A DNA stretch of 64,000 bases. It comes from Cohaesibacter haloalkalitolerans. GTDB lineage: Bacteria > Pseudomonadota > Alphaproteobacteria > Rhizobiales > Cohaesibacteraceae. Each line of letters starts with the position of its first letter. Within the stretch, counting starts at the first letter, position 1. The stretch lies in contig NZ_QNUM01000003.1 in the NCBI RefSeq assembly GCF_003574655.1, positions 558,001-622,000 on the forward strand. Direction: 5' to 3'. Below the pieces are notes generated by a model, which searched no databases, was not told the origin of the DNA, and was given only the letters and a program-made list of their open reading frames with translations. This document shows, one piece after another, positions 1-64,000 of this stretch. The translations under genes and the position numbers were made by a program.

Positions 1-609
1 GAGCTGGACCGGGTCATTCCGGCAATTTCTGCCATTGCAGAGGCCAATCTCGGCTGTGCCATCTCCGTTGACACCTACAAGGCCCGCGTTGCCGACAAGG
101 CCCTTGCGGCAGGTGCCCATATCGTCAATGACGTCTGGGGCCTGCAACGCGAACCGGACATCGCCAAAGCCGCCGCCGACCATCAGGCACCGGTCATCAT
201 CAATCACTGGGAGAAGGAACGCCACGCCGACAGCGACATCCTCGACCAGATGAAACGCTTCTTTGACCGTTCGATCGCCATCGCCCTTGCAGCGGGAGTG
301 AAGCACGCAGACATCGTGCTCGACCCCGGAATCGGCTTTGCAAAAGACGTGGCAGAAAATATCGAGATTTTAGCCCGACTTGAACAATTATGCGTTTGGG
401 GGTATCCATTATTGATAGGTACATCACGCAAGAGATTTATCGGCAGCTTGACCGGTCGGGAGGAACCAAGGGATCGGGTCTTCGGCACAGTCGCCTCCAA
501 TGTGGTTGCCTTGATGAAGGGAGCTGCCATATTTCGCGTGCATGACGTCGCGGCCCACAAGGACGCACTCGCCGTAGCCCATGCCATAAGCCAGCAACAA
601 CGGACCTGA
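1..609 (+). CDS. folP: Dihydropteroate synthase, 3' part (5' end outside window)
   Basis: The reading frame is open from the first base, so this is the C-terminal 202 residues of FolP, the TIM-barrel enzyme that joins p-aminobenzoate to the pterin pyrophosphate in folate synthesis; sulfonamides target it. Visible family motifs are SVDTYKA near residue 24, VNDVWG near 43, VLDPGIGFAK near 103, the substrate-binding loop IGTSRKRFIG near 139 and the closing RVHDV near 179. The family is usually about 270-290 residues, so roughly the first quarter to third is missing. Three bases separate its stop from folB, and folK follows with an overlap, which fits a folate operon. Identification is secure. 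Confidence 0.96.
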   Translation, partial: ELDRVIPAISAIAEANLGCAISVDTYKARVADKALAAGAHIVNDVWGLQREPDIAKAAADHQAPVIINHWEKERHADSDILDQMKRFFDRSIAIALAAGVKHADIVLDPGIGFAKDVAENIEILARLEQLCVWGYPLLIGTSRKRFIGSLTGREEPRDRVFGTVASNVVALMKGAAIFRVHDVAAHKDALAVAHAISQQQRT

Positions 610-612
610 CCC

Positions 613-984
613 ATGGATCGCATCATCCTCCGAGACCTCGCCTTCTTTGCCTATCACGGCGTTTACCAGGAGGAAGCTACCCTGGGCCAACGCTTCTACT
701 TCGACCTTGACTGTTATCTCGATCTGCGCCCCGCAGGTGAAAGCGACGATGAAACCCAGACCGTGCGCTACGACTATATCGCCAAGCGCGTCGAAAACAT
801 TGTCAAGAACCAGAGATTCAAGCTGATCGAGGCCCTCGCCGAAACTGTTGCCAAAGACCTGCTCGGCCATTTCGGCAGCCTGCAGAAAATCCGCGTGAAA
901 GTTCGCAAACCGGAAGCCCCCATTCCGGCCATCATCAAAGACATCGCTGTAGAAATAATCAGAGACCGCGAGGATTACGCATGA
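613..984 (+). CDS. folB: Dihydroneopterin aldolase
   Basis: A 123-residue cytoplasmic enzyme that cleaves dihydroneopterin to 6-hydroxymethyl-dihydropterin and glycolaldehyde, the step before FolK. The N-terminal segment ILRDLAFFAYHGVYQEEATL carries the typical aldolase start (L-x-x-x-AYHGV-x-x-EE), and the later LIEALAETVAKDLL helix and a KVRKPEAPIP strand are also typical. Length matches the family (about 120). It starts 3 nt after folP ends and its last four bases (ATGA) contain the folK start, so the three genes are probably translationally coupled. The Shine-Dalgarno signal before the ATG is weak, as expected for a coupled gene. Confidence 0.95.
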   Translation: MDRIILRDLAFFAYHGVYQEEATLGQRFYFDLDCYLDLRPAGESDDETQTVRYDYIAKRVENIVKNQRFKLIEALAETVAKDLLGHFGSLQKIRVKVRKPEAPIPAIIKDIAVEIIRDREDYA

Positions 985-1487
985 TGAAGAACAGTCTGCC
1001 CGAAACATTGGTTTTCATTTCTCTGGGCGGCAACATCGGGGATCCGGCCATCACCATTGAAGATGCTCTGTCCACCCTTTCGTCACAGAAAGGCGTGCGG
1101 GTCATCTCACGTTCGCCCTATTACATCACCCCGCCATGGGGCAACACCAATCAGTCCGAGTTTGTCAACGCCTGCGCCGTGTTGAAGACGACCTTGTCGG
1201 CCGCGGACCTTCTCAAGACCTGCCTTGAGGTTGAAAAGAGCATGGGACGTGTACGGGATACCCATTGGGGACCGCGGATCATCGACATCGACCTGCTCAC
1301 CTATGGGGACGCTGTCATTGATGAAGACAATTTGCAGATCCCGCACCCCTACATGACGGAACGCGCCTTTGTGCTGGTGCCGCTGCGCGATCTCGCCCCG
1401 GATTTTTCGCTCAACGGCGTGCCCATCGACGCCATGCTGGAAGGTCTTGACCAGTCAGGCATCGTCCGCCTTGATCATCACGGCTAA
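981..1487 (+). CDS. folK: 2-amino-4-hydroxy-6-hydroxymethyldihydropteridine pyrophosphokinase
   Basis: A 168-residue HPPK that transfers pyrophosphate from ATP to the hydroxymethyl pterin, giving the FolP substrate. Motifs in order: SLGGNIGDP (about residues 14-22), SPYYITPPWG (about 46-55), and the signature RDTHWGPRIIDIDLL (about 92-106) with the two magnesium-binding aspartates in DIDLL; then IPHPYMTERAFVLVPL. Two adjacent ATG codons are possible starts; the first overlaps the folB stop by 4 nt. With folP and folB it completes three consecutive folate steps. No strong terminator follows within 80 nt. Confidence 0.96.
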   Translation: MMKNSLPETLVFISLGGNIGDPAITIEDALSTLSSQKGVRVISRSPYYITPPWGNTNQSEFVNACAVLKTTLSAADLLKTCLEVEKSMGRVRDTHWGPRIIDIDLLTYGDAVIDEDNLQIPHPYMTERAFVLVPLRDLAPDFSLNGVPIDAMLEGLDQSGIVRLDHHG

Positions 1488-1565
1488 CTGTCGGATTGCC
1501 CGCCAGCCCTGCGCTTTCCGAGCACAGTTTTTGTGCACTTCCTTGTCATATTTTTATTGCCCGAA

Positions 1566-1609
1566 GGCATCAAGGGGTAGTAGTGAAGGCCCAATCACTC
1601 CTTGATGCC
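1566..1609. other. Long perfect hairpin between folK and the flavin reductase
   Basis: A 10-bp perfect inverted repeat (GGCATCAAGG at 1566-1575, CCTTGATGCC at 1600-1609) with a further 5-bp inner pairing (AGTGA and TCACT). It lies about 75 nt upstream of the flavin reductase start. There is no T-run on either side, so a simple terminator is unlikely; it could be an operator, an RNA element or a repeat unit. No known riboswitch class was recognised. Confidence 0.5.
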
Positions 1610-1682
1610 GGTGCATCCGGAAGTCCCCTGTCGGAAAGCGCTTTGCTGCGCCTTCTTCCTCCCTCACACAGGAAAATCGAAA

Positions 1683-2234
1683 ATGACCAAATCCTTGAAG
1701 ATCGCAGGCATCTGCGGCAGCCTGCGCAACAATTCCTATTCTGGAAACCTCCTTGCTGCCATGGCCGACCTTCTGCCTGAAGGGACCGAGTTCAATCGCG
1801 TCGATATCGCAAACATTCCTCTCTACAATCAGGATCTGGATACGGCCAATGGCCCGGAATCTGTATTCGCTGGCCGTGCCTTGGTTGCCGAGAGCGATGC
1901 TGTCATCATCACTCTGCCTGAGTTCAACCACGGGATTCCCGGTGTGCTGAAAAACGCGCTCGACTGGCTCTCCCGCCCGGCCTTCACCGGTTGCTTCACC
2001 GATAAGCCGGTGCTGTTTGCAACCATCGCCCCCGGCCCGCTCGGCGGCGTGCGTGCTCAGGCACAGATGCGCGTTACGCTGTCATGCATGCTGTGCAAAT
2101 TGCTACCGTTGCCGGAAATCGCCGTCACCTTCGCTGCCCAGAAGTTCCCGGAAGGCAAGCTGGTCGATGAACCAACACAAAAGCACATTCAGATGGTGAT
2201 GGACTCGTTCCTCGCAAAAGCCGATCTCGTGTAG
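1683..2234 (+). CDS. NADPH-dependent FMN reductase-like flavoprotein
   Basis: A 183-residue protein of the NAD(P)H-dependent FMN reductase family (flavodoxin-like fold, related to ChrR, YieF and ArsH); members reduce FMN, quinones or metals such as chromate in the cytosol. The start MTKSLKIAGICGSLRNNSYS shows the first strand and the FMN-phosphate loop GSLRNNS; the second FMN loop is the PEFNHGIPGVLKNALDW segment at about residues 79-95. The ATG at 1683 was chosen over an upstream in-frame ATG at 1602 because it has an AGGAAA ribosome site and makes the fold begin where the family does. It converges with the channel gene, whose stop is 2 nt away. Exact substrate unknown. Confidence 0.88.
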   Translation: MTKSLKIAGICGSLRNNSYSGNLLAAMADLLPEGTEFNRVDIANIPLYNQDLDTANGPESVFAGRALVAESDAVIITLPEFNHGIPGVLKNALDWLSRPAFTGCFTDKPVLFATIAPGPLGGVRAQAQMRVTLSCMLCKLLPLPEIAVTFAAQKFPEGKLVDEPTQKHIQMVMDSFLAKADLV

Positions 2235-2236
2235 AT

Positions 2237-2671
2237 CTAAAAATGATGCTTGGCAGCAAACGGTCCATACCGTTTGCTTGCCCCGATCAGATAGGCTGTT
2301 GACCAGCCGATATAGATGAAGCCGGCGATCCCTTCAAGCGCCCCCAGAATGCGCCACTGCTTGGACAGAATGATGTCTCCATAGCCAAGCGTCGAGAAGG
2401 TGACCGTGGAGAAATAGAGCGCTTCGTCAAACGCCTGTAGCGCGCCAACCGTCCAATAGGTCACCGCCCAGACCCAGATCTGCAGAGCGTGGATCACAAA
2501 CACCCCCAGCACCGTGGCCACCATCAGCCACATCTTGCGATAGTGAATGGCAACATTGGACCAGATGCTGGCCAGAATGCGCACCCGGTTGAATATCTCG
2601 ATCATCCCCAGCATCTGAACAAAGACGCAGGCTGTGATCACCAGACAGCCGACAAACAGACTGATCAGCAT
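2237..2671 (-). CDS. Small potassium-channel-like membrane protein (Ion_trans_2 type)
   Basis: A 144-residue inner-membrane protein with the potassium selectivity filter TLGYGD at about residues 94-99, preceded by a pore helix (ALYFSTVTFS) and followed by an inner helix (ALEGIAGFIYIGWSTAYLIG). Two further hydrophobic segments lie at about 2-24 and 48-72, so the layout is roughly two helices, pore loop, last helix. No cytoplasmic gating domain is seen. The start at 2671 has a GGGAGG site 8 nt upstream, better than the in-frame codon 51 nt earlier. Likely forms a tetrameric cation channel; ligand and physiological role are unknown. Confidence 0.82.
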   Translation of the reverse strand: MLISLFVGCLVITACVFVQMLGMIEIFNRVRILASIWSNVAIHYRKMWLMVATVLGVFVIHALQIWVWAVTYWTVGALQAFDEALYFSTVTFSTLGYGDIILSKQWRILGALEGIAGFIYIGWSTAYLIGASKRYGPFAAKHHF

Positions 2672-2773
2672 TCGCCTTACCTCCCAAAGGACAAAGCATC
2701 CGACATTCCGTTGAGCGATCATGAGCGCCGCACGGGAACGGGCACGGGTGCCTGTTTCGCCTCAGCCTAACAA

Positions 2774-2806
2774 CAAAAAGTCGCGCGTCCGTAAAGGACA
2801 CGCGAC
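2774..2806 (-). terminator. Rho-independent terminator after pccB
   Basis: Read on the minus strand, an 11-bp stem (one G-U pair) at 2806-2796 and 2790-2780 with a 5-nt loop is followed by TTTTTGTTG. It begins 43 nt after the pccB stop codon. Confidence 0.85.
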
Positions 2807-2848
2807 AAGATATTCAAATATCGTGATTTCAACAGACAAAAGAACGCA

Positions 2849-4381
2849 TTAGAGCGGGATATTGTCGTGCTTCTTCCACGGGTTCTCAAGCCGCTTGTTG
2901 CGCAACATCCTGAGAGCCCGCGCAATCCGCAGGCGTGTCCGATGCGGCATGATCACCTCGTCGATGAAGCCCCGTTCCGCGGCCACGAAGGGCGACAAAA
3001 ACCGGTCTTCATAATCCTTGGTGTGCTGGGCGATCTTTTCCGGATCATCCAGATCCTTGCGGAATATGATCTCGACCGCCCCCTTCGCCCCCATCACAGC
3101 GATCTGGGCGCTTGGCCAGGCATAGTTGACATCGCCACGCAAATGCTTGGATCCCATGACGTCATAGGCGCCGCCGTAGGCCTTGCGGGTGATGACCGTC
3201 ACCTTGGGAACCGTTGCCTCGGCATAGGCGAACAGCAGTTTGGCGCCATGCTTGATCAGTCCGCCATATTCCTGATCGGTCCCGGGCAGGAAACCCGGCA
3301 CATCCACCAGCGTCACCACCGGTATATCGAAGGCATCGCAGAAGCGGACGAAGCGGGCAGCCTTGCGCGAGCAGTCGCTGTCCAGCACCCCGGCCAACAC
3401 CATCGGCTGGTTGGCAACGATGCCGATGGTCCGCCCTTCCATACGCGCGAAACCGGTGATGATGTTGCGGGCAAAGGCTTCCTGTATCTCGAAGAAATCG
3501 CCCTCGTCAACAACCTTCAGGATCAGTTCCTTCATGTCATAGGGCTTGTTGGGATTGTTCGGGACCAGCGTTTCCAGCGAATGGTCTTCCCGGTCCCACG
3601 GGTCATAGTGATCAAGCACCGGAGATTCGGACAGGTTGTTGGCGGGCAAAAAATCGATCAAACGACGCATCTGGGCCAATGCCTCGATATCGTCATCATA
3701 GGCACCATCGGCAATCGACGACTTGGTGGTGTGCACCGATGCGCCGCCAAGCTGCTCGGACGTCACCTCTTCGTTTGTCACGGTCTTGACCACTTCCGGG
3801 CCGGTCACGAACATGTAGGAGCGGTCGCGGACCATGAAGATGAAATCGGTCATCGCCGGCGAGTAGACATCGCCACCGGCACAAGGCCCCATGATCAGCG
3901 AAATCTGCGGGATGACACCGGATGCCATGACGTTGCGCTGGAACACCTCACCATAGCCGCCCAACGCATCGACGCCCTCCTGAATGCGGGCTCCACCGGC
4001 ATCGAACAGACCGATGATCGGGGCACGGCTTTTCAGCGCCATATCCTGAATCTTGGTGATCTTCTGGGCGTGGGTCTTGGAAAGCGACCCGCCCAATACG
4101 GTGAAATCCTTGGCAAAGATGTAGACGATGCGGCCATTGACCGTGCCCCAGCCGGTCACCACACCATCGCCGGGCATCTTGACCTTTTCCATCCCGAAAT
4201 CGGTGCATGTATGCTGCACATACATGTCGAACTCTTCGAATGACCCCTCGTCAAGAAAGCACTCGATGCGCTCCCGGGCCGTCAGCTTGCCGCGGGCATG
4301 CTGCGCAGCCATACGCTCCTGGCCACCTCCCATTCTGGCCTTTTCGCGACGTCTTTCAAGCTCGGCAATTACACTTTTCAT
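2849..4381 (-). CDS. pccB: Propionyl-CoA (acyl-CoA) carboxylase beta subunit
   Basis: A 510-residue carboxyltransferase subunit that moves the carboxyl group from biotin to propionyl-CoA, giving methylmalonyl-CoA in propionate, odd-chain and branched amino acid breakdown. The crotonase-like double domain is visible: the N half holds [12 protein letters not shown] and [19 protein letters not shown]; the C half holds [13 protein letters not shown], the [11 protein letters not shown] oxyanion segment and [10 protein letters not shown]. Length equals that of PccB proteins. The ATG at 4381 was preferred over an ORF extending to 4489 because the product then begins [12 protein letters not shown] as in the family and has a GAGG site. 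The biotin subunit gene pccA is not adjacent here. Substrate preference (propionyl rather than acetyl) is inferred from overall resemblance. Confidence 0.93.
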
Positions 4382-4606
4382 GGCAAGGACCCTCAGAAAG
4401 AATGATGGTTGGAAAGCCGTGTCCTCCCCGCGGTCAGGTATCGACCGCGCAACACGCCCAACGCAATCCATGTCAACGCAACCCTGCAATATATCAGGAT
4501 TTCTGCTGACCCAAGGGCTAACATAATAAATTTGGAGCCAATAGCTGGCAGATCGGATGAAAGGCTCAGAGAATAGTCTTAAGCTATAAGCAGAAGGTCC
4601 ACCGCC

Positions 4607-5479
4607 TCAGTCCCTAAAGGCCCGGATCACCAGAACGGCGGCATCATATTCGGCCCGGCGGAAAGCCCGGCGCTTGGTGGCCTCTTCATCCTCGCCCCAC
4701 AGCTCGATGTTCCAGTCTTCATCAACCATGGCAGCATTCCATGCAGCATCCGCATGGAGGAACCCGTCCCACACCGCAAAGGCAAGCAGCGCCGACCCGG
4801 TGAGCGTCATGACGCTGTGCACGGCGCCAAGCTGGAATATATCAAGATCACCCCAGAGCGCCCTCAGACGCGCGCCCATGACCGGAGACTGCTCCACAGC
4901 CAGAATGCCGCTGGCCTGCACGAAGCGGCCTCCCAGCGCCTCCTCGGCCCTGTTCAGCACCGGATGCCAGTGATCTCTCTGGCGTTGCACGAGACGCTCC
5001 GGGTGCGTGGCCGGATAGCACAGAAAATCACTGTTGAGATAGGCGACAATCTCGTCGATCATCGCCGGGCGGGCCTCTTCGACACCATCCCGGATAGAAT
5101 TGACAAGACGGGACAGCGGCATGGTGGCCGGATTGATCTCCGTCTCCTGCGCAGCCCACTCGGCAACGAGGGCCTCTGCCAGCGCCCGATTTGGCACGGC
5201 AACAGTCCTCTTGGCCGGGCTTTTCACCTTGCGTCCGTCCAGCAGCACACAATAAAGCAAATTGCCGTCGTTGTCGGTTTCCTCACCGACAGTGACGTCC
5301 TTGTAGAAACGCTTCGGCAGCGGCCTCTTGGTCGCTTCCTTGGAACGCATCATCGGATTGTCGGAGCTGTCCTTCTGGCCAGGGCGGAAATCACCAAACA
5401 GCACGCCATAGGTTTCGCGAGGCTCGCCCTCCGCACCGGTCTGCACCTCGGCACTCTTCTCCGTGTCCTTGTCCGCCAT
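4607..5479 (-). CDS. ATP12-family F1-ATPase assembly chaperone
   Basis: A 290-residue homologue of mitochondrial Atp12, which helps the alpha subunit join the F1 ATP synthase; in bacteria the family is mainly alphaproteobacterial. Typical features: the KRFYKDVTVGEE segment near residue 55, LDGRKVKSPAKR, an AEALVAEWAAQETEINP helix near 105, PLSRLVNSIRDG, and the DFLCYPATHPERLV region near 150. The first 50 residues are charged and low in complexity. Start at 5479 has a GGGGGAGA site 4 nt upstream. It is the last gene of a minus-strand run; 25 nt separate it from the HAD gene. Confidence 0.9.
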   Translation of the reverse strand: MADKDTEKSAEVQTGAEGEPRETYGVLFGDFRPGQKDSSDNPMMRSKEATKRPLPKRFYKDVTVGEETDNDGNLLYCVLLDGRKVKSPAKRTVAVPNRALAEALVAEWAAQETEINPATMPLSRLVNSIRDGVEEARPAMIDEIVAYLNSDFLCYPATHPERLVQRQRDHWHPVLNRAEEALGGRFVQASGILAVEQSPVMGARLRALWGDLDIFQLGAVHSVMTLTGSALLAFAVWDGFLHADAAWNAAMVDEDWNIELWGEDEEATKRRAFRRAEYDAAVLVIRAFRD

Positions 5480-5504
5480 CGGTCTCCCCCAATCAATCCG
5501 TTCG

Positions 5505-6167
5505 TTACAAACCGGCCAGCAGCGCGTGCAGCTCCGGATAATCATCGACAATATGCTGCGCCCCGGCCTGCATCAACGCGTCACTGGTATGATAGCCCCA
5601 ACTGACGCCGATGGTGTTGACCCGGGCGCTGACCGCCATTTCCATGTCGTAGCTCGTATCGCCGATCATGTAGGTATCCGCAGCGGCAACCCCCGTCTCG
5701 CCCATCGCCTGCAGGATCATGCCCGGATGCGGCTTGGAAGGAGCCCTGTCGGCAGTCTGCACCGTGACGAACAGATCGTGCCAGCCGTAGCAGTCGAACA
5801 GATGCAAAACCCCGCGATAGGCCTTGCCGGTGGCAATGCCGAGCAGCACGTCCGGCGCTTTCGCCAGTGCCTCGATCGCGTCCCTGGCTCCATCGTAGAG
5901 ATATTCTTCCGCCTCGCCTCTGGCACGTTTGCCGATGACGAAATCCTTGTAGCTCTCCACCAGCGCACCATTCTGGGCTGCGGTCAGATGGGGCGCCAAC
6001 TTGAAAATCGCTTCCGGCAGTGACAGGCCGATGATCGAACGCGTCTCTTCAGCAGTAGGCGCAGGCAGGCGATGAACACCGAAGGCATGCTCCATGCCTT
6101 CGACAATCGTGTGCTGGCTGTCGACCAGAGTTCCGTCACAGTCGAAAATGAAAAGTTTGAGGCTCAT
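5505..6167 (-). CDS. HAD-superfamily phosphatase (phosphoglycolate phosphatase-like)
   Basis: A 220-residue soluble HAD hydrolase. Motif I DCDGT with the nucleophile Asp is at residues 9-13; motif II is the serine or threonine of LLGIATGK near 117; the lysine of the PSKPHPGMI segment near 149 is motif III; and motif IV is MIGDTSYDMEMA near 167-178. The helical cap between residues 15 and 90 has the form of the Gph or beta-phosphoglucomutase subfamily. A GAGGA site precedes the ATG. It sits between the pseudouridine synthase and ATP12 genes, an arrangement common in Hyphomicrobiales. True substrate is not evident. Confidence 0.9.
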   Translation of the reverse strand: MSLKLFIFDCDGTLVDSQHTIVEGMEHAFGVHRLPAPTAEETRSIIGLSLPEAIFKLAPHLTAAQNGALVESYKDFVIGKRARGEAEEYLYDGARDAIEALAKAPDVLLGIATGKAYRGVLHLFDCYGWHDLFVTVQTADRAPSKPHPGMILQAMGETGVAAADTYMIGDTSYDMEMAVSARVNTIGVSWGYHTSDALMQAGAQHIVDDYPELHALLAGL

Positions 6168-6242
6168 GAGAACGGGTCCTCAGGCTGGAAAAACAGAAAG
6201 GCGAATAGTGGACACGGGCGCTAGACTGCGGAACCGGAACGA

Positions 6243-7256
6243 TCAGTCTTCGGTGCCAAGCTCGTCCTCGATCTCCGGATCATAGGACGCCTCGTCAAAC
6301 CCGAGCAGATTCCAGCTCTGCTGCATGTGCGACGGCAATGGCGCACTGACATCAAGTATTCCACCCTTGGGATGCGGAATGCGGATGCGCCTTGCATGCA
6401 GATGCAGCTTCTTCTGAATGCCGCCGGGGAACTCCCAGTTTTCGATGTTGAAATATTTCGGATCACCGATGATCGGGCATTCCATGTAGGCCGTGTGGAC
6501 GCGCAGCTGATGGGTGCGCCCGGTAACCGGCTTGAGCACCAGCCACGACATCTTCTGCCCGGATGTTTCGACAACCGCATAGTGGGTCACAGCGTGCTGC
6601 GCACCATCATCGCCATGGCGAGCAATCCGCATCCGGTCACCGTCTTCGGCCTGATACTTGGCCAGATAGGTGGAGATACGACCCTGATGGGGCTTTGGCA
6701 CGCCTCGCACCAGCGCCCAGTAGGTTTTCTGTGTCGACCGTTCGCGGAAGGCCTTGGTCAGCGCCATGGCAACCGAGCGCTTGCGGGCAATCACCAGAAC
6801 GCCCGAGGTGTCCCTGTCCAGACGATGGACAAGACGCGGCTTCTGGCCATTCCGATCGCGCAGGGCTTCCAGCATGCCATCGACATGGCGGCTCATGCCC
6901 GAGCCCCCCTGCACGGCCAAGCCTGCCGGCTTGTTGATGACAAACAGATCCTTGTCATCATAGAGCATGATCGACTTGAGAAATTCGCCATCATCATCCG
7001 AGGCCCGCGGCATCGCCCGCTTGGGAGCGGCACTCTGCGACTTCTCATCGGTCGCCAGCGGCGGCACGCGCACTTCCTGCCCCTTCAACAGCCTCACGTT
7101 CGTTTTCACCCGCTTGCCATCGACACGCACCTGCCCTGTGCGCAGCAATTTCTGCAGCTGGCCAAAGGAAAGTCCCGGAAAATGCTCCTTGAACCATCGG
7201 TCCAGACGCAATCCGTCCTCTTCCCCTGTCACTTCGCGAAACTGAATGGTTGCCAT
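6243..7256 (-). CDS. RluA-family (RluC/RluD-like) rRNA pseudouridine synthase
   Basis: A 337-residue enzyme that isomerises uridines in 23S rRNA. An N-terminal S4 RNA-binding domain (RLDRWFKEHFPGLSFGQLQK near residue 15, then KLLRTGQVRVDGKRV) is followed by the catalytic domain with the signature HRLDRDTSGVLVIARK near residue 148, which contains the catalytic aspartate, and later KPVTGRTHQLRVH. Family length is about 310-340. The start at 7256 (MATIQFREVTG) was preferred over the in-frame codon 90 nt upstream because it leaves a 19-nt gap after crcB with a GAGAG site. Which uridines it modifies cannot be told from the sequence. Confidence 0.92.
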   Translation of the reverse strand: MATIQFREVTGEEDGLRLDRWFKEHFPGLSFGQLQKLLRTGQVRVDGKRVKTNVRLLKGQEVRVPPLATDEKSQSAAPKRAMPRASDDDGEFLKSIMLYDDKDLFVINKPAGLAVQGGSGMSRHVDGMLEALRDRNGQKPRLVHRLDRDTSGVLVIARKRSVAMALTKAFRERSTQKTYWALVRGVPKPHQGRISTYLAKYQAEDGDRMRIARHGDDGAQHAVTHYAVVETSGQKMSWLVLKPVTGRTHQLRVHTAYMECPIIGDPKYFNIENWEFPGGIQKKLHLHARRIRIPHPKGGILDVSAPLPSHMQQSWNLLGFDEASYDPEIEDELGTED

Positions 7257-7275
7257 TCGATCTAACTCTCTATTC

Positions 7276-7653
7276 TCAAACCAGCGCGCGGGCTGCCGAC
7301 AGCCCAAAGAAGAGCGCCACAATACCGCCCGCCAGCGAGATTGCAATATAAATCAGCGCCAATCCGGACTGGCCGCGCTCCGTCATTGTAACAATATCAA
7401 GCGAAAAAGTGGAAAAGGTGGTGAAGCCACCCAGAAGGCCGGTGGTCAGCAGCAATCGTATTTCAGTGCTGGCGCTGAAACGCACGGCTAGAAAATGAAT
7501 GAGCAGCCCCATGAAGAAGGACCCGACAATGTTGCAGATCATCGTGCCATAAGGCATGCCGCTGCCGAACGAGCGCAAGGCCGCCAGACCGACCAGATGT
7601 CTGAGGCTGGCCCCGACGGCTCCACCGACCGCCACGAATAGGAATTGGTTCAT
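7276..7653 (-). CDS. crcB: Fluoride channel FluC (CrcB)
   Basis: A 125-residue four-helix membrane protein of the Fluc family, dual-topology dimers that export fluoride. Signatures: GGAVGASLRHLVG at the N-terminus, the asparagine-containing TMICNIVGSFFMGLL helix 2 near residues 38-52, and TGLLGGFTTFSTFSLD near 71-86, which carries the sodium-site and phenylalanine-box residues. Length is as usual. It overlaps rarA by 4 nt (ATGA), so the two are coupled. No fluoride riboswitch is seen upstream, so expression probably follows the housekeeping operon. Confidence 0.94.
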   Translation of the reverse strand: MNQFLFVAVGGAVGASLRHLVGLAALRSFGSGMPYGTMICNIVGSFFMGLLIHFLAVRFSASTEIRLLLTTGLLGGFTTFSTFSLDIVTMTERGQSGLALIYIAISLAGGIVALFFGLSAARALV

Positions 7654-8993
7654 TTGTTTCTTTCCATTCTCAATCTGGACCAGTAATCCAGACGCTTGCG
7701 CAATTCGCGCTCGAACCCGCGTTCAACCGGCTCGTAGAATACCTTCCGTCCCAGCGCTTCGGGGAAATAGTCCTGTCCCGAAAAGGCGTCCGGTTCGTCA
7801 TGGTCATAGCGATAGCCTGCCCCATATCCCTGCTCGGCCATCATCTTGGTGGGGGCATTGAGGATATGTTTGGGCGGCGGCAGGGACCCTCCCGCCTTGG
7901 CGACCTTCATCGCCGTGTGAAAGGCCATGTAGCCCTTGTTCGATTTGGGTGCCGTGGCAAGATAGATCGCCAGTTGCGAGAGTGCATAATAGCCTTCCGG
8001 CGCCCCGATCAGCTGGAATGCCTCCCGTGCAGCCATTGCCTGCACCAGGGCATTGGGATCAGCCAGACCAATGTCTTCGGACGCCATGACCGTCATGCGC
8101 CTGAGGATATATAACGGATCCTCTCCGGCATCAAGCATGCGGCACATATAGTAGAGCGCCGCGTCCGGGTCCGAACCGCGGATAGACTTGTGAAAGGCGG
8201 AAATCAGATTGTAGTGACCCTCGGCCGACTTGTCATAGACCGGCGCCCGGCGCTGCAGGATCCGCCCCAATTGCTCGGGTGTAAAGACCTCGCCCTCTTG
8301 CGCCGCCCGCCAGACTTCCTGCGCCAGCGTCAGCGAGGAGCGCCCGTCGCCGTCAGCCATCCGGATGAGCGCCACACGCGCCTCGTCATCAAGCGGCAAA
8401 GGCTTGTCCAACGCTTCCTCGGCCCGCGACAGAAGCTTGCCGATTGCCTCGTCATCAAGGCTCTGAAAGGTCAGCACCTGCGAGCGCGACAGAAGAGCGG
8501 CGTTGAGTTCGAAGGACGGGTTCTCCGTCGTGGCACCGACCAGCACCACGGTACCGTCTTCCATCACCGGCAGGAAGCTGTCCTGCTGGGCCTTGTTGAA
8601 GCGATGGATCTCATCGACAAACAACAGCGTGGTCTTGCCCATCCGCCGCCGCGCGCGGGCCGCTTCGAACACCTTCTTGAGATCGGAGACGCCAGAAAAG
8701 ATTGCCGATATCTGCTCGAAATGCAGATCCGTCCCATCCGCCAGCAGGCGGGCAACGGTCGTCTTGCCCGTGCCCGGTGGTCCCCAAAGCACAAGGCACC
8801 CCAACGAGCCGCTTTTCAGCATGCGCGTGAGAGTGCCGTCAGGCCCCACCAGATGCTCCTGCCCGACCACGTCTTCAAGCCGCCTCGGTCGGAGCAGATC
8901 AGCAAGAGGCCGGGAAGTTCCCTCCCCGGTCTCGCCATGTCCAGAACCAGAGCTGGAAACCTCCAGCCCTGCATTTTCAAATAGATTGCTCAC
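7650..8993 (-). CDS. rarA: Replication-associated recombination AAA+ ATPase RarA (MgsA)
   Basis: A 447-residue AAA+ protein, equal in length to E. coli RarA, which acts with the clamp loader and SSB at stalled forks. After an N-terminal extension, RPLADLLRPRRLEDVVGQ begins the ATPase domain; Walker A is GPPGTGKTT, Walker B is LLFVDEIHRFNKAQQD, sensor 1 is VGATTENPSFELNAALLSR; the C-terminal domain has the FHKSIRGSDPDAALYYMCRM segment. I chose the GTG at 8993 because it lies 7 nt after the protease stop, with a GAGA site, and gives the family length; the longer frame would intrude about 120 nt into the protease gene. Confidence 0.94.
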   Translation of the reverse strand: MSNLFENAGLEVSSSGSGHGETGEGTSRPLADLLRPRRLEDVVGQEHLVGPDGTLTRMLKSGSLGCLVLWGPPGTGKTTVARLLADGTDLHFEQISAIFSGVSDLKKVFEAARARRRMGKTTLLFVDEIHRFNKAQQDSFLPVMEDGTVVLVGATTENPSFELNAALLSRSQVLTFQSLDDEAIGKLLSRAEEALDKPLPLDDEARVALIRMADGDGRSSLTLAQEVWRAAQEGEVFTPEQLGRILQRRAPVYDKSAEGHYNLISAFHKSIRGSDPDAALYYMCRMLDAGEDPLYILRRMTVMASEDIGLADPNALVQAMAAREAFQLIGAPEGYYALSQLAIYLATAPKSNKGYMAFHTAMKVAKAGGSLPPPKHILNAPTKMMAEQGYGAGYRYDHDEPDAFSGQDYFPEALGRKVFYEPVERGFERELRKRLDYWSRLRMERNK

Positions 8994-9000
8994 AGCTATC

Positions 9001-10467
9001 TCAACTGATTGTCGTCTTGATGAGCTGGCCATCGCGCTGGATCTCCAGCCGCCACAAACGGAAGTCCTGTTTGGAAAGCGTTTGCAGATCCCGCGTGTTG
9101 CGCACAGCCTGCCCATTCACCTTTCGAATGATGTCGCCCATCTTAAGGCCAAGACGCTCCGCTGTCGTGCCATTTCTGATGTCGGAGACCACAACGCCTT
9201 TCAAACCGCTGTCTACCCCCAGTTCCTGCGCAACAGCAGGGGAAAGATTGAGCACGGTGGCACCATCAAAGGGTGAATAGCCCTCGATATAGCGCTGATC
9301 CCGAGGCGGTTTCTCCGGAGCGGCTTCAGCGCGAATCTTGAGCGTGCTGGCCTTGCCGTGACGCGAGATGTCCAGATTGACCGTCGAGCCGATCGGAGTG
9401 GTGGCAAACCGGTAGCCAAACGCATCAGGGCTGTCGACATCCTTGCCGTTGACCTTGAGGATCAGGTCGCCGATCTCAAGGCCTGCAGCCTTGGCCGGGC
9501 TGTCATCAAACACCTCGGTGACCAGCACCCCTTGCGGCCGATCTAGCCCAAGGCCATTGGCAATGTCGGCACTGACCATCTGCAGACTGCCGCCGAACCA
9601 TGCCCGTTCAACCTTGTTGCCGGAAATGGCCGCTTCCGCGACAAGCCGGACCATGTTGGCCGGAATGGCAAAGCCGATACCGTTGGAGCCACCCGAGCGG
9701 GTGTAGATCGAGCTGTTGATGCCGACCAGCTTGCCCTGCATGTTGACAAGGGCACCACCAGAGTTACCCGGGTTGATGGCAGCATCGGTCTGCACGAAAT
9801 AGCTGTAATCGGAAGCGCCGACCTGCGTGCGGGCGACGGCCGATACGATACCGCTGGTCACAGTCTGACCAACGCCGAACGGGTTGCCGATGGCCAGCAC
9901 GAGATCACCCACCTCGGTGTCATCCGAGTTGGCAAATTCCAGATGCGGCAGGTCTCCCTTGAGGTCACGGACCTTGAGGATCGCAAGATCGGTCCGCTCG
10001 TCATCAAGCACCACGTCGGCTTCGAACTCGGTCCGGTCCGCCAGCGCGACCTTCACTTCTGTTGCGCCGTCAATCACATGGTGGTTGGTGACGATCACAC
10101 CGGTATGATCAACAATCACACCGGAACCGAGCGACCGCTCGACACGTTCCCGTGGTGCTCCGAAACCGCCCCGACCGAAAAACTGTTCAAAGAACGGATC
10201 GTTGAAAAAGGGAGAGCGGTTTTGGGTCACCACCTTGCGGGTGGCATAGACATTGACCACGGCAGGGGCGGCCTGTTTGACCAGCGGCGAGAAGCTGAGC
10301 TGCATTTCGACCTTGCTGGCCGGAACACGTTCAACCGCCTCGGTGACCTTGGCTGGCGGAGCGGTACCAGCAGCACTGGAGGACGGCACGAAATCGCGCG
10401 CCAGATATCCCCCACCGGCTGCCACCAACAAAACGGCGAGAGCGGCAAACTCTTTTCGCAAAAACAT
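9001..10467 (-). CDS. Do-like serine endoprotease (DegP/DegQ/MucD family)
   Basis: A 488-residue periplasmic HtrA protease that degrades or refolds damaged envelope proteins. Residues 1-27 form a signal peptide or anchor. The trypsin-like domain shows the complete triad: His in TNHHVIDGA, Asp in DERTDLAILKV, Ser in NPGNSGGALVN. Two PDZ domains follow (GVLVTEVFDDSPAKAAGL and GVVVSDIRNGTTAERLGL regions). The stop codon lies 7 nt before rarA, making this the probable first gene of the rarA-crcB-ATP12 run. No transmembrane segment exists after the N-terminus. DegP versus DegQ assignment cannot be settled. Confidence 0.93.
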   Translation of the reverse strand: MFLRKEFAALAVLLVAAGGGYLARDFVPSSSAAGTAPPAKVTEAVERVPASKVEMQLSFSPLVKQAAPAVVNVYATRKVVTQNRSPFFNDPFFEQFFGRGGFGAPRERVERSLGSGVIVDHTGVIVTNHHVIDGATEVKVALADRTEFEADVVLDDERTDLAILKVRDLKGDLPHLEFANSDDTEVGDLVLAIGNPFGVGQTVTSGIVSAVARTQVGASDYSYFVQTDAAINPGNSGGALVNMQGKLVGINSSIYTRSGGSNGIGFAIPANMVRLVAEAAISGNKVERAWFGGSLQMVSADIANGLGLDRPQGVLVTEVFDDSPAKAAGLEIGDLILKVNGKDVDSPDAFGYRFATTPIGSTVNLDISRHGKASTLKIRAEAAPEKPPRDQRYIEGYSPFDGATVLNLSPAVAQELGVDSGLKGVVVSDIRNGTTAERLGLKMGDIIRKVNGQAVRNTRDLQTLSKQDFRLWRLEIQRDGQLIKTTIS

Positions 10468-10601
10468 CGTGACACCTCTTCTCTTTCAGGATTCGGACTT
10501 TCATATGCCTGAAGACATAAAATCTACCCGAAAAGGTAAGATCAAGTGCGGGCAGAATTAAGATACACGCCACACCTTTGTCTTTCATTGCCAAGATTTA
10601 A

Positions 10602-11132
10602 TCAAACAGGGTGATCCCCTGTGCCTGAAGTCCTCAGTTTGTTGACAACATTCATCAGCCCTCGGGCACCCAGAATGAGCCAGATGCCAATGGCAAATCT
10701 CAACAGCGGAGAGATGGACCTAAAAAGAACAGTCTGCGGATCGCCAAGGATGGAACTGGGGAACCCTGCAACGACAATGCCATAAATTGGGCTGAGCAAT
10801 GAAAGGAACGCTGGAATTGCAAAATACAACCCCAAACAAACGAACAGAACAGTTTGAATGTCCCCAATTGTCGGCACAGCTTCTTCATCGCTGCTTTTGA
10901 CCTCCCCCGGCGTCATGATCCGGACGACAGACAAGGGCCTGAGACAAAGAAAACCGCCTACAGCGAATTTAACAAGGGCAACCAGAAGGAAAACAAACCC
11001 GGCCCAGAATGCAATACCACTGCCTCCCTTCAGGTAGGCAGCCGGCAGCAGGAGCGTCATCTCCCAGTTTGACAACAGCCAGACAAGCCCGGCCAATCGA
11101 ACAAACAAAGCCACCATCTGTACTCTGGACAT
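10602..11132 (-). CDS. Hypothetical four-helix membrane protein
   Basis: A 176-residue protein I do not recognise. Hydrophobic segments at about residues 5-25, 36-64, 93-120 and 136-156 suggest four membrane helices, with a charged cytoplasmic or periplasmic loop (TPGEVKSSDEEAVPTIGD) near 73-90. The start has a strong GGAAGGGAG site. It lies between the ribosomal cluster terminator and the Do-like protease, with 131 and 134 nt gaps, so it is probably its own transcription unit. The reading frame, ribosome site and hydrophobic pattern support a real gene, but no function can be offered. Confidence 0.7.
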   Translation of the reverse strand: MSRVQMVALFVRLAGLVWLLSNWEMTLLLPAAYLKGGSGIAFWAGFVFLLVALVKFAVGGFLCLRPLSVVRIMTPGEVKSSDEEAVPTIGDIQTVLFVCLGLYFAIPAFLSLLSPIYGIVVAGFPSSILGDPQTVLFRSISPLLRFAIGIWLILGARGLMNVVNKLRTSGTGDHPV

Positions 11133-11207
11133 TCCGAGCTCCCTTCCTGTCTTGCCCCTGACAACTTTTAGAATGCCCCTGCGCCCCAGACAACCCGCTT
11201 AAGCACA

Positions 11208-11239
11208 AATACAAAAAAGGGCGGCACGGAGCCACCCTT
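11208..11239 (-). terminator. Terminator after rplQ (end of the ribosomal supercluster)
   Basis: On the minus strand a 9-bp stem (11239-11231 with 11225-11217, one G-U pair) and 5-nt loop is followed by TTTTGTATTT, 25 nt after the rplQ stop. Confidence 0.85.
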
Positions 11240-11263
11240 TTAATTGCAAAGACTGCATAAAGC

Positions 11264-11683
11264 TTATGCTGCGTCTTCTACGTCTACTTCTGCGGTAGGA
11301 CCGGAATCCGTGCCGCGCGCTGCGGGGTCACGATCAACCAGTTCGATAACAGCCATAGGAGCGTTATCGCCATAGCGGAAGCCGGCCTTGAGAACGCGGG
11401 TGTAGCCACCGCTGCGTTCGGTATAACGTGGGCCAAGCGTTTCGAACAGCTTTGCGACCATGTCTTTGTCGCGGATCTGAGCGATTGCCTGGCGACGAGC
11501 GTGAAGATCGCCACGTTTAGCCAGAGTGATAAGTTTTTCTGCGATCGGCTTCAATTCTTTAGCCTTGGGCAGAGTGGTTACAATTTGCTCATGCTTGATC
11601 AAAGCTGCGGCCATGTTGGCGAACATTGCTTTGCGATGAGAAGCGGTGCGATTGAGCTTGCGACCTGATTTGCCGTGGCGCAT
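11264..11683 (-). CDS. rplQ: 50S ribosomal protein L17
   Basis: A 139-residue L17. The start [20 protein letters not shown] is diagnostic; the [23 protein letters not shown]-type segment lies in the C half (about 88-110), followed by an acidic, poorly conserved tail (residues 120-139) common in alphaproteobacterial L17. A strong AAGGAGAGG site precedes the ATG. Last gene of the alpha operon, 44 nt after rpoA, and followed by a clear terminator. Confidence 0.98.
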
Positions 11684-11727
11684 TGCCCTCTCCTTTTCAC
11701 TATCCGACGGTTACAAACCGCTGGTGA

Positions 11728-12744
11728 TTAATACTGATCTTCGTAGCGCTTTGCGAGATCGTCGATATTTTCAGGCGGCCAGGCCTGAACTTCCATGCCA
11801 AGATGCAGACCCATCTGAGCAAGGACTTCCTTGATCTCGTTAAGCGACTTGCGCCCAAAGTTCGGAGTGCGAAGCATTTCCGCTTCCGTCTTCTGGATAA
11901 GATCGCCGATGTAAACAATGTTGTCGTTTTTCAGGCAGTTTGCAGAACGGACAGACAATTCCAACTCGTCCACTTTCTTGAGAAGTGCCGGGTTGAAAGC
12001 CAGCTCCTGGGTCTGTTCCTGAACAACTTCCTTCTCTGGCTCTTCGAAATTGACGAAGATAGACAGCTGGTCCTGCAGAATGCGGGCTGCATAGGCAACT
12101 GCATCTTCAGGCTTTACCGAGCCATCGGTTTCGATCGTCATCGTCAGCTTGTCAAAGTCGAGGTCCTGACCCTGACGGGTGTTCTCGACATTGTAGGCAA
12201 CGCGTTTGACCGGAGAATAGAGGCTGTCAACCGGAATAAGACCGATCGGAGCATCGTCTGGGCGGTTCTGTGTCGCAGTCACATAGCCCTTACCGCTATC
12301 AACGGTAAATTCCATGCGCAATTCTGCACCCACGTCGAGCGTGCAAAGAGCCAGCTCAGGGTTCAGAATCTCGACGTCCCCGACAACCTGAATGTCGCCA
12401 GCCCGAACAACACCCGGTCCTTCCTTGCGGAGAACCATGCGTTTCGGACCTTCCCCTTCCATGCGCAGAGCGATTTCCTTGACGTTCAGGATCAGATCCG
12501 TCACGTCTTCGCGAACACCTGCGATAGAGGAGAATTCATGCAACACACCATCAATCTGGATGGAGGTTACGGCTGCACCCTGCAAGGATGATAGCAGAAC
12601 ACGACGCAGGGCATTGCCCAAAGTCATGCCAAAGCCACGTTCCAGAGGCTCGGCAACCACTTTGGCGACACGCAATTCGTCGTCACCAGGGGTGATTTCG
12701 AGTTTGGTTGGCTTGATGAGTTCCTGCCAGTTTTTCTGAATCAC
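11728..12744 (-). CDS. rpoA: RNA polymerase alpha subunit
   Basis: A 338-residue alpha subunit. The N-terminal assembly domain has [20 protein letters not shown] and [14 protein letters not shown]; the C-terminal domain (from about residue 245) has the helix-hairpin-helix [16 protein letters not shown], with the DNA- and activator-contact arginine, and [13 protein letters not shown] linker rich in Glu ([11 protein letters not shown]) separates them. The start codon is GTG at 12744, with a GGGTTGAGA site, and gives the family's usual N-terminus. It lies between rpsK and rplQ in the alpha operon; note that rpsD is absent from this operon, as is usual in alphaproteobacteria. Confidence 0.98.
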
Positions 12745-12819
12745 GTCTCAACCCTTTCTTGTTTCGGGGCGACACCCCGCAATAACCTGCTTGAGGATTG
12801 CAGGGAACCTGAATTTCAA

Positions 12820-13209
12820 TTAGACGCGACGACGCTTGCGCGGACGACAACCATTGTGCGGGATTGGGGAAACGTCACGGATAGACGTAATGGTAAAGCC
12901 AATCGACTGCAGAGCACGCAGAGCAGATTCACGACCTGAACCAGGACCGCGAACTTCAACTTCAAGCGTTTTCATGCCGTGTTCAGCGGCTTTCTTACCT
13001 GCATCTTCACCAGCCATCTGTGCGGCAAACGGGGTGGACTTACGAGAGCCCTTGAAACCCATTGTACCAGCTGAAGACCAGGAAATCGTATTGCCCTGAG
13101 CATCAGAGATGGTGATCATGGTGTTGTTGAAGGTTGAATTCACATGCGCTACGCCAGACGTAATATTCTTACGTTCGCGGCGTTTAATGCGCGAGGCATC
13201 TTTTGCCAT
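12820..13209 (-). CDS. rpsK: 30S ribosomal protein S11
   Basis: A 129-residue S11, part of the 30S platform near the mRNA exit. Family signatures include [22 protein letters not shown] near the N-terminus and the C-terminal [18 protein letters not shown]. Length and ends match bacterial S11. GAGGT precedes the ATG by 6 nt. It is 54 nt after rpsM and 75 nt before rpoA. Confidence 0.98.
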
Positions 13210-13263
13210 ATTTTACCTCGATCTCTTCGCCGCCGTGATCCCAGCGGCTCCACCGGACGTGGA

Positions 13264-13632
13264 TTATTTCTTCTTACCAGCGATCGCTTTAGCAGGACCC
13301 TTGCGGGTGCGAGCGTTGGTGTGGGTGCGCTGACCGCGAACAGGCAGGCCACGACGGTGGCGAAGGCCACGGTAGCAAGCCAGATCCATGAGACGCTTGA
13401 TGTTCATGGACGTCTGACGACGCAGGTCACCTTCCACGGTGTAACCGGCATCGATCACTTCGCGGATTTTCAGGACTTCAGCGTCAGACAGTTCGTTGAC
13501 ACGACGCTCAGGAGCAATGTTGACCTGTTCAACAATTTCCTTAGCGAATTTCGGGCCAATCCCATGGATATATTGAAGCGCGATGATGACGCGCTTGTTC
13601 GTCGGTATATTGACGCCAGCAATACGGGCCAC
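13264..13632 (-). CDS. rpsM: 30S ribosomal protein S13
   Basis: A 122-residue S13 of the 30S head that contacts P-site tRNA and forms the B1 bridges. It begins [20 protein letters not shown] with a GTG start at 13632 behind a GAGGAGA site, and ends in the basic tail [13 protein letters not shown]. The [23 protein letters not shown]-type motif lies near residue 90. It is the first gene of the alpha operon proper, separated from adk by a 431-nt gap that contains an RNA-like hairpin. Confidence 0.98.
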
Positions 13633-14063
13633 GTCTTATCTCCTCGTAGCAGCGGTGCAGATCCCTGCAGTGCTGCAGACTATAAGGCATCCCCTCCCCA
13701 TCCTTAGTCCGAAGACTTAATGGTAGGAGACAGTTTTCTTCATTGTTGGTCTGAAACCTTCTTCTGACCCGAGGGAACCCGGGTTCGCAGTTTCAGACTA
13801 GTGTGCGCCTGACTTCAGAACGCAAAAATGGGTTCGCAAGCAAGAGCCTCCGAACACCGCCACGTAACAATACGTGAATAGCGCCGGTTAGTACCGGATT
13901 CAACGGAAGAGAGTCAACCTCTAAACACAGGAAATGCGACAAATTGGTTGACTTTTCCGAAAATCTTCCCCCACAAACCCGAACCGATGATCAGGATCAG
14001 GCAAATCCGGGAGAAAGGACAGCTCCGCTCGAACCACAAAATCCGGGCGGGCAAAACTCAGTA
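13633..14063 (-). promoter_or_regulatory. 431-nt gap adk-rpsM with structured leader
   Basis: No coding frame is supported here. A 9-bp perfect inverted repeat (13749-13757 with 13790-13798, GTCTGAAAC and GTTTCAGAC) encloses a smaller ACCCG/CGGGT pairing, about 120-165 nt upstream of rpsM. The gap is far larger than others in the cluster, so it probably holds a separate promoter and leader for rpsM-rpsK-rpoA-rplQ. Which ribosomal protein, if any, binds it cannot be told. Confidence 0.45.
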
Positions 14064-14633
14064 TCAGGAAAGAGCTTCCTTGATGGAAGCAGCAACGGCA
14101 TCGATATCCTGCATGCCGTCGACGGTCTTGAGAAGACCGGTCTTGCCATAATAGGCAATCAGCGGAGCAGTCTGCTCACGATAGACAGCCAGACGCTTCT
14201 TCAGCGACTCGGCGTTGTCATCGGCGCGTGCACCACCAACGGTCTCGGAAGCCCGTTTTTCGATGCGAGACAGAAGGATCCCCTCGTCTACGCTGATTTC
14301 GACAACGGCATCAAGCTTGAGAGCCTTTTCCTCAAGCAGCTTGTCCAGAGCTTCAGCCTGGGCAATCGTGCGCGGGAAACCATCAAGGATGAAGCCATTG
14401 CCACAGTCTGCCTGATCGATACGATCAGAAATGATGGCACAAACGATGTCGTCGGAAACGAGTTCACCGCGTTCCAGAATCTGTTCGACCTGAAGGCCGA
14501 CCGGGGTCTTTGCAGCAACTGCTGCTCGCAGCATTTCACCGGTAGACAGCTGACGAATGTCAAAATCCTTCACCAAACGTTCAGCCTGCGTTCCCTTGCC
14601 TGCGCCCGGAGGCCCCAGCAGAATCAATCTCAT
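14064..14633 (-). CDS. adk: Adenylate kinase (short form)
   Basis: A 189-residue adenylate kinase that interconverts ATP plus AMP and two ADP. The P-loop GPPGAGKGTQAERL is at residues 7-20, the AMP-binding helix LSTGEMLRAAV near 35, the FILDGFPRT motif near 82 and RIEKRASE near 125. The length and the absence of a zinc-ribbon LID insert mark the short-LID class. It overlaps the secY stop by 4 nt (ATGA), the common secY-adk coupling. Confidence 0.97.
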   Translation of the reverse strand: MRLILLGPPGAGKGTQAERLVKDFDIRQLSTGEMLRAAVAAKTPVGLQVEQILERGELVSDDIVCAIISDRIDQADCGNGFILDGFPRTIAQAEALDKLLEEKALKLDAVVEISVDEGILLSRIEKRASETVGGARADDNAESLKKRLAVYREQTAPLIAYYGKTGLLKTVDGMQDIDAVAASIKEALS

Positions 14634-15967
14634 CGACGTTTTCCTCTTAGCTTCGATTTCTTGACCAGCCCCTCATATTGCTGGGCCAGCAAATGTCCCT
14701 GGATCTGGGAAACCGTATCCATGGTTACGCTGACCACAATCAACAGGGAGGTGCCCCCGAAGTAGAATGGAACGCCAGTTGCGGAGATAAGAAACTCGGG
14801 CAAGAGACAGACGAGAACCAGATAAATGGCACCGATCACAGAAATACGTGTCAGGATCTTGTCAATATACTCTGCAGTCCGCTGCCCGGGACGAATACCC
14901 GGAATAAAACCGCCATGCTTCTTCAGGTTATCCGCAGTATCCTGCGGGTTGAACACAATGGCTGTGTAGAAGAAAACGAAGAAGACAATCAAGGCCGCAT
15001 AAAGCAGCATATACAGAGGTTGACCATGCCCCAGCAGCGCAGTCACCGTGTTGAGCCAGTCAGGCCCAGAGCCGTCGCGGGAAATGAAGTTCACCACGGT
15101 GGTCGGCAACAGCAGCAGGGAAGAGGCAAAGATCGGCGGGATAACACCAGACGTGTTCAGCTTCAGCGGCAGATGCGAGCTGTCGCCCTGGAACATCTTG
15201 TTGCCAACCTGACGCTTCGGATACTGGATGATCAGGCGGCGCTGCGCCCGTTCCATGAACACGATAAAGGCAATCACCAGAGCAGCAACAGCAATCACGC
15301 CGAGGATAACGGCGGTGGACAGCGTGCCCTGACGGCCAAGTTCAAGGGTATGGGCAACTGCCGTCGGCAGGTTGGCCACGATACCGGAGAAAATGATGAG
15401 GGAAATACCGTTACCGATGCCGCGCGCAGTGATCTGCTCACCAATCCACATCATGAACATGGTGCCGCCAACGAGCGTCAGGACAGTCGAGAAACGGAAG
15501 AACAGACCCGGATCCAGAACGATGTTGGATGACCCCTCAAGCCCGACGCTGATGCCATAGGCCTGCAGCGTGGCAAGGATCACCGTACCGTAGCGGGTAT
15601 ACTGGTTGATGGTCTTCTGACCACGTGCCCCATCCTTTTTCAGCTGTTCCAGTGTCGGAGACACGGTCGTCATCAGCTGAATGATAATGGAAGCAGAAAT
15701 ATAGGGCATGATCCCGAGCGCAAAGATCGCCATACGGCCGACCGCACCACCGGAGAACATGTTGAACAGGCCCAGAATGCCATTCTGGTGGCTGCTGAAA
15801 GCGTTGGCCAGGGCTTCAGGGTTGATCCCCGGAAGCGGAATATATGTGCCAAGGCGGTAAACCAACAATGCACCCAACGTGAACCAGATGCGTTTCTTGA
15901 GTTCCTCTGCCTTTGCAAAGGCGCCAAAATTAATATTGGCGGCGAGTTGTTCTGCTGCCGAAGCCAT
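14630..15967 (-). CDS. secY: Preprotein translocase channel subunit SecY
   Basis: A 445-residue inner-membrane protein with ten hydrophobic segments, the central channel of the Sec translocon. The N-terminus ASAAEQLAANINFGAFAKAE leads into the first helix; the LPGINPEAL, MPYISASIIIQL, ERAQRRLIIQYPKRQVG (cytosolic C4 loop) and GGFIPGIRPG (C5) segments are typical. Length is as usual. GGAG precedes the ATG. It follows rplO by 140 nt and is coupled to adk. SecE is encoded separately at 42.4-42.6 kb. Confidence 0.98.
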   Translation of the reverse strand: MASAAEQLAANINFGAFAKAEELKKRIWFTLGALLVYRLGTYIPLPGINPEALANAFSSHQNGILGLFNMFSGGAVGRMAIFALGIMPYISASIIIQLMTTVSPTLEQLKKDGARGQKTINQYTRYGTVILATLQAYGISVGLEGSSNIVLDPGLFFRFSTVLTLVGGTMFMMWIGEQITARGIGNGISLIIFSGIVANLPTAVAHTLELGRQGTLSTAVILGVIAVAALVIAFIVFMERAQRRLIIQYPKRQVGNKMFQGDSSHLPLKLNTSGVIPPIFASSLLLLPTTVVNFISRDGSGPDWLNTVTALLGHGQPLYMLLYAALIVFFVFFYTAIVFNPQDTADNLKKHGGFIPGIRPGQRTAEYIDKILTRISVIGAIYLVLVCLLPEFLISATGVPFYFGGTSLLIVVSVTMDTVSQIQGHLLAQQYEGLVKKSKLRGKRR

Positions 15968-16107
15968 TCTCTACTCCGCTATAGCGCTCACTTAACAGTT
16001 CGATAAGCATTAAATATAAGGGCGCCAAAACAAATGTATAGGGTGTGACGGGAATCGCTTCCCATCACTACCCTTAAAGCAAAAGAAGGCTCAGATGAGC
16101 CCCCTTC

Positions 16108-16575
16108 TTATTCTTCTTCACCGATGATCTTGACAGATCCACCAGCTTTTTCAACAGCAGCGATTGCGGCCTTGGAAGCGCCTTCGATCTCGAAGGCAAC
16201 CTTGGCAGTCAATTCACCGTCGCTCAGCAGGCGAACACCATCAAGCAGGCGACGTACGACACCGGCTGCCTTGAGTGCTGCGACAGTAACCGGAGCCGAA
16301 GCATCCAGTTTGCCCGCATCAATAGCCTGCTGCACGCGACCAACAGAAACGGTATTGAAGTTTTTCGCGAAGATGTTGTTAAAGCCGCGCTTCGGAAGAC
16401 GACGATGCAATGGCATCTGACCACCTTCGAAGCCCTTGATAGCAACACCAGAGCGAGACTTCTGACCTTTGACACCGCGACCACCGGTTTTACCGAGGCC
16501 GGAGCCGATGCCGCGACCAACGCGCTTACGATATTGGGTAGCGCCGTCGTTATCGCGAATTTCGTTGAGTTTCAT
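16108..16575 (-). CDS. rplO: 50S ribosomal protein L15
   Basis: A 155-residue L15. The glycine- and arginine-rich N half ([20 protein letters not shown], then GQKSRSG and [17 protein letters not shown]) is characteristic; the C-terminal domain ends in an [14 protein letters not shown]-type tail. It starts 17 nt after rpmD and is followed by secY, the standard spc order. Confidence 0.98.
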
Positions 16576-16592
16576 TATACTCTCCCGCCCTC

Positions 16593-16790
16593 TTAGGCCT
16601 CGTCCACAACGCGAACGAGATGAGGGATCTTAGCGATCATGCCGCGAACTTCAGGAGTGTCCTGCAGGGTACGACGACGATGCAATTTGTTAAGGCCAAG
16701 ACCGATCAGCGTAGCCTGCTGGTCTTTTGGCCGACGCAAAGGGCTGCCGATCTGTTCAACAGTTACGGTGCCCTGTTCCTTGTTTGCCAT
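16593..16790 (-). CDS. rpmD: 50S ribosomal protein L30
   Basis: A 65-residue L30. [20 protein letters not shown] and the [17 protein letters not shown] segment match bacterial L30, which is absent from some bacterial lineages but usual in alphaproteobacteria. Located 47 nt after rpsE and 17 nt before rplO. Confidence 0.97.
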
Positions 16791-16837
16791 TGTCCGGCTC
16801 CTCTTTAATCTAGAGATGTAAGGATCACTCCGCCAGC

Positions 16838-17386
16838 TTAGCTGTCGGAGCGGCCCCCATCAGAGACGCGACGACGAGCCTGGAGCGTAGACACCTTCAG
16901 ACCACGGCGAGCAGCAACACCACGAGGGCTGTCTTCTGCCAGAAGCGCATCGAAGGTAGCACGAACCATGTTATACGGGTTGGAGGTACCAACAGACTTT
17001 GCAACCACGTCCTGAACACCAAGTGTTTCGAACACGGCACGCATTGGACCACCCGCGATGATACCAGTACCAGCAGGAGCGGCACGCAGCATGACTTTAC
17101 CAGCGCCATGGCGGCCGGCAACGTCATGATGAAGCGTACGACCCTCACGCAGAGGTACACGGATCATGTTCCGTTTTGCAGCGTCAGATGCCTTGCGAAT
17201 TGCTTCAGGCACTTCGCGTGCCTTGCCGTGACCAAAGCCTACGCGGCCCTTCTGGTCACCAATAACGACAAGCGCAGCGAAACCGAAGCGACGACCACCT
17301 TTTACCACTTTAGCAACGCGGTTGATGTGGACGAGTCGATCGACGAATTCGCTTTCGCGCTCTTCACGTTCAACTTTCTTGTTCAT
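16838..17386 (-). CDS. rpsE: 30S ribosomal protein S5
   Basis: A 182-residue S5. The double-stranded-RNA-binding-like N domain has [20 protein letters not shown] followed by [17 protein letters not shown]; the C domain has [18 protein letters not shown] and the [14 protein letters not shown] segment. The C-terminal tail past residue 155 is basic and longer than in E. coli (166 aa), as is common in Rhizobiales. It follows rplR by 41 nt. Confidence 0.98.
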
Positions 17387-17427
17387 GAGCTTTCTTCTCT
17401 CGTCTGAGCAATCGGTTGCCCGACGCG

Positions 17428-17790
17428 TTAGAAATTCAATCCGCCTTCGCGCGCAGCGTCTGCGAGCGACTTAATGCGGCCATGGTAGATATATCCACCA
17501 CGATCAAAGACTACGTCCTTCACGCCGGCTGCTACTGCTCGCTCTGCGATCAGTTTGCCAACTTCAGAAGCGGCGGCTTTGTCCGCGCCGGTTTTCAGCT
17601 TCTCGCGCAGATCTTTCTCGATAGAAGAAGCGGCTACGATCGTAACCCCCTTCTCGTCGTCGATGACCTGAGCATAGATATGCTTGGAAGACCGGTTAAC
17701 ACTCAAACGCGGACGGCCGTTGGCAGCCTTTTTCAGGGCGCGACGTACACGTGCACGACGACGCTCGAACTGAGATAGTGCCTTCGCCAT
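17428..17790 (-). CDS. rplR: 50S ribosomal protein L18
   Basis: A 120-residue L18, which binds 5S rRNA together with L5. A basic N-terminus ([14 protein letters not shown]) precedes [20 protein letters not shown]; the C-terminus contains [20 protein letters not shown] and ends EGGLNF, the canonical end of bacterial L18. It is 12 nt downstream of rplF. Confidence 0.98.
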
Positions 17791-17802
17791 AGTATGTATC
17801 CG

Positions 17803-18336
17803 TTACTTCTTCTTACCTTCCTTGCGGAAGATAAATTCATCACTATATTTGACGCCTTTGCCTTTGTAGGGCTCAGGGCCACGATACTTGCGGATTTCTG
17901 CAGCAACTTGACCAACAGCCTGTTTGTCAATGCCAGTTACCACGATCTCGGTCGGCTTTGGACAAGCAACCGTGATCCCTTCGGGAACTTCATAGACAAC
18001 ATCGTGGGAAAAACCAAGAGCCAACTGAAGATCTTTGCCTTTCAGCTGAGCGCGGTAACCCACACCGTTGATATCAAGCTTCTTCTCGAAGCCTGCAGAA
18101 ACACCAGTCAGGATGTTGAGAATCTGGGTCCGGGACATGCCCCAGAGAGAGCGAGCAGTCTTGGATTTGCTGCGTGGCTCAACCAGAATTCCATCATCCG
18201 TCATTTTGGCGTCGACGTCTTCGCTAAGAACGAAGGTGAGTTCACCCTTCGGACCCTTAGCTGTGACGGTCTTGCCATCAATTGTTGCAGTGACTCCGCT
18301 AGGGACTGCAACAGGCTTTTTGCCAATACGTGACAT
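17803..18336 (-). CDS. rplF: 50S ribosomal protein L6
   Basis: A 177-residue L6, located at the base of the L7/L12 stalk. [15 protein letters not shown] is the standard start and the C-terminal [20 protein letters not shown] segment matches the conserved second domain. Two copies of the L6 fold are evident from length. It lies 140 nt after rpsH and 12 nt before rplR. Confidence 0.98.
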
Positions 18337-18476
18337 AAGACTAACCTGTCCGGATCTGAGATCAGCCTGCCCAAGGTTACCGCCCTTAAAAGCAGAACTG
18401 ATCGCTTTTTAACCGTTGACCTGTTTCCGACCCAAAGGGCCGGTAACAGATCGGAGGCAACAAGGAACAAGCCGCA

Positions 18477-18875
18477 TCAGAAGACGCGGCAAAGAACCTC
18501 ACCACCAACGTTTTGCTCACGAGCGTCGTGATCGGCCATAACACCTTTCGGAGTAGACACGATCGACACGCCCAGACCGTTGTGAATGATCGGAATATTC
18601 TTGACCGATGCATACACACGACGACCAGGCTTGGACACGCGTTGGATTTCACGGATCACCGGCTCTCCATCGAAGTATTTCAGCTCGACCTCGAGTTCGG
18701 ACTTGCCGCCTTCGAATTCGACGGTGGTGTAGCCGCGGATGTACCCTTCTGCGGCCAAAACGTCAAGCACGCGCTGACGCAATTTGGATGCAGGAGTGGA
18801 AACTTTCGTTTTCTTTCGCATCTGCGCATTGCGGATGCGGGTCAACATATCCCCAAGGGGATCAGTCATTGCCAT
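18477..18875 (-). CDS. rpsH: 30S ribosomal protein S8
   Basis: A 132-residue S8, a primary 16S rRNA binder; in enterobacteria it also represses the spc operon by binding its own mRNA. The start [20 protein letters not shown] and the C-terminal [20 protein letters not shown], then GGEVLCRVF, are diagnostic. Thirteen nucleotides separate it from rpsN. Confidence 0.98.
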
Positions 18876-18888
18876 GGGACCGCGCTCC

Positions 18889-19194
18889 TTACCAGCTCGA
18901 CTTCACAAGGCCGGGGATCTGACCCTCGTTGCCAAGTTCGCGAAGTGAAATACGGGACATCTTCAATTTGCGATAGTAGCCGCGTGGACGGCCAGTCACT
19001 TCGCAACGATTGCGGATGCGGATGGATGCGGAGTTGCGTGGAAGCTCAGCGAGTTTCAAACGAGCCTTGAACCGCTCTTCAAGAGAGAGAGACTCGTCTT
19101 TCGCCAGGGCTTTCAGCTTTGCACGTTTAGCAGAGAATTTGTCTGCCAGACGGGCACGAGCTTTGTTCTTTTCGACAGCGCTCTTTTTAGCCAT
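18889..19194 (-). CDS. rpsN: 30S ribosomal protein S14 (zinc-free type)
   Basis: A 101-residue S14 starting [16 protein letters not shown]. It lacks the CxxC pairs of zinc-binding S14 and has the long, zinc-independent form. [19 protein letters not shown] and [18 protein letters not shown] close the protein as in the family. The ATG at 19194 was chosen rather than the longer frame reaching 19296, because it gives the conserved N-terminus. Confidence 0.97.
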
Positions 19195-19223
19195 TACATA
19201 TTCCTCGTACTTTCCGCGGGACC

Positions 19224-19781
19224 TTAACGGTTGAACGGGAAGTTGAATTCTTTCAGCAGGGCACGAGCTTCTGCATCGTCGCTTGTATTGGTGCAAACGA
19301 TGATGTCCATACCCCAGATCTGGTCAACTTTGTCATAATCGATCTCTGGGAAAACGATATGCTCTTTCAGGCCCATGGCATAGTTGCCATTGCCGTCGAA
19401 GCTTTTCCCGTTAAGACCACGGAAGTCGCGTACACGAGGCAGCGCAATGGTGATCAGACGATCGAGAAATTCGTACATACGGTCGCCGCGCAGCGTAACT
19501 TTCACGCCAATCGGCATGCCTTCACGAACCTTGAAGGTCGCGATGGATTTACGAGCTTTGGTGATCACTGGCTTCTGACCAGCGATAGCCTGCAGATCTT
19601 CCAAGGCAGCTTTCACTTTCTTGGAGTCATTAACCGCTTCACCAACACCAATGTTCAGAACAACTTTTTCAAGCTTGGGCATCCGGTGCGGATTGCTGAA
19701 GCTGAACTGTTCCTGCATCTTGGCGCGGATGACATCTTCATAAAGCGTCTTAAGACGCGGAGTGTAAGTAGCCTCAGCCAT
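19224..19781 (-). CDS. rplE: 50S ribosomal protein L5
   Basis: A 185-residue L5 that binds 5S rRNA and contacts P-site tRNA. Motifs: [56 protein letters not shown] and [20 protein letters not shown]. Its start overlaps the rplX 3' end by 8 nt, so the two are translationally coupled. Confidence 0.98.
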
Positions 19782-20088
19782 CGATCACATCTCCCGAACG
19801 CTTGGCCACGCGCACCTTGTTGCCTTCTTTGACAGTGAAACCAACGCGGGTCGGTTTGTTGTCTTTCGGGTCAGCCAAAGCCAGGTTGGACAGGTGGATC
19901 GGAGCTTCTTTGGTAACGATGCCCGCTTCCTGCAACTGGGTCTGACGCTGATGACGTTTGACCAGGTTTACACCGCGCACGATTGCCCGCTCTTCAGCTG
20001 GCATCACCTGCACAATTTCACCGCTCTTGCCCTTGTCTTTACCGGCAAGAACAATGACGCGATCACCCTTTTTGAGTTTCGCAGCCAT
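19774..20088 (-). CDS. rplX: 50S ribosomal protein L24
   Basis: A 104-residue L24, an assembly initiator of the 50S subunit. The KOW motif [20 protein letters not shown] lies near the N-terminus, followed by [15 protein letters not shown] and [11 protein letters not shown]. Its ATG overlaps the rplN stop by one base (TAATG). Confidence 0.98.
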
Positions 20089-20456
20089 TACAGCACCTCC
20101 GGAGCAAGGGAAATGATTTTCATATGGTTATGAGCACGCAGCTCACGAGGAACCGGGCCGAAGATACGGGTACCGATTGGTTCCTTGTTGTTGTTCACCA
20201 GAACAGCTGCACTACGGTCAAAACGGATGACGCTGCCGTCCGGACGACGAATAGCCTTTGCGGTACGAACCACAACTGCCTTCATCACATCGCCCTTCTT
20301 GACGCGTCCACGCGGAATAGCTTCCTTGACGGATACGACGATGATATCGCCGATCCCTGCATATTTCCGTTTGGAGCCGCCGAGCACTTTGATGCACATG
20401 ACACGACGAGCGCCGGAGTTATCCGCGACGTCAAGGTTTGTTTGCATCTGAATCAT
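20088..20456 (-). CDS. rplN: 50S ribosomal protein L14
   Basis: A 122-residue L14, which contacts 16S helix 44 in bridge B8. [20 protein letters not shown] is the typical N-terminus and [20 protein letters not shown] the typical C-terminus. Seventy nucleotides separate it from rpsQ; a one-base overlap links it with rplX. Confidence 0.98.
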
Positions 20457-20526
20457 GACTGGCCGCCTTTATAATTCTCCCCAAACGCATCACTGCGTAG
20501 GGTTTACGTCCAATTGCCAAGCTGGA

Positions 20527-20772
20527 TTAAGAGGTCGGAAGTTCTTTACCGACAACAACCCAACGTTTCGATTTCGAAATAGGAGCAGATTCCTGAATGT
20601 AAATCTGATCACCTACCTTGAAGGAATTGCTCTCGTCATGAGCCTGATAACGCTTGGAACGACGCACCGTCTTCTTGAGAAGCGGATGCGTGAAACGGCG
20701 TTCAACCTTCACGACGACAGTTTTATCCTGCTTGTCGCTGACGACGAGGCCTTGCAAAATTCTCTTTGGCAT
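20527..20772 (-). CDS. rpsQ: 30S ribosomal protein S17
   Basis: An 81-residue S17 with the OB-fold motif [20 protein letters not shown] and [20 protein letters not shown]. Length matches bacterial S17. It starts 10 nt after rpmC. Confidence 0.97.
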
Positions 20773-20782
20773 CCCGTCTCTC

Positions 20783-20983
20783 CTATTCTGCTGACTCTGC
20801 GCGCTTCTGCTGCGCGATGGTCATCAGGCGTGCAATGTCACGACGAACTTCTCGAACACGCACGGTATTTTCCAACTGACCAGTGGCCCTCTGAAAGCGC
20901 AGGTTGAACTGTTCTTTCTTCAGCTTTTCCACTTCATCAGCAATTTGATCCGCAGTCATCGCGCGGACATCTGATGCTTTCAT
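20783..20983 (-). CDS. rpmC: 50S ribosomal protein L29
   Basis: A 66-residue, mostly helical L29 at the polypeptide exit tunnel, where trigger factor and SRP dock. The [20 protein letters not shown] segment and the following [14 protein letters not shown] are the family signature. Twenty nucleotides after rplP. Confidence 0.97.
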
Positions 20984-21003
20984 GGGTCTGTCCCTTCACA
21001 CCG

Positions 21004-21417
21004 TTAGTCGGCGATGCGCTGTACGAAGCGTGTCTTGATAGGCAACTTCGCAGCAGCAAGCCGCATGGCTTCCCGTGCAATATCCACAGGAACACCATCA
21101 ATTTCAAACATAATACGACCCGGTGCTACGCGAGCTGCCCAGTATTCTGGCGAACCCTTACCTTTACCCATGCGGACTTCGGTAGGCTTCTTGGATACGG
21201 GAACATCCGGAAATACGCGGATCCACACACGACCGGCACGCTTCATGTGACGGGTCATAGCACGACGCGCAGCCTCGATCTGACGAGCGGTGACACGCGC
21301 AGGCTCCTGAGCCTTCAGACCGTAGGCACCAAAATTGAGCTCAAAGCCCCCTTTTGCGTTGCCATGAATACGGCCCTTGTGCTGCTTGCGATATTTTGTG
21401 CGCTTTGGTTGCAGCAT
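21004..21417 (-). CDS. rplP: 50S ribosomal protein L16
   Basis: A 137-residue L16 that contacts A-site t[23 protein letters not shown] opens the protein; [20 protein letters not shown] and [20 protein letters not shown] follow in the expected order. Thirty-four nucleotides after rpsC. Confidence 0.98.
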
Positions 21418-21451
21418 TGTGTTTCTCTCTTAACTCAGTTGGTAACCGACA

Positions 21452-22174
21452 TTAAGCAGCAGGTTTATTGCTACGACGGCGCTGGTTATTGTTGTTGCCC
21501 TGATCCTGGTTTTCAGAAGCGCGGCGTTCAGAGGCCATCGGATCATGTTCCATGATCTCGCCTTTGTAAATCCACACCTTGATACCAGAAATGCCATAAG
21601 CGGTCAGAGCTTCAGCAGTACCATAGTCAATGTCAGCGCGCAGAGTATGAAGCGGAACGCGACCTTCACGATACCATTCAGTACGTGCGATCTCGGCACC
21701 ACCCAGACGGCCTGCACAGTTGATACGAATACCTTCAGCGCCCATCCGCATGGCGGACTGAACGGCCCGTTTCATTGCGCGACGGAAAGCAACGCGGCGT
21801 TCCAGCTGCTGTGCAATGGACTGAGCAACGAGGTTGGCATCGCATTCCGGCTTCCGTACTTCAACAATGTTGATATGGACGTCGGAGCTGGTTAGTTTGC
21901 CAACTTTCGAGCGAAGTTTTTCGATGTCGGCGCCTTTTTTGCCGATTACGATGCCCGGACGTGCAGAGTGAATGGTCACACGGCACTTCTTGTGCGGACG
22001 CTCGATAACGATTTTGGATACAGCCGCCTGCTTGAGTTCTTCTTCCAGCATGGCGCGAATAGCGTAGTCTTCATGAAGAAGAGTACCGTATTCGCCCTTG
22101 TTTGCATACCAGCGAGAATCCCAAGTGCGGTTGATGCCAAGACGAAGACCAATTGGATTAACCTTGTGTCCCAT
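21452..22174 (-). CDS. rpsC: 30S ribosomal protein S3
   Basis: A 240-residue S3 forming part of the mRNA entry helicase. It begins [20 protein letters not shown]; the KH-domain loop is [18 protein letters not shown] near residue 69-86; the C domain holds [20 protein letters not shown]. The C-terminal tail (about residues 210-240) is low-complexity and rich in Asn, Gln and Arg. The ATG overlaps the rplV stop by one base (TGATG). Confidence 0.98.
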
Positions 22175-22554
22175 CAGGCTGTCTCCTCAACTTCACGAAC
22201 AACAATCGTCAGGTTGGAGAAAGGCTTGAGGATCTTGCCAACACGGCCACGAGCACGTGGCTGCCAGCGTTTCATCACAAGTGCCTTACCAACATAAGCT
22301 TCTGCTACAATCAGGCTGTCAACATCCAGCTCGTGGTTGTTTTCAGCGTTGGCGATCGCAGATTCCAAACATTTTTTCACATCTTTTGCGATGCGCTTGG
22401 AAGAGAAGGTCAGCTCGGCCAGAGCCTTGTCAACCTTTTTCCCCCGGATCATCGCTGCGACAAGGTTCAGCTTCTGCGGAGACGTGCGAAGCATGCGGGT
22501 TACCGCTTTTGCCTCATTGTCTTTCAGGACGCGTGCGCGTTTTGCCTTACCCAT
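22174..22554 (-). CDS. rplV: 50S ribosomal protein L22
   Basis: A 126-residue L22 whose extended hairpin lines the exit tunnel near the macrolide site. [20 protein letters not shown] and the [20 protein letters not shown] segment (tunnel hairpin) are conserved. One-base overlaps link it to rpsS upstream and rpsC downstream. Confidence 0.98.
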
Positions 22555-22832
22555 TATTTCCTCTTAGCCTTTTTGTCGGCCCCGTGACCGTAGTAGTTAC
22601 GGGTCGGAGAAAATTCGCCCAGTTTGTGTCCGACCATCTCCTCAGAGACGAGTACGGGCACATGCTTCTGACCATTGTACACACCGAAGGTGAGTCCAAC
22701 GAAGTGAGGCAGGATCGTGGAGCGACGGCTCCAGGTCTTGATCACTTCGCTACGACCAGAAGAGCGAACCTTGTCTGCCTTCTTCAGAAGGTATCCGTCT
22801 ACAAACGGACCTTTCCAAACAGAACGTGCCAT
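22554..22832 (-). CDS. rpsS: 30S ribosomal protein S19
   Basis: A 92-residue S19 of the 30S head. [20 protein letters not shown] and [20 protein letters not shown] match the family at both ends. It starts 10 nt after rplB and overlaps rplV by one base. Confidence 0.98.
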
Positions 22833-22842
22833 CGGTTAACCC

Positions 22843-23679
22843 TTATTTCTTGCGCTGATGCCGACTGCGAACAATGAACTTGTTGGTCGACTTGTTAGAG
22901 CGAGTACGCTTGCCCTTGGTAGGCTTGCCCCATGGAGACACAGGGTGACGACCACCTGAGGTCCGGCCTTCACCACCACCATGTGGGTGATCAACCGGGT
23001 TCATAACGACACCGCGCACTTCTGGACGTTTACCGAGCCAACGGTTACGGCCAGCTTTACCAAGATTGATGTTTGAATGTTCCGGGTTGGAAACAGCACC
23101 AACGGAGGCCATGCAAGAGCCAAGTACCAGGCGGGTTTCACCAGAGTTCAAACGAATGATCGCGTAGCCACTATCGCGTCCGACCAGCTGGGCATAAGCA
23201 CCAGCAGAGCGTGCAATCTGACCGCCCTTGCCCGGCTTCATCTCCACGTTGTGGATGATGGTACCAACAGGCATGTTGGCCAGTGGCATAGCGTTGCCTG
23301 GTTTGATGTCGGCGGCTTTGTTGGCGGAAACAACCTTGTCGCCAGCGCGGAGGCGCTGAGGAGCCAGGATGTAGGCCTGTTCGCCGTCTTCATAATTAAC
23401 CAGAGCAATGAATGCCGTACGGTTTGGATCATATTCCAAACGCTCTACCGTGCCAACAGCGTCAAACTTGCGACGCTTGAAGTCGATGATACGATAGCTG
23501 CGCTTATGACCGCCACCACGACGACGTGATGTGACGCGACCATTGTTGTTACGACCGCCAGACTTGGTCAAGCCTTCGGTGAGCGTTTTGACCGGTTTCC
23601 CTTTCCAAAGATCGGACCGGTCTACGATCACCAGCTGACGCGTGCCTGGGCTTGTCGGTTTAAAGGTCTTGAGTGCCAT
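22843..23679 (-). CDS. rplB: 50S ribosomal protein L2
   Basis: A 278-residue L2, required for subunit joining and peptidyl transfer. It begins [40 protein letters not shown] lies in the first third; the [20 protein letters not shown] segment is followed by [20 protein letters not shown], which holds the conserved histidine close to the catalytic centre. Standard length and a 25-nt gap after rplW. Confidence 0.98.
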
Positions 23680-23704
23680 GACTTAAAGCCTATCCCCGCG
23701 TTGC

Positions 23705-23998
23705 TTAAAGACCAGTCGTGACGTCAATGGACTGGCCCTCTTCGAGGGTAACAATCGCTTTTTTCACGTCGACCTGTTTACCGATAATGCCTTTGAAGCG
23801 CTTTACCTTGCCCTTGCGGACCAGAGTGTTGACGCTTTTGACTTTAACAGAAAACAGTGCCTCTACGGCGGCCTTGATTTCTTCTTTAGTCGCATCCTTG
23901 GATACGTTGAATACAACCTTGTCCTGTTCGGAGTGCAGGGTTGCCTTCTCGGTGATCACCGGGCTGCGGATGATATCGTAATGACGAAGGTTGGTCAT
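23705..23998 (-). CDS. rplW: 50S ribosomal protein L23
   Basis: A 97-residue L23 at the exit tunnel, a docking site for trigger factor. [20 protein letters not shown] and [19 protein letters not shown] are family signatures. The start overlaps the rplD stop by 4 nt (ATGA). Confidence 0.98.
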
Positions 23999-24615
23999 TT
24001 GAACCGTTCCTCCAGAGCATCGACTGCGGCCTTGGTCAGAACCAGTGTGTCGCGACGCAGAACATCAAGAACGTTGATGCCCTGAACCGGCAACACATCG
24101 ATACCGACGATATTGCGGGCAGCTTTAGCAAAGTTCTCGTCCACTTCCTTACCGGAAATGATCAGAGCGCTTTGGAGGCCCAGACCGGAAATCTGTTTCT
24201 TCACGAGTGCGGTCTTTGGTGCTGCTGCCGTCACATCATCCAGAATGATCAGATTGTCATTCTTGACTTTGGAAGACAGAGCATGTTTGAGCGCAAGCGC
24301 ACGAATTTTCTTCGGCAGTTCGATTGCATGGTCACGAACAACCGGACCAAACGCACGACCACCACCACGGAACTGAGGCACCTTCTTGTTGCCATGACGA
24401 GCGCCACCAGAACCCTTCTGACGAAGGAATTTCTTAGTTGTGCCGGTCACTTCACCGCGGGTCTTGGTTTTGTGCGTACCAGCCATCTTCTTCATCTGCT
24501 GGTAGCGAACCATACGGGCCATGATGTCGGCACGTGGCTCAAGACCAAAGACGCTTTCAGAAACAGCTACGGAACCTGCATCGCCGCCATCAAGGGTTTT
24601 AATTTTGAGTTCCAT
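23995..24615 (-). CDS. rplD: 50S ribosomal protein L4
   Basis: A 206-residue L4; in gammaproteobacteria it also represses the S10 operon, but no such leader was identified here. The tunnel loop lies in [20 protein letters not shown] and the adjacent [17 protein letters not shown] segment. C-terminal [20 protein letters not shown] is typical. It overlaps rplC by one base and rplW by four. Confidence 0.98.
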
Positions 24616-25334
24616 TATTCTTCACCCTCCGCTGCTGCTGCTTCAGCTACTGGAGCATCGGCAGTACGGATAGCACCTGGAAGCGGAGCCCCTTCAGGAC
24701 GAGCCTTCTTGACGGCGTCCTTGATAAGGATCCAACCACCTTTGGAACCAGGAACAGCACCCTGAACCAGAACCAGGCCACGGTCGGCATCGGTTTTGAC
24801 AACCTTCAGATTCTGAGTGGTTACGCGGGTTGACCCCAAGTGACCAGCCATCTTCTTGCCTTTGAAGACCTTGCCCGGATCCTGACACTGACCAGTCGAA
24901 CCGTGGGCACGGTGAGATACGGATACGCCGTGTGTAGCGCGTCCACCACCGAAGTTGTGGCGTTTCATGGCACCGGCAAAGCCTTTACCAATAGACGTAC
25001 CAACAACATCCACATGCTGACCAGCAACATAATGGTCCGCAGTCAGCTCAGCACCAACCTCGATGAGGTTCTCTTCGCTTACACGGAATTCAGCAAGTTT
25101 ACGTTTCGGTTCAACCTGCGCTACGGCGAAATGGCCGCGCATAGGCTTCGAAACATTCTTTACTTTGGCTTTACCCACACCCAACTGAAGGGCGGTATAG
25201 CCGTTTTTCTCTACAGTACGCTGAGCAACAACCTGGCAATTCTCAATCTTGAGAACCGTAACCGGAACATGTTCGCCGGCTTCGGTATAAATGCGGGTCA
25301 TTCCCAACTTCTGTGCGATCACACCAGAACGCAT
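24615..25334 (-). CDS. rplC: 50S ribosomal protein L3
   Basis: A 239-residue L3, an early assembly protein reaching towards the peptidyl transferase centre. It begins [20 protein letters not shown] and has the [20 protein letters not shown] core. From memory of the E. coli protein, the glutamine methylated by PrmB lies in a GKKMAGQ context; here the residue is His (GKKMAGH). The acidic, alanine-rich C-terminal extension after residue 210 is common in alphaproteobacteria. Confidence 0.97.
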
Positions 25335-25358
25335 GGCTACTCTTGCCTCTCGCTCACG

Positions 25359-25667
25359 TTAGAGCTTAATTTCTACGTCCACACCGGCCGCAAGATCTAG
25401 CTTCATGAGGGCATCAACCGTCTGAGGGGTCGGGTCGATGATGTCGAGGAGACGCTTGTGCGTACGGATCTCGAACTGCTCACGGCTTTTCTTGTTAACA
25501 TGCGGCGAACGGTTGACAGTGAACTTCTCGATATGGGTCGGAAGAGGAACCGGACCACGAACGTTAGCGCCAGTGCGCTTTGCTGTGGACACGATTTCCT
25601 TAGCTGACGTATCGAGAATGCGATGGTCGAATGCCTTAAGGCGAATTCGAATATTCTGACCGTTCAT
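25359..25667 (-). CDS. rpsJ: 30S ribosomal protein S10 (NusE)
   Basis: A 102-residue S10, also the NusE partner of NusB in antitermination and of NusG in coupling. The start [19 protein letters not shown] and the [20 protein letters not shown] loop and hairpin are conserved. It is 24 nt upstream of rplC and 60 nt downstream of tufA, so str and S10 operons appear joined. Confidence 0.98.
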
Positions 25668-25727
25668 ATTTTCAACCTCAAAAGACTGGGGTGCGCCAAG
25701 CGAACCCGGGCACCCCTGCCCTAATGA

Positions 25728-26918
<1,191 letters not shown>

Positions 26919-27014
26919 AGGAAAGTCTCCATTCTTGAAAACATCATTAAGTGCGGCGGCTCGACCGCCCTGCCCCCGAAGCCGAGAGCAGGACAATCAA
27001 CCAAACTTCTGAAC

Positions 27015-29090
27015 TCAGGCGTATTTGGCCTGGACTTCGTCAGCGACAGCCTGTGGCACCTGTGCGTAGTGATTAAACGTCATGGTAAACTGTGCGCGAC
27101 CCTGTGACATGGAACGAAGAGTGTTCACATAGCCAAACATGTTCGCCAACGGCACCATGGCGCCAATAACGGTTACTACACCGCGAGCTTCAGTTCCGGA
27201 GATCTGACCGCGGCGGGAGTTGATGTCGCCGATGATATCGCCCATGTACTCTTCAGGGGTAACAACTTCGACTTTCATCATTGGCTCGAGCAGTTTCGGA
27301 CCAGCTTTCTTGCAACCTTCGCGGAAACCTGCACGAGCAGCAATTTCGAAGGCAAGCACAGAAGAGTCAACGTCATGGAAGGCACCGTCAATGAGGTCCA
27401 CCTTGATGTCAACCATCGGGAAGCCAGCCAGAGGACCTGCGGTCATAACGGACTGAACGCCCTTTTCGACGCCAGGGATGTATTCTTTCGGAATAGCACC
27501 ACCAACGATAGAGGATTTGAACTCAAAACCAGCACCTGGCTCGTTCGGCTCAATAACCATCTTGACGCGACCGAACTGACCGGTACCACCCGACTGTTTC
27601 TTGTGGGTGTAATCGATAGTTTCAGTACGGCTGATGGTTTCACGGTAAGCCACCTGCGGCGCACCGATGTTTGCCTCAACCTTGAACTCGCGACGCATAC
27701 GGTCGACAAGAATGTCGAGATGAAGCTCGCCCATGCCAGCCATGATGGTCTGGCCGGATTCTTCGTCCGTTTTGACGCGGAAGGAAGGATCTTCTGCAGC
27801 AAGACGGTTCAGAGCAAGACCCATCTTTTCCTGGTCAGCCTTGGACTTCGGCTCAACAGCGATTTCGATAACCGGTTCCGGGAACTCCATACGTTCCAGA
27901 ATAACCGGCTTCAGAGGATCGCAGAGGGTATCACCAGTGGTGGTATCCTTCAGACCAGCGATAGCAACGATGTCACCAGCGAATGCTTCCTTGATGTCCT
28001 CACGAGAGTTGGAGTGCATCTGAAGCATGCGACCGACGCGCTCGCGCTTCTCTTTCACGGTGTTGAGAACCGACGTACCAGCTTCGAGCTTGCCCGAGTA
28101 GATACGGCAGAAAGTCAGGGAGCCAACAAACGGGTCGTTCGCGATCTTGAAAGCAAGCATGGCGAATGGCTCGTTGTCGTCAGCATGACGTTCGATCGGC
28201 TGTTCGGTCTTGGCATCGATACCACGGATAGATTCGATGTCGACCGGGCTTGGCAGATAATCGACAACGGCGTCAAGAAGAGGCTGAACACCCTTGTTCT
28301 TGAACGCAGTACCGCAGAGAATCGGAATGAACTCGTTGGCAATGGTGCCCTTGCGGATCAGCTTCATCAGCGTTTCCTTGGATGGCTCTTCGCCTTCCAG
28401 ATAGGCTTCCATGACAGCTTCGTCGATTTCGACAACGGTCTCGATCAGCTTTTCGCGATATTCTTCAGCCTGAGCCAAGTCGGCTTCCGGGATTTCATTC
28501 GTTTCGAACTCTGCACCCAGATGCTCTTCATGCCAGATGATCTGCTTCATGTTGACCAGATCGATAACGCCCTTGAACTCGCTCTCAGCACCAACAGGCA
28601 ACTGAAGGCAGAGCGGCTTTGCGCCAAGGCGGCTTTCGATCATTTCAACGCAGCGATAGAAATCGGCACCGAGCTTGTCCATCTTGTTGACAAAGATCAT
28701 CCGAGGAACGCTGTATTTGTCAGCCTGACGCCATACGGTTTCAGTCTGAGGCTCAACACCAGCGTTCGCATCCAGGCAGCACACAGCGCCGTCAAGCACA
28801 CGCAGAGAACGTTCAACTTCAATGGTGAAGTCAACGTGGCCTGGGGTGTCGATGATGTTCAGACGCTTTTCACGCCAGAAACAAGTGGTAGCAGCAGAGG
28901 TAATGGTAATACCGCGTTCCTGCTCTTGTTCCATCCAGTCCATGGTGGCAGCACCATCATGAACCTCGCCAATCTTATGGCTTTTCCCTGTGTAATAGAG
29001 GATTCGTTCAGTCGTGGTCGTCTTACCAGCATCGATGTGAGCCATGATGCCGAAGTTACGATAATCCTCAATCTTGTGGCTGCGTGCCAT
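27015..29090 (-). CDS. fusA: Elongation factor G
   Basis: A 691-residue translocase GTPase. G1 is [19 protein letters not shown] near residue 17, G3 [20 protein letters not shown] near 80, G4 [12 protein letters not shown] near 133. The C-terminal domains contain [20 protein letters not shown] and the [13 protein letters not shown]-like domain V segment. Typical length. It starts 18 nt after rpsG; its stop lies 96 nt before tufA. Confidence 0.98.
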
Positions 29091-29108
29091 GACTTAGCCC
29101 CTAATGGT

Positions 29109-29579
29109 TTACCAGCGATAATGCGAGAAGGCACGGTTGGCTTCAGCCATACGGTGCGTATCTTCGCGTTTCTTGACTGCCGAACCGCGGTTGTTGAAGG
29201 CATCCAGAAGCTCGCCAGAGAGGCGATCGATCATGGTGCGTTCGTTACGGTTACGAGCAGCAGTAATGATCCAACGGATAGCCAAAGCCTGTTTGCGTTC
29301 AGAACGAACATCAACAGGAACCTGATAAGTCGCACCACCAACGCGGCGGGAACGAACTTCAACAGCAGGCATGACATTTTCCAGAGCAGTGTGGAACACT
29401 TCTACCGGATTCTGCTTCAGCTTTCCTTCAACAGCATCAAGGGCACCGTAAACGATCCGTTCAGAAACAGACTTTTTACCGTCCAGCATGATGCTGTTCA
29501 TGAATTTTGAAATAACGATATCGCCGAACTTAGGATCCGGGTTGATAACGCGTTTTTCTGCACTATGGCGACGTGACAT
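29109..29579 (-). CDS. rpsG: 30S ribosomal protein S7
   Basis: A 156-residue S7 that starts head assembly. [20 protein letters not shown], the [20 protein letters not shown] segment and the C-terminal [20 protein letters not shown] are diagnostic. It is 23 nt after rpsL and 18 nt before fusA. Confidence 0.98.
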
Positions 29580-29602
29580 GTGACCAGAACTCCAATAGCG
29601 GC

Positions 29603-29974
29603 TTATTTAGGCCGCTTTGCACCATATTTAGAACGGCGCTGTTTGCGGTCTTTAACACCCTGAGTATCGAGAACACCGCGAAGGATGTGATAACGAACAC
29701 CAGGCAAGTCTTTCACGCGACCGCCGCGGATCATGACAACGGAGTGTTCCTGAAGGTTATGGCCCTCACCAGGGATATAGCCGATAACTTCAAAACCGTT
29801 GGTCAAGCGAACCTTGGCAACCTTACGCAGAGCCGAGTTCGGCTTCTTAGGCGTAGTGGTGTAGACGCGCGTACATACGCCCCGCTTCTGAGGGCAGGCC
29901 TCCATGGCCGGAACTTTGTTTCGCTTCACCGGCGCTTTGCGCGGTTTGCGAATAAGCTGGTTAATGGTTGGCAT
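29603..29974 (-). CDS. rpsL: 30S ribosomal protein S12
   Basis: A 123-residue S12 in the decoding centre. [20 protein letters not shown] is the family start, so the ATG at 29974 was chosen over a frame reaching 30184. The streptomycin-relevant lysines in [13 protein letters not shown] and [13 protein letters not shown] are the wild-type residues, predicting a streptomycin-sensitive ribosome. First gene of the str operon. Confidence 0.98.
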
Positions 29975-30605
29975 TAACGTGTGCCTTTCAGATCTCTCTG
30001 AATAAATACCTATTGCTCCGTCCGCACGTGCAAAAGCGCAGCAGCGCGCGACCCTTGCCGCGAACGGGGCTGTGAAAACCAGAGGATTACGGAAATCCGC
30101 AATCATGAGCCAGTCAATCTCAGCTTCATTGAGACGAACATCGTTTAAATGGTCCTGTGTCGAAAACGAGGCGCTTTCGATCAATGAGCACTTACGGCAT
30201 GTTCGAGAAGTGGCGCGAACCTACTCTGAAGATTGCATTCCGTCAACCCCCTTGATGAAGATTCAGGGAAGTCCGCCATTTGCGGTCTAAGCGCGTAATA
30301 TAATTGCGTTTTTACACTGTGATACACAATAATAATGCGGAGACTTTGAAATCTCGCTGAAATCAGCCGATTCTTCCCCAGACCAGCATTATTGACCAGA
30401 TCAGAACCCGATCGAAAGCATGAATCACGCCGCAGAAGATTCTCTTGCCAGACTTAATAAAACACCCGGATCAGACGAAAATCTGCAATCATATATGTTA
30501 ACATTTTCCGTCGCTTGCCATGGCAAGCGTCTTTGAACCCGAAACGCCCGCGAAGTCTTTCTTCGCAATGGTTAGGCTTTGACCTTTTGGGCGCCTCGGA
30601 TGAGC
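29975..30605 (-). promoter_or_regulatory. Non-coding region upstream of rpsL
   Basis: About 630 nt without a supported gene, between the rpoC terminator and rpsL. It should contain the str operon promoter, but no clear -35 and -10 pair with good spacing was found. It contains an 18-bp perfect palindrome (30512-30529) and a 6-bp hairpin GCGAAG...CTTCGC (30551-30567). Confidence 0.5.
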
Positions 30606-30648
30606 CCAAAACAAAGGGGCCGACACCACGCGGGTGACGGCCCCTTTT
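30606..30648 (-). terminator. Terminator after rpoC
   Basis: On the minus strand AAAGGGGCCG pairs with CGGCCCCTTT (30647-30638 and 30622-30613) over a 15-nt loop and runs into GTTTTG. It begins about 23 nt after the rpoC stop and would end the rif operon. Confidence 0.85.
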
Positions 30649-30670
30649 ATGATTCATGCCTGCGGCAGAC

Positions 30671-33600
30671 TTATTCGGCAGGTTCCTTGGCCGACAGATC
30701 GGAGATCTGCGGGGTGTTGGTCAAAGACTGTGTTCTCTGGCGCTCTTCCAGAATGAGATCGTCGCGATGGGTAGCAACCCGACGCAGACCGGACATCACG
30801 CGGCCGGTACCAGCCGGAATGAGACGACCTACGATCACGTTTTCCTTCAGACCTTCCAGAGTATCGATCTTGCCCTGAACAGATGCTTCGGTCAGGACGC
30901 GTGTGGTTTCCTGGAAGGAAGCCGCCGAGATGAACGAACGGGTCTGCAAGCTTGCCTTGGTGATACCAAGCAGAACCGGCTTGCCCTTTGCCGGGGTTTT
31001 GCCTTCTGCAGCCAGACGTTCGTTTTCTTCTGCGAACTCCAGGCGATCGATATGTTCGCCCTGTAGGAAGTAGCTGTCGCCCTGATCTTCGATTTCGATC
31101 TTCTGCAGCATCTGGCGAACAATCACTTCGATGTGCTTGTCGTTGATGCCCACGCCCTGCAGACGGTAGACGTCCTGAATCTCGTTGACGAGATATTCGG
31201 CAAGAGCTGCAACGCCCTTGACGGCCAGAATGTCATGCGGCGCCGGGTTGCCATCGAGAATATAGTCACCCTTTTCAATGAAGTCGCCTTCCTGAAGATG
31301 GAAAGGACGTCCTTTCGGGATCAGATATTCAATTGGCTCGATCTTTTCATCAGCCGGCTCCAGAACGATGCGGCGCTTGTTCTTGTAGTCGCGACCGAAG
31401 CGGATGGTGCCATCATAATCGGCGATGACAGCGTGGTCCTTCGGACGGCGGGCTTCGAACAGTTCGGCAACGCGTGGCAGACCACCGGTGATGTCTTTCG
31501 TCTTGGCGCTTTCCATCGGGATACGAGCCAGAACGTCACCGGCAGAAACCTTCGTACCCGGCTGAACCGAGAGAATGGCCTCGACCTGGAGCATGTAACG
31601 GGCGTCGCCACCACGCGGCAGAGACTTGATAGCACCGCTGGAGTCCTTGACCGTGATCGCAGGCTTCATGTCTGCAGAACGCGGGTTGGAGCGCCAGTCG
31701 ATAACAACGCGCTTGGTGATACCGGTCGACTCGTCCGTCGCTTCGCTGACCGACAGGCCTTCGGCAACGTCTTCGAAGTCGATGACACCGTTCACTTCGC
31801 TCAGTACCGGACGGGTATACGGGTCCCATTCAGCCAGACGCTGGCCAGCCTTGACCTTGTCACCTTCGTCAACATGCAGGATCGTACCATAGGTGACCTT
31901 GTTGACAGACCGCTCATTGCCTTCTTCATCGATGATGGCAACGGAGACGTTCCGACCAAGGGTGATCAGCTTGCCTTCGGAGTTGCGAGCAACGTTGCGG
32001 TTGCGGATCTCGATCGTGCCTTCGAAGTTGGATTCGATGAACGAGCTGTCAACCACCTGTGCCGTACCACCAATGTGGAACGTACGCATGGTCAGCTGCG
32101 TGCCCGGCTCACCGATGGACTGGGCAGCGATAACGCCAACAGCCTCACCAATGTTGACTTCCGTCCCGCGAGCAAGGTCGCGACCGTAGCATGCCGCGCA
32201 AACACCGTTGCGGGAATGACAGGTCAGAACCGAGCGAACAGTAATGGACTGAAGACCACAGGTCTCGATTTCCTCAAGATGCTCTTCGGAAATGATCGAC
32301 CCCTTCGGAACGATGATTTCACCGGTCTTCGGATTGACAACATCCAGAGCAGCCGTGCGGCCCTTGGTACGGGTACCAAGCGTGGCAACAATCTGACCGG
32401 CGTCAACAATCGCGCGAACTTCCAGCCCCTCTTCGGAACCGCAATCGCGTTCGGTGATGATGCAGTCCTGAGCAACGTCCACCAGACGACGGGTCAGGTA
32501 ACCGGAGTTGGCCGTTTTCAGAGCCGTATCAGCCAGACCCTTACGGGCACCGTGTGTGGAGTTGAAGTATTCCATCACGGTAAGGCCTTCTTTGAAGTTC
32601 GAGATGATCGGTGTTTCGATAATCTCGCCCGAAGGCTTGGCCATGAGACCGCGCATACCTGCCAGCTGTTTCATCTGAGCCGGCGAACCACGAGCACCAG
32701 AGTGCGCCATCATGTAAACCGAGTTCATCGGCTTCTGACGCTTGGTCTCTTCATCATACTCGACGGCCTGAATGCGCTTCATCATTTCGTCAGCAACGCG
32801 GTCAGTACATTTCGCCCAGGCGTCAACAACCTTGTTGTATTTCTCGCCCTGCGTGATGAGACCGTCGTTATACTGGGTTTCGAATTCCTTGGCCATGGCG
32901 CTGGTCTCTTCGATAAGACCTGCCTTGGTTTCCGGAATAACCATGTCGTCCTTGCCGAAGGAAATACCGGCGCGGAAAGCACGGTTGAAGCCGAGGCCCA
33001 TGATCTTGTCGCAGAAGATGACCGTTTCCTTCTGACCACACGCCCGATAGACGAAATGGATCATCTTGGAAATTTCTTTCTTGGTCATCAGCTTGTTGCA
33101 AGCCTCAAAGGACACCTGCGGATGGCGCGGCAGAAGCTCACCAATCAGCATGCGGCCCGGAGTCGTCTCATAGATCTGCGAAACCGGATTGCCGTCCTCG
33201 TCGATGGTTTTGTAACGGCCCTTGATCTTGGCATGCAGCGTGACAGCCTTGGTTTCCAGCGCATGATGCAACTCGCCGATATCGGAGAACAACATCCCCT
33301 CACCCGGCTCGTTTTCATTCATGATGGACAGATAATAAAGACCAAGAACAATGTCCTGCGAAGGCACAATGATTGGTTCACCGTTGGCCGGATGCAGAAT
33401 GTTGTTGGTCGACATCATCAGCACACGGGCTTCCAGCTGGGCTTCCAGCGAAAGCGGCACGTGAACAGCCATCTGGTCACCGTCGAAGTCGGCGTTGAAG
33501 GCCGAGCAGACGAGCGGATGCAACTGAATGGCCTTGCCTTCAACCAGATGCGGTTCAAACGCCTGAATGCCCAGACGGTGCAGCGTAGGCGCACGGTTCA

Positions 33601-34873
33601 GCATCACCGGATGTTCACGGATAACCTCTTCCAGGATATCCCAGACTTCCGGCTTGGCCTTTTCAACCAGCTTCTTGGCCTGCTTGACGGTGGTCGAGTA
33701 GCCCTTGGCGTCCAGACGCGAATAGATGAACGGCTTGAACAGCTCAAGCGCCATTTTCTTCGGCAGACCGCACTGATGCAGCTTCAGTTCAGGACCCACG
33801 GTAATAACGGAACGACCGGAATAGTCGACGCGCTTGCCGAGCAGGTTCTGACGGAAACGGCCGTGCTTGCCCTTCAGCATGTCGGACAGTGACTTCAACG
33901 GACGCTTGTTGGCACCGGTGATGACGCGGCCACGACGACCGTTGTCGAACAGCGCATCAACAGATTCCTGCAACATGCGCTTTTCGTTGCGGATGATGAT
34001 ATCCGGCGCACGCAGTTCCATCAGACGCTTCAGACGGTTGTTACGGTTGATCACACGACGATAGAGATCGTTGAGGTCAGACGTGGCAAACCGGCCGCCA
34101 TCGAGCGGAACCAGAGGACGCAGATCGGGAGGAATGACCGGAATGACGGTCATGATCATCCATTCCGGACGGTTGCCGGACTCGATGAAGGCTTCTACGA
34201 TCTTCAGACGCTTGGCCAGCTTGATCGGCTTCAGGGATGAGGTGCTCTCAGCGATTTCCTGACGCAGTTTCTCGGAGATCTGTTCCAGATCGAGAGAAGC
34301 CAGAATTTCGCGGATCGCCTCGGCGCCGATCATGGCGGTGAAGGTATCCTCGCCATATTCGTCCTGAGCAATCATATACTCCTCTTCGGTGAGGAGCTGA
34401 TATTCCTTGAGCGGCGTCAGGCCCGGTTCAACAACGATATAGTTCTCGAAATAGAGAACGCGCTCAAGATCCTTGAGCGTCATGTCGAGCAGCTGGCCAA
34501 TACGGCTAGGAAGGGATTTCAGGAACCAGATGTGAGCAACGGGAGCTGCGAGTTCGATATGACCCATGCGTTCACGACGCACGCGGGACAGGGTGACCTC
34601 GACGCCACATTTTTCACAAATGATGCCCTTGTATTTCATGCGCTTGTACTTGCCGCACAAGCACTCATAGTCCTTGATCGGGCCAAAGATACGCGCACAG
34701 AAAAGACCATCACGCTCAGGCTTGAACGTACGATAGTTGATCGTTTCAGGCTTCTTGATTTCACCGAATGACCAGGAGAGAATTTTCTCCGGGCTCGCGA
34801 TGGAAACGCGAATCTGGTCGAAAGTCTGGGCCTGAGCCTGCGGACTGAAAAGATTCATGACCTCGTGGTTCAT
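30671..34873 (-). CDS. rpoC: RNA polymerase beta' subunit
   Basis: A 1400-residue beta' subunit. The zinc-binding segment [20 protein letters not shown] lies near residues 70-90, the catalytic magnesium loop [12 protein letters not shown] in the first half, the bridge helix and trigger loop region contain [20 protein letters not shown], and the second zinc site holds [14 protein letters not shown] and the GVCAACYG motif. The ATG at 34873 has an AAGAGGAGA site. It follows rpoB by 89 nt and ends with a strong terminator. Confidence 0.98.
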
Positions 34874-34962
34874 GGTGTCTCCTCTTGACGGTTAGACGGA
34901 TCGCAGGGCTTCCCCCCACGATCCGTTCCGAAATTTGCCTAGTTTGATTACTCGGGCGCTGC

Positions 34963-37900
34963 TTACTCTGCAGCGTCCGCAGGCGGCGTATCATTGGGTT
35001 CCAGATCGATCAGACGCTGGCTGTCTTCCAGCTCCATGTTCAGACCCAGAGACCGGATTTCCTTCACAAGAACGTTGAAGCTCTCCGGAATACCGGCTTC
35101 GAAGGTGTCATCACCCCGAACAATGGCTTCATAGACCTTGGTACGACCGGCAACGTCGTCCGACTTGACGGTGAGCATTTCCTGCAAGGTGTAGGCTGCG
35201 CCATAAGCTTCCAGAGCCCAGACCTCCATCTCACCGAAGCGCTGACCACCGAACTGGGCCTTACCACCAAGCGGCTGCTGGGTAACAAGACTGTATGGCC
35301 CGATGGAACGACCATGGATCTTCTCGTCGACCAGATGGTGCAGCTTGAGCATATAAATGTACCCAACCGTCACCTTGCGGTCAAACATCTCACCGGTACG
35401 ACCGTCATAGAGCTTGGACTGACCCGACATGTCGAGACCAGCCTGAACCAGCATATCATTGACGTCAGGCTCGCGAGCCCCGTCGAAGACCGGCGTTGCA
35501 ATGGAAACACCCTTGCGCAGCTGTTCGGCCATCTTGACGACACTGTCATCGTCATAATCATCGACATCAAGGTTCTTGCCGTTGTCGTGATAGACATCCT
35601 TCAGCTCAAGACGCAGCGGTTCAAGATTGCCCGACCGTCTGTATTCATCATACATCTTGCCGATCTTGTGACCCATGCCCGCACAGGCCCACCCCAGGTG
35701 GGTTTCAAGGATCTGACCGATGTTCATGCGCGACGGCACGCCCAGCGGGTTCAGAACGATGTCGACATGGGTGCCGTCTTCCAGATATGGCATGTCCTCG
35801 ATCGGGTTGATCTTGGATACCACACCCTTGTTACCATGACGGCCAGCCATCTTGTCACCCGGCTGAATCTTGCGCTTGATGGCAATGAAGACCTTGGCCA
35901 TTTTCATGACGCCCGGTGGCAGTTCATCCCCGCGCTGCAGCTTCTCGACCTTGTCGATGAAACGCTGCTCAAGACGCTTGCGGCTTTCGTCATACTGATT
36001 GCGCAGAGCTTCGATCTCGCCCATCAGCTTGTCGTCTTCGACGGCAAACAGCCACCACTGGCTGCGCGGATATTCGGCCATTTCCGAGTTGGAAATGGTA
36101 GTATCCTTGCGGAAGCCCTTGGGACCGGCCGTCCCGACATTACCGTTCAGCATGTCGGCAAGACGACCATAGACGTTGCGGTCCAGAATGGCCTGCTCGT
36201 CATCACGGTCTTTTGCCAGACGCTCGATTTCCTCGCGCTCGATGGACATCGCGCGCTCGTCTTTTTCGATGCCGTGACGGTTGAAGACACGAACTTCAAC
36301 AACGGTACCAAAGGTTCCCGGAGGCATGCGGAGCGAGGTGTCGCGAACGTCGGAAGCCTTTTCACCGAAGATAGCACGCAGAAGCTTTTCTTCCGGCGTC
36401 ATCGGGCTTTCGCCCTTCGGCGTGATCTTGCCGACAAGAATGTCGCCCGGCTTCACTTCGGCACCGATGTAGGTGATGCCAGCTTCGTCTAGGTTCTTGA
36501 GCGATTCTTCCGACACGTTCGGAATATCGCGCGTGATTTCTTCCGGCCCGAGCTTGGTGTCGCGTGCCATCACTTCGAATTCCTCGAGGTGAATCGAGGT
36601 GAAGATATCCTCTTTCACGATACGCTCGGAAAGCAGGATGGAGTCTTCGAAGTTGTAGCCGTTCCATGGCATGAAGGCCACGAGAACGTTGCGGCCCAGC
36701 GCCAGATCACCAAGATCCGTGGACGGACCGTCAGCAATGATCTCACCCTTCTGCACCAGATCGCCAACGGCAACCAGCGGGCGCTGGTTGATACAGGTCG
36801 ACTGGTTCGAACGCTGGAACTTGGCCAGACGGTAGATGTCAACACCTGACTTGCGCGGATCGATGTCTTCGGTTGCCCGGATAACGATACGGGTCGAATC
36901 CACCTGATCAACAATACCGGTACGTGTTGCAGCGATGGCAGCACCGGAGTCGCGAGCCACAACCGGCTCCATGCCCGTTCCAACGAACGGAGCCTCGGCG
37001 CGGACAAGCGGCACGGCCTGACGCTGCATGTTCGAGCCCATCAGGGCGCGGTTGGCGTCATCGTTCTCAAGGAACGGAATGAGCGCCGCAGCAACGGACA
37101 CCAGCTGTTTCGGCGAAACGTCCATGAAGTCAACGCGTTCGATCGGAACGTTCATCACTTCGCCGGCGTGGCGGCAGATGGCCGTTTCCTCAACAAAGCT
37201 GCCTTCAGCCGTTAGGGCAACGTTGGCCTGTGCGACATAGTGTTTGGCCTCTTCCATGGCAGAAAGATAGACAACATCATTGGTCACACGACCATCGATG
37301 ACCTTCCGATAAGGTGCTTCGATGAAACCGTACTTGTTGACGCGGGCAAAAGTTGCCAGCGAGTTGATCAGACCGATGTTCGGACCTTCAGGCGTTTCAA
37401 TCGGACAGATACGACCGTAGTGGGTCGGATGCACGTCACGAACCTCAAAGCCCGCACGCTCGCGGGTCAGACCACCAGGGCCCAACGCAGACAGACGACG
37501 CTTGTGCGTAATCTCGGAGAGCGGGTTGTTCTGGTCCATGAACTGGCTGAGCTGCGACGATCCGAAGAACTCGCGAACCGCAGCAGCGGCCGGCTTCGCA
37601 TTGATCAGATCCTGCGGCATGACCGTGTCGATTTCGATCGAGGACATACGTTCCTTGATCGCACGTTCCATGCGCAGAAGACCGATGCGATACTGGTTTT
37701 CCATCAGTTCGCCAACGGAACGCACACGACGGTTGCCAAGGTTATCGATGTCGTCGATTTCGCCCTTGCCATCACGCAGATCAAGCAGGGTACGAATAAC
37801 TTCTACAATGTCTTCCTTGCGCAGGATGCGCACCGTGTCGGCAACATCGAGGTCCATGCGCATGTTCATCTTCACGCGACCAACCGCAGAAAGATCATAG

Positions 37901-39105
37901 CGCTCGGCATCGAAGAACAGCGATTCGAACATCGCTTCAGCGGTTTCGATGGTCGGCGGTTCACCAGGACGCATCACACGATAGATGTCGAACAGCGCAG
38001 ATTCACGGCTGCTGTTCTTGTCGACAGCAAGCGTGTTGCGGATGTACGGACCAACGGTGACGTGGTCGATGTTGAGAACGGAGATTTCCTCGAAAGAGGC
38101 ATCCTTGAGAACGCCAAGCACCTTCTCGTCGATCTCGTCACCAGCTTCGGCAAAGATCTCGCCCGAGGTGTAGCTCACGGCATCTTCAGCAAGATACTTG
38201 CCGTAGAAATCCTCGTCGGTGACCTTGAGATACTTGAGGCCGGTTTCTTCCAGCTTCTTGATCTGGCGAACCGTCAGCTTCTTGCCAGCCTCGAAAACCA
38301 CTTCGCCGGTTTCGGCGTTGATCAGGTCGGTATCCGGCTTGGATCCTTTGAGAGCGCTCGGATTGAAGGCCACGCGCCAGTCATTGCCGTCGCGCTGATA
38401 GGAGATCTTTTCGTAATAGGTATCGAGAATCTCTTCCGTGTCTAGGCCGAGTGCGAACAGCAGGCTGGATACAGGGATCTTGCGACGACGGTCGATACGG
38501 GCATACACAACATCCTTCGCATCGAATTCGATATCGAGCCAGGAGCCGCGATAAGGAATGATGCGGGCGGCAAACAGCAGTTTGCCCGAAGAATGGCTCT
38601 TGCCCTTGTCATGATCGAAGAACACGCCAGGAGAGCGGTGCATCTGGGAAACGATGACACGCTCGGTACCATTGACGATGAAGGTACCTTTGTCCGTCAT
38701 GAGCGGCATATCGCCCATGTAGACATCCTGTTCCTTGATATCCTTGACCGACTTGGCGCCGGTATCCTCATCCACCTCGAAGACGATCAGACGCAGGGTC
38801 AGCTTCAGCGGAGCGGAATAGGTCATGCCGCGCATACGACACTCTTCAGTGTCATATTTCGGCGCCTCGAATTCGTAACGGACAAATTCCAGCTGCGAGG
38901 CGCCGGAAAAATCCGTGATTGGGAACACAGAAGAAAATACCGCTTGGAGACCTTCATCAAGGCGTCCAGAGGCGGGTTCTTCTACTTGCAGGAACTGGTC
39001 GTAAGAAGCTTTCTGCACCTCGATGAGGTTTGGCATCTCTGCCACTTCTTTAATATGACCGAAGTATTTTCTTAAACGTTTGCGACCGGAAAACGTCTGA
39101 GCCAT
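34963..39105 (-). CDS. rpoB: RNA polymerase beta subunit
   Basis: A 1380-residue beta subunit. The rifampicin region is visible as [20 protein letters not shown], followed by [20 protein letters not shown], with wild-type Gln, Asp, His and Ser at the usual resistance positions. Further motifs are [20 protein letters not shown] and [20 protein letters not shown] near the C-terminus. GAGGAG precedes the ATG. It is separated from rplL by 156 nt containing two hairpins. Confidence 0.98.
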
Positions 39106-39171
39106 CGTCGCTCCTCGTCTCGCTCAATGGGCGGTTGACCAAAAAGCCCGTCACAGGATTGTGCAGGCTCT

Positions 39172-39197
39172 TGAGAAAAACGCCCTAATTAAAGGGC
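39172..39197 (-). terminator. Attenuator-like terminator between rplL and rpoB
   Basis: On the minus strand GCCCT...AGGGC (39197-39193, 39186-39182) is followed by GTTTTTCTC. The stem is short, which suggests partial rather than full termination, in keeping with the higher need for L7/L12 than for RNA polymerase. Confidence 0.55.
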
Positions 39198-39214
39198 ACC
39201 TGATTTTCAAAGCA

Positions 39215-39243
39215 AATTTCGGGGGAATCACTCCCCCGAAATT
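39215..39243 (-). other. 11-bp hairpin in rplL-rpoB spacer
   Basis: A perfect inverted repeat AATTTCGGGGG (39215-39225) and CCCCCGAAATT (39233-39243) with a 7-nt loop, 19 nt after the rplL stop. It lacks a following T-run and may be a processing site or 3'-end stabiliser of the L10-L7/L12 message. Confidence 0.6.
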
Positions 39244-39261
39244 CTATATAAGGTCTAGACC

Positions 39262-39636
39262 TTATTTCAATTCGACGGTAGCGCCAGCTTCTTCGAGCTT
39301 CTTCTTCAGCTCTTCAGCTTCTGCCTTGTCTACGCCTTCTTTAACCGGCTTCGGAGCACCTTCTACGAGCTCTTTAGCTTCTTTCAGGCCAAGACCGGTG
39401 ATGCCGCGAACTTCCTTGATGACGTTGATTTTCTTGTCGCCGGCAGAAGCCAGGATCACGTCAAATTCGGTTTTTTCTTCAGCAGCTTCAGCAACAGCAG
39501 CGCCAGCTACAGCAGCAACAGCTACAGGAGCAGCAGCAGATACGCCCCATGTTTCTTCGAGCATTTTGGACAGTTCTGCAGCTTCCATAACGGTCAGTGC
39601 AGAGAGTTCTTCTACGAGCTTAGCAAGATCAGCCAT
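39262..39636 (-). CDS. rplL: 50S ribosomal protein L7/L12
   Basis: A 124-residue stalk protein present in several copies per ribosome, which recruits translation GTPases. The N-terminal dimerisation helix ([20 protein letters not shown]), an alanine-rich hinge near residues 35-55 and the C-terminal globular domain ([20 protein letters not shown], then [13 protein letters not shown]) are all present. It follows rplJ by 54 nt. Confidence 0.98.
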
Positions 39637-39690
39637 CGTATTGTTTCCTGTTGGTACGAACCTAAATTACAAATGTTTTTGAGAACGGCC

Positions 39691-40209
39691 TTATGCCGCT
39701 TCGTCCTTCTTGGCATAGGCGCCGAATACACGCGCGAGCTGTCCGCCCGGGGCCTGCAGAACCTGAGCAATTTTCGTTGCAGGTGCCTGAAGCACACCAA
39801 CGATCTTGCCGCGAAGTTCATCAAGCGACGGCATGGTAGCAAGTACATTCACGCCCGCGGTATCGAGAATAGTGGACCCCATGGCACCACCGAGAATAAC
39901 GAGCTTGTCGTTTTTCTTGGCAAATTCCGAGGCCACCTTCGGTGCTGCTACCGGATCGCCAGAAGTGGCGATCAGGGTCTGGCCTGTAAACAGGTCAGAA
40001 ATCGGCTCAGCGTCCGTGCCTTGAAGAGCGAGCTTGACAAGACGGTTCTTGGCAACCTGCACTGATGCACCAGCTTCACGCATTTGAGCGCGAAGAGCTG
40101 TCATTTCTGCAACAGTGAGGCCAGCATAGTGAGCAACGACCACAACCTCGGCGCTTTTCAGCGTTTCGTGAAGGGACGTAACAGCAAGTTGCTTTTCCGC
40201 TCTATCCAA
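39691..40209 (-). CDS. rplJ: 50S ribosomal protein L10 (TTG start)
   Basis: A 172-residue L10 that anchors L7/L12 and autoregulates its operon. I place the start at the TTG at 40209: it gives the family N-terminus (M)[20 protein letters not shown], has GGAGAGAAGG just upstream, and produces the usual alphaproteobacterial length. An ATG 69 nt further upstream would add a non-conserved extension lying in the leader. Conserved [20 protein letters not shown] and [11 protein letters not shown] follow. The C-terminal helix ending [15 protein letters not shown] binds L7/L12. Confidence 0.95.
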
Positions 40210-40379
40210 TGCCTTCTCTCCAGTTACCGGCCCATTCCTTGCGGAAAGAAACCGGAGGTTACACTTGACCAGATCCACTTGACTACAAGAGCAAGGAGTC
40301 CTGGCACGAAGGGACCTGTCCTCCTCGCCTCAATTGACCAGCAAAATCGGCAAGCATAGGTTCGAACCAAACTGACATT

Positions 40380-40485
40380 TGAAATGTCAAATCAGTTCCA
40401 CCCCATCTGTGCAGGCTATTAAGTCCGTCACCGAAACAACAGACCCCTGCAGTCTTGGACAGGTGTCTGACCATAGTCAGACATC
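40380..40485 (-). promoter_or_regulatory. L10 leader (autoregulatory mRNA element)
   Basis: Within the 321-nt rplA-rplJ gap. On the minus strand an 8-bp TGTCTGAC/GTCAGACA hairpin with a tetraloop (40483-40476, 40471-40464) is followed by CTGCAGG pairing with CCTGCA (40451-40446 and 40415-40410) around a GGTGACGGAC arm, closing with CAGATGGGGTGGA. Arrangement and position match the L10-L12 binding leader known upstream of rplJ. A GACATTT/AAATGTC hairpin at 40374-40388 follows. The assignment rests on recalled family features, not a covariance search. Confidence 0.6.
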
Positions 40486-40530
40486 CCCCCGACAAGAATC
40501 GGGAGGAATCACGTTTGACTTCTAGTCGGT

Positions 40531-41223
40531 TTACTCGACAGAAGCAAGATCTACAGTCAGCCCAGGCCCCATGGTGGAGGACAGAGACATTTTCTGCATG
40601 TAAGTACCTTTGGCACCTGCCGGTTTCGCCTTAGAAACCGCAGAAACAAAGGCTTTGATGTTATCCACAAGGGCAGCTTCATCGAAGCTTACCTTGCCAA
40701 CACCGCCATGAACGATACCGGCTTTTTCAACACGAAATTCAACAGAACCACCTTTGGAGTCCTTGACAGCCTGAGCAACGTCAGGGGTCACGGTACCAAC
40801 TTTCGGGTTCGGCATCATTCCGCGTGGGCCGAGAACCTTACCAAGACGACCAACCAGCGGCATCATGTCCGGGGACGCAATGCAGCGGTCGAAATCGATC
40901 TTGCCGCCCTGAACGATCTCGACGAGATCTTCAGCACCAACGATATCAGCACCGGCAGCCTTGGCTTCTTCAGCCTTGTCGCCACGTGCAAAAACTGCAA
41001 CGCGAACGGTTTTACCGGTACCGGCAGGCAGCTGACATACGCCACGAACCATCTGGTCGGCATGACGCGGGTCAACACCCAGGTTGAGAGCAACTTCGAC
41101 AGTCTCGTCAAATTTCGTAGAAGAGGCTTCCTTGATCAGTTTAACGGCATCTGCAAGAGCATAGGTTGCAGTGGCATCAACTTTTTCGCGCGCAGCGCGG
41201 ATACGTTTTCCGACTTTAGCCAT
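40531..41223 (-). CDS. rplA: 50S ribosomal protein L1
   Basis: A 230-residue L1 at the E-site stalk; in many bacteria it represses the rplKA message. Motifs: [40 protein letters not shown]-like segment (here [20 protein letters not shown]), [20 protein letters not shown], and [20 protein letters not shown] at the end. Six nucleotides after rplK. Confidence 0.98.
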
Positions 41224-41229
41224 TGACCG

Positions 41230-41658
41230 TTACCCCACTACCTCAATACCCATAGAACGGGCGGTGCCTTCAATCTGAAGCATGGCTGCTTCAACGTCGT
41301 TGGCGTTCAGGTCTTTCATCTTCACTTCCGCGATTTCACGAACCTGAGCCGAGGTCAGTTTGCCAGCAACATCACGACCTGGAGCCTTGGAGCCGCTCTT
41401 CAGACCAGCAGCCTTCTTGATCAGGAAGGATGCAGGAGGAGTCTTCATCTCGAAGGTGAAGGACTTGTCCTGATAAATGGTCAGAACAACCGGAATCGGC
41501 TGGCCCTTTTCCATTTCCTGGGTCTTGGCGTTGAACGCCTTGCAGAATTCCATGATGTTGAGGCCGCGCTGACCGAGAGCGGGACCAATCGGAGGAGACG
41601 GGTTAGCGGCCCCTGCCGGCACCTGAAGCTTCAGGTAGCCCATAATTTTCTTTGCCAT
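41230..41658 (-). CDS. rplK: 50S ribosomal protein L11
   Basis: A 142-residue L11 of the GTPase centre and thiostrepton site. [20 protein letters not shown] followed by [16 protein letters not shown] is diagnostic, and the C domain has [20 protein letters not shown] then [21 protein letters not shown] site precedes the ATG. The 191-nt gap before it (41659-41849) contains an 8-bp long-range repeat CGATCTCC/GGAGATCG that may belong to a leader. Confidence 0.98.
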
Positions 41659-41849
41659 TTTCTTTCCCTAACGCCCCGAAGGGCTCTGTTAGACATACGA
41701 AAGTCGCGCGGTCAGATCGTCCCGTTTGCCTGGCTAGCAAACCGATCTCCCGCACGAATGAAGGCATCCATACCAAGTACGAAATGCCAAATAGGCAACA
41801 GCGCTCCCCTTCCCTTCAATCGAAAAGAAGGAGATCGTTGCAGCCGAAA

Positions 41850-42389
41850 TCAGAGTTTATCAACCTGATTATAATCAAGCTCGACCGGAGTCGCGCGTCC
41901 AAAGATGGACACGGTCACTTTCAGACGTGCACGTTCTTCGTCCACCTCTTCCACAAGCCCGTTGAAGGAAGCAAACGGCCCATCGGAAACCCGAACCTGT
42001 TCGCCAACCTCGAATGTAACAGTCGGCAGCGGCTTCTGGACACCATCCTCAACCTGCGACATCAAACGCTCGGCCTCGGCGTTGGAAATCGGCATCGGCT
42101 TGTTGTCGGAACCAAGAAAACCGGTAACCTTAGGCGTATTCTTGATCAGGTGATAGGCATCATCCGTCATCGCCATCTTCACCAGAACATAGCCCGGGAA
42201 AAACTTGCGTTCAGATTCGACCTTGCGCCCGCGCCGCACTTCGACAAATTTCTCGGTCGGCACCAGAATTTCATCAAACAGGTCACTCAGCCCGGTCTGC
42301 ACGGCCTTCTGGCGAATGTCCTCTGCCACCTTCTTTTCAAAGTTCGAATAGGCGTGAACGATATACCACCGTTTTGGTTTCGTCGTCAT
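41850..42389 (-). CDS. nusG: Transcription termination/antitermination factor NusG
   Basis: A 179-residue NusG. The N-terminal NGN domain starts KRWYIVHAYSNFEKKVAEDI and has RKFFPGYVLVKMAMTDDAYH; the C-terminal KOW domain contains VGEQVRVSDGPFASFNGLVE, which contacts S10 or Rho. GGAGGATAGG lies upstream, overlapping the secE stop area; 6 nt separate the two genes. Confidence 0.97.
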   Translation of the reverse strand: MTTKPKRWYIVHAYSNFEKKVAEDIRQKAVQTGLSDLFDEILVPTEKFVEVRRGRKVESERKFFPGYVLVKMAMTDDAYHLIKNTPKVTGFLGSDNKPMPISNAEAERLMSQVEDGVQKPLPTVTFEVGEQVRVSDGPFASFNGLVEEVDEERARLKVTVSIFGRATPVELDYNQVDKL

Positions 42390-42395
42390 ATTATC

Positions 42396-42593
42396 CTATC
42401 CTCCCAGATTGATGATGTAGCTCACGCCGAGACTCATGATCTGGTCGGCAAGCAGGAAGAATGTCGAAGCCAGCACCACCATCACAAACACCATCAGAGT
42501 CGTAATTGCCGTTTCCTTCCGGGTCGGCCAGGTAATTTTGGCTGCCTCGGACCGGACTTGCTGCAAAAAGGTAAAAGGGTTTGTTTTGGCCAT
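42396..42593 (-). CDS. secE: Preprotein translocase subunit SecE
   Basis: A 65-residue single-span SecE. The cytosolic amphipathic segment NPFTFLQQVRSEAAKITWPT, which clamps SecY, precedes one transmembrane helix (about residues 32-52). The ATG at 42593 gives the family N-terminus MAKTNPF; a GTG 12 nt upstream is an alternative. The standard bacterial order trpT-secE-nusG is kept. Confidence 0.95.
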   Translation of the reverse strand: MAKTNPFTFLQQVRSEAAKITWPTRKETAITTLMVFVMVVLASTFFLLADQIMSLGVSYIINLGG

Positions 42594-42689
42594 CAATCCG
42601 CTCACATATAATAACGCGCGGAACAGGTTCCGCGCGTTCGGAGATTTTCACCATATATATTATCTTCTGCACAAAGATCAAGCACGAAT

Positions 42690-42765
42690 TGGCAGGGGCG
42701 GAGGGACTCGAACCCCCGACCCTCGGTTTTGGAGACCGATGCTCTACCAGCTGAGCTACACCCCT
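42690..42765 (-). tRNA. tRNA-Trp (CCA anticodon)
   Basis: The minus strand folds into a 76-nt cloverleaf: acceptor AGGGGTG/CGCCCCT, D arm GCTCAGCTGGTAGAGC, anticodon arm CGGTCTCCAAAACCG with anticodon CCA, T arm GGGTTCGAGTCCC, discriminator G, and an encoded CCA end. It sits just upstream of secE, its usual neighbour. Confidence 0.97.
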
Positions 42766-43107
42766 AAATCCGTGACACCTAGTGAAAACCAAGTTGGTGT
42801 CTACCTATTGACTTTCTCCATTCACTGCAAGGGAAAAGAAAAGAATATGACAAAAAATCAACAAGTCGCTGCCGGTTCGGCAAAACTGTACACATGCGGC
42901 CGAACCGTAAATGGGTCGTTTTTGCACTTTCCGCCGCCGGGTTGAGGTCAAATAGTCTAGAATCCCGCCGTTTATTCACTTGCTACATCCATCGCTCTGG
43001 CCTTTCGCATCACTTTGGTAAATGGTTGCAACCACGCGGACCATTGCTGTTTCACAGAGGGCAATGTCTACACATCAACATCTTCGACTCATCAATACGA
43101 GCGCCCA
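42766..43107. other. 342-nt spacer between tRNA-Trp and the KAS III-like gene
   Basis: Divergent transcription starts must lie here. The only clear structure is a 9-bp perfect inverted repeat CGGTTCGGC/GCCGAACCG (42873-42881, 42899-42907) separated by 17 nt. No gene is supported. Confidence 0.5.
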
Positions 43108-44145
43108 ATGAGAATCGCCGCCGTTTCAAAAAGCATTCCCTCAAAGAGGGTCAGCAACTCCGATATCATTGACCGACTGGACGCCCTGAACCCGGAAACA
43201 GATCCGGCCCTGAAGTCCAACTATCTGCAAGCCGTAGACAAATTGCTGGCATATTCCGGAGCCCGAAATCGATACATTCGCGACCAGGAAGCCGGAGAAA
43301 CAGCCAGAGAACACATTGTAAACGCCATGAAGGCAGCTCTTGATGAGGCCGATCTGGCGCCGGAATCAATCGATCTACTCATCTATTGCGGCGTCGGGCG
43401 AGGTTTTCTTGAGCCAGCCAATGCCTATTTTTTTGCCGCGGCCTGCAAGATGACCAACGCCAGTTGCTTCGATGTAACAGACGCCTGCATGAGTTGGGTC
43501 CGCGCCCTGAACATAGCCCATGACATGCAGAAACAGGGCAGCCATCGCCACATCATGGTGATCAATGGCGAATTTCATGTCGGCATTCACGACAACTGGC
43601 AGATCCAGAGCATGGACGCTCTGAATTTCTCCTTTCCGATGTATACCATCGGAGAAGCTGCAACCGCGACCATCCTGTCTCCGTCCAGGCAGAAGTGGTG
43701 CTTCACCTTCCGCTCGCGTAGCGAGCTCGCCGATCTTTGCACCATCCCCCTGCCCGGTCACGAAAGCTACGCTCCCGACACCGCGCGCATCGGCCTTAAC
43801 GGTCCGATGAAATTCGTGTCCTGGGGCAAGCAGCTGTTGGCGGAAGGCAACCAGAACCTGAGCGCACTGATCGAAACCATTCCGGACATCTCGGAAACGA
43901 CGGATCTGTTTTTCCCGCACGCCCCTTCAGAGCGCATCTATCGGGACGCATGCAAAAAGATGGGACTGCCGCCAGAAAAGATCTACCTGTCCGTCTATGG
44001 CACCTATGGCAATGTCGTTTCGGCTTCAATACCCGTCGGCCTGTCTTGCGCACGGCAGGAAGGACACCTCAAACGTGGCGACAGGATCACCCTTGTACCT
44101 GCAAGCGCAGGCCTTGTCGCCTCTGTGGTACAAACCACCTTCTAG
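43108..44145 (+). CDS. KAS III-like 3-oxoacyl-ACP synthase family protein
   Basis: A 345-residue thiolase-fold condensing enzyme related to FabH. The Cys-His-Asn triad is complete: Cys127 in DVTDACMSW, His271 in FFPHAPSERI, Asn302 in GTYGNVVSASIPVG. The GEAATATIL segment near 182 is also typical. The N half (residues 1-60) lacks the standard FabH start LxxxPxxxVTN but has IPSKRVSNSDIIDRLD in that place. Start at 43108 (MRIAAVSK) is chosen over an upstream in-frame ATG at 43015. It lies alone on the plus strand between tRNA-Trp and tufB. It probably makes a specialised acyl product rather than serving as the housekeeping FabH, but that is inference. Confidence 0.85.
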   Translation: MRIAAVSKSIPSKRVSNSDIIDRLDALNPETDPALKSNYLQAVDKLLAYSGARNRYIRDQEAGETAREHIVNAMKAALDEADLAPESIDLLIYCGVGRGFLEPANAYFFAAACKMTNASCFDVTDACMSWVRALNIAHDMQKQGSHRHIMVINGEFHVGIHDNWQIQSMDALNFSFPMYTIGEAATATILSPSRQKWCFTFRSRSELADLCTIPLPGHESYAPDTARIGLNGPMKFVSWGKQLLAEGNQNLSALIETIPDISETTDLFFPHAPSERIYRDACKKMGLPPEKIYLSVYGTYGNVVSASIPVGLSCARQEGHLKRGDRITLVPASAGLVASVVQTTF

Positions 44146-44194
44146 CCGCCGCTCAAGCCATTGCCGGGGCGGGCCATTGCACGGCTCAAAACAA

Positions 44195-44223
44195 AAGCCC
44201 CGGCCAGTTGATGACCGGGGCTT
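44195..44223. terminator. Bidirectional terminator between the KAS III-like gene and tufB
   Basis: AAGCCCCGG (44195-44203) pairs with CCGGGGCTT (44215-44223) over an 11-nt loop; A-rich on the left and CTTCTG on the right. It lies between two convergent genes, 49 nt and 26 nt from their stops. Confidence 0.8.
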
Positions 44224-44249
44224 CTGAAACTTCAGATCGCTCGAGTGGA

Positions 44250-45440
<1,191 letters not shown>

Positions 45441-45597
45441 AGAAACAGCTCTCGTCGTCTAGCCAATCGTCGTTGGCTCACTTCAGCGCAAAAAGGCCGC
45501 AACCCTTTATCCAAGAGGCCGCAAACCCGGTTCAATACAAAAGGACCGCACTCCTTGAGGAATTCGGATCATCTGTTCGGATGTAAACTGTCAATGA

Positions 45598-45671
45598 TGG
45601 AGCGGGTGAAGGGAATCGAACCCTCGTCATCAGCTTGGAAGGCTGTTGCTCTACCATTGAGCTACACCCGC
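45598..45671 (-). tRNA. tRNA-Gly (TCC anticodon)
   Basis: 74 nt on the minus strand: acceptor GCGGGTG/CACCCGC, D arm GCTCAATGGTAGAGC, anticodon arm CAGCCTTCCAAGCTG with anticodon TCC, T arm AGGGTTCGATTCCCT, discriminator T, encoded CCA. It lies 157 nt upstream of tufB. Confidence 0.96.
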
Positions 45672-45691
45672 GCGAGACATCAAAGCGAAGA

Positions 45692-45776
45692 TGGTGGAGG
45701 AGGCTGGATTCGAACCAGCGTACGCTAAGCGAACGGATTTACAGTCCGTCTCCTTTAACCACTCGGACACTCCTCC
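45692..45776 (-). tRNA. tRNA-Tyr (GTA anticodon)
   Basis: 85 nt on the minus strand with a long variable arm (class II): acceptor GGAGGAG/CTCCTCC, anticodon arm CGGACTGTAAATCCG with anticodon GTA, variable arm TCGCTTAGCGTACG, T arm GCTGGTTCGAATCCAGC, discriminator A, encoded CCA. First gene of the tRNA-tufB unit. Confidence 0.96.
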
Positions 45777-46140
45777 AAGCTTCGCCTTCCTGTCCCTGCG
45801 AACAGGATGGTCTCGAATTGCCCGCCAAGTCGCGGTCAGTTCGTGAGCGGCTTTATGCAAAACCACATGAGCGAAGTCAACATGGATTTTATCATTTTTG
45901 TGGGTATCGCAAAAATCCTGCCGCAGACTGGGGATATTTGCGGCAATTGCTTCACTCTTCAACGGTGGAGAAGTCGGGCATCCCGTACGCGCTTCAATAA
46001 ACAGCCATGATTTTCCCTGCCAATTTCAACTTTGTGACAGACTCACGCTTGGCGAGGCGGCTATACTCCGGCACCAAGATCAAACCAGCACCCTTCGCCG
46101 CCCACCAGCCCAGATCAAACGATGAAACGCGAGGCGATTC
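45777..46140. other. 364-nt spacer between tRNA-Tyr and the TfoX-N gene
   Basis: A divergent intergenic region. It holds the probable tRNA-Tyr promoter described separately (45852-45880) and a GAGGCG ribosome site for the gene at 46141. No coding frame is supported. Confidence 0.6.
45852..45880 (-). promoter_or_regulatory. Probable promoter of tRNA-Tyr, tRNA-Gly, tufB
   Basis: On the minus strand TTGACT (45880-45875) and CATAAA (45857-45852) are separated by exactly 17 nt, matching five and four of six consensus bases. It would start transcription about 70 nt before tRNA-Tyr. Confidence 0.6.
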
Positions 46141-46452
46141 ATGAGTACCGACCCCAAGACGATCGAACTGCTGATGGACCGGTTGGTCGGCGCAGGCGAT
46201 ATCCGCAGCCGCAAGATGTTTGGTGAATATGGCATCTATTGCGACGGCGTCTTTATCGGCGTTGTCTGTGACGACAACTTTCATCTCAAACCGACCAGAC
46301 AAACGCTGGAAATGGCACCGGAGCTTGAGCTTGCACCGGCCTATTCCGGAGCCAAGCCGAGCCTCGTCATTCCGCCGGAACGTTGGGATGACGAAGACTG
46401 GCTCCATGCGCTCATCACCGCGACAACCGCCGCGCTTGCAAAAGCCAAATAG
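46141..46452 (+). CDS. TfoX N-terminal domain protein
   Basis: A 103-residue protein consisting of the TfoX N-terminal domain alone. The signature MFGEYGIYCDGVFIGVVCDD and the following FHLKP near residues 26-50 are clear; the C-terminus ERWDDEDWLHALITATTAAL is typical of the stand-alone alphaproteobacterial version. Full-length TfoX (Sxy) is a competence regulator in gammaproteobacteria, but stand-alone N domains have no established role. The ATG has a GAGGCG site. rlmB follows after 103 nt. Confidence 0.85.
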   Translation: MSTDPKTIELLMDRLVGAGDIRSRKMFGEYGIYCDGVFIGVVCDDNFHLKPTRQTLEMAPELELAPAYSGAKPSLVIPPERWDDEDWLHALITATTAALAKAK

Positions 46453-46555
46453 CCTTTGCCCCATAGCAATCGCATGTCATCGCGCACCGACAGAAGTTGT
46501 TCTCAGTCGCGCGATTGCGCTTGCCCTCCGGCCGCCTTTGCCTCTAAATCGAGTC

Positions 46556-47392
46556 ATGACAAAAAACCGTTCTCAAAAGCAGAAGAAAGCCCGTCAGGCC
46601 GCACCGGCCGAACAGGGTTCTCGCAGTGGCCGCAAACCTCAGGACGACATCGTGCGCATTTTCGGCATCCATGCCGTTGCCAGCGCAGTTGCCAACCCGC
46701 GCCGCGACCTCATTCGCCTCCATGCCACGGCCAACGCGCAAGCAAGGCTTGTCGATGAAATCCGCAAGATCGGCGGCGACCCGGCGCGCCTCGACGGTTT
46801 GGTCGAAACGGCATCGCCCAAGGACATCGATGCCCTTGCCCGCGACGCCGTCCATCAGGGCGCCCTGCTGGTGACGCGCAATCTGCCGGCACTCGACATT
46901 TCCGACATTTATGATAGCAAGCTGGTGGTCATTCTGGATCAGGTCACGGATCCGCATAATGTCGGCGCCATCATTCGCTCGTCTGTTGCACTCGGAGCCG
47001 AAGCCCTGATCATGACCGGTCGGCACAGCCCCGAGGAAAGCGGCATTCTGGCCAAGACAGCATCCGGCGGCCTTGATCTCATCTCCATGGTCTCGGTGCC
47101 TAATCTCGCCCGTGCCCTTGATGATCTGGCGGACAATGGCTTTGACGTACTCGGCTTTGATTCCGAAGAGAGCGAGCCGTTCGAAACCATCATCGCCAAA
47201 CAGGACGCAAGCCGCCCGCTGGCGCTGGTCTTCGGCTCCGAAGGCAAGGGCATGCGCCGCCTGACGCGAGAAAAATGCACAGCCCTCGCCCGGCTAGACA
47301 TGCCCGGCCCGATCAAGAGCCTCAATGTCTCCAACGCAGTGGCAATGACCCTCTACGCCGTCAAGCTGATGCGCGACGGGCTTTTGAAATAG
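46556..47392 (+). CDS. rlmB: 23S rRNA (guanosine-2'-O)-methyltransferase RlmB (SpoU/TrmH family)
   Basis: A 278-residue SPOUT enzyme that methylates the 2'-O of G2251 in 23S rRNA. After a basic N-terminus (KNRSQKQKKARQ), the substrate-binding domain starts at IFGIHAVASAVANPRRDLIR; the knotted catalytic domain shows LDQVTDPHNVGAIIRSS, LVFGSEGKGMRRL and the last-motif SLNVSNAVAMTLYA. The ATG at 46556 is used; an in-frame open stretch further upstream overlaps the TfoX-N gene and is not coding. Proximity to tRNA-Tyr is common in alphaproteobacteria. Confidence 0.94.
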   Translation: MTKNRSQKQKKARQAAPAEQGSRSGRKPQDDIVRIFGIHAVASAVANPRRDLIRLHATANAQARLVDEIRKIGGDPARLDGLVETASPKDIDALARDAVHQGALLVTRNLPALDISDIYDSKLVVILDQVTDPHNVGAIIRSSVALGAEALIMTGRHSPEESGILAKTASGGLDLISMVSVPNLARALDDLADNGFDVLGFDSEESEPFETIIAKQDASRPLALVFGSEGKGMRRLTREKCTALARLDMPGPIKSLNVSNAVAMTLYAVKLMRDGLLK

Positions 47393-47442
47393 AGCTCACA
47401 CAGCCTCAAAAGCAATCGCCGCAAGAGAATGGCCATAGCAAT

Positions 47443-47463
47443 AAAGCCCCGAACGGGGCTTTA
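47443..47463. terminator. Bidirectional terminator after rlmB
   Basis: AAAGCCCC and GGGGCTTT (47443-47450, 47455-47462) form an 8-bp stem with a GAAC loop. It lies between two convergent genes and has A and T tracts on both sides. Confidence 0.8.
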
Positions 47464-47506
47464 TTCATTTCTTCCATCGCCAAAGATCACTGGCAGCGCC
47501 CAACCG

Positions 47507-47833
47507 CTAACGCGTCGGCAAGCCGATAACCGGCGTGTAGCCATCATAGTGGATTCGCTTGACGCGATAAGGAATCGGCGCGTGATAGGGATCGACCTGA
47601 ACCTCGATCCGCTCAGGATAGACATAGGCTCCAAGCGCAGGATCATACGTGGCCTCGAGATAGACCTTGCCGTCAACATCCGGGACAGCAGCCACAACAG
47701 GCGCTTGGCTCTCATAATCCGGACCGGCTTCATAGCCACCATAACCGGGATTGGCCTCCGCCAGAGAGGCCGTCATGATCAGAGCCAGAACGGCCGCCGC
47801 CTGTGTCGCCAACAATCCTACCGATGTCTTCAT
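47507..47833 (-). CDS. Hypothetical small secreted protein
   Basis: A 108-residue protein with a clear signal peptide (MKTSVGLLATQ, hydrophobic AAAVLALIMTASL, cleavage after AEA near residue 27). The mature part is glycine-, tyrosine- and proline-rich (NPGYGGYEAGPDYESQAP) and then forms a compact valine- and tyrosine-rich segment. No cysteine in the mature part. A strong AGGGGAG site precedes the ATG. I do not recognise the family; a periplasmic or envelope location is likely. It is divergent from the DUF2147-type gene. Confidence 0.7.
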   Translation of the reverse strand: MKTSVGLLATQAAAVLALIMTASLAEANPGYGGYEAGPDYESQAPVVAAVPDVDGKVYLEATYDPALGAYVYPERIEVQVDPYHAPIPYRVKRIHYDGYTPVIGLPTR

Positions 47834-48142
47834 AATAAACTCCCCTGATAGTTACAGCCTGATTGGAACGGTATGTGAAAATGCCTGTTTCGCAATTGCT
47901 TACCTTAGCATTTCGTTAACACTTCATGAAGATTCAATAAGTAACTTTACTTATTTCAATCAACCTCTCAGAAATTTGACCCCTTCCCCGCTTTGCTCAT
48001 GAGTCCGCCCAAAAAAAGAAGCCCCCCCAAGAAGGTGGCTTGACCTTCTGGCTCATTGCCAGCAAATTTGAGTAGGCATTGCCCATAGGAAAGACAGACA
48101 AGATCAACAGGCATATCATCAACACCATCAACGGGAGATGGA
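47834..48142. promoter_or_regulatory. 309-nt divergent spacer with palindrome
   Basis: Lies between two divergent secreted-protein genes and is AT-rich. It contains the perfect inverted repeat AATAAGTAA-CT-TTACTTATT (47936-47955), a plausible operator. No coding frame is supported. Confidence 0.45.
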
Positions 48143-48538
48143 ATGAAAAACCTTTTGTTCTCTCTAGCCCTCATCATTGCATCAACCGCCACCCCGGCTC
48201 TGGCCTCCGACCCCGTTTTCGGCGAATGGAAAACGGAAGGCAGCAATATGAAAGAATATGCCGGTCACTATCTCCATGTCCGCTTCGATGCGTGCGGCGA
48301 CAAGGTCTGCGGCACCATCACCAGAGTCGTCGGCATCAATGCTGATATTGTCGGCAAACCGATCATCTGGGACATGCAACCGCGCAGCAATGGCCACTAT
48401 AACGGCGGAACGATCTGGGCGCCCGATCGGGGCGGCACCTATTTCTCCAAGATGAAGCTCACGGGGAACAGGCTGAAGGTCAGCGGCTGTATCGCCGGGG
48501 GCCTGTTGTGCGAAAGCCAGACTTGGCGTCGCCCATAA
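48143..48538 (+). CDS. DUF2147-type secreted protein
   Basis: A 131-residue exported protein. Residues 1-22 form a signal peptide (LLFSLALIIASTATPALA). The mature sequence SDPVFGEWKTEGSNM, then VRFDACGDKVCGTITRVVG near residues 47-65 and LKVSGCIAGGLLCESQTWRR at the end are the pattern of DUF2147 proteins: a beta-rich domain with four conserved cysteines likely forming disulfides. Function unknown for the family. GGGAGATGGA precedes the ATG. Confidence 0.85.
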   Translation: MKNLLFSLALIIASTATPALASDPVFGEWKTEGSNMKEYAGHYLHVRFDACGDKVCGTITRVVGINADIVGKPIIWDMQPRSNGHYNGGTIWAPDRGGTYFSKMKLTGNRLKVSGCIAGGLLCESQTWRRP

Positions 48539-48619
48539 AAGATGCTTTTCCCAAGTCTATACAAAGGCTGACAAAAATCGAACAGGCAGCCACAGAACCA
48601 GCAGAGGGCCATCTGCGCA

Positions 48620-48649
48620 TAAAAAAAGGGACCGCCCATGACGATCCCT
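48620..48649 (-). terminator. Terminator downstream of the repeat-containing secreted protein
   Basis: On the minus strand AGGGATC pairs with GGTCCCT (48649-48643, 48633-48627; one G-U pair) over a 9-nt loop and is followed by seven T. It is about 130 nt after the stop of the gene at 48779. Confidence 0.7.
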
Positions 48650-48778
48650 CTCCGAACTGGATGAACAGTCCTTAAAATCAGGCCAGCACGCAGCTCTCCC
48701 AGGATGACATCATCCCCCAAAGAAAGCGCGGGAACTGGCGGCGGCTGAACCACCCCCGCCAATGGCCTCTACAGCCGA

Positions 48779-49159
48779 TTAGCCAGCGTTGCCAATGAGC
48801 GCATTGTCATCGGCAGGAATGCCAAGCTTCAGGTTTGGCTTGCCCTGAGAAATCGGAGCCTGTGCACCGGCTTTCTGATTATTGACAACGTAGTCGACAA
48901 TGAATGTGCTGTCGTCGTCAGAGGAGGTACCCAGAGCAACCTTGGAAACTTCCGGCTTTGCGGTGCTTACAGGGGCGTTTGCACCGGCTTTCTGGGAATC
49001 CAGAACGTAGTCGACAATGTACAGGCCGCTTTCGTCAGCGGAGCGGATCTTCGTCTGAGAGAAGTCTGCGCCAGCGTAGGCTGCGGAAAGAGGAGCTGCG
49101 ACAGAAAGACTTGCAACAACTGCTGCGAATACTGCTGATTTGATATAACCGTTTTTCAT
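48779..49159 (-). CDS. Hypothetical secreted protein with two internal repeats
   Basis: A 126-residue protein with a signal peptide (AVFAAVVASLSVAAPLSAAYA, cleavage near residue 29). The mature part has two similar units: LYIVDYVLDSQKAGANAPVS (about residues 46-65) and FIVDYVVNNQKAGAQAPIS (about 86-104), each after an acidic stretch. No cysteine. The ATG at 49159 was chosen since it starts the signal peptide directly and has a purine-rich site. I do not recognise the family. Confidence 0.72.
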   Translation of the reverse strand: MKNGYIKSAVFAAVVASLSVAAPLSAAYAGADFSQTKIRSADESGLYIVDYVLDSQKAGANAPVSTAKPEVSKVALGTSSDDDSTFIVDYVVNNQKAGAQAPISQGKPNLKLGIPADDNALIGNAG

Positions 49160-49986
49160 TTTCTTTTTCCGTTTCTTTATTTGAAATGCTCTGTTCAAAG
49201 ATATTCGGCATTTCTTCTGTTGGGCTTGCTGTTTTTACCAAGCCATCGTTTTGACCTCCCTCATTTGGGGATATGAATATTTCGTTTCAAGCACATTAAC
49301 TATTTGTAATGCGAATAATTTATTTTCCCTAAGATCTTGAAATGCCATGTCTTGGCACTTAGCGACTGCTTTGCAAACAATTTTCAAATGGAAGCTTTTG
49401 AACGCTGAAAACCGCCAAGTATTCATGACAAAAAACCGCAGAATTCCGCGCTTCGAGACAATAATTAAATTTAAGCAAAGGGAAACAAAAGACCCGACAA
49501 ATTAGACCATTTTGTAAGGCAACAACACCCCATCATCCACTTCAGATCAGACAAAAATGGCCACAAAGATCCGCTAAAAAAAATTTGATTTTTTTCATTC
49601 CCGAAATTGAAAGGGCAAAATCGACCTCCTCCGAGACACGGGGAGAGCCTCCCGGATGACTATTGGACCTGAAAAGATGGATCAGATCCCAAAGCACCGC
49701 CATTCAGCACCCAGAGCATTCCTCATTCATGGCTCAATAAGTCAGGCACCATGACGGGTTCAGCAAAGACCGCTCTCTCTTGTGTGTCTCACCGGGAAAA
49801 ACCAATGTGGAAAATGCGATTGGGCTTTACATCAACAAGGGAGTCATGGTAGCAGCCTTCATCCAATAAGTTGAAGAGAAATCCAGCAAGTTTGGTTCTG
49901 CTGCCCAGGCCTGTTCTGGCAAGAAAACAAGCCTGAAGTCACCGACACACCAAAGCAATCGTTGGCAGACATCTTTTCAACACAGC
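49160..49986. other. 827-nt AT-rich region without a supported gene
   Basis: Frames here are short, lack ribosome sites and have no recognisable product. The first half is notably AT-rich compared with the rest of the window. It leads into tRNA-Thr. It may hold regulatory sequence for the gene at 48779 or decayed DNA. Confidence 0.5.
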
Positions 49987-50062
<76 letters not shown>

Positions 50063-50406
50063 TTCACCTCAAAAGCAACGAGTAGATCCGCAAACTGACC
50101 GCTCATTTATATGTGTGGCTGTGGCGCGCCTTTTCACTCTGCACAAGTCGACACTTTTCTTTGCACAAGTCGCCTCTTCAATCGGCCACTCATCTCGCGC
50201 CTTAACCACTGTTTTTCCTGGACAGTTTGATGGCTTGATTTGACCCTGTTTTTCTATCCCAAAGAGCAACTGTGTCTGCAGGCAGGAATGGGCTGCACTA
50301 TCCTCGAATTCACACTATGCAGACAAATGAGATTTTTTACCCCTGGAAGCGATGCTTGCTTTACCTGTCACAGGTTATAAAACAATTAGATTAGCATATT
50401 CGCGTC
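50063..50406. other. 344-nt spacer after tRNA-Thr
   Basis: No gene, terminator or attachment-site duplicate of the tRNA 3' end was seen. Base composition is AT-richer than in the conserved regions. Confidence 0.5.
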
Positions 50407-50421
50407 GTGTGGGAGGTTGAT

Positions 50422-50643
50422 TTGTTCAAAATATCAGCCAAACGGCTTAGTTTGGCAATCTCATTTATTCTGCTGGCGTTTGCTGTGTATCTGCCAATTG
50501 AATTGCGTGAATGCGATCGTCTACTTGAAGAGAATGGGCCAGTTTTCATCTGCATTCCAATTGGCTTCTTAGCAATGCCCATACTAGTCATTTTTCTTGT
50601 GTTCTTAGTGATTTTTATCTTTTTCAAGAAAGTGGCAAGATAG
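50422..50643 (+). CDS. Hypothetical two-helix membrane protein
   Basis: A 73-residue protein if started at the TTG at 50422, which has GGGAGG five nucleotides upstream; a GTG at 50407 is the alternative. Two hydrophobic segments (SLAISFILLAFAVYL and FLAMPILVIFLVFLVIFIFF) flank a short hydrophilic loop with two cysteines (ECDRLLEENGPVFICI). No family recognised. The ribosome site and hydrophobicity are the only support. Confidence 0.45.
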   Translation: MFKISAKRLSLAISFILLAFAVYLPIELRECDRLLEENGPVFICIPIGFLAMPILVIFLVFLVIFIFFKKVAR

Positions 50644-51048
50644 ATTGCTCGAGTGAAGTGAAAAGCCCCCCAGAACAATGTTCTTAGATTGTCTCGAGTA
50701 AGGCTCCAAGCGGACATTCCCTGATTTACATCCCGCCAACCGAGACCTGATAAATAATATTGAAGGCATCAATCGCAGGGCCCCCAGTCCTGCAAGGCCT
50801 TGGCTCGTGGCTGTACGGAACGGATGATCTGCTCGCAAAAGCCGCTCACGGAGCTGGTCTGTATGTCTTGCGAACTGGTTCGCCGATATGTCAGCCACCG
50901 CGCCTCAAGGGCTCATTACGGTCAATGACATGGATGAAGTTGACGTGTCGGAGCTATTGCTGTTCGTATCAAGATTTGTCTCTTGAGAAACAAATTGGAA
51001 ATATGCAAGCATATTTCCAATTGATGATAAGACTTGCAAAAGAGATTC
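50644..51048. other. 405-nt region with a 30-bp palindrome
   Basis: No convincing gene. A 32-codon frame (50888-50986) is open but unsupported. The perfect inverted repeat at 50993-51022 is described separately. Composition changes abruptly within the stretch, which suggests a scar of past insertion or deletion. Confidence 0.4.
50993..51022. repeat. 30-bp perfect palindrome
   Basis: AATTGGAAATATGC at 50993-51006 and its exact reverse complement at 51009-51022, separated by AA. It lies 29 nt upstream of the broken methyltransferase start. Could be an operator, a hairpin, or a mobile-element remnant. Confidence 0.85.
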
Positions 51049-51051
51049 ATG

Positions 51052-51663
51052 ATGACGCCTATTACAGATTTGAAGCTGTGGGACGAAGTTGCCGTTGCGG
51101 AGCAGCCCGGATAGGAAGATCGAGCTTCAATTTTTTCTCACTTCATTCGGCCAAAAGACAGGATCATGGATCTTGGCGCCGGAAATCAGAAGCTGAGAAA
51201 ATATATTCCCGACAATTGTGACTATGTGCCAGTGGATTGCACCGACAAGCTCGCAAATACCTTCGTTGTCGATTTCAATGATGAGTTCAGGCTACCTGAG
51301 GGCAAATTTGATGTAATCGTCTCCCTTGGCTTCGTTGAATATCTGGTCGACCTTGATGATTTTATGGATAAATTGTCGACCCATTCTGACGGAACCTTTT
51401 TCCTCTTCACCTATGCCTATTTCAAGGACAATCCCGGCAAAGGCAAGTTCAAAAAATTGAACAAGCTACGCACCTTTGATGAGGTTCAGGAGAAATTTTC
51501 GAATTATCTCGAAGATCTGCGCCCGATCCTGCATCTGAAGAAGGCAGCGTTGTTTTCCGGCACCCTGACGTCAAAGCGAACAAACAAGCCCACGCTGACC
51601 AAGTCATTAAATGACTCTTTGCCGCTGCCAAAATTTCGCGATTATCTCTTCACGAGAAGATAG
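51052..51663 (+). pseudogene. Class I SAM-dependent methyltransferase, interrupted by an amber codon
   Basis: From ATG ATG at 51049-51054 (AAGAG site upstream) the frame reads MTPITDLKLWDEVAVAEQPG, then TAG at 51112-51114, then EDRASIFSHFIRPKDRIMDL and GAGNQKLRKYI onwards to the stop at 51661. The SAM-binding motif I (MDLGAGN) and the motif II-like FDVIVSLGFVEYLVDLDDF lie after the stop, and the sequence before and after the TAG reads as one protein of about 203 residues. A Trp or Gln codon may have mutated to TAG. The part from 51166 alone could be made but would miss the segment before motif I. Sequencing error is also possible. Confidence 0.6.
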
Positions 51664-52116
51664 GGCGCATTAACTTTTTCCAAATGGAATCCGATGGCAT
51701 CTCAAAGCGTCATTCTCGCCCCGAAAGGACGAATGGTGTTTGAGATGTGCCGGTGGGTTTGTGTCCACGAACACTGATCCGGCGAGTTGCTATCCGTGTC
51801 CGGATGCCTAGAGGCGATGACCAACGGCGAGCTTCATCCGGACGGGCGCAGTTTTCCGATAACCCTCGGCGCCAAACCGTCACTCTCGCTTCCGTCAAGC
51901 CAGAGTCCCGCCAACCCCAGCCATCCATGACAAAATATTTTCTACAAATTAAAATCCATCGCGCGTGAAAATAAAAATATTTCCAACACAGCAGCCAAAT
52001 GGGGTCATATTTTTTAAAACAGAAACCAAACTCGCACAACGATATCTTGAGCGAAAAGCCCTGTTGCCGGTATTTTGTCGACCAACAAATATCACACTCG
52101 AAGGGCTCAAGACCTC
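51664..52116. other. 453-nt spacer upstream of the sulfate transporter
   Basis: No supported gene. A 9-bp inverted repeat GTCCGGATG/CATCCGGAC (51798-51806, 51835-51843) lies in a GC-rich block (about 51700-51930) unlike the AT-rich sequence on both sides. A weak promoter candidate for sbp is TTGAGC (52047-52052), 18 nt, TATTTT (52071-52076). Confidence 0.4.
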
Positions 52117-53124
52117 ATGAAGAAAACGATCCTGGCCGCTGTTGGCGCTGCTCTCCTCCTTACTGCTCCCGCTTCGGCAAGCGATGCACCAAAGGAAATC
52201 CTCAACGTCTCCTACGACATCGCCCGTGAACTCTATGCGGCGATCAACCCCAAATTCCAGGCCTACTGGAAAGAGAAATCCGGTCAAGACATTGAGATCA
52301 AACAGTCTCACGCCGGTTCTTCCAAACAAGCGCGCGCCATCATGCAGGGTCTGAAGGCCGATATTGTCACCTTCAACCAGGTGCTCGACGTGCAGGTGCT
52401 GGCCGACAAGGGTGGCTTTGTCTCCAAGACCTGGCAGCAGGACCTGCCCAACAACGCCTCGCCCTACTACTCCCTGCCCGCCTTCCTTGTGCGTGATGGC
52501 AACCCGAAAGGCATCAAGGACTGGAACGATCTGGTCCGCGATGACGTGAAGCTGGTCTTCCCGAACCCGAAAACCTCCGGCAACGCCCGCTACACCTATC
52601 TGGCGGCCTATGCCTATGCGCTGGAAAACAACGGCGGCGATGACGCCAAGGCGCGGGAATTCGTCGGCAAGCTGCTAAGCAACGTTGCCGTGTTCGACAC
52701 CGGCGGCCGTGGTGCGACCACCAGCTTCGTCGAGCGTGAAATTGGCGATGTGTTGATCACCTTCGAGGCGGAAGTGGAAAACATCCGCACCCAGTATGGC
52801 ACAGACAAGTATGAGCGCGTCGTACCGCAGACCTCCCTCCTGGCCGAGTTCCCGGTAGCGCTCGTGCAGAAGGTGGCCGAAAAGCGCGGAAGCGTCGATG
52901 TCTCCACGGCCTATCTGGACTATCTCTACAGCGAAGAAGCGCAGGATATCATCGCCTCCTTCAACAACCGCGTGCACAATGAAACCGTCAAGGCGAAATA
53001 CGCCGCAAACTTCCCTGAAGTGCGCCTGATCCGTGTCGAAGACGTGTTCGGCAGCTGGGAAAAAGCCAACAAGACCCACTTCGCCGAAGGCGGTGTGCTG
53101 GATCAGGTCTTCACAGCCAAGTAA
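52117..53124 (+). CDS. sbp: Sulfate ABC transporter periplasmic binding protein
   Basis: A 335-residue binding protein of the Sbp/CysP family that captures sulfate for CysTWA. Signal peptide at residues 1-22 (KKTILAAVGAALLLTAPASA). The mature start ILNVSYDIARELYAAINPKF, QSHAGSSKQARAIMQGLKAD and VTFNQVLDV-type segments are classic, as are PNPKTSGNARYTYLAAYAYA and the C-terminal NFPEVRLIRVEDVFGSWEKA. ATG at 52117 was chosen over an in-frame ATG at 52075 because it starts the signal peptide. A hairpin follows the gene. Confidence 0.95.
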   Translation: MKKTILAAVGAALLLTAPASASDAPKEILNVSYDIARELYAAINPKFQAYWKEKSGQDIEIKQSHAGSSKQARAIMQGLKADIVTFNQVLDVQVLADKGGFVSKTWQQDLPNNASPYYSLPAFLVRDGNPKGIKDWNDLVRDDVKLVFPNPKTSGNARYTYLAAYAYALENNGGDDAKAREFVGKLLSNVAVFDTGGRGATTSFVEREIGDVLITFEAEVENIRTQYGTDKYERVVPQTSLLAEFPVALVQKVAEKRGSVDVSTAYLDYLYSEEAQDIIASFNNRVHNETVKAKYAANFPEVRLIRVEDVFGSWEKANKTHFAEGGVLDQVFTAK

Positions 53125-53148
53125 TCCTCCCTCCCCCCACGATAAGCC

Positions 53149-53181
53149 GGTCTCGGGGCAGCCAATGCTCCGAGACCTTTT
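53149..53181 (+). terminator. Attenuator between sbp and cysT
   Basis: GGTCTCGGGGCA (53149-53160) pairs with TGCTCCGAGACC (53166-53177) with one G-T wobble and a 5-nt loop, followed by TTTT. A moderate terminator inside the operon would give more binding protein than permease. Confidence 0.75.
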
Positions 53182-53216
53182 GCATCTTCAAGCAAGTCTC
53201 AAGGATCAGGCCTACA

Positions 53217-54095
53217 ATGACCCGTTCAATCGCCGCTTCATCGCCCGGAAGATCGCGACCGATCCGGAAATCCCGGACTATCATGCCCGGCTTTTCCCTC
53301 ACGCTGGGGACGTGCCTGCTGTTTGTCTGCCTGATCATCCTGCTGCCACTCAGCGGCCTGTTCTGGCAGATGAGCCAACTTGGTCTTGCTGACTATTTTT
53401 CCATCATCACGTCGGACCGCACCCTTGCCGCCTTCCGCGTCACGATCACGGCAGCGGCCTTTGCCACCATTTTCAATGCCGTGTTCGGACTGCTGCTGGC
53501 CTATGTTCTGGTGCGCTATTCCTTTCCCGGAAAGCGCCTGCTCGACGCTCTGGTCGATCTGCCGTTTGCACTGCCGACAGCGGTCGCCGGGATTGCACTG
53601 GTGGCGCTCTATGACAAGAACGGCTGGGTGGGCGTTCTGTTGGAAGCAGCAAACCTCAAGGTAGCCTACACCTGGTGGGGCATCGCGCTTGCCATGATGT
53701 TCACCTCCGTTCCCTTCGGCGTGCGCACTGTCCAGCCCGTGCTCGAAAGCCTCCAGCCCGACACGGAAGAAGCCGCCCGCACCCTGGGCGCCCGTGACTG
53801 GCAGGTCTTCCGCCACATCGTGTTTCCGCAGGTCTGGCCGAGCTTCATCACCGGAGCCTCTCTGGCTTTTGCCCGCTCGCTGGGGGAATTCGGCGCGGTG
53901 ATCTTCATCGCGGGCAACATGCCCTTCAAGACCGAAATCGCCTCGCTGCTAATCATGATCCGGCTAGAGGAATATGACTACCCGGCAGCCAGCGCCATTG
54001 CGGGCACGATCCTGCTGATCGCACTCGCAGTGCTGGTTGCGGCCAATATCGCGCAAGCGCGCGCCACCAGACATCTGCACAAAGGGAGCGCCTGA
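53217..54095 (+). CDS. cysT: Sulfate ABC transporter permease CysT (CysU)
   Basis: A 292-residue inner-membrane permease with six or so helices. PGFSLTLGTCLLFVCLIILL opens the first helix; the cytosolic coupling loop, EEAARTLGARDWQVFRHIVF, followed by PQVWPSFITGASLAFARSLG (EAA motif), interacts with CysA. The start at 53217 has AGGATCAGG upstream and a basic N-terminus as in the family; an ATG at 53283 is possible. Two nucleotides separate it from cysW. Confidence 0.94.
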   Translation: MTRSIAASSPGRSRPIRKSRTIMPGFSLTLGTCLLFVCLIILLPLSGLFWQMSQLGLADYFSIITSDRTLAAFRVTITAAAFATIFNAVFGLLLAYVLVRYSFPGKRLLDALVDLPFALPTAVAGIALVALYDKNGWVGVLLEAANLKVAYTWWGIALAMMFTSVPFGVRTVQPVLESLQPDTEEAARTLGARDWQVFRHIVFPQVWPSFITGASLAFARSLGEFGAVIFIAGNMPFKTEIASLLIMIRLEEYDYPAASAIAGTILLIALAVLVAANIAQARATRHLHKGSA

Positions 54096-54097
54096 CC

Positions 54098-54961
54098 ATG
54101 ACCGTATCAACGAGCAGACCGGCGATCACCAACCCTAAGGTTCTGGCGCTGTTTCGCAAGCAGGCCCGCAAACGTGCCCTCTTGATCGCCATCGCCATCA
54201 CCTTTGCGCTGATTGTCATGGCTCTGCCTGTGATCGCGATCTTCACTCGCGCCTTTGCCGAGGGGCTGGCGATCTACTGGTCCAACATTATCATGCCCGA
54301 AACACTGCACGCCATCTGGCTGACGGTGCTGACGGCGCTCATCGTGCTGCCCATCAACCTCGCTTTCGGCATCGCCGCGTCATGGGCCATCGTGCATTAT
54401 CGCTTTCCCGGACGCCGGGCGTTGCAAACCATCATCGAGCTGCCTTTCTCGATTTCGCCCATCGTCGCCGGGCTCTGCTATTTGCTGATCTATGGTTCCA
54501 TGGGGCTCGTCGGCAGTTGGCTGGATGGCTTCGACATCCAGTTGATGTTCAATCTCACCGGCATCGTGCTGGTCTCGCTATTCGTCACCTGCCCGTTCGT
54601 GGCGCGGGAACTGATCCCGCTGATGGAAATCGCCGGACAGGATCAGGAAGAAGCCGCCCTGACGCTCGGAGCAACCGGCTGGCAGACCTTTCTTCATGTC
54701 ACGCTGCCGAAGATCAAGTGGGCGCTGCTCTATGGGGCCATTCTGGCCAACGCCCGCGTCATCGGCGAGTTTGGTGCGGTCAGCGTTGTCTCGGGCAACA
54801 TCCGCGGCGAGACCATGACGCTGCCACTGCAGGTGCAGCTGCTCTATGACGACTACAATGCCACCGGCGCCTTCGCGGCAGCCACGGTTCTGACGGTGAT
54901 TGCCGTCATCACGCTTGTTTTGCGCTCTGCCATCGAGGCACGCCACCCGCACGGGCACTAA
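54098..54961 (+). CDS. cysW: Sulfate ABC transporter permease CysW
   Basis: A 287-residue permease partner of CysT. The motif ARELIPLMEIAGQDQEEAAL, then TLGATGWQTFLHVTLPKIKW, is the EAA coupling loop; GEFGAVSVVSGNIRGETMTL and LQVQLLYDDYNATGAFAAAT are signatures of CysW. About six hydrophobic segments. GGGAG precedes the ATG; cysA follows after 20 nt. Confidence 0.95.
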   Translation: MTVSTSRPAITNPKVLALFRKQARKRALLIAIAITFALIVMALPVIAIFTRAFAEGLAIYWSNIIMPETLHAIWLTVLTALIVLPINLAFGIAASWAIVHYRFPGRRALQTIIELPFSISPIVAGLCYLLIYGSMGLVGSWLDGFDIQLMFNLTGIVLVSLFVTCPFVARELIPLMEIAGQDQEEAALTLGATGWQTFLHVTLPKIKWALLYGAILANARVIGEFGAVSVVSGNIRGETMTLPLQVQLLYDDYNATGAFAAATVLTVIAVITLVLRSAIEARHPHGH

Positions 54962-54981
54962 GGAAAGACGAGGAAAAAGCC

Positions 54982-55734
54982 ATGTCTCTACAGATCCGCG
55001 AGATCAGCAAATATTACGGCTCCAATCTGGTGCTTGATGCGGTCAGCCTTGACTTCAAGCCGGGCGAGTTCATTGCCCTGCTCGGGCCATCCGGCTCGGG
55101 CAAGACCACCCTTCTGCGCACCATCGCTGGCTTGCAGTTCGCCGAGGGCGGTTCGCTGCTGTTTGATGGCGAGGACATCACCGGGCTCGACGCCCGCAAG
55201 CGCCGCTTCGGCATGGTGTTCCAGAACTATGCCCTGTTCGAACACATGACGGTTGCCGATAACGTGGCCTTTGGCCTCAAGGTGCGAGATCGCAAGAGCC
55301 GCCCCTCCTCGGGCGAGATCGCCAAGCGTGTCGAAAACCTGCTAGAGATGGCCCAGATCAGCCATCTGGCGGATCGATATCCGGGCCAGTTGTCCGGCGG
55401 CCAGCGTCAGCGGGTGGCCTTGACCCGCGCTCTTGCCATTGAGCCAAGACTGTTGCTGCTCGATGAACCCTTCAGCGCTCTTGATGCCCGCGTGCGCAAG
55501 GATCTGCGCGCCTCCCTGCGCAGCCTGCAGCGACAGGTCGGCGTTGGCGCCATCCTCGTCACCCACGATCAGGAAGAGGCCTTCGAGTTGGCCGACCGCA
55601 TCGCCGTGATGGCCGATGGCCGGATCGAACAGTTCGACACGCCCGCCAATCTGCTGAAGAACCCTTCGTCGCCCTTCGTCGCCGAATTCCTCGAAGGCTC
55701 GGAAGCCTACAACCATTCCGGCGCAGGCATTTGA
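54982..55734 (+). CDS. cysA: Sulfate/thiosulfate import ATP-binding protein CysA (short form)
   Basis: A 250-residue ABC ATPase. Walker A GPSGSGKTTLLRTIAGL near residue 35-51, Q-loop VFQNYALFEHMTV near 80, signature LSGGQRQRVALTRALA near 135, Walker B LLLLDEPFSALD near 155, and switch His in VTHDQEEAFELADR. CysA proteins are commonly about 330-360 residues with a C-terminal TOBE-like regulatory domain; here the protein stops shortly after FVAEFLEGSEAYN, so that domain is missing. Core ATPase appears complete. No terminator was found after it. Confidence 0.92.
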   Translation: MSLQIREISKYYGSNLVLDAVSLDFKPGEFIALLGPSGSGKTTLLRTIAGLQFAEGGSLLFDGEDITGLDARKRRFGMVFQNYALFEHMTVADNVAFGLKVRDRKSRPSSGEIAKRVENLLEMAQISHLADRYPGQLSGGQRQRVALTRALAIEPRLLLLDEPFSALDARVRKDLRASLRSLQRQVGVGAILVTHDQEEAFELADRIAVMADGRIEQFDTPANLLKNPSSPFVAEFLEGSEAYNHSGAGI

Positions 55735-55942
55735 TGACACTTGCAGTAGAGCCCCCATAGGCAAACTTGCCAAGGTCAAACTCACTATGCTTAACGAAAA
55801 GAAAATAAACTATACATCTCAATATCTTAATTGGAACATATTGTCGCAGGACGGGAATGTATAACGAATCTTAGATTTCCATGGCTACAACCATTGATGG
55901 CCAGAACCGGTTTCAATAGGGGCTGGCTGAGTAAACCAGAGT

Positions 55943-57316
55943 ATGGACATCAGCTCCGCCAGGCGCACCGGCTCGCATGAGCAAGCCGCCAGAGACCGAG
56001 CTGATGGACGATGGAAGAAGTCAATGGAAGAAGCGTTCGTCAGTTGCCTGAGCGAATATGGCATGGCTCCGGCAAAAGCCTATCAGCAGATAACGGAAGA
56101 ACTGGCCGGAGACGGCAATCCCTATCAGGATCTGGGCAGCTTCACCGCCGTCCGGATGCAGCCGGAAGCCAACCGCCTCATCTGCGACACCCTTGGCAAG
56201 AATCTCGCCAACCAGAATGAATATGGTGAAACGACCAGCATTCACAAAAAGCTTGTCGCCACCATCGCCGACCTTCTCCACGCGCCCGACCCGGCCCATG
56301 CCGCAGGCACCTCCACATCGGGCTCGTCGGAAGCCTGTGCCATAGCCATGCTCATGCACAAGTGGCTCTGGCAGGCAGGAACCACGACCGAGAGCCGAAA
56401 GCCGCGCGGCATTCCCAATATCGTCCTTGGCACCAACGCCCATCTGGTCTGGCGCAAATTTGCCCTCTATCTGGGTGTCGAAGTGCGCGAAGCTCCCTTC
56501 GATGGCATCAACAATTATCCCCTAGGGGCCATGCTGTCGCTCATTGATGAAAACACCATTTGCGTTGTCGCCGTGATGGGCTCCACCTTCTCCGGCTTCT
56601 GCGATCCGGTGAAGGAGATCAATGGCGCCCTGATGGAAATGAACGCCCGCAACGGCTGGAACGTCGGCATTCATGTCGACGGCGCGATCGGCGGCTTCAT
56701 CCTGCCCTTTGTCACCAACAGCCGGAAACCGGTGTGGGATTTTGCCCTGCCGCTGGTGCGCTCCATCAACCTGTCTGGCCACAAGTTCGGACTGGTCTAC
56801 CCCGGTCTCGGCTGGCTCATGCTGCGCGATCAGACCATGATCCCCGAGCATATGAACATGACCGCCAGCTATCTCACCGGTAACACCCAATCCTATGCGA
56901 TTTCCTTCTCGCGCTCGTCATCGCTGGTCATCGCCCAATATTTCAACTTCCTCCATTACGGACGGGCAGGTTATGGCGCAGTGATCGAGAAGTGCCTCAA
57001 GAATGCCCGTCATGTCGCCTCCGGCCTTGAAGCCATGGGCTGTTTCGAACTGATCAGCGACCTCACCCTGCCGGTGATCGCCTTCAGCTTCACCTCGGGT
57101 CTTGAAGGACGGGAAGCGGACTTTACCAGCGCCCTGCGATCAAAAGGCTGGATGCTGCCCTTCTACCAGATGCCCGCAGGCATAGAGTGCAAGGCGATGC
57201 GCATTGTCATCCGCGAAGACATGTCCCGTGAGCGGCTTGAAGCACTACTGACAGATATCGCCGAAGCTGTCGCCTCGCTCTCCCCCCAAACCTGTCTCTA
57301 TCGGCAGGCAGGTTAG
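55943..57316 (+). CDS. gad: Glutamate decarboxylase
   Basis: A 457-residue PLP enzyme that converts glutamate to GABA and CO2, using up a proton. The PLP site is visible: GTSTSGSSEACAIAMLM (phosphate loop, residues 122-138), the HVDGA aspartate (246) that contacts the pyridine nitrogen, and the Schiff-base Lys281 in SINLSGHKFGLVYPGLGW. The N-terminal ITEELAGDGNPYQDLGSFTA and LIDENTICVVAVMGSTFSGF are Gad-like. Start at 55943 has a weak ribosome site; an ATG at 56024 with GGAAGAAG may be the true start and would drop 27 poorly conserved residues. First gene of a four-gene operon; no GadC-type antiporter adjoins it. Closely related decarboxylases acting on other acidic or aromatic amino acids cannot be fully excluded. 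Confidence 0.87.
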   Translation: MDISSARRTGSHEQAARDRADGRWKKSMEEAFVSCLSEYGMAPAKAYQQITEELAGDGNPYQDLGSFTAVRMQPEANRLICDTLGKNLANQNEYGETTSIHKKLVATIADLLHAPDPAHAAGTSTSGSSEACAIAMLMHKWLWQAGTTTESRKPRGIPNIVLGTNAHLVWRKFALYLGVEVREAPFDGINNYPLGAMLSLIDENTICVVAVMGSTFSGFCDPVKEINGALMEMNARNGWNVGIHVDGAIGGFILPFVTNSRKPVWDFALPLVRSINLSGHKFGLVYPGLGWLMLRDQTMIPEHMNMTASYLTGNTQSYAISFSRSSSLVIAQYFNFLHYGRAGYGAVIEKCLKNARHVASGLEAMGCFELISDLTLPVIAFSFTSGLEGREADFTSALRSKGWMLPFYQMPAGIECKAMRIVIREDMSRERLEALLTDIAEAVASLSPQTCLYRQAG

Positions 57317-57326
57317 GAGGCCAGAC

Positions 57327-58391
57327 ATGACAACCCGTTTCCGCTCGCTTATGTCTCATCTGGTTCAGACGCTCGTCGCCCTGCTTCTACTGCTCTCGCC
57401 AACCTGCGCCGCAGAGCCGACGACCGCTCCTGCCTTCAAAGAGGCCACCAAGGCCAGTGTCGCCATCAACATCAACAAGATCTACGAGTTCAACGAACTC
57501 AACGAAACCTATGTCATCGATGGCTATCTGGTTGTTTCCTGGAAGGACAAGGCGCTGGCCGAGCGGATGCGATCAGGCGTGGCTCTTCCCGATATTTACG
57601 AGAATGACGCTATCGATGATCTCAAGGCCGAGGGCATCCGCATTCCCGCCATCGAGTTCATCAATGTCGTCGGTGACCGGAGCGTTGCCAACCGGCAGGT
57701 GGTGACCAGTGCCGATGGCACCGTGCTCTACAACGAGCGCTTTCAGGCCACCTTCTCGACCGCCATGGACTTCCGCAAGTTTCCCTTTGACACACAGAAA
57801 CTGGCCATCGAGCTGGAGTCCTTCTCCTTCGACAAGACCCACTTCGAATTTGTCAACCCGAAGGTCTACCCGGAACTGGTCAATCAGGAGATGCTGGCCG
57901 AGTGGAATATCGTCGACAAACAGGTCGCCGTCACGGACCAGGACTATTCCCACCTCACAGAGGACGGCAGCAAGACCGAGTTTTCCCGCTACAATCTGAC
58001 AATCACCCTTGAGCGCAAGTGCGATTACTACATCTGGAACTTCATGCTGCCGCTAATCCTGATCATCACCTCATCCTGGTGCGTGTTCTGGGTCGATGAT
58101 TTCCTGACCAATATCTCGATCGCCTTCACACTGATGTTGACAGTGGTTGCTTTCACCTTTCAAGCGACCAGCCTGTTGCCCCGGCTGCCCTATACCACCT
58201 TCATGGGCATGCTCACGATCCTCGGTTATCTGAGCATCTTTGCCAGCATGGTGGTCATCATCGCCGCTGAATTGCTGGTCAGGAAATCCGATACGTTCGA
58301 CAAGGCAAGGCTGATGCGGATGTCCCGCTATCTCTATCCGCTGAGCATCGTCCTCATCATTGCCTTCGAAGTCCGCTATTTCAACCTCTAG
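57327..58391 (+). CDS. ELIC-like pentameric ligand-gated ion channel
   Basis: A 354-residue prokaryotic Cys-loop receptor homologue. Signal peptide 1-29; beta-sandwich ligand domain about 30-232 with the pro-loop MDFRKFPFDTQKLAIELESF (residues 147-166), equivalent to the Cys-loop but without the two cysteines; M1 about 234-254; pore helix M2 about 262-283, where AFTLMLTVVAF and, just after, LLPRLPYTT closely match what I recall of ELIC from Dickeya; M3 about 290-316; M4 about 335-352. M3-M4 loop is short, as in bacterial members. An AGGAGG site precedes the ATG, 10 nt after gad. ELIC is a cation channel opened by GABA and primary amines; the same ligand is inferred here from context only. Confidence 0.93.
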   Translation: MTTRFRSLMSHLVQTLVALLLLLSPTCAAEPTTAPAFKEATKASVAININKIYEFNELNETYVIDGYLVVSWKDKALAERMRSGVALPDIYENDAIDDLKAEGIRIPAIEFINVVGDRSVANRQVVTSADGTVLYNERFQATFSTAMDFRKFPFDTQKLAIELESFSFDKTHFEFVNPKVYPELVNQEMLAEWNIVDKQVAVTDQDYSHLTEDGSKTEFSRYNLTITLERKCDYYIWNFMLPLILIITSSWCVFWVDDFLTNISIAFTLMLTVVAFTFQATSLLPRLPYTTFMGMLTILGYLSIFASMVVIIAAELLVRKSDTFDKARLMRMSRYLYPLSIVLIIAFEVRYFNL

Positions 58392-58409
58392 CCCGTTTAG
58401 AATTTGCCC

Positions 58410-59792
58410 ATGGAAATCATCAAGACGCGCCCAAAGCTTGAGGCCATCATCCTCTCAAGCCTTGTGGTTTCCCTGATCTGCTTTCTGGCGTTTCTCATCT
58501 ACAGCAAGTCCGAAGATGTGCTGGAGAAGGAAATCAAGATCGGCCTGCTCTCCAATGTCTCGGCGGCGGCAACAACCATCAACGGCGATCTGCACAGGAC
58601 CTTCACGGCTAACACCGCCCACACCGATCCGGCCTATCTTTCCGCCATCGAGCCGCTGGAACGGATCCGGCAGGCATCCACCAACATCCGCTATATCTAC
58701 ACCAACATCCTCAAGGACGGTCGGGTCTATTTTGTCCTCAACCCGAGCCCCCAGAACGACAATGACGGCGACGGCCAGCCCGACCAACCGCCAGCACTAA
58801 TGGAGCTCTATGACGACGCCGCACCCGAACTGATCACAGCCTTGAAAACCCAGACAACGGTGGTCTCCGACCCCTATACCGACAAATGGGGCACCTTCAT
58901 CAGCGCCTATGCACCCTTCCATGACGCGGAGGGACGCTTTGTCGGCGTACTGGGCATGGACCTGCAGCTCGATGATTTCTACCAGCGGATCTATCCCATC
59001 CGCCTTGCCTTTGAAAAAACCGCCTTCATCGTCATTTTCATCGGCCTGATCATCGGTCTGCTCACATGGCTTTCACGCAAATACACTGTCTGGCTTGCGG
59101 CCTCGAACGGTGCGCTGTGCAAAGAGCTGGCCCAGCACGACCAACGCCTCGCGACAACGACCAAGGGCTTCGTTTCACTTGTTGAAGCCATCGCCGAGCG
59201 GACGAAAGAAGCAGAAACGGTGCGCTGGATCAATGGCTGGCTTGCCTATCTCAAGGTGTCGTCCCAAAAGCCAACCGGTGAAGACAATTTCAATCTCGAC
59301 ACCCTGCTAGAGCGTGTCGCCTCCGCCGCTGTGCTGAAAGGTGGTGTGGAACTTTCAAGAGATGCCACGATCCCGCAAGTCCTTTCGAGCGATCAGGCAT
59401 GCCTTGAAAAGCTGATTGTCGGCCTCGTCAGCCGTTTTCAGACCATCAGCAGGACTGGCAGGATAACCCTTGCGCTTCACCAACAGGCAGAAGGCGTCGG
59501 CGACATCCTGCTGCGCCTGACCATTAGCGCCCCCACGCTGGCCCATCCGCTCTCCGAGGCAGACAAGACACTTGCACCAGACCTCACGGCTGCGGCAAAC
59601 ACTGGCGTGGAAGATCTCGACTTTTTCACCTGCATCAAGATCATCCGCTCAATGGGCGGCAAGGTCCAGTGGCAACAGACGGGGGCAGCAACAGCGCTTG
59701 AGGTTGACCTCACACTCAGCAAGAGCCGCGAAACCCTACTTGATGAAAACAACCTTGCCGCCGACCTGAAAGCCGGGGTGGCAGCCGAATGA
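58410..59792 (+). CDS. Membrane Cache-domain sensor with degenerate histidine-kinase-like C-terminus
   Basis: A 460-residue two-helix protein. Helix 1 (about 12-31) and helix 2 (about 203-222) flank a periplasmic region of about 170 residues with a Cache/PDC-like pattern (IRYIYTNILKDGRVYFVLNP, FISAYAPFHDAEGRFVGVLG, MDLQLDDF). Within it DNDGDGQPD (117-125) has the DxDxDGxxD spacing of a calcium-binding loop. The cytoplasmic half resembles a DHp-ATPase pair (NFNLDTLLERVASAA, then LEKLIVGLVSRFQTISRTGR, then IIRSMGGKVQWQQTGAATAL), but the N-box asparagine, the phospho-acceptor His-Glu and the glycine boxes are not evident. It may be an inactive kinase or signalling scaffold. ATG at 58410 used; TTG 6 nt upstream is an alternative. 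Confidence 0.75.
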   Translation: MEIIKTRPKLEAIILSSLVVSLICFLAFLIYSKSEDVLEKEIKIGLLSNVSAAATTINGDLHRTFTANTAHTDPAYLSAIEPLERIRQASTNIRYIYTNILKDGRVYFVLNPSPQNDNDGDGQPDQPPALMELYDDAAPELITALKTQTTVVSDPYTDKWGTFISAYAPFHDAEGRFVGVLGMDLQLDDFYQRIYPIRLAFEKTAFIVIFIGLIIGLLTWLSRKYTVWLAASNGALCKELAQHDQRLATTTKGFVSLVEAIAERTKEAETVRWINGWLAYLKVSSQKPTGEDNFNLDTLLERVASAAVLKGGVELSRDATIPQVLSSDQACLEKLIVGLVSRFQTISRTGRITLALHQQAEGVGDILLRLTISAPTLAHPLSEADKTLAPDLTAAANTGVEDLDFFTCIKIIRSMGGKVQWQQTGAATALEVDLTLSKSRETLLDENNLAADLKAGVAAE

Positions 59793-60949
59793 AACAGATC
59801 ACACCCTTCATTCTGGTGCTCGCCGCCTTTGGTATTCAGCTCTCCTCAGGCATCAACTACATCACCTTTCCGCTGGTCCTGCAGTCGCAGGGCGTGACCA
59901 ACGCACTGATCGGCTTCGTGATGTCATGCGACATCCTTGCCCTCATCGTCTTTTCCAGCCGCATATCCACGGTCGTCAAGAAATTCGGCGTCATCAACAC
60001 CATCATCATCTGCTCGATCACCCGCTTCGCCGTGGTCTATTTCCTTTCGGGCAACGACATGATCATCGGCTGGATTGGTGGCATGTTTCTCTATGGCCTG
60101 ACCACCAGCGCGCTGCTGGTCGTCCTGCAGACATGGCTCAACATGGTCTCGACCGGCAAGCTGAAGGGGTTGATCATGGGGCTCTATTCATCGGCCCTGT
60201 CATTGGGCGTTGCTCTTGCCCCTCTCCTGCTGCGCCTTACCGACATGCACAGTCACATGCCATTCCTCATGAGCGGGGTCATTTCGCTGGTCGTGCTGCT
60301 CGTCATGCTGACCGTGCTCAAGAGCCGCCCCTCCTTCCATACAGACAAGAAGGCCCGCATCGGCTTCGTGTTCAGGCATGCAAGGTTGATCATGCTCTCG
60401 GCTATCGTTGGCGGCTTCTGTTTCTTTGGCTTGCCGTCGTTCCTCACCATCTATGGCATCAAGAACGGCCTCAAGGCTGAAGATGCCGCGCTGCTGCTGA
60501 CCATGTTCATGCTCGGCAGCGTGACACTCGGCATGCTGGTCAGCACGGCCTCCGCCTTCATAAACCACTATCGTCTGGTCTTCATCTGCGTCTGTACTTC
60601 GGTCTTCTGCGCCTCATTCCTGTCACTGGCCATCTACTCGCACCTGTTGGTGGCTCTGGGGCTGCTCTACCTCTGGGGCGGCTGCATGGGGGGCATCTAC
60701 GCTCTTGGGCTGAACATCATCGGCGAACAGTTCCGGCAGGAAGACCAGATGTCCGCCAACATGACCTATACGCTGATGGACGCCATCGGCGGCATGGTCG
60801 GACTGTGCATCATCGGAACCAGCATGGACTTCATCGGTGCTGAGGGGCTTTCCTACACCATCGTGATCGCCGCCATGGTCTATCTGGTCTATCTCTTCAC
60901 GGCACTGGGGTCCCGCCTCAACACGAAGGAAGCGGATGCAACGATCTGA
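59789..60949 (+). CDS. MFS transporter
   Basis: A 386-residue major facilitator with about twelve hydrophobic segments. The start MKQITPFILVLAAFGIQLSS begins helix 1; the cytosolic loop SRISTVVKKFGVINTII between helices 2 and 3 and MGLYSSALSLGVALAPLLLR in helix 5 fit the fold, and the two halves are separated by a loop (KSRPSFHTDKKARIGF) near residue 180-195. Its ATG overlaps the stop of the Cache-domain gene by 4 nt, so it belongs to the operon. Substrate is unknown; GABA or another amine is suggested by neighbours only. A strong terminator follows. Confidence 0.87.
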   Translation: MKQITPFILVLAAFGIQLSSGINYITFPLVLQSQGVTNALIGFVMSCDILALIVFSSRISTVVKKFGVINTIIICSITRFAVVYFLSGNDMIIGWIGGMFLYGLTTSALLVVLQTWLNMVSTGKLKGLIMGLYSSALSLGVALAPLLLRLTDMHSHMPFLMSGVISLVVLLVMLTVLKSRPSFHTDKKARIGFVFRHARLIMLSAIVGGFCFFGLPSFLTIYGIKNGLKAEDAALLLTMFMLGSVTLGMLVSTASAFINHYRLVFICVCTSVFCASFLSLAIYSHLLVALGLLYLWGGCMGGIYALGLNIIGEQFRQEDQMSANMTYTLMDAIGGMVGLCIIGTSMDFIGAEGLSYTIVIAAMVYLVYLFTALGSRLNTKEADATI

Positions 60950-60987
60950 CCGCACAGCGTGAAGCAGTTGATAAAGTCAGACAGAAC

Positions 60988-61013
60988 AAAGGGGCCTTGC
61001 GGCCCCTTTTTCG
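60988..61013 (+). terminator. Terminator of the gad operon
   Basis: AAAGGGGCC (60988-60996), TTGC loop, GGCCCCTTT (61001-61009), then TTTTCG. It probably also serves the opposing chemotaxis gene on the minus strand. Confidence 0.9.
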
Positions 61014-61039
61014 TTTCGTCTCAAATGAAACCGGAGTTC

Positions 61040-62329
61040 CTAGAGAACCTGATAGGTCTCGTCCAGAGCACTGAGGAACTTGCCTGCATGCTGGCTGAGA
61101 TCATTGGACTGACCGCTCAGATGGCCGGACCGCTCGGAAACCAGTTTTGCCGCCGCCTCGGTTTCCCGTGCTGACCGTTCGACGCTCTGCAGAGCAGTGT
61201 TGATCTTCTCGGCGCCGCTGGAGGCCTGGATCACATTGTCGGCGATTTCCTTGGCCGCTGCTGACTGCTGCTCCACAGCCGTGGCGATAGACGAGGAAAT
61301 GTCTGTTATGTGGGTGATCGTGCCTGCAATTTTCTCGATCGCGGAAACCGTCTGGCTGGTTGACGTCTGGATCGCCGAAACCTGGCCGGAAATTTCCTCG
61401 GTTGCCTTCGCGGTCTGGTTTGCCAGATCCTTCACCTCGGCTGCCACAACAGCAAAGCCGCGCCCGGCTTCACCGGCACGCGCTGCCTCGATCGTGGCGT
61501 TGAGCGCCAGCAGGTTGGTCTGTTCGGCAATTTCCTGAATGAGGCGAATGACATCACCAATGCGGCTTGCCGATGTGGCCAGTTCGCTGACCACATTGGT
61601 TGTTGCCTCAGCCTGTCCCGAGGCCTCGTGCACCACCTGGGTAGAGGTTGAAACCTGCCGCCCGATTTCTTCGATGGACGCGGAAAGCTCTTCGGTTGCG
61701 GCCTGAACAGAGCGCATATTCTCAACGGTCTGATTGGTCAACGAGAACAGCGCCGAGGTTTCACCACTGGTACGGCGGGCATCCCCGATCATCTGCTCGG
61801 CAGTCCCCTGCAAGTCGCAGGCAGCAGTTTCGATAGACTGGACCACATTACCAACACTGTTCTGAAAGGTTCCGGACAGAGCCTGAAACTTTCGGTTCTG
61901 ATTGAATGCGGCTTCACTGTTCTCGGCATCCTGCAACACGGCGCAGGCATAGGGCACGCCGTCAATCACAGCGATTGACACATCGGTCAGAGCACCAAAA
62001 TTGCTGCCATCAGCCTTGTTGTAGATGATGCGACCCGACCACTTGCCGCGCTTGCTGATCGCATCCTCAACCATCCGGGTCATATCCAACACCGGTTTGC
62101 CGCCATATTGTTCCTTGGCCAGAAGCTGTTCAACCCGACGGCGCTGAACAGCCTCAAGAGACGGAAAGCCGGATGCCGATAGAAAGGCCTTGTTGGCGTA
62201 GACGATACCTTGGCGACCGGGCGCCAGACAATTCATGTAAACTCCGGATGGAGATTCACCCATGGCAATAGCCACCAGATCATTCATGGAAGGTCCGGTC
62301 GCTGCCTTCTTTTTCCCTAGCCCAAACAT
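61040..62329 (-). CDS. Soluble methyl-accepting chemotaxis protein with PAS domain
   Basis: A 429-residue cytosolic chemoreceptor with no membrane helix. Residues about 15-135 form a PAS-like sensor ([20 protein letters not shown], then AFLSASGF, later [20 protein letters not shown]); a coiled region follows and the MA signalling domain peaks at the hairpin [20 protein letters not shown], then [18 protein letters not shown], with the [20 protein letters not shown]-type helices behind it. ATG at 62329 starts [10 protein letters not shown] and has a GGGAGTAGAG site; an in-frame codon 51 nt upstream is less likely. No che genes are adjacent. PAS-type soluble receptors often sense redox or energy state through FAD or heme, but the cofactor cannot be read here. 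Confidence 0.92.
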
Positions 62330-62996
62330 CGCTCTACTCCCGCGCAACCGCGCACAATCGGATTGTTTGGGTGCAACCATGCAACTGCACCATTTGACAA
62401 CAGGTTAACCATGAAGTCGCAAGTTTTGCGATAAACAGAAAAGTACAAAACCATGCCGCGCGTTCTTGACGCAGCGAGTTTTGGCAAGAAAGAGAAAGTC
62501 TGAATGTGACGCTACGAAGCGTCGACACACCTAACGGCAGCGGGAATGCGGCAAGGAAAGTGGCTCCGACCAAACCTATCGGTGTTTGCCCGGCGCTGAT
62601 AACACGATGGGGTGCACCCGGCACTCTCGCAGAACAAGAGCATCAAAGAGGCACCCCATCACCAGTCCCCCCACGGGAACTCTTTAATCCTGATCCGGCT
62701 TTAAAAGGCAGGCCAAACACCAAGCTTGTTCAAGCCCAATCTGGCATGCACAAACTTGCAAAGCCCACTTTTCTGCAAATTCAGCTAGGATTATTAGCAA
62801 AAGAAGGTCAACCGCACTAGTACATTTAACAATACAACTCTAACACAGAATTTGTGCAAAGCGCCCCAAAAGGCTAGAGACTGATGAAATTTCAGTCATT
62901 TGGTCATATATTATGCGGATCCATGCCTGCTCAGAAAGCCGTGCAAAGATAGAGGGAAATGGAGATCGCTATCAGGAAACCAGACTCCGAAGAGCC
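62330..62996. other. 667-nt spacer with hairpins
   Basis: A plus-strand frame of about 100 codons (62506-62820) lacks a ribosome site and any recognisable product, so I do not call it. Two inverted repeats occur: GACGCT/AGCGTC near 62510-62525 and GATGGGGTGC/GCACCCCATC (62606-62615, 62651-62660). The chemotaxis gene promoter should lie near 62340-62420. Confidence 0.5.
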
Positions 62997-63629
62997 CTAT
63001 CGGGACAGCGCGTAGGTTCGCATGGCCTCATCCATCAGCAACTTCTGCTGATACTCGATGGCAGGCATCACGATCATATCGACGATTTCGACGATCTTTG
63101 ATTTGTCCGGTTGCTGCCAAGTCATGAAAAACTCGCTCCGCAACAGGTCAAACGGCAAATGCTTGAGCCGTGCAGGCAATGGCTGCGAGCTGATTTCACC
63201 GCGCTCCACAGCCCTGAACAGAATCCTGTCGAGCACAGAGTTGCTGGCCAAGGTGATTTTTTCCCTCAGATCGACTGGTCGAACGGACGTCTCCCGATAG
63301 TATTCAACCATCTGCGAAGCGAGGATCATCATCATGTGGCCGCGCATGTTGCAGACCTCATCCAGCAAACTGACAAGATCATCCCTTAGCGATCCCTGAT
63401 CTGGAACAGCCGGCCTGTTTTGCTGAAAATAATGCAACAAGGCAGCTTCAAAAAGCTCGATCTTGTTGGACCAGCGCCTGTAGACAACAGACCGGCTGGT
63501 CTGGGCGCGCTTGACGACGCCTTCCACCGTATAATGCTGGAAACCGTGAACGACCACTTCCTCCCAGGCCGCGTCCAGAATGGCATGCTCGAGTGCTTCG
63601 CCTCGGCGCCTTGTCTTCTTCTCGCTCAC
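62997..63629 (-). CDS. TetR-family transcriptional regulator
   Basis: A 210-residue repressor-type protein. The N-terminal helix-turn-helix is LEHAILDAAWEEVVVHGFQH followed by YTVEGVVKRAQTSRSVVYRR and WSNKIELFEAALLHYF (about residues 12-68), a textbook TetR pattern. The C-terminal ligand and dimer domain is all-helical and not assignable to a ligand class. GTG start at 63629 behind a GGAGGAAGAT site. It is close to, and in the same direction as, the PfkB-family gene end, 248 nt apart. Its targets are unknown. Confidence 0.92.
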   Translation of the reverse strand: MSEKKTRRRGEALEHAILDAAWEEVVVHGFQHYTVEGVVKRAQTSRSVVYRRWSNKIELFEAALLHYFQQNRPAVPDQGSLRDDLVSLLDEVCNMRGHMMMILASQMVEYYRETSVRPVDLREKITLASNSVLDRILFRAVERGEISSQPLPARLKHLPFDLLRSEFFMTWQQPDKSKIVEIVDMIVMPAIEYQQKLLMDEAMRTYALSR

Positions 63630-63877
63630 ATCTTCCTCCGCTAACCAAACACAGCATTGTCACTTTGCGAATGCGACCACCTGTGGGGTTAGATACGGTC
63701 TGGTTCCCTATATTACAAGATTGTCAAACCCGACAATTCGCATTCAAAGGTACAAATGCCAATAATGTGATCGCGACCACCGATCGCAAACCCCAAAATA
63801 CGAAAAGCACGCCGCCTAAGCAGCATGCCTTTCATCATTGACCGATTATTCCGGCTTTGAGCCTGAAAGCTATCCTC

Positions 63878-64000
63878 TCAAAGCTCCCTAGCCCAAGGCG
63901 GATTGGCTCCCTTGCGCGATACGGTAACGGCAGCAACCTTGGCTGCAAAGGCCATGGCGTCAGCAATCTGGCTGTCGGAAATACCCTTCAGTGCCGCCTT
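63878..64000 (-). CDS. PfkB-family carbohydrate kinase (fructokinase-like), C-terminal fragment
   Basis: The minus strand is open from the window edge for 40 residues: KAALKGISDSQIADAMAFAA, then KVAAVTVSRKGANPPWAREL and the stop. The helix AFAAKVAAVTVSRKGANPPW is the usual C-terminal end of bacterial fructokinases of the PfkB family, which phosphorylate fructose on C6. The catalytic part, including the GAGD anion hole, lies outside the window, so the substrate is a guess. Confidence 0.7.
   Translation of the reverse strand, partial: KAALKGISDSQIADAMAFAAKVAAVTVSRKGANPPWAREL

Follow-up and report, generated by a model that had tools for sequence, protein, structure and literature searches.

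A cassette of four genes was found in the window, the whole 64,000-nucleotide stretch of Cohaesibacter haloalkalitolerans DNA analysed here, and these genes probably form one functional unit that would make, move and read a primary amine, a reading to which we assign a probability of about 0.6. They encode a decarboxylase of the glutamate decarboxylase (GAD) family, an ELIC-like channel subunit, a membrane sensor and an MFS transporter (Table 1). This sequence-based reading was supported by the conserved linkage of the genes, the finding of the cassette either intact or absent as a whole, the retention of the amine pocket in the channel, and the passing of the GAD model by 6/6 GAD-type enzymes. 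The cassette would link the product of an enzyme directly to the adjoining channel, which bears on what bacterial pLGICs do and what opens them in nature.

Table 1. Features of the cassette region, in positions of the window
Feature	Coordinates	Strand	Evidence
GAD-family PLP enzyme, 457 aa	55943..57316	+	TIGR01788, GAD alignment and PDB match
ELIC-like pentameric channel subunit, 354 aa	57327..58391	+	phmmer to ELIC and 17-channel alignment
Membrane sensor, 460 aa	ATG 58410..59792	+	Pfam, alignment, AlphaFold2 model with Foldseek, invariant-residue count
MFS transporter, 386 aa	59789..60949	+	PF07690, 113.6 bits; homologue at 16/17 loci
Terminator-like stem-loop	60988..61009	+	Stem scan; within flanking DNA
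DNA missing between the same flanking genes of C. marisflavi contig C30	55735..60976		Comparison of sites

The initial annotation had described four plus-strand genes separated by two short gaps and one overlap, and the ORF coordinates agreed with this description. An AGGAG motif overlapped the stop codon of the GAD gene, which lies 10 nt before the channel gene; the gap between the channel and sensor genes was 18 nt, with an alternative TTG start for the sensor open at 58404, and the sensor and MFS genes shared 4 nt (ATGA). No sigma-70-like promoter was found on the plus strand by the consensus scan. The strong terminator said to close the operon was present as a stem, but this stem is probably older than the cassette, since the flanking DNA in which it lies aligned with the C. 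marisflavi site that has no cassette. The number of terminator-like stems in the region was 5, with 4.2 expected from shuffled sequence.

The four-gene neighbourhood was searched in other genomes, and the order decarboxylase-channel-sensor-MFS was contiguous at 15/17 ELIC-like loci (the window, L018, L019, L020, L035, L057, L036, L037, L038, L040, L053-L056, L039, L058 and L059), which are partly non-independent as L037 and L040 both come from Vibrio penaeicida. Matches to the same DNA were merged (L019 with L003 and L034, L035 with L060, and L036 with G687). The decarboxylase gene adjoined the channel gene at 16 of the 17 loci, and at the remaining one, where three genes are inserted in the cassette, it stood in the same orientation as the channel gene but 6.2 kb upstream of it. 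At L057 only the decarboxylase and channel genes were present, overlapping by 14 nt, so the sensor and the MFS transporter are not obligatory in the cassette, and this locus counts against a four-gene unit. It is very improbable that the neighbourhood is a chance one spread by horizontal transfer and devoid of joint function. The ELIC-like channel was indeed rare and patchy in whole-genome searches that covered parts of the groups, as such a history would have it. However, the gene order was kept at 40% protein identity from Pseudomonadota to Flavobacteriaceae-group genomes, the position of the enzyme was retained while its subfamily was exchanged, and a homologue of either decarboxylase, of the sensor or of the MFS protein was found within about 6 kb (E 1e-3) at 0/13 distant pLGIC loci (25-30% identity). 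The recurrence at 15/17 ELIC-like loci and at none of the 13 distant ones argues that the arrangement is not due to chance. A scan of genome contigs with two peptide patterns only, which is far from exhaustive, returned 7 loci; the channel was not found in plasmids, and the one pattern match in viral contigs was no relative.

The comparison of sites indicated that the cassette behaves as a unit. In contig C30 of C. marisflavi, 12 bases stood between the same flanking genes in place of the cassette, which was found intact at a different site of that species, and the same flanking genes without a cassette between them were observed in two genomes. DNA searches of 7 channel-less Cohaesibacter genomes showed the cassette to be absent, save for an MFS remnant in G012. 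Foreign base composition gave no signal, the GC content of the cassette being 57.0% and that of the flanking genes 59.6% and 57.2%.

The membership of the window enzyme in the glutamate decarboxylase family was borne out. It scored 414.3 bits on TIGR01788 (cut-off 380.4), its best PDB match was Arabidopsis GAD1 (3hbx, E 3.3e-92), and the catalytic and PLP residues Lys276, His275, Asp243, Ala245, Thr212, Ser126, Ser127 and Arg422 (GadB numbering) were kept in the alignment. The position of GadB Asp86 was Asn in the window enzyme and in 5/6 channel-linked GADs, and Asp in 8/8 comparison GADs (E. coli GadB and seven others), a set hand-picked from the 30 listed among 56 matched plasmid records. 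The C-terminal tail of the window enzyme contained no His, and the aligned GadB His465 was missing. The same two sites were changed in the engineered E. coli GadB D86N-H465A, which according to the available text of PMC12961736 works at pH 7-8 but accepts neither Asp nor Gln, and the window enzyme may thus be a natural counterpart of this neutral-pH variant. The pattern was not uniform across the set: the GAD of L057 retained Asp86, and those of L019 and L060 carried a tail His that was not aligned with His465. A role in pH homeostasis or acid resistance of the GadB/GadC kind, with proton-consuming decarboxylation, exchange of substrate and product by the MFS protein, and a channel that merely reports the product, would account for a GAD-family enzyme and a transporter in one unit. 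This explanation is improbable, as the window enzyme has neither Asp86, which tunes GadB to acid, nor a His aligned with His465, and the transporter belongs to MFS_1 rather than to the GadC-type antiporters, one of which adjoins gadB in L085.

The structure of ELIC commonly serves as a model for GABA-A and nicotinic receptors. The homology of the window channel to ELIC, asserted in the initial annotation, was confirmed over the full length, including the ligand-binding domain and four membrane helices (PF02931, 56.5 bits, cut-off 26; phmmer against ELIC 8d67, E 2.3e-71, residues 40-353), and the N-terminus resembled a signal peptide by eye. The NCBIfam channel models stayed below their cut-offs (NF033918, 123/500 bits; TIGR00860, 118/280 bits). 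In the alignment, the amine-pocket residues Tyr38, Glu77, Ile79, Asn103, Glu131, Phe133 and Tyr175 of ELIC were identical in 17/17 channels, and the Phe188 position was Phe or Tyr across the set, being identical to ELIC in the window channel. The window channel differed from ELIC in having Asn for Phe19, Gln for Arg91 and Thr for the pore Glu229, so that it has no Glu229 ring. A pairing of the GABA carboxylate with an arginine had been considered; the opposite was found, with Gln at position 91, the reverse of a simple carboxylate match, which speaks against GABA as the ligand of the window channel. The response of ELIC itself to GABA is weak (EC50 2.4 mM, against 0.365 mM for cysteamine, in the available text of PMC3119659). 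With Ala in place of its Phe19, the EC50 rose to more than 10 mM, and the window channel departs from ELIC at this very position; both points weigh against the functional unit.

These departures could alternatively mean that the window enzyme is GAD-like with another substrate, and that its product is a better fit than GABA for Gln91, Asn103 and Asn19 of the channel. Position 91 was Gln in 6/6 channels linked to a GAD-type enzyme, and in their enzymes Thr62 was replaced by Ser and Gln163 by His (6/6 each), in addition to the Asn at 86. We consider this unlikely, given that the window enzyme passed TIGR01788 and that Ser62 also occurs in Arabidopsis GAD1 and His163 in a Streptomyces GAD. Glutamine, a candidate substrate in view of the Asp86 to Asn change, was set aside since the GadB double variant does not use it, and the inactivity of that variant on Asp likewise weighs against another substrate.

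The sensor consisted of an N-terminal helix, one periplasmic PDC/Cache-type domain, a second membrane helix and a kinase-like cytoplasmic half. The Cache sensor of the initial annotation needed correction to a protein with a single PDC/Cache-type domain (PF22673, 29.5 bits, cut-off 27; dCache_1 reached 26.2 of the 45 bits required) and a cytoplasmic half that is kinase-like but degenerate. The sensor alignment revealed an invariant periplasmic loop, NPSPQND..(D/N)DG.PD.PPALM, and 78 invariant residues. The AlphaFold2 model, built on an alignment of only 8 sequences (mean pLDDT 77), showed by Foldseek the DHp and CA fold of histidine kinases in the cytoplasmic half. The Dickeya sensor model, likewise from 8 sequences, also matched kinases, more weakly, with a low-confidence stretch at 249-291. 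Compared with RetS-type histidine-kinase regions, the fold was alike (best compact Foldseek matches TM 0.53-0.61, target-normalised), but HisKA and HATPase_c gave no Pfam match in the window sensor at E <=1, and the cytoplasmic half held only 3 of the 78 invariant residues. A sequence search of this half against the PDB returned no kinase and nothing else. NCBIfam hints of RcsD (E 0.00036) and of WalK (E 0.09) did not reach the cut-offs of the models and were set aside.

The MFS protein matched MFS_1 and may act as an importer; the conservation of the Cache and MFS genes equally fits uptake, which counts against the functional unit. The cassette might then serve the scavenging and sensing of outside amines or amino acids, in which the channel and sensor detect environmental (host) amines, the MFS protein imports substrate, the decarboxylase is metabolic and no signal is self-made. 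In the available text of PMC549065, bacterial pLGICs are proposed as chemoreceptors; the Dickeya cassettes adjoin pectate-lyase-like genes, and plant-derived amines are pointed to for ELIC in that of PMC3119659. Even so, the most constant neighbour of the channel was a decarboxylase and not an enzyme degrading its product, and the conserved set contained no amine-degrading gene, which leaves scavenging a rather unlikely account.

The GAD assignment held for the window but not across lineages. GAD-type partners were found at 6/17 loci (Cohaesibacter and two Flavobacteriaceae-group genomes), scoring 404.0-478.5 bits on TIGR01788 (cut-off 380), whereas the Dickeya/Vibrio-group partners at the other 11 loci scored 15.6-34.3 bits, all below cut-off; the Dickeya-group enzymes alone scored 17.1-27.2 bits (3/3 scored). 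When one non-GAD partner was compared with solved structures, methionine decarboxylase was the best likeness. Since 11/17 partners failed the GAD model, the partner enzyme of ELIC is probably not a GAD, and GABA is probably not the own ligand of ELIC; the GAD label on its neighbour, on which the GABA proposal was based, is probably wrong. In the channel tree, rooted with 13 outgroup channels and subject to a long-branch warning, the Dickeya/Vibrio type required one change (support 99/99) and the GAD type one or two, the two Flavobacteriaceae-group branches being long and unsure. As the enzyme type switched once on this tree, the matching change at position 91 amounts to a single event, which weighs against the functional unit, and repeated coevolution of the two was discarded because the tree offered no repeated test.

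Under the reading of a functional unit, the cytoplasmic PLP decarboxylase would produce an amine, in Cohaesibacter most likely GABA at neutral pH, and the MFS protein would carry it across the inner membrane. In the periplasm this product would open the channel and let cations enter, as would the identical amine if supplied by a host or by nearby cells. The amine may also be bound by the periplasmic domain of the sensor, whose kinase-like half has lost its catalytic features and would exert its effect through a binding partner. In the Dickeya/Vibrio relatives the same channel, sensor and MFS set would work with another decarboxylase, and the signal there is probably not GABA but an amine derived from a neutral amino acid, because the enzyme comes from another subfamily. 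More tentatively, and with the odds somewhat against it, the cassette may be a portable "synapse in one cassette" whose transmitter is changed by an enzyme swap. The transmitter would be GABA from a neutral-pH GAD in Cohaesibacter and the Flavobacteriaceae group and, in Vibrio and Dickeya, an amine made from a neutral amino acid; the sensor would have been retuned, as would positions 19 and 91 of the receptor, which lie by the distal end of the ligand. If this were true, the natural ligand of ELIC would come from its methionine/serine/histidine-decarboxylase-like neighbour and would not be GABA.

The initial annotation knew of no described system of this make-up, which did not hold, as parts of it are on record. 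The available text of PMC3119659 (2011) describes the ELIC operon of Dickeya dadantii (Erwinia chrysanthemi), where a putative decarboxylase annotated as GAD lies beside the channel, proposes GABA as a candidate ligand and states that the biological ligand is not known. The window and the Dickeya-group genomes share the four-gene order; they differ in that the window enzyme passes the GAD cut-off and the Dickeya-group enzymes fall far below it, and in channel positions 19, 91 and Glu229. In Rhodopseudomonas a pLGIC likewise adjoins a separate, stand-alone Cache gene, and neither a decarboxylase nor an MFS protein is mentioned in the available text of PMC549065. GadB/GadC acid resistance also combines a glutamate decarboxylase with a transporter; the window differs from it in its MFS_1 transporter, in the missing Asp86 and aligned His465, and in the additional channel and sensor. 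Relative to these systems, the four-gene contiguity at 15/17 loci, the two enzyme subfamilies, the Asn86 and His-free tail of the window GAD, and the cassette-free sites look new.

The cassette in the window is a real, conserved module that was known in part. The four ORFs of the initial annotation were recovered in place, with gaps of 10 nt and 18 nt followed by a 4-nt overlap. The proposed glutamate decarboxylase (GAD) passed the TIGR01788 cut-off (NCBIfam), with Arabidopsis GAD1 as the nearest solved structure (E 3.3e-92), the ELIC-like channel carried a pLGIC ligand-binding domain (Pfam/NCBIfam) and was closest to ELIC itself among solved structures (E 2.3e-71), and the MFS transporter gave an MFS_1 match (Pfam/NCBIfam). 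The proposed Cache sensor was confirmed for its Cache/PDC-type domain (Pfam/NCBIfam) and had to be extended by a second half with a kinase-like predicted fold. A single channel gene (search at E 0.001) and two PF00282 genes, the second one on contig C19, were found in this Cohaesibacter genome.

Contiguous decarboxylase, channel, sensor and MFS genes on one strand were detected at 15 of 17 distinct loci, which agreed with the operon first described. At L035/L060 (the same DNA), channel, sensor and MFS were contiguous and the GAD lay 6.2 kb upstream in the same orientation, beyond three intervening genes; at L057, GAD and channel overlapped by 14 nt and no homologue of sensor or MFS was found within the 13 kb. 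Homologues of decarboxylase, sensor or MFS were found at 0/13 loci of more distant pLGICs (E 1e-3). ELIC-like channels are rare. The channel was present in 4/20 genomes of the window's family, every one of the same genus, in 4/385 of the class sample, counting the window, and in 10/297 of the order sample (E 1e-20), where 2 matches from the window's genus were close and the other 8 showed 25-30% identity. With alignment A2 and strict cut-offs, 5/247, 2/299 and 3/149 genomes were positive in the families of a Vibrio, a Flavobacteriaceae and a Dickeya locus, and 1/339 and 1/247 in phylum-level samples, each just the centre genome. The contig scan gave 7 loci, belonging to C. marisflavi, an uncultured Flavobacteriaceae bacterium, four Vibrio and Dickeya undicola.

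Coordinates of the cassette and of associated features
Feature	Record	Position	Strand	Remark
Four-gene cassette	window	55943-60949	+	
Channel pore segment	window	58058-58190		Thr replaces ELIC Glu229
Sensor loop NPSPQNDNDGDGQPDQPPALM	window	58740-58800		nearly invariant in 8 sensors
PAS-containing methyl-accepting chemotaxis protein	window	61040-62380	-	adjoins cassette; also the neighbour in cassette-free sites
5'-truncated MFS gene	L083 (G012)	3497-4423	-	residues about 155-378, 86% identity
Three intervening genes (by eye)	L035	1579-7826	as GAD and channel	short gaps; 1112-aa repeat protein with gliding/type-IX-like C-terminus, one PorP/SprF-like, one OmpA-like
Pectate-lyase-like genes (by eye)	L039	1281-5547		flank Dickeya-group cassette
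Pectate-lyase-like genes (by eye)	L059	1364-4099		flank Dickeya-group cassette

The window cassette is flanked by ABC-transporter genes and a chemoreceptor gene. On contig C30 of C. marisflavi, 12 bases separated these flanking genes, and the cassette of that species was located elsewhere, on contig C19. The flanking genes were 139 bases apart in genome G013, and in G012, a channel-less Cohaesibacter genome, the 3' cassette boundary was found again at 60970, adjoining a deletion that removed the ABC genes. Pieces of GAD, channel and sensor were absent among the matches listed in a DNA search of 7 channel-less Cohaesibacter genomes. The truncated MFS gene, which lies elsewhere in G012, is the remnant of a decayed cassette; the other cassette genes were absent from the 8 kb around it.

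Among 8 sensors, 75 of 78 invariant residues fell within the first 223 residues, including a loop NPSPQND, then D, G, P, D and PPALM, which we take to resemble a calcium-binding loop. In the AlphaFold2 model of the window sensor (8 sequences; mean pLDDT 77, pTM 0.44), the second half matched histidine kinases, many top matches having a large rmsd; compact matches were RetS kinase regions and the ETR1 catalytic domain (TM by target 0.76). Kinase matches of the Dickeya sensor model were weaker, and HisKA and HATPase_c gave no Pfam match in the window sensor, which we read as a receptor with a putatively degenerate kinase-like half.

The partner enzymes were divided into two types. All six GAD-type enzymes scored 404.0-478.5 bits with TIGR01788 (cut-off 380.4). 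The 11 Vibrio- and Dickeya-group enzymes scored 15.6-34.3 bits, and 169.9-205.2 bits with the histidine decarboxylase model (cut-off 305); since both cut-offs were missed, family does not settle their substrate. Of this type, only the enzyme of D. undicola was compared with solved structures: L-methionine decarboxylase (7cif, E 8.2e-64) came closest, followed by serine and histidine decarboxylases. Its gene was the sole PF00282 gene found in the D. undicola genome. ELIC itself comes from D. dadantii; the Dickeya evidence comprised D. undicola and two genomes of its family. ELIC was reported to prefer short unbranched primary amines, with EC50 values of 0.365 mM for cysteamine, 0.446 mM for aminopropane and 2.4 mM for GABA (PMC3119659). 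These results suggested that ELIC's partner enzyme would convert a neutral amino acid to an amine.

Based on alignment with E. coli GadB (gadB of record L085, used for numbering), the catalytic residues were retained in the six channel-linked GADs, and Thr62 was replaced by Ser and Gln163 by His in all of them. Asp86 was replaced by Asn in five (Asp in L057) and was conserved in 8/8 other GADs compared. The aligned His465 was missing from five of the six, and also from a Streptomyces control GAD; the last 30 residues contained no His in the GADs of the window, L018 and L020, and the tail His of L019 and L060 was unaligned with His465. GadB D86N-H465A was reported to retain activity at pH 7-8 and not to use aspartate or glutamine (PMC12961736). 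The window GAD would accordingly make GABA at cytoplasmic pH and would not be an acid-stress enzyme.

ELIC Tyr38, Glu77, Ile79, Asn103, Glu131, Phe133 and Tyr175 were identical across 17/17 channels, and position 188 was Phe or Tyr. Position 91 was Gln in all six GAD-type channels, whereas it was Arg in the 11 others, and position 19 was Asn/Gln/His in the former versus Ser/Phe in the latter. According to PMC3119659, the cysteamine EC50 of ELIC fell to 0.087 mM in R91A and rose above 10 mM in F19A. The Vibrio/Dickeya-type channels formed one clade (99/99, channel tree), thus the differences between types count as one evolutionary contrast. In place of the pore Glu229 of ELIC, the four Cohaesibacter channels have Thr, L060 has Asp and L057 has Asn; because of this Thr, the ion selectivity of the window channel may differ from that of ELIC.

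The best explanation is that the cell makes an amine, moves it via the MFS protein and senses it by channel and sensor, a reading of which we infer every functional step and to which we give a probability of roughly 60%. The most novel point, drawn from sequence comparison and cheap to test, is that an exchange of the enzyme, and hence probably of the ligand, appears to separate the lineages, and that the enzyme beside ELIC would not be a GAD. No later re-examination of ELIC's neighbour was found in the literature searched, whose coverage was partial, and the gene-context terms looked for did not occur in PMC4795631. The initial annotation knew of no described system of this make-up, which did not hold, since ELIC had already been placed beside a putative decarboxylase in one operon in PMC3119659. 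There, the neighbour was annotated as GAD and GABA was put forward as candidate natural ligand of ELIC, and in PMC549065 a stand-alone Cache gene is reported to adjoin a Rhodopseudomonas pLGIC.
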